Shown here: piece after piece, positions 1 to 64,000 of the stretch
Layout: each line of letters begins with the position of its first letter
Numbering within the stretch: the stretch's first letter is position 1
From: Chelatococcus sp. YT9
Lineage (GTDB): Bacteria > Pseudomonadota > Alphaproteobacteria > Rhizobiales > Beijerinckiaceae
DNA length: 64,000 bases
Direction of reading: 5' to 3'
Assembly: GCF_018398315.1 (NCBI RefSeq)
Contig: NZ_JAHBRW010000001.1
Span: forward strand, 1,670,001 to 1,734,000
Position numbers and translations under genes: made by a program
The notes under the pieces: generated by a model
What the model was told of the DNA's origin: nothing
What the model saw: only the letters and a program-made list of their open reading frames with translations
Databases searched by the model: none

Positions 1-516
1 GACGCGGTTCTGGTCGAGCAGCGTGAGGCGACCCGAAACCTCGAGCACGCGCTGGATCACGAACATCACGTCCGGGCGGCCGGCATCATATTCGTCGAAC
101 ACGAGCGCGATATTGTTCTGCAACGCCCAGGGCAGCATGCCATCACGGAATTCGGTGACCTGCATTCCATCCTTCACCACGATCGCGTCCTTGCCGACGA
201 GATCGACGCGGCTGACGTGGCTGTCCAGGTTGACGCGCACGCACGGCCAGTTGAGGCGCGCGGCGACCTGTTCGATATGGGTCGACTTGCCCGTGCCGTG
301 ATAGCCGGTGATCATCACGCGTCGGTTGCGGGCGAAGCCCGCGAGAATAGCGAGGGTGGTGTCCCGATCGAACAGATAGTCCGGGTCGAGGTCGGGTACA
401 TGCTCATCAGGCTCGGAATAGGCGGGCACTTCGAGATCGGTTTCGATGCCGAACACCTTCTGCACGGACAGCTTCATGTCCGGGATGCCTGACTTGTTCT
501 CACTCGTCGCTTGCAT
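1..516 (-). CDS. cobS: Cobaltochelatase subunit CobS, 3' end cut by window edge
   Basis: AAA+ ATPase subunit of the aerobic ATP-dependent cobaltochelatase (CobN-CobS-CobT), which inserts cobalt into hydrogenobyrinate a,c-diamide. Only the first 172 residues are present; the reading frame is open to position 1. Seen: an N-terminal stretch MQATSENKSGIPDMKLSV, a Walker A motif GYHGTGKST near residue 70, and a Walker B-like LVFDEYDAG near residue 140, all in the order expected for CobS. The start is the ATG at 516. A J-domain gene on the same strand lies upstream (transcriptionally), an arrangement common in Rhizobiales. Identification is strong from sequence motifs and context; the missing C-terminal half was not seen. 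Confidence 0.93.
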   Translation of the reverse strand, partial: MQATSENKSGIPDMKLSVQKVFGIETDLEVPAYSEPDEHVPDLDPDYLFDRDTTLAILAGFARNRRVMITGYHGTGKSTHIEQVAARLNWPCVRVNLDSHVSRVDLVGKDAIVVKDGMQVTEFRDGMLPWALQNNIALVFDEYDAGRPDVMFVIQRVLEVSGRLTLLDQNRV

Positions 517-813
517 AGGTCCTCTCACTCCGTCGCGGCAAGCTCATGCCGCTCGTGGGGCGACTCGCATAAGTTCTCACGCCGCCGATGCGATATCTCG
601 CCACGATAACCATGGATTGCCGTCAGGTCTCTGCCAACACCCCTCCACAGCCCCAGGCCATGGAAGCGGCGGGCCGACAGCGACCCTGGAAACGAGATAC
701 AGGGCCGCGTGCAAACAGGCAAATGGGCGAGCACCTCGCGGGGCCAAAATAAGCCGCGGCAGAAGCGCCCGCCAGCGCTCGCACCAGCGTCGTGCTTTCC
801 GGATCCGCCGTGG

Positions 814-1437
814 TCAGCACAATCCAAGTGCCTTCAACGTGTTGTAGGCGCGGATAATGGCTTGCAGCCGCTCCTCGAAGGCCCGGTCGCCGCCATTCGC
901 GTCAGGGTGAAAACGCTTCACCAGCAACTTGTAGCGAGCCTTGATCGTGACGGCATCCACCCCTTCGTCGAGGCCGAGCGTGTCGAGCGCCTGCAACGCG
1001 GGCTTCGAGAGCCTTGGCTTGGCCTCCTCCTGGCGCGCGGCCTGGTTGAATGCCCGCGCCCCGAAGACACCGAACGGATCCTCCACATTGGCTCCGGCCG
1101 CCTTGCCATTCTCACTGGCCGAACGCGTGGCGCCGCGCGCTGCCGCGTTCATGCCCATCGTCCAGGTGGGGCGGTGGCCGAGGACGGCATCCTTCTGGAA
1201 AGCGGCAACCGCGTCATCGCTCATGCCGTTGAAATAATTATAGGACTGGTTGTAGGCGCGCACATGCTCGAGGCAGAAGCGCCAGTACTCGTTCTCGTGG
1301 CCGCGTCCCTTTGGCGCGCGATGATCACCCGGCTTGTCGCAACCGGGATGCTCGCACACATGTGTTGCCGCCGCCGCCGGCTTGCTGGCCGTCGACTTCA
1401 CCCGGATGCGATCGAAGAGGCGCGAATTCAGATTCAT
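814..1437 (-). CDS. J-domain (DnaJ-like) molecular chaperone protein
   Basis: Protein of about 207 residues with a C-terminal J domain. The diagnostic HPD motif sits near residue 180 in KRFHPDANGGD. The N-terminal half holds a small Cys/His cluster (CEHPGC, then CLEH about 22 residues later) that could bind zinc. J-domain proteins stimulate DnaK ATPase activity; the client of this one is unknown. It lies upstream of cobS on the same strand, about 300 bases away. Members of this family usually begin M-x-LNSRLFDRIRV, so the ATG at 1437 is preferred to the in-frame ATG at 1443. No good ribosome binding site was seen for either. Confidence 0.85.
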   Translation of the reverse strand: MNLNSRLFDRIRVKSTASKPAAAATHVCEHPGCDKPGDHRAPKGRGHENEYWRFCLEHVRAYNQSYNYFNGMSDDAVAAFQKDAVLGHRPTWTMGMNAAARGATRSASENGKAAGANVEDPFGVFGARAFNQAARQEEAKPRLSKPALQALDTLGLDEGVDAVTIKARYKLLVKRFHPDANGGDRAFEERLQAIIRAYNTLKALGLC

Positions 1438-1671
1438 GACCATCAGATTATGTTTGCGCGAACAGCATGGACAAGTGGTTTAAAGACACGGCAGCCCCGC
1501 CATAAACTCGACCCTGGCCTTGGCTGGAGCCTCAACCACGGGGTTTGATCCGCGGACTGAGGCATTCGCACCCGATGGCGACGACCCGCACAGAGCCGCG
1601 TCCCTTGCAGCTTCCCCTCGGGCTATCCTCGGACTACGAACGTGTGACCCACTTCGCGAGAAGGAGCCCCC

Positions 1672-1953
1672 ATGGTCCGCGCCGACAGGATCAATGCCAA
1701 GCTAACCGCCGGTCTCGAGCCGCTCGCCCTGAGCGTCATCGATGAGTCGCACCAGCATGCCGGACATGGCGGCTGGCGTGAAGGCGGAGAAACACATTAC
1801 CGCATCACTATCGTCGCGGATGCTTTTACAGGCAAGTCGCGCCTGGAAAGGCACAGGCTCGTCAACGCGCTTCTCAAGGATGAATTCGCCGACGGCCTGC
1901 ACGCTCTCGCCATAGAAGCAGCAGCGCCTGGCGAGGCAGTGCGTGGCATTTGA
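1672..1953 (+). CDS. bolA: BolA family protein
   Basis: A 93-residue BolA/IbaG-type protein. The family partners with monothiol glutaredoxins through a shared [2Fe-2S] cluster and works in iron-sulfur homeostasis. Seen: the core pattern SHQHAGH, then HYRITIVADAF and SRLERHRLVNALL, with the conserved C-terminal-region His in LERHR. The start is well supported by AAGGAG about eight bases before ATG 1672. It diverges from the J-domain gene, a linkage often seen in Rhizobiales. Confidence 0.9.
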   Translation: MVRADRINAKLTAGLEPLALSVIDESHQHAGHGGWREGGETHYRITIVADAFTGKSRLERHRLVNALLKDEFADGLHALAIEAAAPGEAVRGI

Positions 1954-2234
1954 CTGTCATATTCTGCCGCGATGATGACGCATGAGTCGCTAATATGGTG
2001 GCATTCTTCGCCATCTGGTAACTTTTCTCGTGTGAAACTATGGGCCTTGCCCGGAACCTGCCGTATTATACGGTTAGCTGTCGCTGCGTTCCGGCGGCTA
2101 GCCTCGATTGATAAGCGTCGAGAATGTTGAGCGTTATCCGCTGCTTATGACTGCAGGATCGTGTGAGTGCGCGCATGAAAGAGCCGGCGTCCCCAGGGGG
2201 CTGGTATTCTGTGCCCCTTGATTAAGGTTGGATA

Positions 2235-3689
2235 ATGACGAACGTGATCTCTCGTTGGGCGGTTGCCTCTTTCGTCGCCGTGGCGGCCACCGGCATTTCG
2301 ATAGCATCCGTTACGCCAGCTACCGCCAATCCGACCTTGGTCGTCGATGTCGCCAGCGGGCGAGTGCTGCAATCCACCCAGGCCTCCGATCTTTGGTATC
2401 CGGCTTCCCTCACGAAGCTGATGACGACCTATCTCGTTTTCCAGGAGATCAAGGCGGGCCGTCTCGCTCTCGACACACCCCTCAAGGTGTCCGCAAGGGC
2501 GGCCGCGGAAAAGCCGTCGAAAATCGGCGTCCGGCCAGGATCCGAGATTACCGTCGACAACGCGCTCAAGATGATGCTCGTGAAGTCGGCCAACGATATT
2601 GCCGTGGTGCTGGCCGAAGGTGTCAGCGGTTCGGTTGAGGCGTTTGTCGCCCGCATGAACCAGACAGCCCAGTCCATCGGGATGTACGACAGCTACTTCG
2701 CCAACCCCAATGGCATGCCGGACGATCGCGCCCGCACCAGCGCGCGCGACTTGGCGGTGCTCGCCCGGTCCCTGATCGTCGATTTTGCTCCCTACCGCGG
2801 CTATTTCGAAATCGGCTCTATCCAGCTCGGCAAGCGCACCTTCCAGAATACCAACGGCCTCGTCGGCCGCTATCCCGGGTCCACGGGCATGAAGACGGGA
2901 TTCATCTGCGCATCTGGGTTCAATGTGGTGGCCACCGCCCAGCAGGGCAACCGTGAGCTTCTCACTGTGGTGCTGGGGGCTCCGTCTGCCGTGCAGCGGA
3001 CGATCCAGGCCGCCGAGTTGTTCGACTCCGGCTTCTCGCAATGGGGCGGAGGCGGGCCAACCGTCGACAGCCTGCCGCGTGCGGCGCAGGCGGAGCCTGT
3101 TAATCTCTACAACGAGATCTGCGGCAAAAATCGCGCACCCTATCTGGTCGATGATGACAATGCGGCGCCGGTCAGTGCGTCGGCTAGCGACGGCGGCAGT
3201 CTTGCCAGCTTCTTCTCCAGTGGGCAGCGTGTGAATGGCGCGGCCGCTGTGCGCGGATCCTCGCCAAATCGCCTCGCCCCGCGCGAGAAATTCGTACCGC
3301 TCGCCGTTTTCATTGGTCGCACGCCCGGTGCGGAGCCGGATCCCGCCGCCGTTGCGGAGGCAGCGAAGCCGAAGGCCGCCAAGGCGACCAAGCAGGCGGT
3401 CAAGACCAACGCGAACGGGCGTAAGCAGATCGAGATCAGCCGTTCCGGAAAAGGTGTGCCGGCTGCTGGAGCCACTGCCTTCGCACCCGTCGAGCAGCCG
3501 GGCGGCAGCGCTTCCGGTGCCCTTCAAAAAGCGATCAAGCCAGCCAAGAAAGCGGTCTCAGCCGACAAAGCGGCAGCGGCCAAGGCCTCAGCGCCGACGC
3601 CGGCGCCTCGCCCCGCCGCCAAATCTGGCGCCGCTGCCAAGAGCACTGCGAAGACCAAGCCGTTAAGCCTGAATTCCGTCAAGGATTGA
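2235..3689 (+). CDS. D-alanyl-D-alanine carboxypeptidase (DacF-like, S11 family)
   Basis: Low-molecular-weight penicillin-binding protein that removes the terminal D-Ala from peptidoglycan stem peptides in the periplasm. All three active-site motifs are visible: S58-L-T-K61, S118-A-N120 and K220-T-G222. Residues 1-32 look like a signal peptide (hydrophobic core AVASFVAVAATG, likely cleavage after ATANP or close to it). The catalytic domain ends near residue 280. From about residue 365 the protein carries a long Ala/Lys/Pro-rich, low-complexity tail ending near 484, longer than in typical DacF and perhaps wall-binding or disordered. A terminator follows. Confidence 0.93.
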   Translation: MTNVISRWAVASFVAVAATGISIASVTPATANPTLVVDVASGRVLQSTQASDLWYPASLTKLMTTYLVFQEIKAGRLALDTPLKVSARAAAEKPSKIGVRPGSEITVDNALKMMLVKSANDIAVVLAEGVSGSVEAFVARMNQTAQSIGMYDSYFANPNGMPDDRARTSARDLAVLARSLIVDFAPYRGYFEIGSIQLGKRTFQNTNGLVGRYPGSTGMKTGFICASGFNVVATAQQGNRELLTVVLGAPSAVQRTIQAAELFDSGFSQWGGGGPTVDSLPRAAQAEPVNLYNEICGKNRAPYLVDDDNAAPVSASASDGGSLASFFSSGQRVNGAAAVRGSSPNRLAPREKFVPLAVFIGRTPGAEPDPAAVAEAAKPKAAKATKQAVKTNANGRKQIEISRSGKGVPAAGATAFAPVEQPGGSASGALQKAIKPAKKAVSADKAAAAKASAPTPAPRPAAKSGAAAKSTAKTKPLSLNSVKD

Positions 3690-3754
3690 TCTTTTCGGCA
3701 GATGCCGGGCATGCATGAAGCGCATGTTCTGTTCGAAGTGATATAATGTTACAT

Positions 3755-3785
3755 AAGGGCGAGGCATTGATGTCTCGCCCTTTTT
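3755..3785 (+). terminator. Rho-independent terminator after the carboxypeptidase gene
   Basis: Perfect 9-bp stem AAGGGCGAG/CTCGCCCTT with a 10-base loop, followed by a T run. It lies 66 bases after the stop codon of the S11 peptidase gene. Confidence 0.85.
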
Positions 3786-3858
3786 CATTGTGTTTGATGG
3801 ATCCCCGCGCCGTGTCCATCGTGCGGTGCGCCGTGTGATCAGCCCAGGAATGTGACAG

Positions 3859-5076
3859 ATGACATTGCCAGAGGAACCACGCCGGGCGCCGCGCCCAAAG
3901 GGACCGATACCTGCGATACCACTGACGATTCTCACCGGCTTTCTCGGCGCTGGAAAGACAAGTCTTCTCAACGCCCTCCTGCGCGAGCCGGATCTGGCCG
4001 ACACGGTCGTCATCATCAACGAATTCGGGGAAATCGGCCTCGATCATCTTCTCGTCGAAAAGGCCGACGAGGGCATGGTGACCTTGGCTTCAGGCTGTTT
4101 GTGCTGCACGATTCGTGGCGATCTCATTTCCACCCTCGAGGATCTTCTGCGCCGCCGTGACAACGGCCGCATCGTGGCTTTCCGCCGGGTGGTCATCGAA
4201 ACCACGGGACTGGCCGATCCCGCGCCTGTTCTGCACACGGTCCTGTATCATCCTTATCTCGCCAAGCGGTTTGCAATCGATGGGGTGATCACCGTCGTCG
4301 ATGCGGTCAACGGCGCGGCGACGCTCGACACCCATATCGAGGCCCTGAAGCAGGCGGCCGTCGCTGACCGTCTTGTCATCAGCAAGACGGATCTGCCGGA
4401 AACGAGCGAGGCAGACGTCACGGCGTTGAAGCGCCGCCTCGCCGCGCTCAACCCGGCCGCGCCGATTCTGGACATCGCCCAAGGCGAGGCTAAGCCCGCC
4501 GCCTTGCTCGGGATCGGGCTCTATGACGTTGACGGCAAGATCGCCGACGTGCGGGCCTGGCTGCAGGCGGAGGCGTTCGACGACAGCCATCGCGACGGGC
4601 ATGGCCATCACCACGGGCATGATCACGCCGGTGATGATCATCATCATGGCCATCGCGGCCATGACCACGAGGGGCACCATCACCATCATGACGTAAACCG
4701 GCACGACGCCCGGATCCGTGCGTTCTGCCTCACAAGCACGCGGCCGATCACCGCCCATAACCTCGATCTGTTCCTCGATCTCCTGCGCGCTTCCCATGGT
4801 CCCAATCTCCTGCGGGTCAAGGGCCTCGTGGCGCTCGCCGACGATCCTGACCACCCGATGGTCATCCATGGCGTGCAGCATGTCTTCCACCAGCCGATCC
4901 GGCTGGATCGGTGGCCGGACGGGGACCGACGCAGTCGTCTAGTCTTTATTCTGCGCGATCTCGATGAGAGCTTCGTATCGCGTCTGTGGAACGCCTTCCT
5001 CGGCGAACCTTCGATCGACGCTCCCGACGCCGCGGCCTTGACAGCCAACCCTCTGGCGCTCGGCGGGGGACGCTAG
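3859..5076 (+). CDS. COG0523 GTPase, CobW / zinc-chaperone family
   Basis: G3E-family P-loop GTPase of 405 residues that delivers metal ions to target enzymes. Seen: Walker A GFLGAGKTS near residue 31; the metal-binding signature GCLCC (CxCC) near residue 78; an SKTD-type guanine-specificity motif near residue 175; a His-rich linker (about residues 245-280, with repeated HGH and HHHH) and the C-terminal CobW_C domain with RLDRWP. The family includes both CobW (cobalamin synthesis) and zinc chaperones (ZNG1, YeiR, YjiA). cobS at the window start makes a cobalt role plausible, but no B12 or Zur site was seen upstream, so the metal is unresolved. Confidence 0.88.
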   Translation: MTLPEEPRRAPRPKGPIPAIPLTILTGFLGAGKTSLLNALLREPDLADTVVIINEFGEIGLDHLLVEKADEGMVTLASGCLCCTIRGDLISTLEDLLRRRDNGRIVAFRRVVIETTGLADPAPVLHTVLYHPYLAKRFAIDGVITVVDAVNGAATLDTHIEALKQAAVADRLVISKTDLPETSEADVTALKRRLAALNPAAPILDIAQGEAKPAALLGIGLYDVDGKIADVRAWLQAEAFDDSHRDGHGHHHGHDHAGDDHHHGHRGHDHEGHHHHHDVNRHDARIRAFCLTSTRPITAHNLDLFLDLLRASHGPNLLRVKGLVALADDPDHPMVIHGVQHVFHQPIRLDRWPDGDRRSRLVFILRDLDESFVSRLWNAFLGEPSIDAPDAAALTANPLALGGGR

Positions 5077-5530
5077 GCGGAGCGCTATTCGGAGGAGTCA
5101 CGCCTCGGTCGCTTCGTGGCGTACGATTTTGGGACAATGCCCGCTATCCCAGCGACCCATTGGATGCAACCGCGGGCCGGCCACAGGCGTGGCCGGTGTA
5201 TCGCGCCATGCCGTACGACGGGGCACGTTCAACCAAGATCAGGTGCGCACCGATTGGGCGTGCGCCGCACCCCCCGTAAAAAATAGTAATATATACAGAA
5301 GCTTCTTTTGAAGTCGCCCCAGCCGCGCTGCAAACTGGATCGCTCAACTTCCGATTTCAGTAACTGCGTCATGCGATGAAGATGCGTCGTGAGTGGTCGT
5401 AGGGCTCCGTTGTCATCCACTCCGCTCTATCCTGTGGCACAAGACTTGTGCTGCTCGATCGCAAACCCCCGATCCGTCGGGATGTTGTCCTCTTCCGGGA
5501 CGAGGCAGGTCGAGTAGGGTGGGATTCGGA
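5077..5530. other. 454-base intergenic stretch without a recognisable gene
   Basis: Contains a perfect 8-bp hairpin with a 4-base loop (5177-5196, CCGGCCAC/GTGGCCGG) that could end transcription from the upstream GTPase gene although it has no T run, and a short AT-rich patch around 5278-5312 that may hold the promoter for the next gene. No convincing small coding sequence was seen. Confidence 0.5.
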
Positions 5531-6811
5531 ATGTCCGACGTCTTTCCTTCTGTAGTTGCGGAGCGTGCACCAACGGGTCCCGTCTTGCGGACGACCACCG
5601 CAGAACGTATCCGGCTTGTCCCCGCGCCTGTACCGCACCCTGTCCCCATCCCCGTGGACTCGCCGCTTCGGGTCGAGCAGCGCCTGCTCCGTAACATGGG
5701 TGAATATGAGGAGCCTTGGACAGATCTCGTGCAGCGGACGTTGGAAGAGAACCCCTTCTATACGCCCGCATTCGCGGGGCCGGCGGCGCAGCATCTTCCG
5801 GACGGCCGCTATGTGACAGCAATTCTCGTCTGGGCCGGGCCCGCTGCGCAACGAATGCTCGTCGGGTTCTTTCCCGTGATCCTGCCTCGTTCGGGCGCGC
5901 TGCCTGCAGCCGCGCGCCTCTGGCAGCCGCCGCTAATGGCCTTTGGCGTGCCGTTGGTCGATCGCGATCGCGCCAAAGCCGTGATAGCCGCCTTCCTCGA
6001 TCACCTGGGCCGGCGTGGGTTGCGAGGAACCGGTGTGCTGTTCCCGCTCCTGGCTGAGGATGGACCATTCGCCGTCGCGTTGCGCGCTGTCATTGGCGAG
6101 ACGAACCGGCAGATGCGTGTCTTCGCCCGCCATCGCCGCGCAATTCTGCCGGCGTCGAGCAGCCCAGACAGTTTCGTCACGCTTCAGTCCGCGCGCAAGC
6201 GCAAGGAGCTGCGTCGCCAGTTGCGACGCCTCGAGGACCTGGGCGCGGTCAGTTTCACGCGGGCTCAGGCGCCCGGCCCGGTGCGCGACGCGGTCGAGCA
6301 ATTCCTCGCCATTGAAGCATCCGGCTGGAAAGCCAAAGCTGGCACCGCAATCCTCCAGCAATCCGGGGATGTTGCCTTCCTGCGTACCATGACACGCCGG
6401 ATGGCGCATGAAGGGCGCTGCGAGGTGCATGTTCTCAACGTCGGTCAGCGTGCGATTGCCGCAGGCATCGTTCTGAGAAGCGGTGACGAGGCCTTCTTCT
6501 GGAAAATCGCCTATGACGAGGCCTTCGCGCGCTTCTCGCCCGGGGTGCAGCTGACGCTCGCGCTCAGTCACGCGCAGCTAGATGATCGGACGATCGCCTA
6601 TACGGATTCCTGCGCGATCGCCAACCATCCGATGATCGATCATCTTTGGCGAGAGCGCTTGACCATAGCCGACATCCTCGTAGGAACCCGTTCCGGCTCA
6701 TCCATGGCGATGCGCCTTCTCGCACGGCATGAGAAAGGCCGCCGCAGGCTACGCGTAGTCGCAAAGGCCATGTGCCACCGCATCGCGGGATGGTTTGCCC
6801 GTCGCGATTAG
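5531..6811 (+). CDS. GNAT-fold acetyltransferase-like protein (CelD/BcsL type)
   Basis: Protein of 426 residues resembling the Acetyltransf_6 group, originally linked to cellulose biosynthesis (CelD) and related to FemAB-like transferases. Seen: a Pro-rich N-terminus, then a first domain with the characteristic basic stretch SARKRKELRRQLRRLE around residues 220-235, followed by AGIVLRSGDEAFFWKIAYDE typical of the second GNAT domain. The substrate is unknown. An in-frame upstream start at 5393 exists, but the ATG at 5531 has a G-rich leader and begins where family similarity plausibly starts. It appears to be a single-gene unit convergent with the atp operon. Confidence 0.7.
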   Translation: MSDVFPSVVAERAPTGPVLRTTTAERIRLVPAPVPHPVPIPVDSPLRVEQRLLRNMGEYEEPWTDLVQRTLEENPFYTPAFAGPAAQHLPDGRYVTAILVWAGPAAQRMLVGFFPVILPRSGALPAAARLWQPPLMAFGVPLVDRDRAKAVIAAFLDHLGRRGLRGTGVLFPLLAEDGPFAVALRAVIGETNRQMRVFARHRRAILPASSSPDSFVTLQSARKRKELRRQLRRLEDLGAVSFTRAQAPGPVRDAVEQFLAIEASGWKAKAGTAILQQSGDVAFLRTMTRRMAHEGRCEVHVLNVGQRAIAAGIVLRSGDEAFFWKIAYDEAFARFSPGVQLTLALSHAQLDDRTIAYTDSCAIANHPMIDHLWRERLTIADILVGTRSGSSMAMRLLARHEKGRRRLRVVAKAMCHRIAGWFARRD

Positions 6812-6923
6812 CGCATTATCCGATCATTCCGATCGCTGAGACGCCGTGTCACGACCATGTCGAGCTTTGGCTTCGTTCGGTGCACATGTCGTGTTTGCCC
6901 TGGCGCTCCAGCGATGCCGCCAC

Positions 6924-6954
6924 AAAAGGAAACGGCCGCCTGAGGCGGCCGTTT
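6924..6954 (-). terminator. Terminator of the F1 ATP synthase operon
   Basis: Perfect 11-bp inverted repeat (6930-6940 with 6944-6954, arms AAACGGCCGCC/GGCGGCCGTTT, loop TGA). On the minus strand it is followed by a short T run. It sits just past atpC and could also act on the convergent plus-strand gene. Confidence 0.85.
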
Positions 6955-6985
6955 CAAGCTGGTGATGTGCTTGATGGATCGATGT

Positions 6986-7387
6986 TTAGCGCAGGACTTG
7001 CATGCGCAGCTCGGTCAGGCGCATCAGCTTGGTCGAAGCGGCCAGACGGCCCGCGTCGTTGGTCGCGGAAGCCACGAGCGTCTCGACCGACGTGATCTCG
7101 ATGTCCAACACTTCGGGGCTCAGCTCCGCCACCGGAACCGCGTAGTCCGCGAGGATGGAAATGTTGTCGGGGCGGATCTCGGCGATGCCACCACGAACGA
7201 ACAGGCGCTGCGAAGAGCCCGCACCTGCATCAATCGTGATGATCCCAGGCTGCAGAACAGCGATGACCGGCGCATGGCCGGGCATCACCTGCATTTCGCC
7301 GTCGACTGAGGGGACGATGACGCTGGCGACGTCGCCGGAGAAGAGAAGTCTTTCGGGCGCGACCAGCTCAAGCGGAACGGTGGCCAT
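6986..7387 (-). CDS. atpC: ATP synthase F1 subunit epsilon
   Basis: Epsilon subunit of the F1 sector (133 residues), part of the central stalk and regulator of ATP hydrolysis. Seen: the N-terminal beta-sandwich signature ELVAPERLLFSGDVASV, then GEMQVMPGHAP, typical of AtpC. Last gene of the atpHAGDC operon and followed by a strong terminator. A gap of 136 bases separates it from atpD. Confidence 0.96.
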   Translation of the reverse strand: MATVPLELVAPERLLFSGDVASVIVPSVDGEMQVMPGHAPVIAVLQPGIITIDAGAGSSQRLFVRGGIAEIRPDNISILADYAVPVAELSPEVLDIEITSVETLVASATNDAGRLAASTKLMRLTELRMQVLR

Positions 7388-7523
7388 GGCTCAATCTCTT
7401 TCGATCTCGCGCGCGTCTGCAGCGCAGTAAACTCAATCTGACAGGCCCGGCCGCCTATGGCCGAGCGCCTGGCTTTCTTGCGCGGGAAGCGCGGGTGGCG
7501 CGCATCCCTGCGCCCGATTCGGC

Positions 7524-9038
<1,515 letters not shown>

Positions 9039-9048
9039 TCAAAATGCG

Positions 9049-9927
9049 TCAGACCGCCTCGGCGCCCGAGATGATCTCGATCAGTTCCTTCGTGATCATC
9101 GCCTGACGCGAGCGGTTGTAGAGCTGCGTCTGCTTCTTGATCATTTCGCCGGCGTTGCGCGTCGCATTGTCCATGGCAGACATCTGCGCACCGTAGAACG
9201 AGGCGTTGTTCTCGAGCAGGGCGCCGAAGATCTGCACCGCCAGATTGCGCGGCAGCAGGGTGGCGAGGATCTCTTCCTCATCCGGCTCGTAGTCATAGAC
9301 GAGGCCGGCAACCTCCCCGTCATCGGCGGCCTCGACATTGGCCGGGATGACCTGCTGGGCGGTCGGGATCTGGGCGATGACCGAGCGGAAACGCGAGTAG
9401 AAGAGCGTCGCCACGTCGAACTTGCCTTCGTGGAACAGCGCGATGACCTTCTTCGCGATGTCCTCGGCATGCTCGAAGCCGAGCACCCGCACGGAGCGAA
9501 GCTCCACGAATTCGATGATATCCTTCGCGAAGCTGCGACGCAGCTGGTCGTAACCCTTCTTGCCGACGCAGAAGAACTTCACGCGCTTGCCTTCGGCGAT
9601 CAGCGCATTGGCGCGCTCGCGGGCCAGGCGGACGATGGCAGAGTTGAAAGCGCCGCACAGGCCACGTTCGCCCGTGCAGACGATCAGCAGATGCGTCTCG
9701 TTCTGACCCGTGCCGACCAGAAGGCGGGGTGCACCCTCGCGCGAGGGCATCGCATTCGCCAGATTGGCCAGGACGTGAGACATGCGCTGCCCGTAAGGGC
9801 GCGCGGCCTCGGCCGCCATCTGGGCGCGACGGAGCTTCGCCGCGGCCACCATCTGCATGGCCTTGGTGATCTTCTGCGTCGCTTTGACGGAGGCGATGCG
9901 ATTGCGAAGGTCTTTTAAGCTCGGCAT
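9049..9927 (-). CDS. atpG: ATP synthase F1 subunit gamma
   Basis: Rotor shaft subunit (292 residues). Seen: the N-terminal helix [20 protein letters not shown], the GLCGAFNS motif, and the C-terminal helix [19 protein letters not shown], all diagnostic of gamma. The 171 bases between atpA and this gene hold repeat-like palindromes, unusual for an otherwise tight operon. Confidence 0.97.
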
Positions 9928-9938
9928 CAGGACCTACC

Positions 9939-9960
9939 CTCTCCCCATGGCGGGGGAGAG
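9939..9960. repeat. Intergenic palindrome inside the atp operon
   Basis: CTCTCCCC/GGGGAGAG inverted repeat with a 6-base loop, followed by another CTCC/GGAG-type palindromic segment around 10020-10045. This pyrimidine-rich composition recurs at about 22300-22490, suggesting a family of dispersed intergenic palindromes. It lies between atpA and atpG and would be transcribed as a hairpin. Confidence 0.6.
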
Positions 9961-10098
9961 CTGGAGAGGGAATGAAGCGCAAACGAGGGAGAGATAGGAA
10001 GTTGCCTTTCTCTCCGTGCCCGCTCCTCCAGGAGGGGAGGGGCTTTTCACGAATGCGCCCAGCGTCAACAAGGACAATCTATTACGCGAACGTCGCCG

Positions 10099-11630
<1,532 letters not shown>

Positions 11631-11631
<1 letters not shown>

Positions 11632-12173
11632 CAGCCGACCTCTTTCAACGCGAGACGGATCGAATTCAGTTTGGAGCGCAGGCTGGCATCGATCATACGG
11701 CTGCCGAGCTTGACGATGAGCCCGCCGATGATGGCGGGGTTAACCTTGACGTTGAGCGCGATGTTGCCACCGGCGACGTCTTTCAACGCGGCCTCGATGT
11801 CGGCCAGCATTTTCGGAGAAGGCTGTTCCGCGAGCGTCACTTCCGCCCGGACGATGCCCTTCTTGTCGGCGACGAGGCTCCTGTAGGCCTCGATCATGCC
11901 CGGAAGAGCGAACAGCCGGCGTTTCGACGCGACGAGGCGAATGAAATTCGCCGTGAGGCCACCGATGCCGGCTTTGGCGAGAATGGCCGTGACGGCCTTC
12001 TCCTGCTCCTCGGCGGAGAACACGGGGCTCTTGACCAAGCGGGCGAGGTCAGGGCTCTCCGCGATCAGACCACTGAATCGGTCGAGGTCGGCACCGACGG
12101 CATCCACCGCCCCTGCTTCCTCTGCGAGATCGAGCAACGCCTTTGCATAGCGCTCCGCGACACCCGACACCAT
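11631..12173 (-). CDS. atpH: ATP synthase F1 subunit delta
   Basis: Delta subunit (OSCP homologue, 180 residues), which ties the F1 head to the peripheral stalk. Seen: N-terminal [15 protein letters not shown] and C-terminal [21 protein letters not shown]. The frame is open much farther upstream, to 12548, but similarity starts at the ATG at 12173, which gives the family length. First gene of atpHAGDC. The F0 genes are not adjacent, as is usual in alphaproteobacteria. Confidence 0.95.
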
Positions 12174-12528
12174 TGCACCCCCGTTAGCCACCGGGCCTCT
12201 CTTTCGTCTCAAGGGCGACGTCGTCACCGATTGCTCGGCGGCGCCTAACCCTGTTTGGCTATCTTCTGATAGGGTTGGGACAAGCTGAACCCTTATCCCA
12301 AGACGGGGGTGCACTAGCATAAGGATGCGGGCTGTGCAACCGAACCCGGCACACTTTCGCCGCCTTTGCGGAGTCGCACCCACGCGGGAGAAAATGTGAT
12401 GATCCGGTGCGGCTGATCCCGATGCGCCGGTGCGGCGGAGTTCGTCCCGTTTGCGGGGTCCCGCGTGCCTCCCTGCGCGGACTGTGCTAAGCCTTTGCCC
12501 TTGATGATTTGGGCTGGAGGGCTGGTGG
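12174..12528. other. Divergent promoter region of the atp operon and the amidohydrolase gene
   Basis: A 355-base stretch between atpH (minus) and the M20 gene (plus). It must hold the promoters of both units. I could not pick out confident -35/-10 pairs. The open frame crossing it is an upstream extension of atpH that lacks similarity. Confidence 0.5.
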
Positions 12529-13695
12529 ATGCCGCGCGCGGAACGCATTGCCGGGATGAAGGATGACGTTGTTGCGTGGCGGCGGGATCTGCATGCGCAC
12601 CCTGAATTGCTCTACGAGGTCGTGCGGACGGCGGGCGTCGTGGCCGACAAGCTGCGCAGCTTCGGCTGTGACGAGGTTGTGACCGGAATTGGCCGCACGG
12701 GAGTCGTGGGGATCATCCGCGGGAAGGGCGCCGGGCCGGTGATCGGCCTCAGAGCCGACATGGACGCGCTCCCCATCGAGGAGGAGACCAATCTCCCCTA
12801 TCGCTCGACGACACCCGGACTGATGCATGCCTGCGGCCATGACGGCCATACCGCCATGCTTCTCGGTGCGGCGCGCTACCTCGCCGAGACGCGCGACTTC
12901 GCGGGCACGGCTGCCGTCATCTTCCAGCCGGCGGAAGAGGGCGGGGCCGGTGCCAGGGCGATGCTCGACGACGGCCTCCTGGATCGCTTTGGCATCCAGG
13001 AAGTTTACGGCATGCACAATATGCCCGGGATGGTTCCCGGAAGCTTCGCGATAAGGCCCGGTGCCATGCTCGCCGCGGCGGATCGGTTCCGCATCGTCAT
13101 CGAGGGCAAGGGCAGCCACGCTGCTCATCCCCACGAGGGGGTCGACAGCGTCGTCGCCGCCAGCCAGCTGGTGCTGGCGCTGCAGACTATCGTCGCCCGC
13201 AATGTCGACCCGTTGAAGAACGCGGTCGTCTCGGTGACGACTATCAATGGTGGCGATGCGTTCAATGTGCTGCCGCAGCGTGTGACATTGACGGGAACGG
13301 TCCGAACGCTGGATCCCGCGATCCGCGATCTCTGCGAGGAGCGACTGACAGCGCTGGCGCGCGCCGTCCCGGCCGCGCTCGGCGCGACGGCCGAGGTAGA
13401 GTTCTGGCGCGGCTATCCCGTCACCATGAACAATCCCGATGCGGCGCGTTTCGCGGCCGAGGTCGCTCAGGGGATATCGAGCACCGGTGAGGTCGACACG
13501 GGCATCCAGCCGATCATGGGGGCCGAGGACTTCTCCTACATGCTCGAGGAGCGGCCCGGGGCATTCATCTTCATCGGCAATGGCGAAAGCGCCGGGCTTC
13601 ATCATCCGCGCTATAACTTCAACGATGAGATCGTGACGGCCGGCATCGGCTATTGGGCGAGCCTCGTCGAGACACGCTGTCGCGCTCCCGCTTGA
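12529..13695 (+). CDS. M20 family amidohydrolase (hippurate hydrolase-like)
   Basis: Metal-dependent amidohydrolase (388 residues) of the HipO/IAA-amino acid hydrolase group, which cleaves N-acyl amino acids. Seen: RRDLHAHPELLYE at the N-terminus, GLRADMDALPI, the metal ligands in HACGHDGH, the catalytic Glu pair in QPAEEGGAGA, a dimerisation-domain motif KGSHAAHPHEGVD, and the C-terminal GAEDFSYMLE with HHPRYNFND. The start has a GGAGG-containing leader just upstream of ATG 12529. The natural substrate is not evident from context. Confidence 0.88.
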   Translation: MPRAERIAGMKDDVVAWRRDLHAHPELLYEVVRTAGVVADKLRSFGCDEVVTGIGRTGVVGIIRGKGAGPVIGLRADMDALPIEEETNLPYRSTTPGLMHACGHDGHTAMLLGAARYLAETRDFAGTAAVIFQPAEEGGAGARAMLDDGLLDRFGIQEVYGMHNMPGMVPGSFAIRPGAMLAAADRFRIVIEGKGSHAAHPHEGVDSVVAASQLVLALQTIVARNVDPLKNAVVSVTTINGGDAFNVLPQRVTLTGTVRTLDPAIRDLCEERLTALARAVPAALGATAEVEFWRGYPVTMNNPDAARFAAEVAQGISSTGEVDTGIQPIMGAEDFSYMLEERPGAFIFIGNGESAGLHHPRYNFNDEIVTAGIGYWASLVETRCRAPA

Positions 13696-14074
13696 CGCGG
13701 CCGCGCTCGCCGCAGGCATAGCAGGGAACCAATAGCATAGGGTCCGGCGCTTGCGCATGATTGCCGCGCTTCTGCCCGCGCACCCGGCTGGCCTTCGCCG
13801 CCGGGTTGCTGGCGTCTATTGTCAAGCAACATCATGGCCGCGCGTTCGTGGCGGCACCTCGAGACATCGCGGGAGCGTGGCTCCATGTGGTCATTTCAAT
13901 AAGTGCCTCATACCGAGCAATTTCGAGAAGAATTCTCGCTGAAATAGAAATTCCAGGAAAGCGCATTGTAATTACTTCTATTTATAAATAAAAAAGTAGA
14001 TCTATATAGTATATCACCACAAGAAAATGTGTGAGGCTATATTCCACGCGTGATAATTCACGCGAGGGAATGTG
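13696..14074. other. AT-rich leader ahead of the repeat-protein gene
   Basis: The first 200 bases resemble ordinary GC-rich spacer. From about 13890 the composition drops sharply to AT-rich, with runs such as ATAAATAAAAAAG and TATATAGTATAT. No coding sequence was seen. It probably carries the promoter of the following gene and marks the left edge of an accessory island. Confidence 0.55.
14047..14064. promoter_or_regulatory. Perfect inverted repeat just before the repeat-protein start
   Basis: CGCGTGA-TAAT-TCACGCG: a 7-bp perfect dyad with a 4-base spacer, ending one base before the GAGGGA ribosome binding site. It could be an operator or an mRNA hairpin controlling translation. Confidence 0.5.
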
Positions 14075-15820
14075 ATGAATCAAATAACTGAAAACAAAAG
14101 ATTTAAGCGCGAAGACATTGAGCTTCTTGAAACCGATGAGACATATAAGCTGGAACTCGAAGCGATTCGAAAGAAGGCGCTAGAGAGATTGCAGAAGAAG
14201 GCCGAAGCTAAGGCTAAGGCCGAGGCCGAGGCGGCGCAGAAGCTCGCGGATGAGCAGAAGGCCAAGGCCGAGGCCGAGGCGGCGCAGAAGCTCGCGGATG
14301 AGCAGAAGGCTAAGGCCGAGGCCGAAGCGGCGCAGAAGCTCGCGGATGAGCAGAAGGCGCAGGCCGAGGCCGAGGCGGCGCAGAAGCTCGCGGATGAGCA
14401 GAAGGCTAAGGCCGAGGCCGAAGCGGCGCAGAAGCTCGCGGATGAGCAGAAGGCCAAGGCCGAGGCCGAAGCGGCGCAGAAGCTCGCGGATGAGCAGAAG
14501 GCGCAGGCCGAGGCCGAGGCGGCGCAGAAGCTCGCGGATGAGCAGAAGGCTAAGGCCGAGGCCGAAGCGGCGCAGAAGCTTGAGGCGGAGCAGAAGGCGC
14601 AGGCAGAGGCCAAAAAGCAGGCATGGGCTGATGCCGTCAGGCAGGAGATCGAGCGCCGCCTTCCGGAACAGGAAGGTATGCTGAACGATGCAAGTGCCAA
14701 GTTTGTGCATAGGCTCTTGAAGAGCAATACACAGGATTACGAAGACCTGACATCGGTCATGGCGAGGATCCGGAAGGACCTCGAAACTTCATCCGCTGAG
14801 AGCGTGAAATTGGAGCTGGATAAGGCTACACAGGCATTGGCAAAGCTGAAGGCTCTCCAGCCGGAGATCCAGGAGGCGATGCAGAAGGACCTGCAGGAGC
14901 AGATTGAGGCCCTTCGGCAGGAGGTACGAAAGCCGGAACTCCCTGAAGCGCCAGACTTAGCCCCTGGCACGCCGGTGTGGCTCATTGCGGTGAGGGAGGC
15001 GGCCCTGGAGCGCGGATCTGAAGCGTTCGATGTCGTGGTGAAGCAGGAGCCCACATATTGGAACCAGTGGCAGGAGAGGGCGGTTCAGGAAGAAAATACC
15101 TTCGGGGATGCGATCGCCGCCGCATCGCAGGCGTACGTGACCGAGCTGAAGCTTGCGGCGGAGAAGGCGCAGGCGGAGTCGGATGCAAAGTCCTTCAAGA
15201 TCGAAGCAATCGGCAATGCGAGCGACATCTACAAGCTGGATGCATCCGCGTCAGGATCGGTTGATCTTGGAGATGGCAAAGATGCAGTCGAGCTGACGGG
15301 CAACAGGTCAGACTATAGATTCAGCAAGGTCGATTCAGTTTGGCATGTGTCCTCGAAAGCAGAAGGTCGTTCTGTCGATCTTCAACTCGTGGACGTTGAA
15401 TACGTCAAGTTCAACGATGGCATAGTAATCCTGGATGCGACTGAGGAGAATGTCAAAGCTTTGCAATTCGTTAGGGCTATGGGGGGATCGGACGCCGATT
15501 TATCCACCATTCTCTATGCCGCTGAGAAACTCGATTTTTACAAACCTGAAGCCCTCATAAAGCACCTCCTGCCGCGGCTCCAGCTTGATGATAGCGATCT
15601 CGTGCCCTACCGCAGTGAAGACTATGTCAAGCAATCCTACCGCCAAATCTTCGGGCGAGAGGTTGATGAGGGTGGGTTGAAACACTGGACAGTGGAATCA
15701 CAGATGATGGATGAGGCCAAATTTCTCTACACTCTTTGCCGTTTCGAAGAGGCTGAGAACTACATGAAGAAGGCAGTGGCCGTTGACGAGACCGCACATG
15801 TCGGCGACGTCTTCGCTTGA
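14075..15820 (+). CDS. TolA-like Ala/Glu/Lys repeat protein with C-terminal DUF4214-type module
   Basis: A 581-residue protein I do not recognise as a named gene. Order of parts: a charged N-terminal helix (1-45); eight copies of a 16-residue unit KAKAEAEAAQKLADEQ (about 46-173), predicted to form one long charged helix like TolA domain II; further helix with several Glu/Lys-rich segments to about 370; a beta-rich module (about 373-455) with DLGDGKDAVELTGNRSDY and VEYVKFNDGIVILD, matching the DTV..G.R..Y / VER..F.DGT.ALD pattern that precedes DUF4214 domains; and a DUF4214-like segment YVKQSYRQIFGREVDEGGL near 514. No signal peptide or membrane helix was seen, so secretion, if any, would use a C-terminal signal (type I). 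GAGGGA precedes ATG 14075; a GTG one codon earlier is possible. Confidence 0.75.
   Translation: MNQITENKRFKREDIELLETDETYKLELEAIRKKALERLQKKAEAKAKAEAEAAQKLADEQKAKAEAEAAQKLADEQKAKAEAEAAQKLADEQKAQAEAEAAQKLADEQKAKAEAEAAQKLADEQKAKAEAEAAQKLADEQKAQAEAEAAQKLADEQKAKAEAEAAQKLEAEQKAQAEAKKQAWADAVRQEIERRLPEQEGMLNDASAKFVHRLLKSNTQDYEDLTSVMARIRKDLETSSAESVKLELDKATQALAKLKALQPEIQEAMQKDLQEQIEALRQEVRKPELPEAPDLAPGTPVWLIAVREAALERGSEAFDVVVKQEPTYWNQWQERAVQEENTFGDAIAAASQAYVTELKLAAEKAQAESDAKSFKIEAIGNASDIYKLDASASGSVDLGDGKDAVELTGNRSDYRFSKVDSVWHVSSKAEGRSVDLQLVDVEYVKFNDGIVILDATEENVKALQFVRAMGGSDADLSTILYAAEKLDFYKPEALIKHLLPRLQLDDSDLVPYRSEDYVKQSYRQIFGREVDEGGLKHWTVESQMMDEAKFLYTLCRFEEAENYMKKAVAVDETAHVGDVFA
14210..14593 (+). repeat. 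Eight in-frame 48-bp tandem repeats
   Basis: Eight consecutive 48-base units, then a partial ninth. Units differ almost only at the second/third codons (AAGGCTAAG, AAGGCCAAG or AAGGCGCAG) and at one GAG/GAA codon; the eighth diverges at its end. Units 4-5 match units 7-8 in these variable positions, suggesting a 144-bp segmental duplication. The period keeps the reading frame, so copy-number change would lengthen or shorten the encoded helix. Confidence 0.95.
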
Positions 15821-15864
15821 TATTTAGAATGAGCTAAAGCTGCTACTTAACTGCGGATCTGCGG

Positions 15865-15896
15865 CGAGGCGCTCCATGGGCGCCTCGTTTCGTTTT
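15865..15896 (+). terminator. Terminator after the repeat-protein gene
   Basis: Perfect 8-bp stem CGAGGCGC/GCGCCTCG with a 7-base loop, followed by TTTCGTTTT. It separates the repeat-protein gene from the zincin-like gene, so the two are probably transcribed separately. Confidence 0.75.
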
Positions 15897-16016
15897 ACTG
15901 GCCGATTGGGCAATAGTCTAGAGGTCGGTGCCATGCGGCTGATATATCGAATATATAGATAAATTCACTTATTCTTTGTGATAATATGAAATTGATTTAC
16001 GATATTCGGAGAAATT

Positions 16017-17336
16017 ATGAATAAGGACGTGTTTATATTTGACGAATCGGGTACTGTTCCTCAGGAATCACTCGAGGCTCTGAGTTATTGCTATGCACGG
16101 GCGGTGGTGGATTGGTTAGCTTTTCTGCCCTCTCCGCATCCGCTCAGTCTCAAACTTACCGTCGTTCCCAAGCTTGAGGGACAGCGTTTCGCCGAGACGC
16201 ATATAGTTGGTCTGAAGACGACGGCTCGTCGCGGCGACGCGGAAGGAATGCGCCTCATGACGCATTCTGCCTTCAAGGCGATCACGGGCAGCGACAACGA
16301 TCCCGAAGAAGCTGATATAGATGTAAGGATCAGCCGAGACGTTCTGGAGAAACTATCTTTCGATGGTGCGTTCGATGAGCAGCGGCGCTTCGACGCCACA
16401 ACGCTGTTCCATCATGAGGTCGCCCACGCTCTCTTCATGACCGGTGGGGTGGGGCCCGGGAGAGGTAATATTACCGGCTGGGATGGCAATATCGCCATGG
16501 TGGATGGCGCTCCCCGCTTCATAGGCGACAATGTTCTGGCATTGTTTCCCCACGGTGTACCCCTCGACAATGACAGAGTCCATGTCGAGGAAACGTTCGC
16601 TGCGCAGTATCATTCAGCGCTGGGGCCGAAGGCTCCAGAGAACAGCGCTGAGGGTCTCTCATTTCTTGATCTGGCTATTCTCTCGGACTGTGGTCTGCCG
16701 ACGCCTCTCGATGACCGGATGACCTTGGGGGATTGGAACCAGGGCGAGATCGACATGGGTGAAGGAGTCGATACCATCGTCGTCCAAGCGACGCGGAATG
16801 CATATACCATATCCTATGAGGACGATGGCATCCGCCTCCATCTGAATGCTCGGTACTTTCCAGCAGGGAAACCGGAGGAGGGATTCGCACCCGAGTTGAA
16901 GTTCATCAATACTGAGAGAATTCAGTTCGCCGATACCATGCTCGCGCTGGATCTGGATGGGAACGCGGGCAGCGCCTATCGCTTAAGCAAGGCGGTCTAC
17001 GGCGACAATCTGCCAGGTAGGGTTGTCGCCGAAGGATTGGGCGCTCTCGACAAAGGCAAGACGTGTCAGCAGTTGGCCTGTGATCTCGCCGCAACGGATC
17101 AATTCGCCACCCGCTTTGATGCGGTCGAGGACGATGGGCTGATAAACCAATTCTATCGGGAGATCCTCGGACGGGAGCCGGATGTCGCCGGCAAGACGTT
17201 CTGGCGAGAATGCATGCAGGACGGACTCGGCAAGGAAGGGCTCCTAAGCCATTTTGCCCAATGTCCCGAATACAAGGAGATCACCGCCACCGAGCTCGGC
17301 CGCGTCCTCGCTATCAGCACGGGTGATCTCCCGTGA
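16017..17336 (+). CDS. Zincin-like (HExxH) protein with C-terminal DUF4214 domain, putative exported metalloprotease
   Basis: A 439-residue protein, unnamed. Residues 133-137 are HEVAH inside TTLFHHEVAHALFMTGG, the zincin metal site. About 50 residues on, VPLDNDRVHVEE (His189) matches the position of a third ligand in the GSHW-type segment of RTX-associated zincins, followed by FLDLAILSDCGLPTP, like the usual ISALDLAALADIGY. Residues 250-312 form the pre-DUF4214 beta module ending ERIQFADTMLALDLDGNAG, then DUF4214-like repeats with FYREILGREPDVAGKTFW near 380. No signal peptide was seen, so export by a type I system would be needed. Start ATG 16017 has GGAG seven bases upstream. Protease activity is inference from motifs. 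Confidence 0.78.
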   Translation: MNKDVFIFDESGTVPQESLEALSYCYARAVVDWLAFLPSPHPLSLKLTVVPKLEGQRFAETHIVGLKTTARRGDAEGMRLMTHSAFKAITGSDNDPEEADIDVRISRDVLEKLSFDGAFDEQRRFDATTLFHHEVAHALFMTGGVGPGRGNITGWDGNIAMVDGAPRFIGDNVLALFPHGVPLDNDRVHVEETFAAQYHSALGPKAPENSAEGLSFLDLAILSDCGLPTPLDDRMTLGDWNQGEIDMGEGVDTIVVQATRNAYTISYEDDGIRLHLNARYFPAGKPEEGFAPELKFINTERIQFADTMLALDLDGNAGSAYRLSKAVYGDNLPGRVVAEGLGALDKGKTCQQLACDLAATDQFATRFDAVEDDGLINQFYREILGREPDVAGKTFWRECMQDGLGKEGLLSHFAQCPEYKEITATELGRVLAISTGDLP

Positions 17337-17354
17337 TCCGGCAAGAGCGGTAAA

Positions 17355-19553
17355 CTACAGAAAACTCTGCGGATCAACGTCGATGGTCACGCGGATGCGT
17401 TGCGGCGGGCGCGGCGCGCGTGCGAGCCAAGCCCTGAGATAAGCCTGGAGGTCGGTCTCGCGGGTGGCACGAACCAGGAGGCGGAAACGATAGCGGCCGC
17501 GCACCAGCGCCAGCGGCGCCTCGGCAGGGCCGAACACATGCACGTCCTGCGGCGTCTCGGCTGTGCGCGCCAGTGCGCGGGCGTGGGCCTCGGCCTCGTT
17601 CCGGTCAGGCGCCGCGACGATGATGCCGGCGAGCCGGCCGAAGGGGGGCAGGCCCGCCGCTTCGCGCTGAGCGATCTCTTCCCGGTAGAAGCGTTCGGCA
17701 TTGCCGGAGAGCAGCGCCTGCAACACGGGGTGGTCGGGCTGGAACGTCTGGATGAGTGCACGGCCGGGCTTCTCGAAACGGCCGGCGCGCCCCGTCACCT
17801 GCTGCAGCAGCTGGAAGGTGCGCTCGGCGGCGCGCGGGTCGCCATTGGCGAGGCCGATGTCGGCATCGACGACGCCGACCAGCGTGAGCCCCGGAAAGTT
17901 GTGTCCCTTGGCCACCAGCTGGGTGCCAATGACGATACTGAATTCCCCGTTGGCCACGGCCTGGAGTTCGTCGCGCAGCCGTTCCGTGCCGCCCGGCATG
18001 TCGCTCGACAGGACGATACTGCGCTTGTCCGGAAAATGCTCGGCGACTTCCTCTGCCAGCCGTTCGACGCCAGGCCCGCAGGCGGTCAGCGCATCCACCG
18101 TGCCACACGCCGGGCAATTGTCTGGCCGCCTTTCGATGTGGCCACAATGGTGGCAGACGAGCGCGCGGCGGTAGCGATGCTCGACCAGCCAGGCTGAACA
18201 ATTCGGGCACTGGAAGCGATGCCCGCAGGACCGGCAGAGAGTCAGCGGCGCATAGCCGCGGCGGTTAAGGTAGAGCAGCGCCTGCTCGCCCTGGTCGAGC
18301 GTCTCGCGCATCGCGTCCACAAGCGGTGGCGACAGCCAGTGGTCGCGCGCGGCCGGGCTGCGGCGCAGGTCGATCGCGTGGATCGTGGGCATGGCGCGGC
18401 CGCCGAAGCGTTCGGGCAGGGCGAGATAGCGGTACTGCCCCGATTGCGCGTTGACCTTGGTCTCGATCGATGGTGTCGCCGAGGTGAGAATCACGGGAAA
18501 ATTTTCGATGCGCCCGCGCACCACGGCCATGTCGCGGGCGTGATACTGCACATTGTCTTCCTGCTTGTAGGCCGTCTCGTGCTCTTCATCGACGACGATG
18601 ATGCCGAGTTCGCGGAACGGCAGGAACAGAGCCGAGCGCGCGCCGACGACGACACGCACGTCCCCAGCGGCGACGCCAAGATGGATACGCTCGCGCCGAC
18701 GGGCCGCGACGCCCGAATGCCATTCGGCTGGTCTCGTCCCGAAGCGGCTGGCGAAGCGCTCCAGGAACTGGGCGGTCAAGGCAATTTCCGGCATCAGGAT
18801 GAGCGCCTGTTTGCCACGCGCCAGCGCCTCAGCGATCGCCTCGAAATAAACCTCCGTCTTGCCGGAGCCGGTCACGCCCTCCACCAGCGTGACGGAGAAT
18901 GCGCCCTTACCCACGGTCTGCCGCAGGGCATCCGCGCTTTCCTGCTGGACTAAGGAAAGGTTCGCCTGGGCAAAGGTTGGGTTGGGCGGCAGCGCGACCG
19001 GCTCCTGCGCCAACGCCACCGTCTCCAGCGTGCCCTCGTCGACCAGTCCGTTCACCACGGCCTGGCTTACGGCAGCTTCTTCGGCCAGCGCCTTCTTGGT
19101 GAAGACGAGCCCCGCCTGGGCCAGCGCCAGCACGCGTTGACGTCCTGGCGTCACCCGGGCAGGCGGCGGCCCGGCGAGCCGCACACCAACGCGAACTGCT
19201 TCCGGGCGGCTCGGGTCGGGCATGCGGAGCGCAAGCCGCAGGGCAAGGCCGCGCGGCGAAACGGTGTACCAGGCAATCCATTCGACGAGCTTCCGCAGGG
19301 CCGGGCCCATGGGCGTCGTATCGACGCGACCAACGACGGCTTTCAGGTTGCCGCCTTCGCCGGGCCGCGTTTCCCACACGACGCCGACGGTCTCGCGCGG
19401 CCCGAGCGGCACCACGACCACATCACCCGCGCTCAGGTTGAGCCCCGCCGGGACCTTGTAGGAATAGGCCGTATCAAGCGCGACGGGCACGAGCACGTCT
19501 ACGACCTGGCCGGACGATGCCTTGATCGTGGGGCTTGCCTCGGTGATGCTCAT
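17355..19553 (-). CDS. priA: Primosomal replication helicase PriA
   Basis: Superfamily 2 DNA helicase (732 residues) that restarts stalled replication forks by loading DnaB. Seen: N-terminal DNA-binding domain with LDTAYSYKVPAG, Walker A GVTGSGKTE, DEEHETAYKQ (DEAH-type box), the zinc-binding cysteine array CRSCGH-CPNC-CHHCGH-CPAC, and the C-terminal motif VTGRAGR. Start ATG at 19553. Its 3' end abuts the zincin gene (18 bases), which fixes the right edge of the accessory island. Confidence 0.97.
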   Translation of the reverse strand: MSITEASPTIKASSGQVVDVLVPVALDTAYSYKVPAGLNLSAGDVVVVPLGPRETVGVVWETRPGEGGNLKAVVGRVDTTPMGPALRKLVEWIAWYTVSPRGLALRLALRMPDPSRPEAVRVGVRLAGPPPARVTPGRQRVLALAQAGLVFTKKALAEEAAVSQAVVNGLVDEGTLETVALAQEPVALPPNPTFAQANLSLVQQESADALRQTVGKGAFSVTLVEGVTGSGKTEVYFEAIAEALARGKQALILMPEIALTAQFLERFASRFGTRPAEWHSGVAARRRERIHLGVAAGDVRVVVGARSALFLPFRELGIIVVDEEHETAYKQEDNVQYHARDMAVVRGRIENFPVILTSATPSIETKVNAQSGQYRYLALPERFGGRAMPTIHAIDLRRSPAARDHWLSPPLVDAMRETLDQGEQALLYLNRRGYAPLTLCRSCGHRFQCPNCSAWLVEHRYRRALVCHHCGHIERRPDNCPACGTVDALTACGPGVERLAEEVAEHFPDKRSIVLSSDMPGGTERLRDELQAVANGEFSIVIGTQLVAKGHNFPGLTLVGVVDADIGLANGDPRAAERTFQLLQQVTGRAGRFEKPGRALIQTFQPDHPVLQALLSGNAERFYREEIAQREAAGLPPFGRLAGIIVAAPDRNEAEAHARALARTAETPQDVHVFGPAEAPLALVRGRYRFRLLVRATRETDLQAYLRAWLARAPRPPQRIRVTIDVDPQSFL

Positions 19554-19694
19554 GACGTTCAGATGCTGATGGCGGCAGGGCTCATGAGGGCAGGCATAGC
19601 ACTGCCGGCACAGATGTTCACCCTCGACGCGCGAGTGCGGCGCGAATGGCGTTCAGCCTCAACCGGCGCCGTTCACCCGCGATTAGGACGAATC

Positions 19695-20738
19695 ATGGAT
19701 GATGATGGCATGTCGAGACATCAGCCGAGACGTCATCAGCTTCCGCGCACCGATGATTCGCGAGCGCCTTCCTCGCCAGACGGCGAGCCGGACGAGACGG
19801 GTCGAGCGAACGACGCCGGGCAGGGTCTCTTCGTCGCAACCACGACCTGGCTATCATATCTCGCCGCCGAGCGCCGTCTGTCGCCCAAGACAGTCGAGGC
19901 CTATGGGCGTGATCTCAGGCAATTCCTGACCTTCCTCACCGAGTACCAGGGAGAGCCGGCCACCTTGCGCACCATCGCGGCCCTTGGCCCGGCCGATATC
20001 AGGGCATTCCTCGCGGCCCGGCGACGGGATGGCATCGGCAGCCACTCGCTGATGCGCCAGCTCGCGGCACTGCGCTCCTTTGCGCGGCACCTCGAACGGA
20101 GCGGTCTGGGCAATGCGTCTGCCTTCGCGGCGGTGCGTGGCCCCAAGGTGAAGAAGAACTTGCCACGCCCACTCGCGGTTACGGCGGCGAAAGCCGTCAC
20201 GACAATTGAGAGCAGGGCGGGCGATGATCGGGCGGAGTGGATCCTGGCGCGCGATGCGGCCGTACTGGCGCTGCTCTATGGGTCCGGGTTGCGGATCAGC
20301 GAGGCGCTTGGTCTCCAGCGCCGTCACGCACCCGTCGACGGGCAGATGGATATTACGGTGACGGGCAAGGGCGGCAAGACGCGCAGCGTGCCCGTGTTGC
20401 CGCAGGTATCGCGTGCCATCGCGGATTACCTCGCGGCCTGCCCCCACCCCTTGCCGCCAGAAGGGCCGCTGTTCGTGGGAACGCGCGGTGGCCCGTTGTC
20501 GCCGCGGATCATCCAGCTCGTCATGGAAAATCTGCGAGGCGCGCTCGGGCTGCCCACCAGCGCAACGCCGCACGCCTTGCGTCATTCCTTCGCAACGCAT
20601 CTCCTCGGTCGTGGGGGAGATCTCAGGGCCATTCAGGAACTGCTGGGCCACGCCTCCCTGTCGACGACGCAGAACTACACGAAGGTCGACGCGGCAAGGC
20701 TGCTCGCCGCCTATGATGCCGCTCATCCCCGAGCATGA
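19695..20738 (+). CDS. xerC: Tyrosine recombinase XerC
   Basis: Site-specific recombinase (about 347 residues) that resolves chromosome dimers at dif with XerD. Seen: the SAM-like N-terminal domain (WLSYLAAERRLSPKTVEAY) and the catalytic set Arg in GSGLRISEAL, Lys in KGGKTRSVPV, HALRHSFATHLL, and LGHASLSTTQNYTKVD with the nucleophilic Tyr. The first 50 residues are a low-complexity extension; ATG 19695 is used, but 19710 is also possible. Placement opposite priA is a conserved alphaproteobacterial arrangement, favouring housekeeping XerC over a phage integrase. Confidence 0.9.
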   Translation: MDDDGMSRHQPRRHQLPRTDDSRAPSSPDGEPDETGRANDAGQGLFVATTTWLSYLAAERRLSPKTVEAYGRDLRQFLTFLTEYQGEPATLRTIAALGPADIRAFLAARRRDGIGSHSLMRQLAALRSFARHLERSGLGNASAFAAVRGPKVKKNLPRPLAVTAAKAVTTIESRAGDDRAEWILARDAAVLALLYGSGLRISEALGLQRRHAPVDGQMDITVTGKGGKTRSVPVLPQVSRAIADYLAACPHPLPPEGPLFVGTRGGPLSPRIIQLVMENLRGALGLPTSATPHALRHSFATHLLGRGGDLRAIQELLGHASLSTTQNYTKVDAARLLAAYDAAHPRA

Positions 20739-20761
20739 AAGGTTGGGCGAGATCTGCCTAA

Positions 20762-21304
20762 TCAGGCGGTTCTGCCGAAGCGGCGGGCGCGCCGGCGCAG
20801 ATGTGTGATACGGCGCCCAAGCTGGCCCTGAACGCCAACGCGAAACCGTACGGCGGCGATGGCTGCGTGGAGCGCCCGGCGCGCGGGCTCGGTCTGGCGG
20901 TGGGCCCAGGCGCGAATGTCCAGGAGATGCCGGTAAAGCCAGGCGAACCACCACAGTTCTAGCAGCTTTCCGCGGCAGAGCTCAAAGAGGTAGGCCGTGA
21001 CGCCGAGCCCGAGCATCTTCGCGGCGACAAGCAGACCAACGGCCAGGAACCAGTGCTCATTGGCGAGAAGCCAGAGGGCGAGAAGCTTGATCGGCAGCAG
21101 CAGGCTCGCGGGCACGATGAAAAGCGCGGCCACGGCCAGCGGGGGCAGGCGATCGATGAAGGCGGCTAACGTCCTCGTCCATTCCGCCCACGGCAGGAGA
21201 CCGACGAGCGCGGCCACGACGGGTGCGAGCCTGTCCCACAGCCAGGCTTCCACCAGGAAGAGCACAGCGAGAAGGAACCACAACGGCTTCAGCAAGCGGC
21301 GCAT
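20762..21304 (-). CDS. Small inner-membrane protein of unknown function
   Basis: A 180-residue protein with about three or four hydrophobic segments: LWFLLAVLFLVEAWLW near the N-terminus, AVAALFIVPASLLLPIKLLA near residues 55-80, and FLAVGLLVAAKMLGLGVTAY near 90-110, followed by a basic, Arg-rich cytoplasmic tail. I recognise no catalytic motif. The ATG at 21304 (MRRLLKPLW) is preferred over an upstream in-frame start at 21367 because it sits directly before the first membrane segment. It converges with xerC, 23 bases apart. Confidence 0.7.
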   Translation of the reverse strand: MRRLLKPLWFLLAVLFLVEAWLWDRLAPVVAALVGLLPWAEWTRTLAAFIDRLPPLAVAALFIVPASLLLPIKLLALWLLANEHWFLAVGLLVAAKMLGLGVTAYLFELCRGKLLELWWFAWLYRHLLDIRAWAHRQTEPARRALHAAIAAVRFRVGVQGQLGRRITHLRRRARRFGRTA

Positions 21305-21411
21305 CGATAATGTCCTCCAAGCATCGCCATCCGCTCGTGCCCGCCTTTCGTGGTGTTTGCAAGGCATTCCGACGGCTTCCGGGTGGCCGCCACAGCCGGC
21401 GGCTGAGCTTG

Positions 21412-21879
21412 TCAGCTCATGCCATAGAGGTCCTTGGCGCGCCGACGCATTTCATCGTGCGAAATATCCTCGATGCGGGTGGAGACCCACCAGATATGCC
21501 CGAAAGGATCCTTCAGCTTTCCGCCGCGATCGCCGTAAAACTGGTCTTCGACCGGCTTCAGTATAGTCGCTCCTGCGGCTTCCGCCTTGGCGACAGTAGC
21601 ATCCGCATCCTTGACGTAGATATGCAAGACGACCGGTGAACCGCCGATGGTTTCCGGGCTGAGCGCCCCGTACTCCGGAAATTCGTCGCAGAGCATTATG
21701 CTGCCCTGGCCGATGGCGAGTTCGGCATGGCCGATCTTGCCCGCTGGATCGGAGATCTTCAGCGTTTCCTTGGCGTCGAAGACCTGCCTGTAGAAGGCGA
21801 TGGCTTCGTTCCCGCGGCTGACGCAGATGTACGGCGTCGGGGCGCCGTTGTCCGGAATGGAGTTCACGCTTCCTGCCAT
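21412..21879 (-). CDS. VOC (glyoxalase/bleomycin-resistance, PhnB-like) family protein
   Basis: 155-residue VOC-fold protein resembling the PhnB group. Seen: TPYICVSRGNEAIAFYRQVFDAKE (first beta-alpha-beta-beta unit), GHAELAIGQGSIMLCDE, then VYVKDADATVAKAEAAGA-type second unit and DRGGKLKDPFGHIWWVSTRIED. Substrate unknown. The AGGAGG at 21889-21894 is nine bases from ATG 21879 but only about three from the in-frame ATG at 21885, so 21879 is chosen. Confidence 0.85.
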   Translation of the reverse strand: MAGSVNSIPDNGAPTPYICVSRGNEAIAFYRQVFDAKETLKISDPAGKIGHAELAIGQGSIMLCDEFPEYGALSPETIGGSPVVLHIYVKDADATVAKAEAAGATILKPVEDQFYGDRGGKLKDPFGHIWWVSTRIEDISHDEMRRRAKDLYGMS

Positions 21880-22046
21880 GACCATTCTCCTCCTATCGCA
21901 CACTATTGCGTGAGATGCCTGATGTTAGGGCAGAACGATACCCACCCCCATCTTGTTCTCTACGATATGCCGTGTAGCCTGCTAAGGGGCCAATTTGGGG
22001 GAACCGATCCCTGGGTTGGGCCCAGGACCCTTGAAGGAGAAAGACG

Positions 22047-22190
22047 ATGCGTTCACTGATCCTCGCCTTGACCCTCGCCGCCAGCGCGGCTTTTGCCCCT
22101 GCCGCTTTTGCGGATTGCGGCCCGAAGCATACCTCGTCGCTTGACACCCAGCAGTCGATCCAGGCTCCGTCGAGCACACAGACAGGCTGA
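22047..22190 (+). CDS. Small exported protein (47 residues)
   Basis: Short gene with a clear GAAGGAGA ribosome binding site eight bases before ATG 22047. The product begins with a typical Sec signal peptide: MRSLILALTLAASAAF followed by APAAFA, with a predicted cleavage after AFA. The mature part is only about 25 residues, Ser/Thr/Gln-rich with one Cys (DCGPKHTSSLDTQQSIQAPS). A strong terminator follows 46 bases later, supporting a real monocistronic unit. Function unknown. Confidence 0.65.
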   Translation: MRSLILALTLAASAAFAPAAFADCGPKHTSSLDTQQSIQAPSSTQTG

Positions 22191-22236
22191 CGCCGACTCT
22201 CACCGGCGCCACCACAGACGACCTCCAGAACGAATA

Positions 22237-22270
22237 GCAGCCGTCCTCTGCCGAGGCGGCTGCCTTTTTT
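22237..22270 (+). terminator. Strong terminator after the small exported protein gene
   Basis: Stem GCAGCCG/CGGCTGC extended internally by CCTC/GAGG around a TGCC loop, followed by CTTTTTT. Confidence 0.85.
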
Positions 22271-22579
22271 ATGGGCCTGACAATCTCGCGTAGACCCTCA
22301 CCCTGTCCCTCTCCCTCTGGGGAGTAGGAATGCCGAAGGTCTGGTGCCGTGGCCGGCCTGGAACGGTTCTTGACCTCTCCCGGCGGCAGAGGTCGCGCCG
22401 TAGGCGCGGGTGAGGGCACCCGCTTCAAAGGAATGATCAAAGCCCGTCCCAAACCTCCCCGGCGACCATCGTGCTGCCCGGGGAGAGGTCCGCGCGGACA
22501 ACAGATGCCTCGCCCACTCGGCGGCCGGAAATCCTCTCGTTGTCCCTTCCCCCTGACGGCATTTGCACAGCCTTGGTAT
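22271..22579. repeat. Intergenic stretch with degenerate CCCTCTCC/GGGGAGAGG palindromes
   Basis: About 310 bases without a gene. It contains pyrimidine-rich pieces (CCTCACCCTGTCCCTCTCCC near 22298) and purine-rich partners (GGGGAGAGG near 22480-22488, GGTGAGGGCACCCGC near 22408), consistent with a mosaic of decayed palindromic units like that between atpA and atpG. Confidence 0.5.
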
Positions 22580-22606
22580 AAAAAATCCCCGGCGCGAGGC
22601 CGGGGA
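22580..22606 (-). terminator. Terminator of the odh-lpd gene group
   Basis: Inverted repeat ATCCCCGG/CCGGGGAT with CGCGAGG-type loop, followed on the minus strand by a T run. It lies 28 bases past the lpd stop codon. Confidence 0.85.
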
Positions 22607-22634
22607 TCAACATCTCCAGTGAAGTCCGGCGCGT

Positions 22635-24041
22635 TTACATGTGAATAGCGCGCTTCTCCACGGCCAGAGCCGCTTCCTTCACCGCTTCCGAGCGGGTCGG
22701 GTGGGCATGGCACGTGCGGGCGAGATCTTCCGACGAGCCGCCGAATTCCATCAGCACGGCCACCTCGTGGATCATCTCGCCGGCCTCGGGGCCGATGATA
22801 TGGCAGCCGAGCACCCTGTCTGTCTTCGCGTCCGCCAGGAACTTCACGAAGCCGTCGGTGGTCTGGTTCACCTTGGCGCGGCCGTTGGCCGTGAAGGGGA
22901 ACTTGCCGACGTTATAGGCGATGCCGGCTTCCTTCAGTTCTTCCTCGGTGCGGCCGACGGAGGCGACTTCGGGGAAGGTGTAGACGACGCCGGGGATGAC
23001 CTCGTAGTTCACATGGCCCGCCTTGCCGGCGAGGATCTCGGCCACGGCGACGCCCTCGTCCTCGGCCTTGTGGGCGAGCATCGGGCCGGCAATGACATCG
23101 CCGATGGCATAGACGCCGGGAACCTTGGTGGCATAGTGGCCGTCCACGACGACGCGGCCGCGCTTGTCGAGCTCGACGCCGAGCTCAGCGAGGCCGAGGC
23201 CATCGGTGTACGGCGTACGTCCGATCGCCACGAGCACGATGTCGGCATCGAGCGTCTCCGCAGCACCCCCGGCGGCGGGCTCGACGGTGACCTTGGCGCC
23301 GCTTTTGCCCGTCTCGACCTTGGTGACCTTGCTCGACAGCTTGAAGGAGAAGCCCTGCTTGGACAGGATGCGCTGGAACTGCTTCGCGACCTCGCCATCC
23401 ATACCGGGCAGAATGCGGTCTAGATACTCCACCACCGTGACCTCGGCACCGAGGCGTTGCCAGACCGAGCCAAGCTCGAGGCCGATGACGCCGGCGCCCA
23501 CGACGATGAGCTTCTTGGGTGCCTTGGTGAGCTCGAGCGCGCCGGTCGAGGACACCACGACCTTCTCGTCGATGGTGACACCGGGAAGCTTGGCGACATC
23601 CGAGCCGGTCGCGATGACGATGGACTTCGTGGCGATCGTCTGCACCGAGCCGTCCTCGGCCTTCACAGAGACCGAACCGGCGGCCGGAATGCTGCCGGTT
23701 CCGAAGAAGACGTCGACCTTGTTCTTCTTGAGCAGGAATTCCACGCCCTTGACGTTGCCGTCGACGCCTTCCTGCTTGAAGGCCTGCAGCTGCGCGATGT
23801 CGATCTTCGGCGCCGATACCCCGATGCCCATTTTGGCAAAGGCGTGTGAAGCCTCGTGGAATTTCTCCGAGGCGTAGAGCAGCGCCTTGGACGGGATGCA
23901 GCCGACGTTCAGGCAGGTGCCGCCATGGGTCTTGCGCTTCTCGACGACGGCCGTCTTCAGGCCGAGCTGGGCGGCCCGGATGGCGCAGACATAGCCGCCC
24001 GGTCCAGTACCGATGACGACAAGATCGTAAGCGTCAGCCAT
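22635..24041 (-). CDS. lpdA: Dihydrolipoyl dehydrogenase (E3)
   Basis: Flavoprotein (468 residues) that reoxidises lipoamide in 2-oxo acid dehydrogenase complexes, passing electrons to NAD+. Seen: FAD-binding [20 protein letters not shown], the redox disulfide [13 protein letters not shown], the NAD-binding [15 protein letters not shown], and the C-terminal catalytic His-Glu segment [16 protein letters not shown] 24041 gives the family N-terminus [11 protein letters not shown]; the open frame continues upstream without similarity. Last gene of the odhA-odhB-SDR-lpd group. Confidence 0.97.
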
Positions 24042-24070
24042 TTCGTGTTCTTTCCTTCTTACAAACTGCT

Positions 24071-24814
24071 TCAGCGGCCGCCCGATACATCGATCGTCGT
24101 GCCGGTCACATAGCTGGCCTTGTCGGAGATGAGCCACAGGATCGCGTCCGCGACCTCGTCAGCACTGCCCTCGCGGCCCATGGGAAGCATGCTGCGCATC
24201 CGCGCGACGCGGCCGGGATCGCCTCCACTCGCATGGATATCCGTGTCGATGATGCCTGGTCGGACGCCAGAAACGCGGATGCCCTGATCGGCGACCTCGA
24301 GGGCGAGCCCGCGGGTGAAGCTGTCTATGGCGCCCTTCGCGGCGGCGTAGTCGATGTATTGGTTTGGGCCGCCCAAGGCTGCCGCGCGCGAGGACACATT
24401 GACGATCACGCCGCCCCGGCCGCCGAAGCGGGTGGACATGCGCCGCACGGCCTCGCGAGCGGCGACGAGGCTGCCCACGACGTTCACCATCATCATGCGT
24501 GTGATGCGCTCGACCGACATGTCAACGAGCGGCGCCGCGCGATCGACGATGCCGGCGTTGTTGATCAGCCCCGCGAGTGGCCCGAGCTTGTCAGCCTCGG
24601 TGAACAGATGGATGACGTCGGCTTCACTGGCAACGTCACCCTTGACCGCAACGGCCGTGCCGCCAGCCGCTGTGATGAGCTCCACGACGCTCTCGGCAGC
24701 CGCGGCGTCGGACACGTAGTTCACGACCACGCGGTATCCCGCGGCCGCGGCCTTGAGCGCGGTGGCGCGGCCGATGCCCCTGCCACCGCCTGTGATCACC
24801 AGAACGCCATCCAT
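24071..24814 (-). CDS. SDR family NAD(P)-dependent oxidoreductase
   Basis: Short-chain dehydrogenase/reductase (247 residues). Seen: cofactor motif [14 protein letters not shown], a Ser in VNVSSRAA, and active-site Tyr/Lys in [10 protein letters not shown], then [13 protein letters not shown]. The substrate is unknown. Its fixed place between odhB and lpd in Rhizobiales is notable, but I know of no established role in the 2-oxoglutarate dehydrogenase complex. Confidence 0.9.
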
Positions 24815-24912
24815 CGCACCAGCCTTTCCTTCAGAACCTCACCGCGAGTCCCGGTTCTGGATCGAAGCGGTGGTCCCGAGCGACCAGCGCCCAAGCGACT
24901 ATAGAGTCGGGA

Positions 24913-26154
24913 TCAGAGGTCCAGCACGAGACGTGTCGGATCCTCGAGGTTTTCCTTGATGCGGACCAGGAACGTGACCGCTTCCTTGCCGTCGATGAGA
25001 CGGTGGTCATAGGACACCGCGAGATACATCATCGGCCGCGCGACGATCTGGCCGTTCTTCACCACAGGCCGCTGCTCGATGCGGTGCATGCCGAGGATCG
25101 CAGACTGCGGCGCGTTGAGGATCGGCGTGGAGAGGAGCGAGCCGTAGACGCCGCCGTTGGAGATCGTGAAGGTTCCGCCCTGCATTTCCTCGATGGTCAG
25201 CTTGCCCTCACGCGCGCGCTTTCCGAACTCGGCAATCTGCTTCTCGATGCCGGCGATCGACAGCTGGTCAGCATCGCGGACCACCGGGACGACGAGACCC
25301 TTGTCCGTGCCGACGGCCACACCGATGTGATAGTAGTTCTTATAGATGATGTCCGTGCCGTCGATCTCGGCATTCACGGCCGGCACGTCCTTCAGCGCCT
25401 GCACGCAGGCCTTCACGAAGAAGCCCATGAAGCCGAGCTTCACGCCGTGCTTCTTCTCGAACACGTCCTTGTACTGGTTGCGCAGGTCCATGACGCCGGA
25501 CATGTCGACGTCGTTGAACGTCGTCAGCATGGCGGCGGCGGACTGGGCTTCCTTGAGGCGGCGCGCGATGGTCTGGCGCAGCTTGGTCATGCGGACGCGT
25601 TCTTCACGCGAGGCATCGTCTGGGGCCGAGGGTGCGCGCAGTTGCACGGGCTGAGCCGGCTGGGTCGCCGCGCCGGTGGAGAGCGCGCCGAGAATGTCGC
25701 CCTTGGTCACGCGGCCATCCTTGCCGGTGCCCGCGACCTTCGCGGGATCAAGGCCGGTTTCGGCGGCGATGCGGCCGACGGCAGGGCCGTTGTCTCCCTT
25801 GGCGGCGGCGGGGGCCGCTGCTGGAGCAGGAGAAGGAGCTGAAGCCGGCTTCGCTGCGGGCGCATCGGCCGGGGCTGCCTTGGCCGGGGCTGCCTTGGCG
25901 GGAGCAGCACCTGCGCCGCCTTCGGTGACGGAGCCGAGCAGGGCGCCAACCTCGACAGTGTCGCCTTCCTTGGCCGTGATCTCTGCCAGAACGCCGGCGG
26001 CCGGAGCGTTCACTTCCAGCGTAACCTTGTCGGTTTCCAATTCCACGAGCGGCTCATCGGCCTTGACGGCCTCGCCCTGTTTCTTGAACCACCGGCCGAT
26101 GGTGGCCTCCGTCACGGATTCGCCGAGTGTCGGCACACGGATTTCGGTCGCCAT
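24913..26154 (-). CDS. sucB: 2-oxoglutarate dehydrogenase E2, dihydrolipoyl succinyltransferase
   Basis: E2 core enzyme (413 residues) transferring succinyl groups to CoA. Domains: one lipoyl domain (1-77) with the lipoylated Lys in [11 protein letters not shown]; an Ala/Pro-rich linker with KAAPAKAAP repeats (about 83-118); a peripheral subunit-binding domain ([21 protein letters not shown], about 124-160); and the catalytic domain ending with [15 protein letters not shown]. Full length. Located 91 bases after odhA in the same direction. Confidence 0.97.
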
Positions 26155-26245
26155 GATGTTCGCTTCTTACTGTCTGCCGGCCGGGCCGGATGGATGACGA
26201 TCTAAGGCCTTGCGGCCAGTTTGGTTGGCGGGACGATGGCTTCCC

Positions 26246-29206
26246 TCAGGAAGCCAACGCCTCGTCGAGGAAAGCTTGCAGCTGTGCGAGATGCTTCGAC
26301 ATCTGGCCGACAGCTGTTGAAGCCGAGGCGGGACGGCCGACATACCGCGGACGCTTTGCCTTGAGTCCGGAATGGTCGAGGACCCATTCGAGATAGGGCT
26401 CGACGAAGTTCCACGAACCCATGTTCTTGGGTTCTTCCTGGCACCACACCACCTCTGCATTGCGGAAGCGGGAGAGGATGCCGGCAAGCGTCTTCGCCGG
26501 GAACGGATAGAGCTGCTCGACGCGCAGGAAAAAGATGTCGTCGATGCCGCGCTTCTCGCGCTCCTCATAGAGGTCGTAGTAGACCTTGCCGGAGCACATC
26601 ACGACCCGGCGGATCTTCTCGTCCTTGACGAGCTTGATCTTCTCCTTCGGCAGACGCTCGGCGTCGTCTCGGAGAATACGGTGGAAGCTCGTGCCCTCGG
26701 CCAGCTCGTCCAGCGTCGAGACGCAGCGCTTGTGGCGCAGCAGCGACTTCGGCGTCATCAGGATGAGCGGCTTGCGGAACTCGCGCTTCAGCTGCCGGCG
26801 CAGGATATGGAAATAGTTCGCCGGGGTCGTGCAGTTCGCGACCTGCATGTTGTCCTCGGCACAGAGCTGCAGATAGCGCTCCAGGCGGGCGGAGGAATGC
26901 TCCGGCCCCTGGCCTTCGTAGCCATGCGGCAGCAGCATCACCAGGCCGGACATCCTGAGCCACTTGCGCTCGCCCGAGGAGATGAACTGGTCGACGACGA
27001 CCTGGGCGCCGTTGGCGAAGTCGCCGAACTGCGCCTCCCACAGGGTGAGCGCATTCGGCTCAGCCAGCGTGTAGCCATATTCAAAGCCAAGCACGGCCTC
27101 TTCCGAAAGCATCGAATTGATGACCTCGTAGCGCGCCTGGTTCTCGTCGAGGTTGTTGAGGGGCGTGTAACGATCCTCGTTTTCCTGGTCGAGCAAGACT
27201 GAATGGCGCTGGCTGAAGGTGCCCCGCTCGACATCCTGGCCCGACAGGCGAACCGGATGGCCTTCGAGCAGAAGCGAGCCGAAGGCAAGCGCCTCGCCCG
27301 TCGCCCAATCAATACCTTGGCCTTCCTCGATCGTCTTGCGGCGGTTGTCGAGGAAGCGCTGGATCGTACGGTGCAGATGGAAGCCTTCCGGCACCTTCGT
27401 CAGACGCTCGCCCATGGTCTTGAGCGTCGCTTCCGGCAGGCCTGTCGCACCGCGGCGCGGATCATCGGCATCCTCGCGGACAGCCTTGAGGCCCGACCAG
27501 CGGCCATCCAGCCAGTCAGCCTTGTTGGGCTTGTAGGTCTGCGCCGCTTCGAACTCGCCCTCGAGCTTCGCGCGCCACGCGGCCTTCGCTTCCTCAACCT
27601 CGCTCTCGGCCAGCACACCCTCGGCCACGAGCTTCTTGCCGTAGATCTCCAGCGATGTCGGGTGCTGGCGGATCTTCTTGTACATGATCGGCTGGGTGAA
27701 TGCCGGCTCGTCGCCCTCGTTGTGGCCGAAGCGGCGGTAGCAGAACATGTCGATGACGACGGGCTTGTGGAACTTCTGACGGAACTCGATCGCGATCTTC
27801 GCGGCGAAGGTCACGGCTTCCGGGTCGTCGCCATTCACGTGGAACACCGGCGCCTCGACCATCTTGGCGAGATCCGACGGGTAAGGCGAGGTGCGCGCGT
27901 AGCGCGGATTGGTCGTGAAGCCGATCTGGTTGTTGATGATGAAATGGAGCGAGCCACCGGTGCGGTGCCCCTTCAGGCCGGACAGACCGAGGCATTCCGC
28001 CACGACGCCCTGGCCGGCGAAGGCCGCGTCGCCATGAATGAGCAGCGGCAGCACCTTGGAACGCTCGACTGTGTCGCCGAGCTGGTCCTGCTTGGCGCGG
28101 ACCTTGCCGAGCACGACAGGGTCGACGATCTCGAGATGCGAGGGGTTGGCGGCGAGCGAAAGGTGGACGCGGTTGCCGTCGAACTCGCGATCCGACGAGG
28201 CGCCGAGATGGTACTTCACGTCACCGGAGCCTTCCACGTCGTCGGGCGCGAAGGAGCCGCCCTTGAACTCGTGGAAGATCGCGCGATGCGGCTTGCCCAT
28301 TACCTGCGCGAGCACGTTCAGGCGGCCGCGGTGGGCCATGCCGAGCGCGATATCACGAACGCCCAGAGCGCCGCCGCGCTTGATGATCTGCTCGAGCGCC
28401 GGAATCATTGACTCGCTGCCATCGAGGCCGAAGCGCTTCGTTCCCGTATACTTGACGTCGAGGAACTTCTCGAAACCTTCCGCCTCGACGAGCTTGTTGA
28501 AGATCGCGCGCTTGCCCTCACGGGTGAAGCTGATCTCCTTGTCGGGCCCTTCGATGCGCTCCTGGATCCAGGCCTTTTCGGTCGGATCCGAGATATGCAT
28601 GAACTCGACGCCCAGCGTCTGGCAATAGGTGCGTCGCAGGATCTCCAGCATCTGGTTGATGGTGGCGAACTCAAGCCCGAGCACATTGTCGATGAAGATC
28701 TTGCGATCGTAGTCCTGCGGTCCGAAGCCGTAGGTCGCGGGATGCAGTTCCTCGTGATCGCCGCGCGCTTCCAGCGCGAGCGGATCGAGGTCGGCATGCA
28801 GATGGCCACGCATGCGGTAGGCGCGGATCATCATGATGGCGCGAACGCTGTCGCGAGCCGCCTGCTCAACCTCGGCCTGGCTGAGCTCGACGCCCTTGGC
28901 CTGGGCCTTGCCCTTGATCTTGTCGCCGATCGCCTTTTCGACGCCAACCCAGTTGCCGTCCAGGGCGGAAACGAGTTCGCCATTGGCGACGATCGGCCAG
29001 TTCGGCCGCTTCCAGGATGCGCCGCGCGCGTTCTCGACGATCGTCCCCGCCTCGTCCTTCAGCCCGGCAAAGAACGTCTGCCACTGCTCGTCGACGGAGG
29101 ACGGGTTCTGCTGGTAGCGGGCGTAGAGCTCCTCCAGATAGGCGGCATTGCCGCCATAGAGGAAGGAAGTTTGAGCAAAGATGTCGTTCACGTCCTGGCG
29201 TGCCAT
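26246..29206 (-). CDS. sucA: 2-oxoglutarate dehydrogenase E1 component
   Basis: Thiamine-diphosphate-dependent decarboxylase of the TCA cycle (986 residues). Seen: N-terminal FLYGGNAAYLEELYARY, the active-site region GMAHRGRLNVLAQVMGKP, the ThDP-binding GDAAFAGQGVVAE with HFIINNQIGFTT, and C-terminal PHGYEGQGPEHSSARLERYLQ. The frame is open to 29263, but ATG 29206 (MARQDVNDIF) matches the family N-terminus; 29215 is an alternative. Confidence 0.97.
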   Translation of the reverse strand: MARQDVNDIFAQTSFLYGGNAAYLEELYARYQQNPSSVDEQWQTFFAGLKDEAGTIVENARGASWKRPNWPIVANGELVSALDGNWVGVEKAIGDKIKGKAQAKGVELSQAEVEQAARDSVRAIMMIRAYRMRGHLHADLDPLALEARGDHEELHPATYGFGPQDYDRKIFIDNVLGLEFATINQMLEILRRTYCQTLGVEFMHISDPTEKAWIQERIEGPDKEISFTREGKRAIFNKLVEAEGFEKFLDVKYTGTKRFGLDGSESMIPALEQIIKRGGALGVRDIALGMAHRGRLNVLAQVMGKPHRAIFHEFKGGSFAPDDVEGSGDVKYHLGASSDREFDGNRVHLSLAANPSHLEIVDPVVLGKVRAKQDQLGDTVERSKVLPLLIHGDAAFAGQGVVAECLGLSGLKGHRTGGSLHFIINNQIGFTTNPRYARTSPYPSDLAKMVEAPVFHVNGDDPEAVTFAAKIAIEFRQKFHKPVVIDMFCYRRFGHNEGDEPAFTQPIMYKKIRQHPTSLEIYGKKLVAEGVLAESEVEEAKAAWRAKLEGEFEAAQTYKPNKADWLDGRWSGLKAVREDADDPRRGATGLPEATLKTMGERLTKVPEGFHLHRTIQRFLDNRRKTIEEGQGIDWATGEALAFGSLLLEGHPVRLSGQDVERGTFSQRHSVLLDQENEDRYTPLNNLDENQARYEVINSMLSEEAVLGFEYGYTLAEPNALTLWEAQFGDFANGAQVVVDQFISSGERKWLRMSGLVMLLPHGYEGQGPEHSSARLERYLQLCAEDNMQVANCTTPANYFHILRRQLKREFRKPLILMTPKSLLRHKRCVSTLDELAEGTSFHRILRDDAERLPKEKIKLVKDEKIRRVVMCSGKVYYDLYEEREKRGIDDIFFLRVEQLYPFPAKTLAGILSRFRNAEVVWCQEEPKNMGSWNFVEPYLEWVLDHSGLKAKRPRYVGRPASASTAVGQMSKHLAQLQAFLDEALAS

Positions 29207-29515
29207 CGTCTTCATCCTGGCCGGGACCTCTGCAGCACACGCAAGGTGGCGCTGCGAAGGCATATGCGCGGCCGTTGAAGGCCGGCTTCTCCCGCCGCAA
29301 CCCGGTTTCGCGGCGAGAGGGACCGCCTGGGGCGTTCCGTTTCCATGAAATTGGATCTCTTGGATCCCCGCCGATCATATGGCGATCGAACCGCAATATT
29401 CCCAGAAGGTTTCCAGACCCTTTCCTCTTCGACCCTCAGGTGAGGATCCGCAACTTCAAGACAAGACAGATGTAAACCTGGCCCGGCGCGAACCGGACCA
29501 GGCGAAAAGCTGTCT
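29207..29515. other. Spacer between sucD and odhA
   Basis: 309 bases without a gene inside an otherwise collinear TCA gene group. It holds an imperfect hairpin at 29477-29502 (CCTGGCCCGG/CCGGACCAGG) just after sucD that may attenuate readthrough, and presumably the odhA promoter. Confidence 0.5.
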
Positions 29516-30399
<884 letters not shown>

Positions 30400-30400
<1 letters not shown>

Positions 30401-31599
30401 CAGCGGGTCCCCTTCACGGCCGCGACGATCTTCTGCGCCGCGTCATCGAGATCGTCGGCCGGGATGACGTTCAGGCCGGATTCGCGAATGATGGTCTTGC
30501 CTTCCTCGACATTGGTGCCTTCGAGGCGCACGACCAGCGGCACTTGCAGGCCGACCGCCTTCACCGCGGCGATGACGCCGCGGGCAATGACGTCGCATTT
30601 CATGATGCCGCCGAAGATATTGACGAGGATGCCCTTCACGTTGGGATCCGAGGTGATGATCTTGAAGGCGGCCGTGACCTTCTCCTCCGAGGCGCCGCCG
30701 CCGACATCGAGGAAGTTCGCGGGCTCTTCGCCGTAGAGCTTGATGATGTCGAGGGTCGCCATGGCGAGGCCCGCCCCGTTGACCATGCAGCCGATCGTGC
30801 CGTCGAGCGCGATATAGGCGAGGTCGTACTTGGAGGCCTCGATTTCCTTCTCGTCCTCTTCCGTCACGTCACGCAGGGCGACGACGTCGGGGTGACGGTA
30901 GAGCGCGTTGGAATCGAAGGAGACCTTGGCGTCGAGGCACTTGAGATGGCCGTCCTTGGTGACGATCAGCGGGTTGATCTCCAGCATCGCCATGTCCTTG
31001 GCGATAAAGGCGGCGTAGAGCTGGTTGATGAGCTGGCCGGCCTGCTTGGCGAGGTCGCCGGTGAGGCCGAGCGCCTGGGCGACCGTGCGGCCGTGGTGCG
31101 GCATTACGCCGGTCGCAGGATCAACCGAGAAGGTGTGGATCTTCTCGGGCGTCTTGTGCGCGACTTCCTCGATGTCCATGCCGCCTTCGGTCGAGACCAC
31201 GAAAGCGACGCGGCCTGTGGCACGATCGACAAGGGCCGAGAGATAGAACTCGCTCTCGATGTCGGAGCCGTCCTCAATATAGATGCGGTTCACCTGCTTG
31301 CCGGCAGGCCCCGTCTGAATCGTGACGAGGGTCTTGCCGAGCATCTGGCCGACGAAGGTCTTGACCTCGTCGACAGACTTGGCGAGGCGGACGCCCCCCT
31401 TCTCGCCGGCCTCAGGCTCCTTGAACTTGCCCTTGCCGCGGCCGCCGGCGTGGATCTGGCTTTTCACCACCCACAGCGGGCCGCCAAGCTCCTTGGCGGC
31501 GGCTTCGGCCTCATCGACCGAAAAAACGGCCCGACCGGCCGAAACGGGGGCGCCGAATTCCTTGAGAATGGCCTTGCCCTGGTACTCGTGAATATTCAT
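30400..31599 (-). CDS. sucC: Succinyl-CoA ligase (ADP-forming) beta subunit
   Basis: Beta subunit (399 residues) with an ATP-grasp domain. Seen: [46 protein letters not shown] with metal-binding residues, and [20 protein letters not shown] near the C-terminus. Follows mdh in the same orientation with a 141-base gap. Confidence 0.97.
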
Positions 31600-31740
31600 C
31601 CGTTTAGCCTTTCAGCTGCGGAACTGGCCGTTGTCCGGCAGAGGCCGGATACATCCGGCGCTCTCGATGAAGACAGAAGCGGGCCACAATAAGGTGTGCC
31701 GATAACCGCTGTTTCGGAGCACCTCTTGCGGCCGCACTTA

Positions 31741-32787
<1,047 letters not shown>

Positions 32788-32985
32788 TCAAGGTTGTGAC
32801 AGCCACATTGGCAGGCTGCGCGAGGGCGTAATGCCGCCGCTGGGAAAGCGGGCAGGGCAAAGCATGAAATTGTTTCACTTGCAGATACTTACGCGATTCA
32901 GCGATGAGTTTCCTGCCGCTCTGATCGTTGTACTTCGGGCTGGTAACAGAAATTGAAAATTGTAACTTTTTGGCTTGCTCGGCCC

Positions 32986-33630
32986 TTAAATCAGGCCGAC
33001 TGACAGGGCCCGCAGGGCCACCCGCACGACGGCCGCGAGGCGCCTGTCGAGCACGTCACGCGGTGCCCCGGTATCGGCCAGAACCGCGCTCGGATGGGTG
33101 AAGCGATAAAGTACGTCCGTCAAGAAGGAGAGGGCACCTTCTCGATCGCGCGGCTCGAAAGCGCCCGTCGCGATGCCCTCGTCCACAACGCGCTCAACCA
33201 GCATGCGGATGCGTCCGCGATGCCGGCGCGCGACAGCCCGGTTCTCCAGCGTCGCCGTGACGAAGAGACGGAACACCGGCGCGTTTTGCTCCATCAGCGT
33301 GCGATAGAGCCGCGCGAGGTCGAGGACCAGCCGTTCCAGCTTGTCGTCGGCCGGGTCCGGCGCACTCGCCACGTCCGCGATCACAGTCTCGATCGGTTTC
33401 AGCGCTTCGCCGACGACCGCATCGATCAGCGCATTCTTGGATGGGAAATAGCGATAGACATTGGCATGGGTCATGCCCGCTGCTTCCGCGACCGCGACCA
33501 CGGTCATCTTGCCGGGGCCGAACTTCCGCACGTGCTCGTTGGCAATGGCAATCAGTCGTGCATCAACTCTGTCGGAAGCGGTATCGGAAGGCTTGATCGA
33601 CTGAGGTTTCGCCGACGGATTCCTAGGCAT
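32986..33630 (-). CDS. TetR family transcriptional regulator
   Basis: 214-residue regulator with an N-terminal TetR helix-turn-helix: KMTVVAVAEAAGMTHANVYRYFPSKNALI spans about residues 40-68. The C-terminal ligand domain has the layout of the TetR_C_7-like group, which I cannot assign to a ligand. Its neighbours (mdh upstream of its end, zapE) are housekeeping genes, so its target is not obvious from context. Confidence 0.88.
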   Translation of the reverse strand: MPRNPSAKPQSIKPSDTASDRVDARLIAIANEHVRKFGPGKMTVVAVAEAAGMTHANVYRYFPSKNALIDAVVGEALKPIETVIADVASAPDPADDKLERLVLDLARLYRTLMEQNAPVFRLFVTATLENRAVARRHRGRIRMLVERVVDEGIATGAFEPRDREGALSFLTDVLYRFTHPSAVLADTGAPRDVLDRRLAAVVRVALRALSVGLI

Positions 33631-33738
33631 GCGGGCCTCCGGTGGGCCTAGATGCTGCGCGGTGCCTAACCAGGAGGTCCAGCCGCCCGCGGACGTCTCG
33701 GCCGCGAAAGTTCATCGGCCGGGGCGAGCATGTGGGCA

Positions 33739-34974
33739 TCAGGTCTCTACGAGGCCGGTGCTGTCACCCGAGCCTGTGGAGTCGCCGCGTCCATGGGGAG
33801 CCGAGAGATACTCCTCCGACTGCATTTCGATCAGGCGGGAGACGGTGCGATCGAATTCAAACACCTCGCGCCCCTGATCGGCTTGATAGAGATTCTGCGG
33901 CTCAACCGCCGCGGAGGCGAGAAGCTTCACATGTCGGTCGTAGAGCGTATCGACAAGAGTGATGAACCGCTTGGCTTCATTGCGGCGCTCGAAAGTGAGC
34001 GCCGGGATATTCTCGACAATGAGAGTATGGAAGCGCTCTGCGAGCGCGAGATAGTCGGAGGCGCCGAGCGGCTTGCTGCAGAGATCGGCGAAGGAGAAGC
34101 GCGCGACACCGCCGGCCGCGCGAGGGACCTCGACGGGATGTCCCTTCACCGTCAGCGTCATGGGCGCGCCAGCAGCGCCCGTGAGTGCGTGGAACATCTT
34201 GTCCAGTCGCTGCCGGGCGCTGTCGTCGTCCGGTACGATGAAGACCGGGCTCCCCGCGAGTTTTTCGAGCCGGAAATCCGTGCGCGATTGCAGCTTGACC
34301 ACGTCCATCCGCTCCTTGAGGAGAGCGATGAACGGCAGGAATAACGCCCGGTTGAGCCCATCCTCGTAAAGCCGGTCAGGCACCACGTTGGACGTGGCGA
34401 CTACCACCACGCCCCGCGAAAAGAGATTCGTGAAAAGACGCCCGAGGATCATCGCGTCGGCGATGTCCGTCACCGCGAATTCGTCGAAGCACAGCAGCTC
34501 GGCTTCCCGCGCGAGCTCGGTCGCGACATGGGGAATTGGATCCGTGTCCTTTTCCTCGCCGCGCTTCACCCGCTGCCGGAAGCTGAAAATGCGCTCGTGA
34601 ACATCGCTCATGAAGGCGTGGAAATGCGCCCGCCGTTTGAGCGCAACCGGAGCTGCCTCGAAGAAGAGGTCCATCAGCATGGTCTTGCCGCGGCCGACAG
34701 AGCCCCAAACATAGAGCCCACGAACGGCCGGCCCGTTGTCGCGCTCACGCCGGCCCAGCAGCCACGCGAAGGGGCGCTTTGGCGCGGTCTTGGCCTTCTC
34801 AGCCTGCCGGAGTGTCTCCACGAGCCGATCGAGTTGTGCGATGAGCGCGAGCTGTGCCTCGTCACGCTCCACCGTGCCCGTAGCGACGAGCGCTTCGTAG
34901 CGCGCCGCAACGGATTCACCGGCTGCTGCCGGCAGTTCCTGGCGGTGTGTTGGGGGGCGAGAATGAACGGTCAC
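33739..34974 (-). CDS. zapE: Cell division protein ZapE (AFG1-like ATPase)
   Basis: P-loop ATPase of the AFG1/ZapE family (about 411 residues), which associates with the division ring in proteobacteria. Seen: Walker A GSVGRGKTMLMDLFF, HFHAFMSDVHERI, the Walker B LLCFDEFAVTDIADAMIL, and the arginine-rich TSNVVPDRLYEDGLNR region. The GTG at 34974 (VTVHSRPPTHRQEL) gives a normal family length; an in-frame ATG at 35079 would add 35 residues without visible similarity. No clear ribosome binding site decides between them. Confidence 0.88.
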   Translation of the reverse strand: MTVHSRPPTHRQELPAAAGESVAARYEALVATGTVERDEAQLALIAQLDRLVETLRQAEKAKTAPKRPFAWLLGRRERDNGPAVRGLYVWGSVGRGKTMLMDLFFEAAPVALKRRAHFHAFMSDVHERIFSFRQRVKRGEEKDTDPIPHVATELAREAELLCFDEFAVTDIADAMILGRLFTNLFSRGVVVVATSNVVPDRLYEDGLNRALFLPFIALLKERMDVVKLQSRTDFRLEKLAGSPVFIVPDDDSARQRLDKMFHALTGAAGAPMTLTVKGHPVEVPRAAGGVARFSFADLCSKPLGASDYLALAERFHTLIVENIPALTFERRNEAKRFITLVDTLYDRHVKLLASAAVEPQNLYQADQGREVFEFDRTVSRLIEMQSEEYLSAPHGRGDSTGSGDSTGLVET

Positions 34975-35127
34975 GCACCACGCAATAACGCTTTCGGGGC
35001 TCAAGAACAATCGTGCGTCCGTGCGCGCCTGGAAAACCGTGGCGTGAGTGCCGCGGCCTTGCGGATTTGGTAACCGCAACGCGTGATGGCGATAGACAAG
35101 ATCGCCGTCGCAGCTTAAGCGGTCCGC

Positions 35128-35709
35128 ATGCTGCGCCGCCTCTACGACTGGACATTGTCGCTTGCCGCAAGCCCTCGCGCTGCCTGGGCGCTGGCGCTCG
35201 TCTCTTTCGCCGAAAGCTCGTTCTTTCCGGTTCCCCCGGATGTGCTTCTCGTCCCCATGGCGCTGGCCCGGCCGGACAAGGCCTTCTTTTATGCCGGCGT
35301 GTGCACGGTCGCATCGGTCGTCGGCGGCCTGTTCGGCTATGCCATCGGTGCGCTGCTCTATGACACCCTCGGCGCCTGGATCATCCAGGCGTACGGGTAT
35401 GGCGACAATGTCGAAGCTTTCCGGCAGGCCTATGCCGCCTATGGCGAGTGGATCATCCTGATCAAGGGTCTCACGCCGATCCCCTATAAGCTTGTCACCA
35501 TCACATCCGGCTTTGCGGGCTATGATCTTTTCTGGTTCACGATACTGTCAATCATCACGCGAGGCCTGCGGTTCTATATTCTCGCCGCGCTGGTCAACCG
35601 TTTCGGGGCACCCGCCAAGGAAATCCTGGAGCGCAACCTCGGTCTGGCCGCAATCATCCTGTTTGCCACCATCATCGGCGGTTTCGTGGCTGTCCGCTAT
35701 ATATTCTAG
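35128..35709 (+). CDS. YqaA family membrane protein (DedA-like, SNARE-associated fold)
   Basis: 193-residue polytopic inner-membrane protein of the COG1238 YqaA group. Seen: SFAESSFFPVPPDVLL (the E..F..PP motif of DedA-type proteins), GGLFGYAIGALLYDTLG, and GLTPIPYKLVTITSGFAG with the conserved Pro/Lys. DedA relatives act in lipid carrier recycling; YqaA function is less defined. Followed 36 bases later by dsbB in the same direction. Confidence 0.85.
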   Translation: MLRRLYDWTLSLAASPRAAWALALVSFAESSFFPVPPDVLLVPMALARPDKAFFYAGVCTVASVVGGLFGYAIGALLYDTLGAWIIQAYGYGDNVEAFRQAYAAYGEWIILIKGLTPIPYKLVTITSGFAGYDLFWFTILSIITRGLRFYILAALVNRFGAPAKEILERNLGLAAIILFATIIGGFVAVRYIF

Positions 35710-35745
35710 GGGCGCATCGCAGGCGCCTCGCCTCACGAGCGTTCA

Positions 35746-36258
35746 ATGTCCCTTCTCTCGCGTCCGCGCCTCATTGCATTAACGATTCTCGTCATTTGCG
35801 TCGCCCTCATCGGCGGCGCCTATTACTTTGAATATGTGCTGGGCCTGATGCCCTGCGAGCTCTGTCTGAAGCAGCGCCAGCCCTACTATCTTGCGATGCC
35901 CGTGGCGGCGGCGCTCGCGATCCTCCCCGATGAGCGGCGTGACCGGCTGTTCGGAAGCCTGCGCTGGATCGGCTTCGGCATCCTCGTCATCGCATTCCTC
36001 TATAATGCCGGCCTCGGGGTCTACCACAGCGGCGCCGAATGGCATTTGTGGCAGGGCCCCGCGGATTGCACGGGTCCGGTCAGCAACAATGTTGGCCTGA
36101 ATGATTTCCTCAAGAACTTGCAGACCACCCGCGTCGTGCGCTGTGACGAGGCGGCCTGGCGTTTTCTCGGGGTGTCGCTAGCAGGATGGAGTGCTTTCGC
36201 CTCGCTCGGCTTGGCTGTCTTGGCGCTGGCTGGGCTCAGGACAGCGAGGAAGCGTTAA
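35746..36258 (+). CDS. dsbB: Disulfide bond formation protein B
   Basis: Quinone-linked inner-membrane thiol oxidase (170 residues) that reoxidises periplasmic DsbA. Seen: four membrane segments, the CxxC in MPCELCLKQRQPYY after the first helix, and a second cysteine pair in GPADCTGPVS and TRVVRCDEAAW in the second periplasmic loop. Probably co-transcribed with the upstream YqaA gene. Confidence 0.92.
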   Translation: MSLLSRPRLIALTILVICVALIGGAYYFEYVLGLMPCELCLKQRQPYYLAMPVAAALAILPDERRDRLFGSLRWIGFGILVIAFLYNAGLGVYHSGAEWHLWQGPADCTGPVSNNVGLNDFLKNLQTTRVVRCDEAAWRFLGVSLAGWSAFASLGLAVLALAGLRTARKR

Positions 36259-36334
36259 CCCTGAGCGTGATCCCGGTCGGCAGCCATATCGCATATATTG
36301 ACATAATGCGTCGGATACCCCCTATATCTAGTGG

Positions 36335-36520
36335 TCACGGTCGCTCGATTCGAGCGCGAGAGAGGGAATTCGGACACGGCGTTCGTGCGTCGTGAGGCCG
36401 GAGCTGCCCCCGCAACTGTAAGTGGCGAGTCTGCGTCCAACTGACGTCACTGACGCCGCAAGGCGTCGGGAAGGCAGGGCGTGGCCGGAGACCCACAGCC
36501 AGGAGACCTGCCGCGACGAT
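36335..36520 (+). promoter_or_regulatory. Adenosylcobalamin riboswitch
   Basis: Matches the cobalamin riboswitch consensus: AGAGGGAATTCGG near 36361, GAGGCCGGAGCTGCCCCC followed by GCAACTGTAAG near 36394-36422, TCACTGACGCC then GTCGGGAAGGC near 36447-36477, and the B12 box ACAGCCAGGAGACCTGCC ending at 36512. The 5' boundary is approximate. It lies between dsbB and nrdA on the nrdA strand, so binding of coenzyme B12 should lower nrdAB expression. Confirmable by a covariance-model search with the Cobalamin family. Confidence 0.95.
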
Positions 36521-36616
36521 TGAGATTGTCCTCGGGCGGGGTGCCCCGGTGGATCGCCAGGGCCAGCGTCGGCGTGACAGCCGAACGTTTTCGCTCGCGC
36601 GTCCGCTCGGCCTTTG

Positions 36617-36639
36617 CCCCCACATCATTGGGGTTTGTT
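36617..36639 (+). promoter_or_regulatory. Candidate expression-platform hairpin before nrdA
   Basis: CCCCA/TGGGG stem with CATCAT loop, followed by TTTGTT, ending just before ATG 36644. It could act as a terminator or hide the nrdA ribosome binding region when the upstream riboswitch binds ligand. The stem is short, so this is tentative. Confidence 0.45.
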
Positions 36640-36643
36640 GCCG

Positions 36644-39610
36644 ATGTCCCTGACGACCGAAACCGCAGCCCAACCGTCCCACACGTCCAGGATGGCGATG
36701 GAGATGCCCCGCGCTGCCGCGGAGCCGGGCTACAAGCTCATCCGCCGCAACGGTGCCGTGACGCCATTCGACCCGTCCAAGATCGCCATCGCCTTGACCA
36801 AGGCCTTCCTCGCCGTCGAGGGATCGGGCGCCGCCGCCTCGCGCCGGGTGCATGACATCGTGGCGGATCTCACCGACCAGATCGTCACTGCGCTGATGCG
36901 CCGCGCCGATGCTGGGCGCACCTTTCACATCGAGGATGTGCAGGACCAGGTCGAGCTCGCGCTGATGCGTAGCGAGCACCACAAGGTGGCGCGCGCCTAT
37001 GTGCTCTATCGCGAGGAGCGGGCGCGCGAGCGGGCTCGCGCCGCCGGTGAGGCGAAGGCGGTGACGCCCGAGCCGCGCCTTCGCATGAAGGGCGCCGACG
37101 GCGAGCTCGTGCCGCTCGACGAGGCCTGCCTTGCCGCCATCATCGCGGAAGCCTGCGCCGGCCTCGAAGGCGTGGCGCCGGAGGCAATCCTCGCGGAGGC
37201 GCGCCGCAACCTTTACGATGGCATCAGCCGGGACGAGCTGGCGCTCGCGCCGATCCTCGCGGCCCGCACCCTCGTTGAAACCGAGCCGGACTATGCCAAG
37301 GTCTCGGCGCGGCTCCTGAACGACAAGCTGCGGCGCGAGGCCCTGAGCTTCGTCTTCGGCCGGACGGAGGAGGCGGCCCAGGCCGAGATGGCCGAGCGCT
37401 ACCCGAGCTATTTCCATGCCTATGTGAAGACGGGCATCGACAACGAACTGCTCGATCCGGAACTCGCGCGGTTCGACTTGACGCGTCTTGCCGCCGCGCT
37501 GAAGCCCGAGCGCGACCTCAATTTCGACTATCTCGGCTTCCAGACGCTCTACGACCGCTATTTCCTGCATGTGCGCGGCACCCGGTTCGAGCTGGCGCAG
37601 GCCTTCTTCATGCGCGTCGCCATGGGGGTTGCCCTGCGCGAGGTGGACCGGGAGGAGAAGGCGATCGAATTCTATGATCTCCTCTCATCCTTCCATTTCA
37701 TGTGCTCGACGCCGACGCTGTTCAATGCCGGCACGCGCCGCTCGCAGCTCGCCTCCTGCTTCCTGACGACGGTGTCGGACGACCTCGACGGCATCTTCAA
37801 GGCCATCAAGGACAATGCCCTGCTCGCCAAATATTCCGGTGGTCTCGGCAATGACTGGACGCCGGTGCGCGGCCTCGGTGCCCATATCAAGGGCACCAAC
37901 GGTGAGAGCCAGGGCGTCGTGCCCTTCCTGAAGGTGGCCAACGACACGGCGATAGCCGTGAACCAGGGCGGCAAGAGGAAGGGCGCGGTCTGCGCCTATC
38001 TCGAGACCTGGCACGTGGATATCGAGGAATTCCTCGATCTCAGGAAGAACACCGGCGACGACCGCCGCCGCACCCACGACATGAACACCGCCAACTGGGT
38101 GCCGGACCTCTTCATGCAGCGCGTCGAGGCGGACGGCCCGTGGACGCTGTTCTCGCCGGACGAGGTGCCGGACCTGCACGATCTCTACGGGCCAGCCTTC
38201 CGCGAGGCTTACGAGGCCTATGAGGCGAAGGCCGCGCGCGGGGAGATGAAGGTGTCCAAGCAGGTCCGGGCGCTTGACCTCTGGCGGCGCATGCTGACCA
38301 TGCTGTTCGAGACCGGCCATCCCTGGCTCACCTTCAAGGATCCCTGCAACATCCGCTCGCCCCAGGGGCATGTCGGCGTGGTGCATTCCTCGAACCTCTG
38401 CACCGAGATCACGCTGAACACCTCCCATGACGAGGTCGCCGTCTGCAATCTCGGCTCCGTCAATCTGGCGGCGCATGTCACGGCCGACGGCCTCGATATG
38501 GAGAAGCTGGCGCGCACGGTCAGAACCGCGATGCGCATGCTCGACAATGTCATCGACATCAATTTCTACACGATCCCGGAGGCACGCCGCTCGAACCTGC
38601 GCCACCGGCCGGTCGGCCTCGGGCTGATGGGCTTTCAGGATGCCCTGCAGACCCTGCGCGTTCCCTATGGCTCGGACGCGGCGGTTGCCTTCGCGGACGA
38701 GAGCATGGAGGCGATCTCCTTCCATGCCATCGCGTCCTCGGTCGATCTGGCAGCCGAGCGCGGCCGCTATTCGTCCTTCGAGGGGTCGCTGTGGTCGCGC
38801 GGGATTCTGCCGATCGATTCCGTCCGCCTGCTGGCGGAGGCACGCGGCATTGCGCCTGACGATGCAGTCGGCGAAGGCGTTCTCGAGCTCTCGTCAAGGC
38901 TCGATTGGGAGGGGCTGCGCCAGCGCGTGGTGACGACCGGCCTGCGCAATTCCAACTGCATGGCGATCGCGCCCACGGCGACGATCTCCAATATCTGCGG
39001 GGTCAGCCAATCGATCGAGCCCGCCTACCAGAACCTCTTCGTGAAATCGAACATGTCGGGGGACTTCACCGTGGTAAACGCCGCGCTGGTGCGCGACCTC
39101 AAGGCGCGCGGCCTGTGGGACGAGGTGATGGTGTCGGATCTCAAATATTTCGACGGCAGCGTCGGCCAGATCGACCGGGTGCCCGACGATCTCAAGGCGC
39201 TCTATGCGACGGCCTTCGAGATCGATTCGGCGTGGCTGATCGAGGCGGCCGCCCGCCGGCAGAAATGGATCGACCAGTCACAATCGCTCAACCTCTATAT
39301 CGCCAACCCGTCCGGCAGGAAGCTCGACACGCTCTATCGTCTGGCGTGGCAGCGCGGCCTGAAGACCACCTACTACCTGCGCTCGCGCTCCGCGACCCAT
39401 GTCGAGAAGTCGACGCTGAAGGGCACGGACGGCAAGCTCAACGCAGTTTCCGCAGTGGTGCCGGCTGCTGCGCTAGCAGCCTCGCCGATCCTTGTCGCCG
39501 CGACACGCGGCGTTGGCGGGGCTCGCGTGAGTGAAGCTGAAGCGGAACTGGGAACGGCGTGGGGCAAGGCCTGCTCGATCGACGATCCTGATTGCGAAGC
39601 CTGCCAGTAA
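36644..39610 (+). CDS. nrdA: Ribonucleotide reductase class I large subunit
   Basis: Catalytic subunit (988 residues) reducing ribonucleoside diphosphates. Two N-terminal ATP-cone-like regions are visible: about residues 30-125 (YKLIRRNGAVTPFDPSKI) and about 145-240 (LRMKGADGELVPLDEACL). Core residues: first redox Cys in LASCFLTTV, N584-L-C586-T-E588 (active-site Asn, thiyl Cys, Glu), second Cys in AVCNLGSVNL, the radical-transfer Tyr pair in KTTYYLRSR, and C-terminal C984-E-A-C987. Longer than E. coli NrdA because of the extra cone. The start at 36644 lacks a strong ribosome binding site; ATG 36614 is in frame. Controlled by the upstream riboswitch and followed by nrdB. Confidence 0.95.
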   Translation: MSLTTETAAQPSHTSRMAMEMPRAAAEPGYKLIRRNGAVTPFDPSKIAIALTKAFLAVEGSGAAASRRVHDIVADLTDQIVTALMRRADAGRTFHIEDVQDQVELALMRSEHHKVARAYVLYREERARERARAAGEAKAVTPEPRLRMKGADGELVPLDEACLAAIIAEACAGLEGVAPEAILAEARRNLYDGISRDELALAPILAARTLVETEPDYAKVSARLLNDKLRREALSFVFGRTEEAAQAEMAERYPSYFHAYVKTGIDNELLDPELARFDLTRLAAALKPERDLNFDYLGFQTLYDRYFLHVRGTRFELAQAFFMRVAMGVALREVDREEKAIEFYDLLSSFHFMCSTPTLFNAGTRRSQLASCFLTTVSDDLDGIFKAIKDNALLAKYSGGLGNDWTPVRGLGAHIKGTNGESQGVVPFLKVANDTAIAVNQGGKRKGAVCAYLETWHVDIEEFLDLRKNTGDDRRRTHDMNTANWVPDLFMQRVEADGPWTLFSPDEVPDLHDLYGPAFREAYEAYEAKAARGEMKVSKQVRALDLWRRMLTMLFETGHPWLTFKDPCNIRSPQGHVGVVHSSNLCTEITLNTSHDEVAVCNLGSVNLAAHVTADGLDMEKLARTVRTAMRMLDNVIDINFYTIPEARRSNLRHRPVGLGLMGFQDALQTLRVPYGSDAAVAFADESMEAISFHAIASSVDLAAERGRYSSFEGSLWSRGILPIDSVRLLAEARGIAPDDAVGEGVLELSSRLDWEGLRQRVVTTGLRNSNCMAIAPTATISNICGVSQSIEPAYQNLFVKSNMSGDFTVVNAALVRDLKARGLWDEVMVSDLKYFDGSVGQIDRVPDDLKALYATAFEIDSAWLIEAAARRQKWIDQSQSLNLYIANPSGRKLDTLYRLAWQRGLKTTYYLRSRSATHVEKSTLKGTDGKLNAVSAVVPAAALAASPILVAATRGVGGARVSEAEAELGTAWGKACSIDDPDCEACQ

Positions 39611-39686
39611 GGCCGGCGCCTGCCCGGAATCGGATTCCTCACCCCTGGGACAATCGACGTTCAAGAACTGCCTAAGCATTCCCATC

Positions 39687-39828
39687 GTCATCACCGGGCT
39701 TGTCCCCGAAATCGGGTTTACCCGATTTCGGCTCCTGATAGGGAACTCGGCAACAGCCGAGTTCCTGTGATCCCGACCGGAAAGGCGCCTCAATACATCG
39801 GGATGGCCTGGACAAGCCCGGCCATGAC
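39687..39828. mobile_element. MITE-like palindromic repeat element between nrdA and nrdB
   Basis: Terminal inverted repeats 39687-39705 and 39810-39828 (GTCATCACCGGGCTTGTCC against GGACAAGCCCGGCCATGAC, 17 of 19 pairing). Inside are two perfect hairpins with 4-base loops: CCGAAATCGGG/CCCGATTTCGG (39706-39731) and GGAACTCGGC/GCCGAGTTCC (39742-39765). No coding capacity. It accounts for much of the 336-base nrdA-nrdB gap; the remainder holds nothing I recognise. Confidence 0.7.
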
Positions 39829-39946
39829 AGCTGAGAATACTGAATGTCGATTGAGCCTAGAGGGAAGGGGTTGCCCGCAGTGCAGGGGCGGGGTGAAGGT
39901 CCTCGCCATTGGGGCACTGCTCAAATTCATCTTGGAGAACAAAAGA

Positions 39947-41077
39947 ATGCTCGATTGGTCAGAGCCGAAGGCCACAGCCGCGCTCCCATTCCAGCCCTTG
40001 CCGTCCGGCCAGCATCCCGCCGGGGATGCCACCGGCCTCGGTGCCATCGATCGCGGCGGCCAGCGCGTCACCGTCGACGACAAGGCGATGATCAATTGCC
40101 GCGCCGACGTGAACCAGTTGCTGCCTCTCAAGTATAAATGGGCCTGGGAGAAGTATCTCGCCGGTTGCAACAACCACTGGATGCCGACCGAAGTTTCCAT
40201 GCAGGCCGATATCGCCCTATGGAAGTCACGCGATGGCCTGACTGACGACGAACGGCGCGCCATCAAGCGCAATCTCGGTTTCTTCGCGGCGTCCGAGAGC
40301 CTCGTGGCCAATAATATCGTGCTGGCTATCTATCGGCACCTCACCAATCCCGAATGCCGGCAGTATCTGCTGCGCCAGGCCTTCGAGGAGGCCGTCCACA
40401 CACACACCTTCCAATATATCGTGGAAAGCCTCGGCCTCGACGAGGGCGAGCTGTTCAACATGTACCGTGAAGTGCCGTCGATCACCGACAAGGCGGCCTG
40501 GGCGCTGAAGCACACCCAGCATCTCGACGATCCCGATTTCAAGACCGGCACGCCGGCGGCGGACCAGGCCTTCCTGCGCGATCTCGTGGCCTTCTACGTC
40601 GTGTTCGAAGGCATGTGGTTCTACACGGGCTTCGCGCAGATCCTGTCGCTGGGTCGCCGCAACAAGATGGTCGGCATTGCTGAACAGTACCAGTACATCC
40701 TCCGTGATGAGAGTATTCACCTCAATTTCGGCATCGACGTCATCAACCAGATCAAGCATGAGAACCCGCATCTCTGGACATCCTCCTTCCAGGAGGAGGT
40801 GAGGGGTATGCTGCGCGAGGCGGCGGAGCTCGAGGCGGCTTATGGCAGGGACACCATGCCGCGCGGCTTCCTCGGCCTGAATGCCGCGCTTTGCGAGCAC
40901 TACATGCATTTCATCGCCAACCGGCGCTGCGCGCAGCTCGGACTGTCGCCTGTTTTCGCCGAGACGGACAATCCCTTCCCCTGGATGTCGGAGGCGATGG
41001 ACCTGAAGAAAGAGAAGAACTTCTTTGAAACGCGGGTCATCGAATACCAGAACGGCGGCGCATTGAGCTGGGACTGA
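39947..41077 (+). CDS. nrdB: Ribonucleotide reductase class I small subunit, class Ic-type (Phe at the radical Tyr site)
   Basis: Metal-cofactor subunit (376 residues). Candidate metal ligands: E117 (ASESLVANN), E148 and H151 ([14 protein letters not shown]), E221 (VVFEGMWFY), E255 and H258 (RDESIHLNF). The residue four after H151, where E. coli NrdB has radical Tyr122, is Phe155, and the first ligand is Glu rather than Asp. These spacings equal those of Chlamydia trachomatis R2 (E89, E120, H123, F127, E193, E227, H230), the founding class Ic enzyme with a Mn(IV)/Fe(III) centre. The C-terminus [11 protein letters not shown] resembles the R1-docking tail. ATG 39947 has GGAG upstream; a longer in-frame extension lacks similarity. 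Confidence 0.93.
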
Positions 41078-41286
41078 TTCTCCTGCCGTAAGGCGCGTTT
41101 CCGGGAACTTGTGCGTCGATCTGGCCCCCTTGCCACCCGGTCCTCTTGTGCGTGTGGGTCGCGGGCGCAGGGGGCGCATGGTATTCACCGAGACAGCTGT
41201 GCAAAAAACAATCAGCTTTCGAGGCTGGACTTTATCGGGCTTGCTATGGCAAATAGCTGCCCATGGCGACGGCTTCGTCGCTGCGT

Positions 41287-41371
41287 GCGGGTGTGGTGGA
41301 ACTGGTAGACGCGCCGGACTCAAAATCCGGTTCCGAAAGGAGTGTCGGTTCGATTCCGACCACCCGCACCA
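41287..41371 (+). tRNA. tRNA-Leu (anticodon CAA)
   Basis: 85-base class II tRNA. Acceptor stem GCGGGTG/CACCCGC, anticodon stem CCGGA/TCCGG with loop CTCAAAA (anticodon CAA, codon UUG), a long variable arm (TTCCGAAAGGAGT region), T-loop GGTTCGATTCC and an encoded CCA end. Confidence 0.97.
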
Positions 41372-41584
41372 CCTTTTCCCGGAAAATCTGGATCGCAAGT
41401 TCGCCGTGCGAAGCCGAGGCGAGTTGGAAATGGCGCGAGATCGGCCGCCAATTGGCGCGCGGCCGATCGCGGCATCGCGAGGCAATTGGTGCAAAGCCTC
41501 TCCCATCGGTACGCCGTCGTGGGGCAGGATGGATTACTTCAGTATCCATTCCTGGTGAGGGACCGCGTTCGACGAGGATGAATC

Positions 41585-42631
41585 ATGTGCAAGTCTGCAT
41601 CAATTGCTTTTGGGATCGCATTTGTTGTGCTCAACGGCACCCTCTTCGCCCAAGCCCAAGCCCAAGCCCAAGCCGTCCCGATCCCTTGTCACCGTGGATA
41701 GCTTCGTCCGAGCCGAAACGGATCGTTATCTCACCGACAATGCCAAGGAAGCAGGCGGCATCGGCAAGTTCCATCATGTCCGCGAGCCCGCTTCGATCGA
41801 CAATCAAACGGTCATCCGCCTGAACCGGGACACGGTGTACTCCTTCGCGGTGTTCGATCTGGCGGCGGGGCCGGTAACGATCGCGATGCCGGACGCTGGC
41901 AAGCGCTTCATGTCCATGATGATCGTCGACCAGGATCATTATGTGCCAAAGGTGATCTACGATTCCAAGCCACACACGCTGACACGGAAGGACATCGGCA
42001 CGCGATACGCGTTCGTGGCGATCCGCACTCTCGTGGACCCCAATGACCCAAAGGATCTTGCCGAAGTTCACAGGTTGCAGGATGCGATAAAGGTTTCGCA
42101 GAAGGATACCGGCAAACTGGAGCTTCCCAACTGGGATCAGAAGAGCTTGACCGAGATCCGTGACGCGCTGCTCAGCCTGGCAAAGCACACGACCTCGTTT
42201 GCCGGTTCATTCGGCGCGCGTGGAAAGGTCGACCCTGTCCATCATCTGATCGGCACAGCAGCCGGCTGGGGCGGCAATCCCGACAGGACGCGAGCTATGA
42301 CAGTTTCAGCCCCCAAAAGGACGACGGCAAGACGGTCTACAGGCTCAACGTGCCGAAGAACGTGCCGGTTGATGCCTTTTGGTCGGTTAGCCTCTACAAT
42401 GAAAAGGGATTCTTTGAGAAGAATTCCTACAATGCCTACTCTGTCAACGACATCACCGCAAAGAAAAACGCAGATGGCTCTGTAACCATCCAGTTTGGCG
42501 GTTGCGATGGCAAGATCCCGAACTGCCTGCCGATCATGAAGGGCTGGAATTATACTGTCCGGATGTATAGGCCGCGCCCGGAAATACTCAACGGAAAATG
42601 GACGTTCCCCAAGGCTCAGCCGGTAAGCTGA
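41585..42631 (+). pseudogene. DUF1254/DUF1214 exported protein, broken by two compensating frameshifts
   Basis: Three consecutive pieces of one protein lie in two frames. Piece 1 (41585-about 41687): signal peptide MCKSASIAFGIAFVVLNGTL and a FAQAQAQAQAVP segment from (GCCCAA) repeats, stopping at TAG 41699. Piece 2 (about 41688-42287): DUF1254 domain (VTVDSFVRAETDRYL to TAAGWGGNPDR). Piece 3 (about 42290-42631): DUF1214 domain (NVPKNVPVDAFWSVSLYNEK to KAQPVS), in the same frame as piece 1. One extra base near 41683-41687 (CCCTT for CCCT) and one missing G near 42287 (AGGAC for AGGGAC) would restore a 349-codon frame. Real decay or assembly error cannot be told apart from sequence alone. Confidence 0.85.
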
Positions 42632-42805
42632 CTGCGGTTCACGGCCGTTTCTTAAAGAAACGCCGGGCCGACCGCCTTGAGGCAAACTCGGGCGGTCGAT
42701 GGCGAGCCGTCGCCAACGATTGATCTTCGCCTGTCTGGCTTCCCGTGACCATGCCATACATGCTACGCCCGTGTATGTTGATAAGCCGTACAGTTGAGGA
42801 ACGAG

Positions 42806-44185
42806 ATGTGGCAGCCGCGACTGATTGAAAGCGCCCGCATGAAGTACCTCGGGATTGTCGAGGCACTGCAGGCAGATATTCAATCAGGCAGGGTGGCGCG
42901 GGGAGAGAGGCTTCCGCCGCAGCGCGCCATCGCGGAAGCGCTCAAGGTGGACCTCACGACGGTGACGCGCGCTTTCAACGAGGCCCGCCGACGCGGCCTC
43001 GTTGAAGCCCAGGCCGGACGCGGAACCTTCATCAGTGAGGGGCGCCATGGGGCTGGTGCGGAAGAGCAGGCGCCGCCGCTGATCGATCTCAGCATGAATA
43101 TTCCGCCCCAACCGCCCGAGGCGGATTTCAAGCGGGCGTTCCCCCACGGAATCGCGGCAATCCTCGGTAGCTCGCGCGGCATGTTGAGCTTGCATTATCA
43201 GGCGAGCACCGGCGCGGCGCCTGATCGACAGGCAGCCGCAAAATGGCTCGCGCAGCGGCTGGAGGGCGTGACCAGCGATCGAATCGTGGTCGCGGGCGGC
43301 GCGCAGAGCGCGCTCTTTGCGATATGCGAACTCTTGTTCGCCCGTGGCGACGTCGTTGCGGCCGGAGCGATGACCTATCCGGGCCTGAAGGCTGTCGCAG
43401 CGCAGAAGGGGCTCTTCCTGGAACCGCTGGCCATGGATGAGGAAGGCATCATTCCCGACGCCTTCGCGCAGGCCTGCCGCGAACGAGCGCCAAAGGCGCT
43501 TTACCTCATTCCCTCGATCGATAACCCGACGACTGCGACATTGTCCGAGGCGCGGCGGCGTGCCCTCGCGGCCCTGGCGCGGCAACATGGCGTCACGATT
43601 ATCGAGGACGATCCCTACGCGCTGCTAAGGCCTGAGCGGCGGCTTGCGCTGGCCGAACTGGCAGGTGACATAACCTGGCATATCGCCACGCTTTCAAAAT
43701 GCGCGACACCCGCCTTGCGCGTGGCCTATGTGGTGGCCCCGGGCGCCTCGCAAGCCATGCGTCTCGCCGGCGCGCTGCGTGCCACCCTTCTGATGGCGCC
43801 ACCGCTGATGTCGGCCCTGGCAACACGGTGGATCGTCGATGGCACGCTCAACCGAATCGCCACGTCTATCCGCGCCGAGAATGTGGCGCGGCAGAAGTTG
43901 GCAGCCTCCATTCTGGAGGGCGTGAGCTTCGATGCGGATCCCCATGGGCACCATCTGTGGCTGCGGCTACCCGCCCATTGGTGCGCGGCTGATTTTGCGG
44001 ACCATGCAGATCGCGCGGGGGTTTCCATCGTGCCGAGCGCGGCCTTCGCCGTTGTCGCTCATCCCCTCGAGGCCGTCCGGATCTCGCTGGGCGTTGCCCC
44101 GGATCGGGGTGCTCTCGAAGACGCTCTGACGTTGCTCGCGGGCCTCATGTCCCAGCCTTCGATCGCAGCTCGCGCCGTGGTGTGA
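42806..44185 (+). CDS. MocR/PdxR-type regulator (GntR helix-turn-helix fused to aminotransferase fold)
   Basis: 459-residue chimera. Residues 10-75 form a GntR winged helix ([20 protein letters not shown], then [20 protein letters not shown]). The rest is a fold-type I PLP aminotransferase: [28 protein letters not shown], and the Schiff-base Lys in [18 protein letters not shown]. Such proteins sense PLP-linked metabolites and regulate vitamin B6, GABA or amino-acid genes. Target unknown. ATG 42806 has GAGGA eight bases upstream. Confidence 0.9.
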
Positions 44186-44213
44186 CGGGCTGTCCGATCC
44201 ATTCCCGAATATG

Positions 44214-44251
44214 AAATGCCCGATGCGAAGAATACTCCACATCGGGCATTT
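44214..44251. terminator. Bidirectional terminator between convergent genes
   Basis: Perfect 12-bp inverted repeat AAATGCCCGATG/CATCGGGCATTT with a 14-base loop, placed between the MocR gene (plus) and the ABC exporter (minus). A-T pairs at the base give T runs on both strands. Confidence 0.8.
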
Positions 44252-44253
44252 GC

Positions 44254-46110
44254 TTAGATTTCAAATCCTTTCGTCAATTCCAGCGCCTGTCTCTCGAAGA
44301 GACGGCGATAGATGCCCTCCGGCTGGCGGACGAGCGTGGCATGGCTGCCTTCCTCCACAACCCGGCCGGCGTCGAACACGAGAAGCCGGTCGAGCGACTG
44401 CACGGTGGACAGCCGATGCGCGATGACGAGTGTCGTGCGCCCGACCATCAGCTTCTCCATGGCCCGCTGGATAAGCGCCTCGCTCTCCGAATCCAGGCTC
44501 GAGGTTGCCTCGTCCAGGATAAGGATAGGCGCATCGGCGAGGAAGGCCCGCGCAAGCGCCACACGCTGGCGCTCGCCGCCTGACAGCTTGACGCCACGCT
44601 CACCCACCAGCGTTTCATAGCCCTTTGGGAGCTTCGTGATGAAGGCATGGGCGCTCGCCTGCTCAGCTGCCGCGATGATCTCCTCGCGGGTGGCGTTCGG
44701 CCGAGCATAGGCGATGTTTTCCGCAAGCGATCGATGAAACAGGATAGGCTCCTGCTGCACGATGGCGATGCGGCTACGCAGGCTGGCCTGCTGCAGATCG
44801 GCGATGTTCTGGCCGTCGATCAGCACGGCGCCGCCCGTTACGTCGTAAAGGCGCTGCACAAGCTTGACAAAGGTGGTCTTGCCCGAGCCGGAATGGCCGA
44901 CAAGGCCAACCTTCTCCCCAGCCTTCACGCGGATCGAGAAATTCCGAAAAAGCGGGGTCGGATGCGTGCCGTATCGGAATGAGACATGGTCGAAGACAAT
45001 CTCGCCGCGCGTGATCTCGGCAGGCAGGGCACCGGGGCGATCCGCCACGCCGATCGGCTCCTCATGCAGCTTAACCATTTCCTCCATGTCGTTCACTGAG
45101 CGTTGGAGATGGCGGATATGCATGCCGACGTCGCGCAGATGGCCTTGCAACACGAAGAACAGCGTGAGCACGAAGGTGATGTCGCCGGGGCTTGCAGCAC
45201 CCCGCTGCCAGAGGATGAGCGCCGAGGCCAGAATGGCGGCCTGCATGGTGACCATCATCAGGCCCTGCAGTCCCACATTCATCACGGCACGGTTCCATGT
45301 GCGCCGGGTACGCCCGCGCCATTTCGTGATCACGCGCGCGAGCTTGCCATCTTCCCGCAGTTCAGCACCGAAGGCCTTCACGACCGCGTTGCAGCTCACG
45401 GCGTCCGCCAGCGCGCCGCCCAGCTTTGTATCCCAGGCGTTCGACAGCGCGGCGGCGGGCGCGACGTAGCCCACGGCCATTGCGCAGGTCACGACGATGA
45501 AGAGGAGCGAGCCAAGCCCGACGACAAGACCCATGACCGGCCAGGTGAAGCCGAGAAGGAGCGTCGCGCCGACGAGGGTGATCAGGGACGACAGCAGGGC
45601 GACAAGGAGCGTGTCGTTCAACAGATCGAGCGCCCACATGCCGCGGCTGATCTTGCGCACGGTGGAACCCGCGAAGCTGTTGGCGTGCCAATCCGTGGAG
45701 AGCCGCTGCACCCGCGCGAAAGTCTCCGCGGCCATGTCGCTCATGATGCGCAGCGTCAGCTTGACGATGCTGTTCATGACGAACTGGCGCAGGATGATGG
45801 CAGCAAGGCCGAGTGCCAGGAGGATGGCGAAGGCGGTCCAGGCGGCATCGACAGTCGCCGGGTCGTTGAAGGACCCGCGCGCGATTGCATCGACGAGCTT
45901 GCCCGCGAAATAGGGCGTGAGCACCTCGGCCGCCGTCGCCAGGACGCCAAATAGGACGATGAAGCTCACGCGCTGCCACTGGGCTGCCCAATGAGTGCCC
46001 GTGAAGCGAAAGACCGACACGATCGTATCGGCACGAAGATCGATGGGCTTGCGCTGAAGAAAGCGCCGTGCGCGGCGCAGAGCGCGCGCACCCTCTTGAA
46101 CGGTCGACAT
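44254..46110 (-). CDS. ABC exporter, fused permease and ATP-binding protein
   Basis: 618-residue half-transporter of the MsbA/LmrA-type exporter family. N-terminal membrane domain with about six helices (first in FIVLFGVLATAAEVLTPYF), then an ATPase domain from about residue 365: Walker A GHSGSGKTTF, Q-loop IVQQEPILFH, signature LSGGERQRVALARAFL, Walker B ILILDEATSSLD and the H-loop VIAHRLSTVQ. It should act as a homodimer. Substrate unknown; neighbours do not point to one. Confidence 0.92.
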   Translation of the reverse strand: MSTVQEGARALRRARRFLQRKPIDLRADTIVSVFRFTGTHWAAQWQRVSFIVLFGVLATAAEVLTPYFAGKLVDAIARGSFNDPATVDAAWTAFAILLALGLAAIILRQFVMNSIVKLTLRIMSDMAAETFARVQRLSTDWHANSFAGSTVRKISRGMWALDLLNDTLLVALLSSLITLVGATLLLGFTWPVMGLVVGLGSLLFIVVTCAMAVGYVAPAAALSNAWDTKLGGALADAVSCNAVVKAFGAELREDGKLARVITKWRGRTRRTWNRAVMNVGLQGLMMVTMQAAILASALILWQRGAASPGDITFVLTLFFVLQGHLRDVGMHIRHLQRSVNDMEEMVKLHEEPIGVADRPGALPAEITRGEIVFDHVSFRYGTHPTPLFRNFSIRVKAGEKVGLVGHSGSGKTTFVKLVQRLYDVTGGAVLIDGQNIADLQQASLRSRIAIVQQEPILFHRSLAENIAYARPNATREEIIAAAEQASAHAFITKLPKGYETLVGERGVKLSGGERQRVALARAFLADAPILILDEATSSLDSESEALIQRAMEKLMVGRTTLVIAHRLSTVQSLDRLLVFDAGRVVEEGSHATLVRQPEGIYRRLFERQALELTKGFEI

Positions 46111-46502
46111 TGCAGGATCTCACAGAGTAGCAGACGGCAGTGTGGCACCGGGCGGGTGCTGCCGGATCAGGTCTTCGGCAAAGCGCAGACGCGACGACAA
46201 GGCCCCGAAGGGCTGTCGGTCAACGTGGCATTCGCACGGAGCTAATGATGTGAGCGACGTTTCTCATAGCAGCATCTTGGTGCCACAGGACTTGGCCGGC
46301 TTCAAGCCGAAACAGGGATCGTTGGTTCTTTTGATCGGCGACTGGCAGATTTGCATCAGTCGTCAGCGAGTATTGTCAGCGGTATTGATGAGTCGATCAC
46401 TATAAGTGAACAATAAGCCTCCGCCGGTGACGGAGGTCGGCGGCAGTCGCAGGCAATGTTGAAGATACACATAAAGCGGAAGCGCGCCGCGCGGGGACAG
46501 CG
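46111..46502. other. 392-base intergenic stretch
   Basis: Lies between the ABC exporter (minus) and a GNAT gene (plus), so it should carry both promoters. No gene, tRNA or strong hairpin was seen; the open frames present on both strands lack coding character. Confidence 0.5.
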
Positions 46503-47003
46503 ATGAACATCAGACGCGAAAGAGGGGGAGATCAGCGGACCATTCACGCGCTGGTCGAGGAAGCGTTCCGCAGTGCACCCCATAGCAGCGGGACGGAGGC
46601 ATTGATCATCGACGCCTTGCGCGAGGCCGGCGCGTTGACCCTCTCGCTTGTCGCCGAGGCGGAGGGCGTCGTCTGCGGTCACATCGCCTTCTCGCCGGTT
46701 ATGGTCGCCGGGGCGGAAGTCGGATGGCATGGCCTCGGGCCTCTCGCGGTCCTCCCTCGCCAGCAGCGTCAGGGCATAGGTTCGCAGCTCGTCATGGAGG
46801 GTCTTGCGGCTTTGCGCGCCGCCGGAAGCCACGGCTGCGTCGTCCTCGGCGATCCTCTCTACTACGGCCGTTTTGGCTTTCGCGCATGCGCTGAATTGAG
46901 CCTGCCCGGCGTGCCGGCGGCATACTTTCAGGCGCTGCCTTTCAGCGCATTGGTCCCGAGGGGGGCAGTAAATTATCACGCGGCATTTGACGTGATGCCG
47001 TAG
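46503..47003 (+). CDS. GNAT family N-acetyltransferase (YhbS-like)
   Basis: 166-residue acetyltransferase of the YhbS group. Seen: N-terminal IRRERGGDQRTIHALVEEAF, GHIAFSPVMVAGAEVGWHGLGPLAVLPRQQRQGIGSQLV-type core with the acetyl-CoA-binding QRQGIGSQL, and the YhbS hallmark VVLGDPLYYGRFGFRACAE. Substrate unknown. Weak ribosome binding site. Confidence 0.88.
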   Translation: MNIRRERGGDQRTIHALVEEAFRSAPHSSGTEALIIDALREAGALTLSLVAEAEGVVCGHIAFSPVMVAGAEVGWHGLGPLAVLPRQQRQGIGSQLVMEGLAALRAAGSHGCVVLGDPLYYGRFGFRACAELSLPGVPAAYFQALPFSALVPRGAVNYHAAFDVMP

Positions 47004-47064
47004 GCGTCTCGGCGATCCATCCCTAGCGAAAATGCCCCTTGTCAGGGGGAGAGTGGCCGATTAT

Positions 47065-47087
47065 ATAGCTATGCATATAATAGCTAT
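47065..47087 (+). promoter_or_regulatory. Promoter and putative MarR operator of the efflux operon
   Basis: Two copies of the self-complementary octamer ATAGCTAT (47065-47072 and 47080-47087), 15 bases apart, overlap a consensus -10 box TATAAT at 47076-47081. No good -35 was seen. Autoregulation by the MarR protein encoded 22 bases downstream is a reasonable inference. Confidence 0.6.
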
Positions 47088-47108
47088 CTATAAATTGGTT
47101 GTCCTCCT

Positions 47109-47582
47109 ATGAAATCGGAACTCGGCGCGGCGTTCACTTTCGAGCTCGCAACGGCCGGCCGGAAAATGCGCAAGCTTTTCGACCGTTATGTGCGTGAACG
47201 AGGACTGACGTTGCCGCGCGCCCGCGCCCTCTTGTTCCTCGCGCAGGACCGCTCCTGGAATCAGACCGAACTCGCCGATGCGCTCGAGATCGAGCATCCA
47301 TCGGTGGTGCGCTTGCTGGACGGTCTCGAGCGTCAGGGCCTGATCACGCGCTGCGCCGTCGTCGGCGATCGGCGCGCCAAGCAGATCGAACTGACCGTGT
47401 CCGCGCAGGCGCAGGTTCGCGAACTTGAGGAACTGACCGAGCGGCTGCGTTTCGACCTGCTGCAAGACATCGATGCCGCGTCGCTCGAGGTGGCCTTGAG
47501 CACCTTGCGTCGCTTTGTTGCCAATGCTGAGCGGGCCGCTGCCGCGCAGCGAGAGGAAACGTCCCATGTCAGCCTCGGCTGA
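47109..47582 (+). CDS. MarR family transcriptional regulator
   Basis: 157-residue winged-helix regulator. Seen: RERGLTLPRARALLFLAQD, the recognition segment WNQTELADALEIEHPSVVRLLD and the wing RQGLITRCAVVGDRRAKQIELT. It heads an operon with an MFS pump (overlapping by 17 bases) and a membrane fusion protein, as in emrRAB-type loci, and most likely represses it. There is no purine-rich ribosome binding site in front of the ATG. Confidence 0.93.
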   Translation: MKSELGAAFTFELATAGRKMRKLFDRYVRERGLTLPRARALLFLAQDRSWNQTELADALEIEHPSVVRLLDGLERQGLITRCAVVGDRRAKQIELTVSAQAQVRELEELTERLRFDLLQDIDAASLEVALSTLRRFVANAERAAAAQREETSHVSLG

Positions 47583-49284
47583 GCAAGCTGCACCCGTCGG
47601 AGGGGCTGCCCCAAATCAAGGTCAAGCCGCCCGGGTGACATCACCCCCGGACGGCGATGCTGCGCAGGGCGAGAGCCAGCAACCGCAGCCTGCGGCCGCG
47701 CCGCCTGCCCCCCCGCCACCAACCCTGAGCCGTGCGGCCATCTTCGTTGCCGCCTCCACCTTGCTGTGGCTGACACAGGGGCTCGGCATGAACTTGGTCG
47801 CGGCCAATACGCCACAGATTCAGGGATCTCTTGGCGCCACACTGACGGAAACAAACTGGCTGATTGCTGCCTATATGGCGCCGAACGTCAGCCTCACCAT
47901 CCTGTTGACGAAGATCAGGACTCAGTTCGGTCTGCGGCGCTTTACCGAGATCAGCATCGTCGTATTTGTACTGACGTCGCTGCTGCATCTCTTCGTCTAC
48001 GACCTGTGGTCGGCCCTGCCGGTGCGTTTCCTGGCGGGCGCTGCGGCTGCGCCCATATCGACGCTCGGCTTTCTCTACATGCTGGAAGCCTTTCCACCGG
48101 CGAAAAAGCTAAGCTGGGGGCTCAGTCTGGCACTGATGCTGTCGGGTGCAACGCCGACGATCGCGCGGCTCATCTCGCCCTATCTCCTCGATCTTGGGCA
48201 GTGGCGGCATCTCTACCTCATGGAGATCGGGCTTGCGCTCATTGCGTTGCCAGTCGTCTATCTCTTGCCGCTCACCCCTATTCCGCATGCCAAGGTTCTG
48301 CACTGGAAGGATTTCATCACCTACCCGCTGATTGCCCTGGGCTTCGGGCTGCTCGCGGTGGTGCTGTCTGTCGGCCGCTATTACTGGTGGTTCGAAGCGC
48401 CTTGGATCGGTGTCGCGCTCGCGGTTGCCGTGATGGCGATCGCCTGCGCCGCGGCCATCGAGATCAACCGTGATACGCCGCTCATCAATATCCGCTGGCT
48501 GACGAGCCCCGAGATCCTGCATCTCACATTGACATTGCTGGTCTTCCGGATGGTCCTCACCGAGCAGACCTCGGGAGCGCTGGCGCTTTTCCAAGGGCTC
48601 GGCCTCTTCAATGAGCAGAGCCGGCATCTTTATCTCGTAATCCTCTTGGCTTCCGTCGCGGGCGGCCTGGTGTGCGGTGCGATGCTCAAGATCGAGCGCG
48701 TCCACCCCATGCATGCTGTCGCGCTCTTCTGCATCGCTGTCGGCGCCTATATGGACGGGCATGCAACCAGCCTGACGCGACCTGAAAACATGTATGTCAG
48801 CCAGGCATTGATCGCGTTCGGGGGCGCATTGTTTCTGCCGCCGGCGATGCTCGCCGGGCTGATGAAGACCATGAAGCAGGGGCCGATGTTCATCACCAGC
48901 TTCCTCGTCGTGTTCCTGTTCACGCAGAGCCTTGGCGGATTGATCGGCTCGGCAGCTTTCGGGTCATTCATCATCATCCGCGAGAAGTTTCACTCGGCCC
49001 ACCTCGTCGAGCGCATCGTGATGACGGACCCGCAGGTGGCAGAGCGCGTACGTCAACTCGCTGGCGCTTTCGGCAAGGTGCTGACGGATGGCCAGCTCCT
49101 CAATGCGGAGGGATTGGCAACCCTGTCTCAGCAGGTCACGCTTCAGGCGACCGTGCTGGCCTATAACGATGCGTTTCTTCTGATCTCCGCCCTCGCGGCG
49201 GCCGCCTTCGTCGTGGTCGTCGCTCAAATGGGGCTCTCCTCTGCCCGCGGCTGGCTTGCGGCCCGCCGCGCCGCTCACGTCTGA
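47566..49284 (+). CDS. MFS multidrug efflux transporter (DHA2/EmrB family)
   Basis: 572-residue, probably 14-helix proton antiporter. After a Pro/Ala-rich cytoplasmic N-terminus (about 50 residues) come the membrane segments, with the family pattern NLVAANTPQIQGSLGATLTE in the first helices and NWLIAAYMAPNVS after. The ATG at 47566 has GAGAGGAAA upstream and overlaps the end of marR. It would pair with the downstream HlyD-like protein and an outer-membrane factor to export drugs from the cytoplasm. Confidence 0.92.
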   Translation: MSASAEQAAPVGGAAPNQGQAARVTSPPDGDAAQGESQQPQPAAAPPAPPPPTLSRAAIFVAASTLLWLTQGLGMNLVAANTPQIQGSLGATLTETNWLIAAYMAPNVSLTILLTKIRTQFGLRRFTEISIVVFVLTSLLHLFVYDLWSALPVRFLAGAAAAPISTLGFLYMLEAFPPAKKLSWGLSLALMLSGATPTIARLISPYLLDLGQWRHLYLMEIGLALIALPVVYLLPLTPIPHAKVLHWKDFITYPLIALGFGLLAVVLSVGRYYWWFEAPWIGVALAVAVMAIACAAAIEINRDTPLINIRWLTSPEILHLTLTLLVFRMVLTEQTSGALALFQGLGLFNEQSRHLYLVILLASVAGGLVCGAMLKIERVHPMHAVALFCIAVGAYMDGHATSLTRPENMYVSQALIAFGGALFLPPAMLAGLMKTMKQGPMFITSFLVVFLFTQSLGGLIGSAAFGSFIIIREKFHSAHLVERIVMTDPQVAERVRQLAGAFGKVLTDGQLLNAEGLATLSQQVTLQATVLAYNDAFLLISALAAAAFVVVVAQMGLSSARGWLAARRAAHV

Positions 49285-49311
49285 CCTATCGATCGAGAAA
49301 CTTAGAAGATC

Positions 49312-50436
49312 ATGTCTACGTCACAAGTCATTCGGGCCGGTGCTGCCATCGCCGTGGGCATCGTTGGTTCCTTGCTGATCCTCCGGTCCTGGCAACTGCC
49401 GCCGTTCCACAGCTCAGTCGAGACCACGGAGAACGCCTATGTGCGTGGCAAGGTCACAACCCTGAGCCCTCAGGTCACCGGCTATGTCGTTGCCGTCAAT
49501 GCGCAGGACTACCAGCATGTTCATGCCGGTGATGTCATCGTGCAGATCGACGACCGCATCTATCGGCAAAAGCTGAAGCAGGCGGAAGCGACGCTCGCGA
49601 TGAAACGCGCTGCGCTGCAAAACTCAGAGCAGAGCCAGCGGGCCGCCGAGGCCCGGATCCGGTCGAGCGAGGCGCAGGTGGCAAGCGCCCGTGCAGCCCT
49701 TGAGGTCGCGCAATCGAATGCGGAGCGTGTGGAAGCGTTGCTGCCGCGCGGCGCAACGACGCAAAGCGCGGCGGATCAGGCCCATGGCACGCTCGCCCAG
49801 GCGCAGGCAGCGCTGCATCAGGCGGAGTCCGCCGTGGATGTGGCGCGCCAGGATCTTCAGTCGATCATCGTCAACCGGGACTCGCTGAAGGCGGAGATCG
49901 AGAATGCCGCAGCGGCCGTCGAACTCGCCAAGATCGATCTGGACAACACCCATATCGTCGCCCCGGCCGACGGCCAGCTTGGCGAAGTCGGGGCCCGGCT
50001 TGGCCAGTATGTTTCTGTGGGCACGCAGCTTGCCGCCCTCGTCCCCGAACAGGTCTGGGTCGTCGCCAATTTCAAGGAAACGCAGCTTTCCGGCATGAAG
50101 ATCGGCCAGCCCGTTTCCTTCACCGTGGATGCCTTGCGCGGAGAGACGCTCACCGGTCGCATCGAGCAGTTCTCACCCGCGGCGGGTTCCGAATTCGCCG
50201 TGCTCAAGGCCGACAATGCCACCGGCAACTTCACCAAGGTGACGCAGCGCTTGCCCGTGCGCATTGCGATCGATCCAGGCCAGCCGTTGGCAAAACGCCT
50301 GGCGCCCGGCATGTCGGTCGTCGTGTCGGTTGATACCGCTGCAAAAACCTCAGCGGCGGCACCTGTCTCGCCGCAGCCGACAGGTCCGAATCATGTCCCC
50401 CCTGGGCAGCCCATGGCAGAACGTCGTTCAAGCTAG
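49312..50436 (+). CDS. HlyD/EmrA family membrane fusion protein
   Basis: 374-residue periplasmic adaptor anchored by one N-terminal helix (about residues 8-25). Seen: TTENAYVRGKVTTLSPQVTGYV (first barrel and lipoyl half), a long coiled-coil hairpin (about 75-200), the second lipoyl half IVAPADGQLGEVGARLGQYV and VVANFKETQLSGMKIGQPV. Third gene of the marR-MFS-HlyD operon; its stop overlaps the 3' end of the convergent GntR gene by nine bases. Confidence 0.94.
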   Translation: MSTSQVIRAGAAIAVGIVGSLLILRSWQLPPFHSSVETTENAYVRGKVTTLSPQVTGYVVAVNAQDYQHVHAGDVIVQIDDRIYRQKLKQAEATLAMKRAALQNSEQSQRAAEARIRSSEAQVASARAALEVAQSNAERVEALLPRGATTQSAADQAHGTLAQAQAALHQAESAVDVARQDLQSIIVNRDSLKAEIENAAAAVELAKIDLDNTHIVAPADGQLGEVGARLGQYVSVGTQLAALVPEQVWVVANFKETQLSGMKIGQPVSFTVDALRGETLTGRIEQFSPAAGSEFAVLKADNATGNFTKVTQRLPVRIAIDPGQPLAKRLAPGMSVVVSVDTAAKTSAAAPVSPQPTGPNHVPPGQPMAERRSS

Positions 50437-51162
50437 CTGAGCCTTGGCAGCGACGGCCGCGCCTGCTGCCAAGCGATCCTTGCTGCCGATGAGGTGGATA
50501 CGCATGGCCGCGCGGGCACCCTCGGGCTCCTTCTCTTCGATGGCGGCGAGGATGGCTGCATGCTCCTCGTTGAGGTGCTTGAGATAGTCCGCCCGGTTGG
50601 CGCCAGTGATTTTGAAGGTTTCAAATTTCGTGCGCGGGATCATCAACTCGCCGAGATAGTTGAAAAGCTGCAGGAAATGGACATTCCCTGACGCCTCCGC
50701 GATGCTGCGATGGAAGGCGAGGTCCGCTTGGATCGCGTCCTCGCCAGCCTCTGTGGCCTGCACCATCGCCTTCATGGCCTTGCGCATTTCCCTGAGGTGC
50801 TTTTCATCACGCCGGCTTGCCGCGAGCCCGGCTGCCTCCACTTCAAGAGCGACCCGGAGCTCAAGAACAGCGATCGCCTCATTGACCAGCTTCAGGTCGG
50901 GATCGTCGATGACGAAGGATCGCAGAGGCACCTGGCGCTGTACGAACACCCCCACGCCCTGCCGCGTCGAGACGAGCCCACCTGCCTTCAAGTTGGCGAT
51001 AGCCTCGCGCACTACAGTGCGGCTGACGCCGAACTCCTCGATCAGGTCCTGTTCGGTCGGGAGTTTTTCGCCACGTGGGTAGTCGCCAGCCTGAATACGC
51101 TGGCGCATGATCGTGACGATCTGCTCCGACAGGCTGCCGCGGCGAAATTCTATTCTCGGCAT
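50428..51162 (-). CDS. GntR family regulator, FadR/FCD subfamily
   Basis: 244-residue regulator. N-terminal winged helix: SLSEQIVTIMRQRIQAGDYP, then LPTEQDLIEEFGVSRTVVREAI and the wing LVSTRQGVGVFV. C-terminal all-helical FCD domain with the metal-binding pattern DLAFHRSIAEASGN and EHAAILAAIEEKEPEGARAAM. FCD regulators usually respond to organic acids or sugar acids. ATG 51162 (MPRIEFRRGSL) is preferred to the upstream in-frame start at 51255. No clear target gene adjoins it. Confidence 0.9.
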   Translation of the reverse strand: MPRIEFRRGSLSEQIVTIMRQRIQAGDYPRGEKLPTEQDLIEEFGVSRTVVREAIANLKAGGLVSTRQGVGVFVQRQVPLRSFVIDDPDLKLVNEAIAVLELRVALEVEAAGLAASRRDEKHLREMRKAMKAMVQATEAGEDAIQADLAFHRSIAEASGNVHFLQLFNYLGELMIPRTKFETFKITGANRADYLKHLNEEHAAILAAIEEKEPEGARAAMRIHLIGSKDRLAAGAAVAAKAQLA

Positions 51163-51508
51163 GATTCTGGTCTCGCGCTGTCCACGTCCTGTGCCGCTCC
51201 CGGCGTTGGTCTTGCAAACAGCGGACATCATACAAGTAATTGCCGCCGCTGCCACATCGGATCGGGGAGAAAGCTCGTGGAGGGGGCCTGACGTATTTTC
51301 TAAAGCCGCAGGTGAGGCCTGATGGTTGCGATGCAGGCGCAGGAAACGCCCCCAACTCTGTTGGTTCAGCCTTTAAGGGGGTGAGACAAGGCCTGGGACA
51401 GGCTCAGCGCCACCGGAGAGCTGCTCCATCAGGCGGGATCATTGATCTGGCCACATGCTCTTCTTTCGCCTAAAACAGCAGTGTTCGGGGGAACTGGCAG
51501 GTTACGCT
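51163..51508. other. Divergent regulatory region between the GntR and GGDEF genes
   Basis: 346 bases without a supported gene. It must hold the promoters of both divergent genes. No strong operator dyad was recognised. Confidence 0.45.
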
Positions 51509-52690
51509 ATGAGTGGAGTGTGGTTTTTAAGCCTATTAAATCCGATAATTGCATCCGCTTTCGCGTCAATTTTCTTCGTGATCTGGCTTCACCAGCGAGG
51601 ACGAGGCTACATTCTTTATATCTTCGGCGCGGCATTGTTTTATGTTGCCGGATACATTGCTCACGTTTTTCGGTTTGGGGAAAGCATCGGCGGCAATCCC
51701 CCTTTTCCAGCCATGTTTTATTCAGCCAGCGTCATTCTGCTATTTTATGGGATTTTCAGCCGTAAGAAAATAAGGTTCGGCTATTTCCTGATGCCAGGAA
51801 TTATTGCGACTATGATCGCGCTAATATTATATTTTTATTTTGTAGCGAATAGCGTATATATGAGGGTCTATATCATTAATTTCGGCTTTGGCATCCTGTT
51901 TCTCGTAGCGGCTTATCGTCTGAGGCGCGCGGGCAACTTCGGAGCAGCAGATCGTATTCTTTTCTGGGTCCTTGTCGCGTCTGGCATTCAGTTCTTTCCT
52001 CGGACCATTCTCGCCCTTGAAGTGTTCGATCGCGGCCTCCTTCCGCGCGATTTTGGGCGTTCGATCTTCTGGCTATGGCTCAACTTCTCTCTCGTCATCG
52101 TCATTGTCGGCATCGCGCTCGCCGTGTTGACGGCCGTTGTCCTCGATATCATCGACGATCTCAAGAAGGACAGCAGCACCGACCTCATGACCGGGCTTCT
52201 CAATCGTCGCGGGTTCGAGGAACGTGCAGGCGCCATGCTTCTCGGAGAGGAGGGCAGCCCCGTCAGCATGGTCTACTGTGACATTGATCACTTCAAGGCC
52301 ATCAACGACACCCACGGGCATGCCGCCGGTGACCGCGTCATTCAGGAATTTGCCGACCTCCTTGCCACCGAGATGCGGGCGGAAGACATCGCCGGTCGCA
52401 TTGGTGGAGAAGAATTCGCGATCCTGCTGCCCGATGCCGATATCGAGGGCGCCAGGGCTTTCGCGGAGCGGGTGCGGCGCAATCTCGAGGCGCGCCGTTT
52501 CGAGACCCTGGCCGGGCGGCCGCGCGTGACGGCGAGTTTCGGTATCGCTACCCGGCGGGCCGGAGAGTATCTCCATGAACTCACGCGTCGCGCCGACAAG
52601 ATGCTTTATGAGGCCAAGGGGGGTGGACGAAATTGCGTCTACCCCCCGGGCGACAACGTGTTGGACTTCCCCTCGCAGGCGAAGGCTTGA
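51509..52690 (+). CDS. Membrane-bound diguanylate cyclase (GGDEF)
   Basis: 393-residue protein with about seven N-terminal membrane helices (to about residue 215), a sensor module I cannot assign to a named family, and a C-terminal GGDEF domain. The active-site motif is intact (RIGGEEFAILL), with DIDHFKAINDTHGHAAGD upstream. A product-inhibition I-site RAED lies five residues before GGEEF. It should make cyclic di-GMP in response to a membrane signal. Start ATG 51509 directly precedes the first helix; 51455 is an in-frame alternative. The membrane part has lower GC than its surroundings. Confidence 0.9.
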   Translation: MSGVWFLSLLNPIIASAFASIFFVIWLHQRGRGYILYIFGAALFYVAGYIAHVFRFGESIGGNPPFPAMFYSASVILLFYGIFSRKKIRFGYFLMPGIIATMIALILYFYFVANSVYMRVYIINFGFGILFLVAAYRLRRAGNFGAADRILFWVLVASGIQFFPRTILALEVFDRGLLPRDFGRSIFWLWLNFSLVIVIVGIALAVLTAVVLDIIDDLKKDSSTDLMTGLLNRRGFEERAGAMLLGEEGSPVSMVYCDIDHFKAINDTHGHAAGDRVIQEFADLLATEMRAEDIAGRIGGEEFAILLPDADIEGARAFAERVRRNLEARRFETLAGRPRVTASFGIATRRAGEYLHELTRRADKMLYEAKGGGRNCVYPPGDNVLDFPSQAKA

Positions 52691-52721
52691 CTACTTCGCG
52701 CTCCCTTCGATCGGGGAACCG

Positions 52722-53429
52722 TCAGACGACTCTCACTTCGATATCACCGACACCTTCGACATGGCCCTTCATGACATCGCCGCGGGTGATCGCGCCGACG
52801 CCCGCGGGCGTGCCCGAGAAGATGAGGTCGCCGGGGGCGAGCGTGAATAGGCCCGAGAGATAGGCGATCGCTTCGGGCACCTTCCAGATCATCTGGTTGA
52901 GATCACCGGTCTGGCGGCGCTCACCGTTGACGTCGAGCCAGATGGCCCCGGCGGAGGGATGGCCGATCAGCGACGCGGGAACGATGGGGCTGCAAGGAGC
53001 CGAATGTTCGAAGGCCTTGCCGACTTCCCACGGCCGGCCGAGATCCTTGGCCTTGCCCTGCAGGTCACGCCGGGTCATGTCGAGGCCGACGGCATAGCCG
53101 AAGACGTGTTCGAGCGCCCGCTCCACGGGGATGTCATGTCCGCCCTGCCCAAGTGCCACGACCATCTCGATCTCGAAATGCACGTCGCTGGATTGCGGCG
53201 GATAGGGAAAGCCGGCATCGGGGAGCAGCACATTGTCCGGGTTCTTCTGGAAGAAGAACGGCGGCTCCTTGTTTGGATCATGGCCCATCTCAATGGCATG
53301 GGCAGCAAAGTTGCGGCCGACACAATAGATCCGGCGGACAGGAAAGCGTGCGTCGGTGCCCTTCACCGGCAGGGAGGGAAGGACAGGCGGATTGACTGCA
53401 TACTGGATTGCGGATGAGGCATCGGCCAT
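52722..53429 (-). CDS. Fumarylacetoacetate hydrolase family protein
   Basis: 235-residue FAH-fold enzyme. Seen: RRIYCVGRNFAAHAIEMG, the metal-binding acidic residues in DVHFEIEMVVALG, an Asp in YAVGLDMTRRDLQ, and SGTPAGVGAITRGD. Homologues include acylpyruvate hydrolases and oxaloacetate decarboxylases; the specific reaction cannot be assigned from context. Confidence 0.9.
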   Translation of the reverse strand: MADASSAIQYAVNPPVLPSLPVKGTDARFPVRRIYCVGRNFAAHAIEMGHDPNKEPPFFFQKNPDNVLLPDAGFPYPPQSSDVHFEIEMVVALGQGGHDIPVERALEHVFGYAVGLDMTRRDLQGKAKDLGRPWEVGKAFEHSAPCSPIVPASLIGHPSAGAIWLDVNGERRQTGDLNQMIWKVPEAIAYLSGLFTLAPGDLIFSGTPAGVGAITRGDVMKGHVEGVGDIEVRVV

Positions 53430-53553
53430 GGATCGCTTCCTTCGTTACGGCAGGGGCTCGATGAGCGGGAGCTCGACGACCAAGGTCATGGGAGCAATTC
53501 CGTGGCAAACCTGCAACGGCTTTCCGCTCCAAATCGTCTAGATCAAGGAGTGT

Positions 53554-54591
53554 TCAGGCGCGCATGGCGTCGAGGGGCCAGCGTGCTTTAGCCGGCGCGG
53601 TGAGATCATCGGTGAGATCAAGCCTGAGACGTTCGAGCCCAGCCCAGGCGATCATCGCGGCGTTGTCCGTGCAAAGCGCCGGTGGCGGCGTGACAAGGCG
53701 CAGGCCTGCTTCCACGGCGAAGCGCTGCAGCGCGGCCCGAATCATCTGATTTGCGGCGACACCGCCAGCCACGACCAGCGCAGTCGGGTTTCCTGCCGCC
53801 GCGTGGAAGGCCCGCAAGGCGACCCGGCTGCGGTCCACGATCACATCGACGACGGCGGCCTGGAATGAGGCGCAGAGATCGGCAATGTCCGTGGCGCTGA
53901 GCGGCGCGATCCGCTCGGCCTCCAGGCGGACCGCGGTCTTCAGGCCGGAGAGGGAGAAATCCGGCACATCCCGCCGGAGCATCGGCCGAGGCAGAGCGAA
54001 GCGCTCGGGGTCGCCACGCATGGCCTCCTTCTCGACCTCCGGTCCGCCGGGATAGGGCAGGCCGAGCATTTTCGCCGTTTTATCGAAGGCTTCGCCAATC
54101 GCATCGTCGATGGTTGTGCCTAGCCTGACATAATCACCCACGCCGCGCACACAGACGAGCTGGGTGTGTCCTCCGGAGGCGAGGAGCAGCAGATAGGGAA
54201 AGCCGACCGAATCGGTCAGCCGGGCGGTGAGCGCGTGGCCTTCCAGATGGTTGACGGCGATGAGGGGCTTGCCCGCGACGAGTGCCAGCGCCTTCGCCGC
54301 AGTCAGGCCCACGATGACCCCGCCGATCAGCCCAGGGCCTGCCGCCGCGGCGATGCCGTCCATGTCCGAGAGTTCGAGGCCGGCCCGCGCCAGGGCTCGC
54401 GCCACGAGGAGATCGAGCGCCTCCACATGGGCCCGGGCGGCGATTTCCGGCACCACGCCTCCATAGGCGGCATGCTCGGCAATCTGGCTGAGAACTTCAT
54501 TGGCGAGGATATGGCCACGTCCATCGCCGTCGCAGGAGACGACGGCCGCCGCCGTCTCATCGCAAGTGGTCTCCAAACCGAGTATACGCAT
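53554..54591 (-). CDS. tsaD: tRNA N6-threonylcarbamoyladenosine biosynthesis protein TsaD
   Basis: Transfers the threonylcarbamoyl group to A37 of ANN-decoding tRNAs together with TsaB and TsaE (345 residues). Seen: [18 protein letters not shown], the metal-binding HLEGH in [25 protein letters not shown] and [16 protein letters not shown] 54591 starts the conserved fold. It diverges from hemC, a conserved alphaproteobacterial pairing. Confidence 0.96.
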
Positions 54592-54740
54592 GGTCACCAA
54601 AGCGGGCCGGTATCCCGCGACGTTGTTTCGGAATTGTTCTGGAACCACCTATAGTCCGAGCGGCGATCCTTCGCCATCTAAAGTCTTACACCTAGAGTTC
54701 GCCTGGCCTCGCAGGACCAGGGCCCACGGAGTGCGTTGCA

Positions 54741-55673
54741 GTGTCGATCATTTTTCCCGAGCGCATGGTCATCGGAACCCGCGCCAGCCCGCTCGCCCTC
54801 GCCCAGGCCGAGGAGACGCGAGCGCGGCTTGTCGCGGCGGCCGGCCTCGCGCCGGAAGCCTTGCCGTTGCTGCCGCTGACCACCACGGGGGACAAGATCC
54901 AGGACCGCGCTCTGTCCGAGGCCGGCGGCAAGGGGCTTTTCACAAAGGAGCTCGATGCCGCGCTCTTCGCGGGTTCAGCCGACCTGACGGTGCATTCGGC
55001 CAAGGATCTGCCGACCGAGCTGCCGGAGGGCCTCGTGATCGCCGGCTATCTGCCGCGTGAGGATGTGCGGGACGTCTTCATCAGCCGCCGCGCCGACAGT
55101 CTGATGAGCTTGCCGGTGGGGGCGGTGGTCGGCAGCGCTTCTCTGCGGCGGCAGGCGCAGATCCTGCGCGCTCGCCCTGATCTCAAGGTAACACTGCTGC
55201 GTGGCAATGTCGCAACGCGGCTTGCGCGCCTCGACGAGGGCCGTGTCGACGCCACTCTCCTGGCCCTCGCCGGATTGAAGCGGCTCGGCAAGGTGGATGT
55301 CGCCACGGCTATCCTCGATACGGATGATTTTCTGCCCGCCGTCGGGCAGGGCGCCATCGCGCTCGTGGCGCGGGCCGGCGACGCGGCGGTGCTCGCCGCG
55401 GCGGCAACAATCGCCGATCACGACACCGGGGTGGCGCTCACCGCCGAGCGCGCGTTCCTCAAGGTGCTGGACGGCTCTTGCCGCACGCCGATCGCGGGCC
55501 ACGCGACAGTGGACGGCGGGCGCTTGCGCTTTCGTGGGCTGTTGCTGGCGCCTGACGGCAGCCGCTTCGTTGCTGTCGCGCGCGAAGGAGACATCAGGGA
55601 GGCGGCTGCTCTCGGCGAGGAGGCGGGCCGAGCGGTCATCGCTGAGGCCGGCCCGGACCTTCTGCGCGGGTGA
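54741..55673 (+). CDS. hemC: Porphobilinogen deaminase (hydroxymethylbilane synthase)
   Basis: Polymerises four porphobilinogens to hydroxymethylbilane (310 residues). Seen: VIGTRASPLALAQAEE, GGKGLFTKELDAAL, VHSAKDLPTELPEGL, GSASLRRQAQIL and the dipyrromethane-attaching Cys in LDGSCRTPIAGHA. The annotated start is GTG 54741; ATG 54765 is an alternative that retains all motifs. First gene of hemC-hemD-mic60-hemY. Confidence 0.97.
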   Translation: MSIIFPERMVIGTRASPLALAQAEETRARLVAAAGLAPEALPLLPLTTTGDKIQDRALSEAGGKGLFTKELDAALFAGSADLTVHSAKDLPTELPEGLVIAGYLPREDVRDVFISRRADSLMSLPVGAVVGSASLRRQAQILRARPDLKVTLLRGNVATRLARLDEGRVDATLLALAGLKRLGKVDVATAILDTDDFLPAVGQGAIALVARAGDAAVLAAAATIADHDTGVALTAERAFLKVLDGSCRTPIAGHATVDGGRLRFRGLLLAPDGSRFVAVAREGDIREAAALGEEAGRAVIAEAGPDLLRG

Positions 55674-55686
55674 GCAAGGGGCGGCC

Positions 55687-56385
55687 ATGCGTATTCTTGT
55701 CTTTCGTCCCCAGGCTGCCGCCGAACGCACCGCGGCGCGCCTTTCCCTCCTCGGTCATGAGGCGGTGCTGACGCCGGCGACCCGCATCGTTCCCGTTGAT
55801 ACACCACGGCCGGAGGGACCTTTCGCAGCGATCGTGGTGGGAAGCGCGAATAGTTTCGTCATCGCGGCGGACGATATGATTCGCGCCGTGCCCGTCATCG
55901 CGGTGGGAGAGCGCACGGCGGAGGTGGCGCGGGCGCGCGGCTTCACGGATGTGGAAAGCGCTGATGGCGATCGGATCGCCATGGCGGCGCTCGCCCGGCG
56001 GCGGTTTCCGGCGGGTGGTCGCGCCCTCGTTCTGCAGGGGCGCGATCACAAAGCCGACACAATGGCGCTCCTGGCTGACGCCGGCCTGACGCCCGTCAGC
56101 TGGATCGTCTATGCGGCTGCGGCCGTGGAAGCCCTGACTAGCGAGGCCGAGGAGGCCCTTCACCGGGAACAGATCGACGCGGTTCTCCATTACTCGCGCA
56201 GGAGTGCAGAGGTGGCGCTTTCCCTTGTAGATCGTGCCCATCTTGGGCGACCATTTTTCGCAGCCCGTCAGGTGTGTCTGTCGCCTGATGTGGCAGAGCC
56301 ATTGCGCAGGGCGGGCGCGCAACAGATCGTGGTGGCCGTCGCGCCACGGGAGGAGGCCTTGCTCGCGGCGTTGAGTGAGGCTTGA
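55687..56385 (+). CDS. hemD: Uroporphyrinogen-III synthase
   Basis: 232-residue cyclase that closes and inverts ring D of hydroxymethylbilane. HemD sequences are poorly conserved; here MRILVFRPQAAAERTAARL, AIVVGSANSFVIAADD and the C-terminal VCLSPDVAEPLRRAGAQQ fit the two-lobed fold. Position directly after hemC (13-base gap) supports the call. Confidence 0.9.
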   Translation: MRILVFRPQAAAERTAARLSLLGHEAVLTPATRIVPVDTPRPEGPFAAIVVGSANSFVIAADDMIRAVPVIAVGERTAEVARARGFTDVESADGDRIAMAALARRRFPAGGRALVLQGRDHKADTMALLADAGLTPVSWIVYAAAAVEALTSEAEEALHREQIDAVLHYSRRSAEVALSLVDRAHLGRPFFAARQVCLSPDVAEPLRRAGAQQIVVAVAPREEALLAALSEA

Positions 56386-56468
56386 GGCTCGCCACCGGCG
56401 CCGCACAGGTGGTATGACGCAGGGATGAACCGACAGCGAGGCGCATTGATTCACGGGGAGCAGCCAGA

Positions 56469-57905
56469 ATGACCGATGACACGGCCATGACCCCTCCGCC
56501 CAAGCCGGGCCGGGGCAAGCTGCGGCGCAACCCCACCACACTGGATCTGACCGCCTCGCCCGCTCCCGCTCCTGATAGGGATCAGGCGGTGAAGCCCACG
56601 GACGAGGTTGGCGGTGCATCGGACGCGAGCCAGCCATCGATGCAAGACGCTCCCATCGAAGCCGCAGCGAGGCCCTCCGCCGTGGAAGCGGAACCCGCTC
56701 GTCCAGCTGGCGAGAGCAGCGGAACTGAGGGTTTCATGGAACGGCCGAATGAAGGCGCGGGCAGCGAAAAGGACAGCATCGACGAAACGTCGGCGGCCGA
56801 TATGCAGGATGACGGAGCCAACCGCCTGCGCGCGGCGGCCTCTGGCATTCCACCATCGGGAATTGCATCGAACCCAGCCGGCCCTGGCAGCTCATCCTCG
56901 CCGCCGCAGCCCCCGCCCGAGTCGTCAGTCTCGGTGAAGGCACTGGCGCTTGCAGCTATTGCGGGCGCCATTGCGGGCGGGTTGGTCAGCTTTCTGCTGA
57001 TGCCGACCTCAACGCCGGTCGACGAGACCGCCTCGCGTCTCATGGCGCTGGAACGCCGGGTTGCAGCGTTGCCTGCGGCTCTGCCCCAGGACGACGTGAA
57101 GGCCCTTGCGACCCGCGTCCAAGGGCTTTCTGAAGAGGTCGCTGGGCTCGGACGTGATGTGGCAGCGGCGGCCGCCACTGCGGATCAGGCCGCCAGCCGC
57201 GCCGCAGCCTTGGAGAAGGCTCCCCAGCCAGCACCGGCGCAGCCATCTGTCCCACCGCAGGTCGTTCAGGCGCAGGAGCAGCGCCTGAACGCGCTCGAAG
57301 GTGCCATTGACCGTCTCGACCCCGCGCGCCTGGCAGCGGCCACATCGGACGCTTCGACCCGTGCTGGCCGCGTGGCGACGCTGGCTGCCCGGGCTGTCCT
57401 CGCCGAGGATCTGCTCGGCCGGATCCGGCGCGGCGAGCCTCTCTCGCAGACGGTTGATCGCTTGGCTGCACTTGGGGTCCCGGAGCAAAAGCTCGCTCCG
57501 TTGCGCCAGGCGTCGGGTGCTGCCGTGGCGAGCCTGTCCACGCTGCGCGCAGAGTTCGAGGACTTGGAAGATCGGCTGGCACAATCCCAGGAGGCCCAGC
57601 CCGAGGACTTTACCAGTCGTGCGCTCGCCAGCATCAACCGCCTCGTTCGGATACGCACTGTCGGCGGCGATGCGGTGACGGACGGCGTGGCTGCGGTGAA
57701 TACGGCCCTCGCGCGCGGCGATGGCGCGGCTGCGCTGACCGCCTGGCAGGCCCTGCCGGAAAGCGCCCGCAAGACCTCCGCACCGTGGGGGGCGGCGCTG
57801 GAGCGCCACGTGGCGGCGGAAGGTGCCGCTCAGACGCTCTCCGACGAGACCGTTACGGCTCTGGCCGGCGAGGCCACCGGCGCCGGCACGGGGGCGCGGC
57901 CATGA
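56469..57905 (+). CDS. Mitofilin/Mic60-like inner-membrane protein
   Basis: 478-residue protein with a Pro/Ala/acidic N-terminus (1-150), one membrane helix (about 157-178, ALALAAIAGAIAGGLVSFLL), a coiled coil (about 190-300) and a C-terminal region ending in the mitofilin signature (INRLVRIRTVGGD through ALPESARKTSAPW). Alphaproteobacterial Mic60 homologues are known to sit in heme operons and shape intracytoplasmic membranes, the bacterial relatives of mitochondrial crista organisers. Overlaps hemY by four bases (ATGA). Confidence 0.87.
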   Translation: MTDDTAMTPPPKPGRGKLRRNPTTLDLTASPAPAPDRDQAVKPTDEVGGASDASQPSMQDAPIEAAARPSAVEAEPARPAGESSGTEGFMERPNEGAGSEKDSIDETSAADMQDDGANRLRAAASGIPPSGIASNPAGPGSSSSPPQPPPESSVSVKALALAAIAGAIAGGLVSFLLMPTSTPVDETASRLMALERRVAALPAALPQDDVKALATRVQGLSEEVAGLGRDVAAAAATADQAASRAAALEKAPQPAPAQPSVPPQVVQAQEQRLNALEGAIDRLDPARLAAATSDASTRAGRVATLAARAVLAEDLLGRIRRGEPLSQTVDRLAALGVPEQKLAPLRQASGAAVASLSTLRAEFEDLEDRLAQSQEAQPEDFTSRALASINRLVRIRTVGGDAVTDGVAAVNTALARGDGAAALTAWQALPESARKTSAPWGAALERHVAAEGAAQTLSDETVTALAGEATGAGTGARP

Positions 57906-59710
57906 TCAGGGTCCTCGCTTTCCTTGCATTGCTCGCGCTAGTCGCCCTCGGCGCCTCGTGGCTTGCCGATCGCCCCGGCGAGGTCGCCGTGATCTGGCAA
58001 GGCTATCGCATCGAGACATCGGTCGCGGTGCTCCTGGCGGCTGTGCTCGCGCTTGCCTTTCTGCTGGTGTGCCTGTGGTCGCTGTTGCACCTCGTTCTGC
58101 GGCTTCCGAGCGTCATGAGTTTTGCCTCGCGGGCACGACGGCGCAATCGAGGCTACGTAGCGGTTTCGCGCGGCATGGTGGCGGTTGGAGCTGGCGATCC
58201 GCTCGCCGCCCGGCGCCACGCCAGTGACGCGGAGCGCTGGCTCGGACGGGAGCCGCTGACCCTGCTCCTGAAGGCCCAGGCCGCGCAGATCTCCGGCGAT
58301 CGCACGGGCGCGGAGGCGACCTTCACCGATATGCTCGACGATGCCGAAACGCGGGTTCTCGGCCTGCGCGGACTGTTCGTCGAGGCGCGGCGCAAGGGCG
58401 ATGCGGTCGCCGCGCGCGCCTATGTGACGAAGGCTGTAGAACTCGCTCCGGGCGTTGCTTGGGCCAGCGAGGCCATGCTCGAGTTCCAGTCGGCTGAGCG
58501 GGACTGGCGGGGAGCGCTCGCCAAGCTCGAACAGCGTGTCGCCTTGCGAACCATTGACAAGGGCACAGCCAAGCGACAGCGCGCCGTGTTGCTGACAGCC
58601 GACGCGCTGGACCGAGCCGACAAGGAGCCGGAAGCGGCACTCGCGGCCGCGCAGGCGGCCGTGAAGCTCGCGCCAGATCTCGTGCCGGCCTCAGCCTTGG
58701 CCGGCCGTCTCCTCGCTGCCAGCGGCAAACTCCGGAAGGCGGCCAAGGTTCTGGAAGCAAGCTGGAAGATCGATCCGCATCCCGACATCGCGGCCGCTTA
58801 TCTTGATATACGTCACGGCGATTCGACCCATGACCGTCTGGCTCGCGCCGAGACGCTCGCCAAGCTCAAGCCGCGCCATCCGGAATCGACGCTCGCCGTC
58901 GCCGAGGCCGCGATTGCCGCGCATGAATATGCCAGGGCAAAACAGGCGCTGGCCCCGCTCCTTGCCGAGCGGCCGACCGTGCGCGCCTGCCTTTTGATGG
59001 CGGATATCGAGGAAGCGGAGCACGGCGCTTCGGCTGCGCTCCGTCAATGGCTCGGCAAGGCGGCACGCGCGCCGCGTGACGCGACGTGGATGGCCGATGG
59101 TGTCACTTCAGACCATTGGGAGCCGGTGTCGCCTGTCTCGGGGCGCCTTGACGCCTTCCAGTGGGTGGCACCGGCCGAGCAGATCGCCCACGGGCGCGTG
59201 CACAGCGACGCTGACGCGGTGCTTGCCGATGGCGATGAGCGGACAGTCCTTTTACCGGCTGCGCCGGATGACGAGCCGGTGAGCAAGGACGCGTTCCCTG
59301 CTCCTGCGACAGAGGCGTCCTCTCCTAGTCCCTCGACTCCTCCTGCAATAACTCCCGTCTCACCGGCTCCCGCGTCATCGGCCGAGCCGGCGCCGGTCGC
59401 GGCGGCCAGCGGTCTGTCACCGGAACCTGCCGCGCGGCCCGCTGGACAGGGCGGTGCTGCTGCGTCGCCGGAGCCGCCGCAGGCAGAACCAGCCGGCGAG
59501 GCTTCTCGCGTCATGAAACCGGAGAGTATGCCGCCTGAGGCCAAGCCGGCGCTAAAGGCGACCGCGGAGAAAGCGGAGATGTCCACGAAGCGCGTTTCCG
59601 GACCGGTGGTTTTTCCCGTTGCCCGTCCTCCGGACGATCCCGGCACGGAAGACGTGGCGCTCGATGACCCGCAGGCTGGCGAGCGTCATCCGTACATGGG
59701 CCGCCTTTGA
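57902..59710 (+). CDS. hemY: HemY-like inner-membrane TPR protein
   Basis: 602-residue protein with two N-terminal membrane helices (about 3-22 and 38-66) enclosing the HemY_N pattern WLADRPGEVAVIWQGYRIETS, then a TPR-type helical domain (about 85-410). The last 140 residues are Pro/Ala/Glu-rich and probably disordered. The name refers to the E. coli hemX-hemY neighbourhood protein, not to the oxidase; molecular role is unproven. Translationally coupled to mic60. Confidence 0.9.
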   Translation: MIRVLAFLALLALVALGASWLADRPGEVAVIWQGYRIETSVAVLLAAVLALAFLLVCLWSLLHLVLRLPSVMSFASRARRRNRGYVAVSRGMVAVGAGDPLAARRHASDAERWLGREPLTLLLKAQAAQISGDRTGAEATFTDMLDDAETRVLGLRGLFVEARRKGDAVAARAYVTKAVELAPGVAWASEAMLEFQSAERDWRGALAKLEQRVALRTIDKGTAKRQRAVLLTADALDRADKEPEAALAAAQAAVKLAPDLVPASALAGRLLAASGKLRKAAKVLEASWKIDPHPDIAAAYLDIRHGDSTHDRLARAETLAKLKPRHPESTLAVAEAAIAAHEYARAKQALAPLLAERPTVRACLLMADIEEAEHGASAALRQWLGKAARAPRDATWMADGVTSDHWEPVSPVSGRLDAFQWVAPAEQIAHGRVHSDADAVLADGDERTVLLPAAPDDEPVSKDAFPAPATEASSPSPSTPPAITPVSPAPASSAEPAPVAAASGLSPEPAARPAGQGGAAASPEPPQAEPAGEASRVMKPESMPPEAKPALKATAEKAEMSTKRVSGPVVFPVARPPDDPGTEDVALDDPQAGERHPYMGRL

Positions 59711-59888
59711 ATGAGGCGGCAAGTCTTTGCGCCATTTGTGTCTGACCTGCGACGGTCGAGCCTCTCTAGAGGGCGCTCGTCGACGCGCGCTGGTTAAATC
59801 GGACGGACGTGCAGAGTTTGGCAAAGAGGATCTTGCCAAAACGCCCCCAATGCGGATATGAGAGCGCCAGCCAAGAGTGACTGTCGAT

Positions 59889-59964
59889 GCCGCGGTAGCT
59901 CAGCTGGTAGAGCATCGCATTCGTAATGCGAGGGTCGGGGGTTCGAATCCCTTCCGCGGCACCA
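59889..59964 (+). tRNA. tRNA-Thr (anticodon CGU)
   Basis: 76 bases. Acceptor stem GCCGCGG/CCGCGGC, D-arm AGCTCAGCTGGTAGAGC, anticodon stem TCGCA/TGCGA with loop TTCGTAA (anticodon CGT, codon ACG), T-arm GGGGGTTCGAATCCCTT and an encoded CCA end. Confidence 0.97.
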
Positions 59965-60307
59965 CTCCTCCATCCAACACAGTCCGGTTTAGTACTGAAT
60001 CCGTTGAGAACAATGGGTTTGTGTCGGCGTGCCGGATGTGTCCCGCTAAGTGTGTTGGTTTCCAACGTGAAATCGTTGGTATTTTAAGTGGTAGTTTCAA
60101 AAGCCACTTGGCTGCGATACCAACCACCACCACGCGGCACTCATCTATCACGCGACCATCGCTGTCTAGGGCGCATGGATTCGTCAGATCCAGCAACACA
60201 TCCAAGGCTGCATAGAGATCAGTGATTTTCCTCCTTCGGCTGTTGTGCAAGCCGGTTGGGAAAGCGCCGGCGTCGTCGAAACCGAAGCGCCGACTACGCC
60301 ATCCAAA
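59965..60307. other. 343-base spacer with nested alternative hairpins
   Basis: No gene seen. Between about 60053 and 60124 the segments GTTGG, CCAAC, CGTTGG and ACCAAC alternate so that several pairings compete: GTTGG-TTT-CCAAC; CCAACG/CGTTGG (60062-60067 with 60074-60079); and GTTGGTAT/ATACCAAC (60075-60082 with 60117-60124) enclosing AAGTGG/CCACTT (60086-60091 with 60104-60109). It could be a structured RNA or the remnant of a palindromic element. Confidence 0.45.
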
Positions 60308-60898
60308 CTAGAAGGTCGGTGGGGTGTTCGCCCATAGAACTCGGGCGGGCGTCTCGCCGGGATTGTTGTAGGCGTGCGGCAATTCGGAATGGAAAAGGAA
60401 GGAGTCTCCCGCTGTCAGCCGATAGGTGCGACCGGCAACTTGCAGGTCAATCATACCTTCGAGGATGAAGCCCATTTCCTCGCCCACATGGCTGATGGCT
60501 TCGTGGCCACCGCCTTGCGGGGCGACGATGTGGATATTCACCTGTAACAGGGATTTCGGCCCCAGCGGAACAACCTGTTCGAGCAGGACGCCACTGGAAT
60601 TGGCCCTCGCATTCATCTGGATGCGGGGGCGGCTTCCGCTTCTGACGATGAAGGCCGGCTCCTCGTCCGCCCGATCGGAATCGAAGAGGTGAGAAATATT
60701 GATGTCGAGAGCGGCGACGAGGCGATGCAATAGAGTGAGCGACGGCTGAACCTTGTCGCGTTCGAGCTTGGAAATGAAGCTCTCCGAGCAGTTGGTGATC
60801 TCAGATAGCTGCTTCATGCTCAGCCCCTTGATCTTGCGCGCGTGGCGAAGCCGCCCGCCGATATGTATCTGATCAACGTTCTCGACCACTTTCAGCAA
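60308..60898 (-). CDS. XRE-cupin transcriptional regulator
   Basis: 196-residue regulator: an N-terminal Cro/CI helix-turn-helix (residues 12-70, LRHARKIKGLSMKQLSEITN then ESFISKLERDKVQPSL) and a C-terminal cupin (about 110-190; HEAISHVGEEMGFILEG, then GDSFLFHSELPHAYNNPG). Such regulators control amino-acid, polyamine or ureide catabolism, with the cupin as ligand sensor. It diverges from the deacetylase-M20-TRAP operon and is its likely regulator. Confidence 0.9.
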   Translation of the reverse strand: MLKVVENVDQIHIGGRLRHARKIKGLSMKQLSEITNCSESFISKLERDKVQPSLTLLHRLVAALDINISHLFDSDRADEEPAFIVRSGSRPRIQMNARANSSGVLLEQVVPLGPKSLLQVNIHIVAPQGGGHEAISHVGEEMGFILEGMIDLQVAGRTYRLTAGDSFLFHSELPHAYNNPGETPARVLWANTPPTF

Positions 60899-60967
60899 TC
60901 CTCGTTGGATATGGCGTGCATCGCCATCATGCGTTTATGCACAAGGCATGACTTTTAGTAAAGTAGC

Positions 60968-61002
60968 TTGACAAGAGGGAAATTCCTGGTTCTCTTTGTC
61001 AA
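60968..61002. promoter_or_regulatory. Imperfect dyad between the XRE-cupin gene and the catabolic operon
   Basis: TTGACAAGAG (60968-60977) faces CTCTTTGTCAA (60992-61002), a near-palindrome with one base offset. TTGACA on both strands resembles -35 boxes, but no matching -10 was found at the right distance. Candidate operator for the adjacent regulator. Confidence 0.45.
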
Positions 61003-61180
61003 TATTGCCGGAGGGTACCGGTTTTCAACTGTCCGAGAAAGGGCGTCGAGTAAGCCCCGTGCGGGTGGAACGAAACCCGGCTTGTGTTCACCACTGCAAT
61101 GATTTCCACGGCGAAGAAAGCGGCCGACACGCTGTGTTTTCAGGATCTTTTCCATCGCCCTGTAGGCAGGAGAGCCGCGT

Positions 61181-62092
61181 ATGACGTTGAAGCTTATCGA
61201 GGCGGCACCGCAATGGCCGGGCGGCGCCCGCTGTGCTGTTTGCATCTCGTTCGACATGGACGGCGAAGCGCTTGTCCACCGGCGGTTCCCAGACGCTTCG
61301 CCAGATCAGGTCGCGCTTGCCGCACAATTGCGGTACGAGCCGACCATTGCAGTGCCAAGATTGCTCCGTCTCTTTGCGGCGCACGGAATCCGGCAAACCT
61401 TCTTCATTCCTGGCTGGTGCATCGACCACTATCCGACGACGATCGAGCAGATTCTAACGGGTGGACACGAGATCGCCCATCACGGCTACGCACATGCCCG
61501 GCCGAACGTGCAGACGCCGGAAGCGGAGCGTGAGAGCCTTCAAGCGGGGATCGAAGCCATCGAGCGCGTAACCGGCTCCAGGCCCTTGGGCTATCGCGCG
61601 CCGGCATTCCAGCATTCGCGTCATACGGTGTCTTACTTGCTCGATGAAGGATTCGAGTACGATTCTTCGTTGTTCGGTGACGATGTGCCATATCTCATCG
61701 GCGACGGGTCCCGTGCTCTGCTCGAACTGCCGACGGACATCACGCTGGACGATTGGACCCAATTCGCATGCCTGCCCGACTTTGGCTACATGATGCCGAT
61801 CGCGTCACCGCAGAAGGCGCTTGAGATGTACAAGGCCGAGTTCGACGCCGCGTGGCGTCACGGCGGCATGATGGTCACGGTCTGGCATCCATTCCTATCG
61901 GGCAGGCTGGCGCGGGTCGAGATGATCGACCAGTTGCTGCGCCACATGCAGGAAAAGGGCGACGTCTGGTTCGCCACGACGGCCGAGATCGCTCAGCATT
62001 GCCGTGGACTGATCGATTCCGGGGCCTGGAGCCCGAGGACGGACCGGCTTCCGTTCAGCGATGGTCCACTGCCTCCCGGCACGCCCGGCTGA
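61181..62092 (+). CDS. Polysaccharide deacetylase-family (NodB-fold) hydrolase, PuuE/PgdA-like
   Basis: 303-residue NodB-homology enzyme. Motif 1 is SFDMDGE (D-x-D form), motif 2 HEIAHHGYAHARP (metal-binding His pair), motif 3 RAPAFQHSR, then DSSLFGDDVPY and VTVWHPFLSGR with the catalytic-side His. This pattern is that of the subgroup containing cytosolic allantoinase PuuE and cyclic imidase-like or HpPgdA enzymes, rather than exported chitin deacetylases; no signal peptide was seen. Next to an M20 amidohydrolase, ring-opening of a cyclic amide or ureide is more likely than sugar deacetylation. Confidence 0.83.
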   Translation: MTLKLIEAAPQWPGGARCAVCISFDMDGEALVHRRFPDASPDQVALAAQLRYEPTIAVPRLLRLFAAHGIRQTFFIPGWCIDHYPTTIEQILTGGHEIAHHGYAHARPNVQTPEAERESLQAGIEAIERVTGSRPLGYRAPAFQHSRHTVSYLLDEGFEYDSSLFGDDVPYLIGDGSRALLELPTDITLDDWTQFACLPDFGYMMPIASPQKALEMYKAEFDAAWRHGGMMVTVWHPFLSGRLARVEMIDQLLRHMQEKGDVWFATTAEIAQHCRGLIDSGAWSPRTDRLPFSDGPLPPGTPG

Positions 62093-62135
62093 TCCCATCT
62101 CGTTCACCGTTCTTCTCAAAGGTTTCATTCGCGCA

Positions 62136-63377
62136 ATGTCGGATCAAGCACGCACGGTCGACCGCGTCAGAATATTGGGGCGGCTGGGGGAGATGTCCCG
62201 GATCGGGGCCCTGGAAAACGGCGGCGTCTGCCGCTTGGCGCTTTCGCCGGATGAGACCGAGGCGAAGGCGCGGCTTATCGGCTGGGCGCAGGCCTTGGGA
62301 TGCGTCGCCTACATCGACGATATCGGCAACCTTTTCCTGCGGCTGGGAGGGGCCGATTCTGCCGAAGCGCCGGTGCTGGTTGGATCCCATCTCGATACTC
62401 AACCCGTCGGCGGCAATTTCGATGGCGTATTGGGCGTCATCGCCGCGCTCGAATGCCTGGAAATCATGGCGCGGCAGGATGAGCGGGCCTTCATGCCTGT
62501 CGAGATCGCGGTCTGGTGCAACGAAGAGGGGGCGCGGTTTAACCCGACGACGATGGGGTCCGCGGTCCATGTCGGGCATTTTCCGCTTGGCGAGGCGTTG
62601 GCTGTCACCGACGCCTCGGGGCAATCTGTCGAAGCGTCGCTTCGGCAGTCCACGGCCAGCCTTCGCGCGGCGGGTATCGGCCTGTCGCATCGCGACCTTG
62701 GGGCGGGATACAAGGCTTATGTGGAACTCCACATCGAGCAGGGACCGGTTCTTGAGAACGAGGGCGTTGGCATCGGCGTCGTCACCGACGTTCAGGGGCT
62801 GGTTCAGTACCGGATCGAGGTTTCGGGCGTGGCGGGCCATGCCGGCGCCGTTCCGATGGAAGGGCGGAAGGATGCTTTGACGCGCGCCCGCGCCTTGATG
62901 GCGGAACTCGATGCGGAACTGGGTGCCTTCGGGGGCCTGCGTTTTACGGTCGGCCGCATCAATGTGGCGCCCGGATCGATCAACACCATCCCGGCGAAGG
63001 CCGAATTCACGCTGGACGTGCGGCACCCCGACCCGCAGGTGCTGTCGCAAGTCAGCCGGCGGATCGAAGCCCTTTGCGCGCACGCACAGCTGACACGGCT
63101 CATCTATCAGGCGCCGATCCCGTTCGATGCGGGGATCGTCAGCACGATCGAACAGGTGGCGGAGCAATACGGGGTGAGTTCGCGCCGCATGGTTTCAGGT
63201 GCGACGCACGATGCCGCCCATGTCGCGGCACTCTGCCCGACCGGAATGATCTTCGTGCCTTGTCGTGGCGGGATCAGCCACAACGAGAACGAATATTGCG
63301 AACCCGACGATGTCGTCCAGGGCGCGCAGATACTCGCCGAAACGATTATGGCGCTGGCCGGGAGACAAGCTCAATGA
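62136..63377 (+). CDS. M20 family Zn-dependent hydrolase (allantoate amidohydrolase / N-carbamoyl amino-acid hydrolase group)
   Basis: 413-residue amidohydrolase of the hydantoinase/carbamoylase (HyuC, AllC, beta-ureidopropionase) group. Seen: VGSHLDTQPVGGNFDGVLGV (metal ligands), VWCNEEGARFNPTTMGS (catalytic Glu), YVELHIEQGPVLENEG, VSGVAGHAGAVPMEGRKDA and SGATHDAAHVAALCPTGMIF. ATG 62136 begins the conserved fold; the frame is open upstream to 62061. It lies 43 bases after the deacetylase-fold gene and overlaps the next gene by four bases. Confidence 0.87.
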   Translation: MSDQARTVDRVRILGRLGEMSRIGALENGGVCRLALSPDETEAKARLIGWAQALGCVAYIDDIGNLFLRLGGADSAEAPVLVGSHLDTQPVGGNFDGVLGVIAALECLEIMARQDERAFMPVEIAVWCNEEGARFNPTTMGSAVHVGHFPLGEALAVTDASGQSVEASLRQSTASLRAAGIGLSHRDLGAGYKAYVELHIEQGPVLENEGVGIGVVTDVQGLVQYRIEVSGVAGHAGAVPMEGRKDALTRARALMAELDAELGAFGGLRFTVGRINVAPGSINTIPAKAEFTLDVRHPDPQVLSQVSRRIEALCAHAQLTRLIYQAPIPFDAGIVSTIEQVAEQYGVSSRRMVSGATHDAAHVAALCPTGMIFVPCRGGISHNENEYCEPDDVVQGAQILAETIMALAGRQAQ

Positions 63378-64000
63378 CGAGGCTCGTCGTAAGCCACTAT
63401 ATGCCGGTAGATCACGGCACGCATGTGGACTTTCTGGTCCCATGGACGCGCAGGATAGAAAAAGCGTGCCCATCCCTGAAATTCGAGATCCATTGCGAAG
63501 GTTCGGATTATGGGCTGCTGGAAAACCAGTACGACCAGGTCCTGTCCGGCGCCGTCGACATCGCGCATTCCCCCGCGTCTTTGCCCGCCGGCCGCTTTCC
63601 AATGACGAACCTGATGAACCTGCCGTTTCTCGTGGAAGCTTCGCAGCAGGCCAGCGATCGCCTGTGGGCTGCTCATGCGCCGTACCTGGAACGCGAGTTC
63701 AGCCCGCTCCATGTCCTTGCGCTCCATGCCGACAGCGGCGGCGTCCTGCATATGCGTGACACGCCGGTGAGGTCGCTGGAGGACCTTGCCGGCAAGCGCA
63801 TCCGCACCCCCGCCGGCGCAATCGCACGGGCTATTGCGGACGTGGGGGCCGAGCCGGTCCACCTGTTGCCACCGGCCATAGGCAAAGCGGCGCGGGAAGG
63901 CGAGATCGACGGCGCCATCATGGCCTGGGATGTACTCGCCTATACCCAGACGAAAGACATCTTCCGCTATCACTATACGGACGTCTTCTATGTCTCACCG
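63374..64000 (+). CDS. TRAP transporter solute-binding protein (DctP-like), cut by window edge, no signal peptide
   Basis: First 209 residues of a DctP/TAXI-class extracytoplasmic binding protein: LVVSHYMPVDHGTHVDF, the long beta strand and helix region, VLHMRDTPVRSLEDLAGKRI (family hallmark LEDLKGKKIR), and GEIDGAIMAWDVL. It starts by an ATGA overlap with the M20 gene. The protein begins directly with the mature fold; no Sec or Tat signal is present, and the in-frame sequence upstream is not hydrophobic. Expected permease genes (dctQM) would lie beyond the window. Confidence 0.82.
   Translation, partial: MTRLVVSHYMPVDHGTHVDFLVPWTRRIEKACPSLKFEIHCEGSDYGLLENQYDQVLSGAVDIAHSPASLPAGRFPMTNLMNLPFLVEASQQASDRLWAAHAPYLEREFSPLHVLALHADSGGVLHMRDTPVRSLEDLAGKRIRTPAGAIARAIADVGAEPVHLLPPAIGKAAREGEIDGAIMAWDVLAYTQTKDIFRYHYTDVFYVSP

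Follow-up and report, generated by a model that had tools for sequence, protein, structure and literature searches.

Class Ic ribonucleotide reductases (RNRs) are known from Chlamydia trachomatis. Its R2 protein reacts in the Mn(II)/Fe(II) form with O2, the additional electron travels through W51 and Y222, and the resulting Mn(IV)/Fe(III) centre stores the oxidising equivalent (PMC4118035, PMC11883743). W51 and Y222 thereby take part in cofactor activation (PMC4118035). R2 proteins with Phe in place of the radical Tyr (Phe-type) are also mentioned outside Chlamydia, in haloarchaea and "other bacteria" (PMC3019208), and more than 150 R2 sequences without the Tyr had been counted by 2014 (PMC4118035). 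The same review notes class Ic mainly in pathogens and extremophiles and explains it as robust against host-made radicals (PMC4118035). Vitamin B12 enters through another system: in Streptomyces coelicolor, which also has nrdJ, a cobalamin riboswitch precedes the nrdABS genes (PMC4991794, PMC5962746).

We analyzed a stretch of 64,000 nucleotides from the alphaproteobacterium Chelatococcus sp. YT9 (hereafter, the window), which carries nrdA followed by nrdB. The features of this region are listed in Table 1.

Table 1. Features of the nrdAB region, in window coordinates.
Feature	Position	Strand	Remarks
Possible NrdR box pair, 31 bp apart	36288..36334	+	36288-36303, 9/16 matches; 36319-36334, 12/16 matches
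Cobalamin riboswitch aptamer (RF00174)	36321..36529	+	nrdA leader; Rfam 105.3 bits vs gathering score 31.5
nrdA, catalytic subunit	36614..39610	+	ORF from TTG 36614; ATG 36644 and 36692 are candidate starts
Small hairpin, CCCCA/TGGGG stem, 6-base loop	36618..36633	+	Directly before ATG 36644
nrdB, class Ic-type radical-generating subunit	39947..41077	+	376-aa ORF
E117, NrdB first ligand	codon 40295-40297	+	Aligned with C. trachomatis E89
F155, Phe at the NrdB radical-Tyr position	codon 40409-40411	+	Aligned with C. trachomatis F127
tRNA-Leu (caa)	41287-41371		About 200 bases 3' of nrdB
GntR/aminotransferase (MocR-like) regulator	42794-44185		Downstream of nrdB

NrdB is recognized as an R2 protein by both Pfam (PF00268, 313 bits) and NCBIfam (R2/NrdB model NF005550, 679.9 bits, cut-off 309), and we found no other PF00268 gene in the 6.74-Mb genome. 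Its reading frame is also open 5' of ATG 39947, but this start is sound because most homologues align from residue 1. Translation and scripted numbering placed the site residues at E117, E148, H151, F155, E221, E255 and H258, which align with E89, E120, H123, F127, E193, E227 and H230 of the C. trachomatis R2; the intervals between them (31, 3, 4, 66, 34 and 3) are equal in the two proteins. The reading frame, Phe155, Glu117 and the Chlamydia spacing, all proposed earlier from the letters alone (the sequence-only reading), are confirmed by this numbering. Alignment further equates W78, Y250, D254 and Y367 of NrdB with W51, Y222, D226 and Y338 of C. trachomatis, of which we take Y338 and D226 to be path residues. 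We rejected a class Ia identity, defined by a radical Tyr and an Asp as first ligand, as NrdB has F155 and E117 instead. An R2lox identity was also rejected (best R2lox model at 52.9 bits, below the cut-off of 194; nrdA adjacent). The alignments support well a class Ic-type radical site in NrdB: Phe occupies the radical position, the first ligand is Glu and the electron-path residues are present, and the class Ic reading stands as far as this site is concerned. The predicted structure of NrdB was poor (mean pLDDT of 55.7, from 22 similar rows) and no conclusion is based on it. The expectation that generic annotation would miss such a protein was fair, since the labels of annotated plasmid relatives go no further than "ribonucleotide-diphosphate reductase subunit beta".

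Both nrdA and nrdB have open frames. NrdA had been described as a two-cone protein, which is fair, although the second cone is weak: the first ATP cone scores well over the Pfam cut-off (81.4 against 25.8 bits), and the second is degenerate and scores 21.2 bits, below the same cut-off. In several actinobacterial NrdAs the alignment with the window NrdA begins no earlier than its residue 137-176, and because of this late start they seem to be without the first ATP cone. The NrdA of Nocardiopsis halophila (L066:1082-4930) is a 1282-aa ORF with what looks by eye like an intein-like insert in the barrel domain.

The leader of nrdA contains a cobalamin riboswitch that spans the full RF00174 model (positions 1-189) and was found again by a whole-genome search; it is predicted to bind adenosylcobalamin and to lower expression. 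There is no clear terminator in the leader, the fold is not unusually stable (z -0.99), and a single terminator-like site is present, against a mean of 0.2 in shuffled sequences; the hairpin before ATG 36644 might, speculatively, form the expression platform. The two putative NrdR boxes near the promoter are only suggestive. They were scored against a consensus with a pair threshold of at least 9 matches in both boxes and at least 10 in one; when the window was divided into 119 stretches of 530 bases, 4 held a pair at this threshold. Among the relatives, 50 of 76 have such a pair, but the stretches scanned there reach 1.9 kb and are longer than the 530-base background.

These relatives come from a scan of named genomes that yielded at least 595 stretches encoding an NrdB relative. 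The best 80 of the 595 were kept; they were picked by similarity and are mutually non-independent. At least 3.3 kb upstream of nrdB was available for 76 of the 80 (L004, L012, L046 and L063 were dropped), and a cobalamin riboswitch was found upstream of nrdAB in 62 of these 76 loci, 48 by the Rfam gathering score and 14 by the B12-box pattern alone. In all 62 the riboswitch ends upstream of the first NrdA-aligned residue, by 48-277 bases in 61 loci and by 434 in L055. No riboswitch at the gathering score was found in the remaining 14 of the 76 loci. A second search of 6 of these 14 with a relaxed threshold produced correctly placed matches below the gathering score in two Nocardiopsis loci (29.2 and 20.9 bits) and no match in the other four. 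L010, L014, L017, L019, L020, L026, L030 and L042 each have an additional cobalamin riboswitch on the nrdB strand, roughly 0.1-3 kb downstream of this gene.

A separate sample was drawn from a search of 398 genomes of the phylum for the radical-site motif with either Tyr or Phe. This motif matched 60 genomes, from which 20 stretches were taken for close comparison. The riboswitch precedes nrdA in 6/6 alphaproteobacterial Phe-type loci of the sample; it was found neither in L123 and L124, the two Phe-type loci from outside this class, nor in any of the 11 Tyr-type loci.

We then considered the B12 context of the genome. Its second R1 is a NrdJ of the B12-dependent type, 1256 aa long, in which the class II N-terminal domain PF08471 is accompanied by a TSCPD domain. 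Five cobalamin riboswitches exceed the cut-off in this genome, and the four others precede metE (PF08267), mesX (PF08908; strand of the site checked), the cobalt transporter gene cbtA (PF09490) and a gene for an ABC transporter ATPase. MesX is the partner of a B12-independent methionine synthase. In seven relatives (L009, L011, L022, L024, L025, L040 and L043), nrdAB stands back to back with a divergent metE, each with its own riboswitch, and this divergent pair constitutes a B12-sparing island. Among the relatives' genomes carrying the Phe-type gene, PF08471 is present in 62 of 74 (this count omits L004, L012, L046, L063, L039 and L047 from the best 80 of 595). In the separate sample, NrdJ was counted as a separate second gene over the TIGR02504 cut-off, since a few NrdAs pass it as well. 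By this measure NrdJ is present in 7/7 Phe-type genomes of the class (counting that of the window), 0/2 Phe-type genomes outside the class and 5/11 Tyr-type genomes. The Tyr-type nrdAB, whose loci showed no riboswitch (0/11), is therefore without one even where NrdJ is present.

Within the Phe-type clade, riboswitch and NrdJ occur together in 54 genomes, the riboswitch alone in 6, NrdJ alone in 8 (of 14 without the riboswitch) and neither in 6, which gives a Fisher P of 0.008 when kinship is ignored. We do not retain this association: it loses significance when the relatedness of the genomes is taken into account, and the four well-supported independent comparisons do not decide it.

The riboswitch and the class II NrdJ, which were absent from the sequence-only reading, point to the likely role of nrdAB. 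We consider it probable, on the sequence features described here, that nrdAB encodes an O2-dependent, class Ic-type Mn/Fe RNR that acts as a riboswitch-controlled, B12-sparing isozyme alongside NrdJ. With B12 plentiful, adenosylcobalamin bound to the leader RNA would shut off nrdAB and NrdJ would make the dNTPs; with B12 or cobalt short, the switch would open and the Mn/Fe enzyme would take over. NrdB would assemble a Mn(IV)/Fe(III) centre with O2, and this centre would store the radical in place of a tyrosyl radical and oxidise the NrdA cysteine via W78/Y367. In such a scheme nrdAB would spare the B12 of NrdJ in the way that MetE spares MetH.

Alternatively, nrdAB could be the main aerobic RNR, with the riboswitch only tuning it and NrdJ serving low-oxygen growth, so that oxygen and not B12 would divide the labour. 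The six riboswitch-bearing loci from genomes without a PF08471 match (6 of 74, one of these genomes being 1.9 Mb and probably incomplete) are in line with this alternative, as are the two Phe-type genomes outside the class with neither riboswitch nor NrdJ, which suggest that the enzyme can be a main RNR. However, NrdJ is present in the genome studied here, where the riboswitches otherwise mark B12-independent methionine-synthase and transport genes, and cobalamin riboswitches usually act by repression, as is well established. We find this division of labour fairly unlikely and prefer the B12-sparing role.

A second alternative keeps the B12-sparing role and changes the chemistry: NrdB would be part of a Phe-type class I RNR whose oxidant in vivo is other than Mn/Fe (e.g., Fe/Fe or Mn/Mn). 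One ligand set can serve several centres, so that sequence does not fix the metals (PMC4118035). NrdB is, moreover, only 58% identical to the C. trachomatis R2, and a single origin of the Phe types is not established. On the other side, NrdB keeps the C. trachomatis ligands and assembly residues, and it has Glu as first ligand, a feature shared by the two Mn/Fe groups known so far (PMC4118035). Since all the residues matching the C. trachomatis chemistry are present, the same chemistry is the best inference for NrdB; Mn/Fe are the metals we infer, and another oxidant seems quite improbable.

The radical site itself is highly conserved. Alignment with other R2 proteins, which the sequence-only reading had suggested as a check, places Phe and not Tyr at the radical position, and the seven site positions read E-E-H-F-E-E-H in 81 of 81 sequences (the window's own locus and the best 80 of 595 relatives). 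Judging from this alignment, the Phe/Glu site is clearly neither chance nor a sequencing slip. Class Ia enzymes are killed by Phe in place of the radical Tyr, which would suit the idea that an ordinary class Ia enzyme has been disabled here or that the gene is decaying. This idea carries almost no weight given Phe and Glu with all ligands intact in 81/81 sequences from three phyla and open frames in both nrdA and nrdB.

The comparison with Tyr-type proteins shows which residues set the two types apart. The window's class accounts for 8 of the 60 motif-matching genomes, all with a Phe codon; one of them, G429, is a chance match and was rejected, its 6-kb stretch (L117) being without an NrdB. 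The remaining 52 comprise 50 genomes with Tyr and 2 with Phe (G420 and G703). In the 20-stretch sample, the Tyr proteins carry Asp117, Ala154 and Tyr155 (11/11) and the Phe proteins Glu117, Thr154 and Phe155 (8/8). A 60-row alignment extends this pattern, with Glu117 in 44/44 Phe rows and Asp117 in 16/16 Tyr rows: ligand 117 and the radical position change together across the aligned sequences. Other residues are shared by all 60 rows (W78, E148, H151, E221, D254, E255, H258 and Y367) or by 59 of them (Y250). Because W78, Y250, D254, Y367 and the remaining ligands are common to Tyr rows too, they are necessary for class Ic and do not discriminate it.

Both versions can be found in one bacterial family (f201), whose members L123, L124 and L125 (G420, G703 and G729) include Phe/Glu and Tyr/Asp proteins; the Phe-type L123 and L124, without riboswitch or NrdJ, group with the actinobacterial L067 in the tree. 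Among seven plasmid-borne relatives, three are Asp/Tyr, two are haloarchaeal Glu/Phe and two are distant Asp/Tyr. Two plasmid loci, L141 (Acidithiobacillus caldus megaplasmid) and L142 (Flagellatimonas plasmid), possibly encode orphan Tyr-type beta subunits, as the annotation shows no nrdA within some 4.5 kb of their nrdB. On the Azospira plasmid pAZI09 (L140), a distant nrdB follows nrdA in one gene run with a class III reductase and its activase. In the Pseudomonas putida phages vB_PpuM (H63-H71), the R2 matches fall in two pieces over about 1.8 kb, which suggests an insert in the gene.

We further analyzed the origin of the Phe type. The R2 tree included 33 of the 80 named relatives, hand-picked for spread; it is unrooted as to the direction of change between Tyr and Phe. 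The distant outgroups L140 and L143 were dropped from a second tree because of saturated branches (length 10). In this second tree, made with the three trait columns removed, 41 bacterial Glu/Phe rows lie on one side of a branch with support of 100/99; they comprise Alphaproteobacteria, Acidobacteria, Actinobacteria, G420 and G703 from another class, and the protein of PDB entry 6y2n. The C. trachomatis protein and two haloarchaeal plasmid proteins stand apart from this clade, with weak support (84/69, then 82/57). Four Asp/Tyr rows are nearer to the bacterial Glu/Phe clade than the C. trachomatis and haloarchaeal rows in the best tree, which would imply two changes. Forcing all Phe rows together lowers the log-likelihood by no more than 0.23 units (AU P of 0.51), so that one and two origins are not separable. 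The intermixing of types agrees with a published R2 sequence network, which places Ic-like and Ia-like members in one cluster with Pseudomonas aeruginosa (PMC8463856). The label "Chlamydia-type" from the sequence-only reading thus holds as a description of the site, and the tree gives no proven kinship with Chlamydia, which lies with the haloarchaea in the best topology.

The best 80 of the 595 relatives belong to Hyphomicrobiales and other Alphaproteobacteria, Acidobacteria and Actinobacteria, and their sources are mostly environmental, judged by names. When 385 sampled genomes of the class were searched for the exact motif, 3 of them matched, including that of the window; one of the three, the Phe-type genome G257, is outside the later comparisons. 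Within the 398-genome search, the Tyr-or-Phe motif was not found in any of 12 other genomes of the same family. The class Ic-type NrdB is more widespread than the sequence-only reading supposed, yet patchy. The claim that it is unusual in a free-living alphaproteobacterium therefore holds only in part: the many environmental relatives, the 6y2n structure and the Phe-type R2s in print speak against it, and the patchiness (3/385 genomes of the class) speaks for it. Streptomyces nanshensis (L072 / L152) is the sole match to the Glu/Phe motif among 41 genomes of the genus; its single R2 is class Ic-type and its nrdA (L072) is preceded by a cobalamin riboswitch, while 10 others sampled have a distant Asp/Tyr R2. 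One R2 type was apparently replaced by another in this species.

More broadly, it seems an even bet that the large class Ic-type clade of Alphaproteobacteria, Acidobacteria and Actinobacteria is a standing B12-sparing partner of NrdJ, in which a cobalamin riboswitch exchanges a cobalt radical enzyme for a Mn/Fe one. On the same reading, the Glu/Phe pair of the clade may have originated inside the Asp/Tyr (Pseudomonas-type) subfamily, separately from that of Chlamydia, and nrdAB and its riboswitch may have passed from phylum to phylum as one cassette. A class Ic type in many environmental genomes, tied to B12 supply, offers another testable reason for the type, namely that a cell economising on cobalt/B12 uses manganese and iron. 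These species would also provide culturable, non-pathogenic hosts for studying class Ic chemistry in vivo, and their close Asp/Tyr relatives (60-70% identical) could inform how tyrosyl-radical and metal-radical enzymes interconvert in evolution. The class Ic-type NrdB alone is ordinary for its clade; the point of interest is the combination of inferred Mn/Fe chemistry with B12 control. We found no report joining class Ic with a cobalamin riboswitch in the portions of the literature searched, older B12-regulon papers being outside their scope, and this union may be new.

Several described systems share part of these properties. The best solved relative is the R2 of Saccharopolyspora erythraea (PDB 6y2n, PMC7467353), which is 87% identical to NrdB over 337 residues, has the same E/F pair and belongs to the same clade. 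It differs in being actinobacterial, and the available text of PMC7467353 treats it as a crystallography case, without an account of metals or regulation. The C. trachomatis R2 (1syy, 4d8f, 4m1i) shares the seven site residues with their spacing and the W51/Y222/D226/Y338 equivalents; in contrast, it is 58% identical over 342 residues, sits on a separate branch with haloarchaea in the best tree and comes from an obligate intracellular organism. The Tyr-type NrdBs of other Pseudomonadota (Pseudomonas-like) are of the same subfamily, 60-70% identical to NrdB and encoded beside nrdA, but they differ at positions 117, 154 and 155 and in the cobalamin riboswitch (each in 11/11 proteins or loci sampled). 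The Streptomyces nrdABS, called class Ia, likewise follows a cobalamin riboswitch, and its genome also has class II nrdJ (PMC4991794, PMC5962746). We rejected class Ic as a description of this B12-controlled enzyme: the usual Streptomyces R2 is Asp/Tyr, 32-34% identical to NrdB, in 10/11 genomes sampled (S. coelicolor was not identified among them), and the Glu/Phe motif occurs in only 1/41 genomes of the genus. This indicates the same B12 control on a different cofactor type. Finally, Propionibacterium acnes nrdAB has a leader with an annotated cobalamin riboswitch, an NrdR box at the promoter and nrdJ elsewhere in the genome; its NrdB could be of either cofactor type, and the likeness to the locus described here lies in the leader and nrdJ (PMC3848588).
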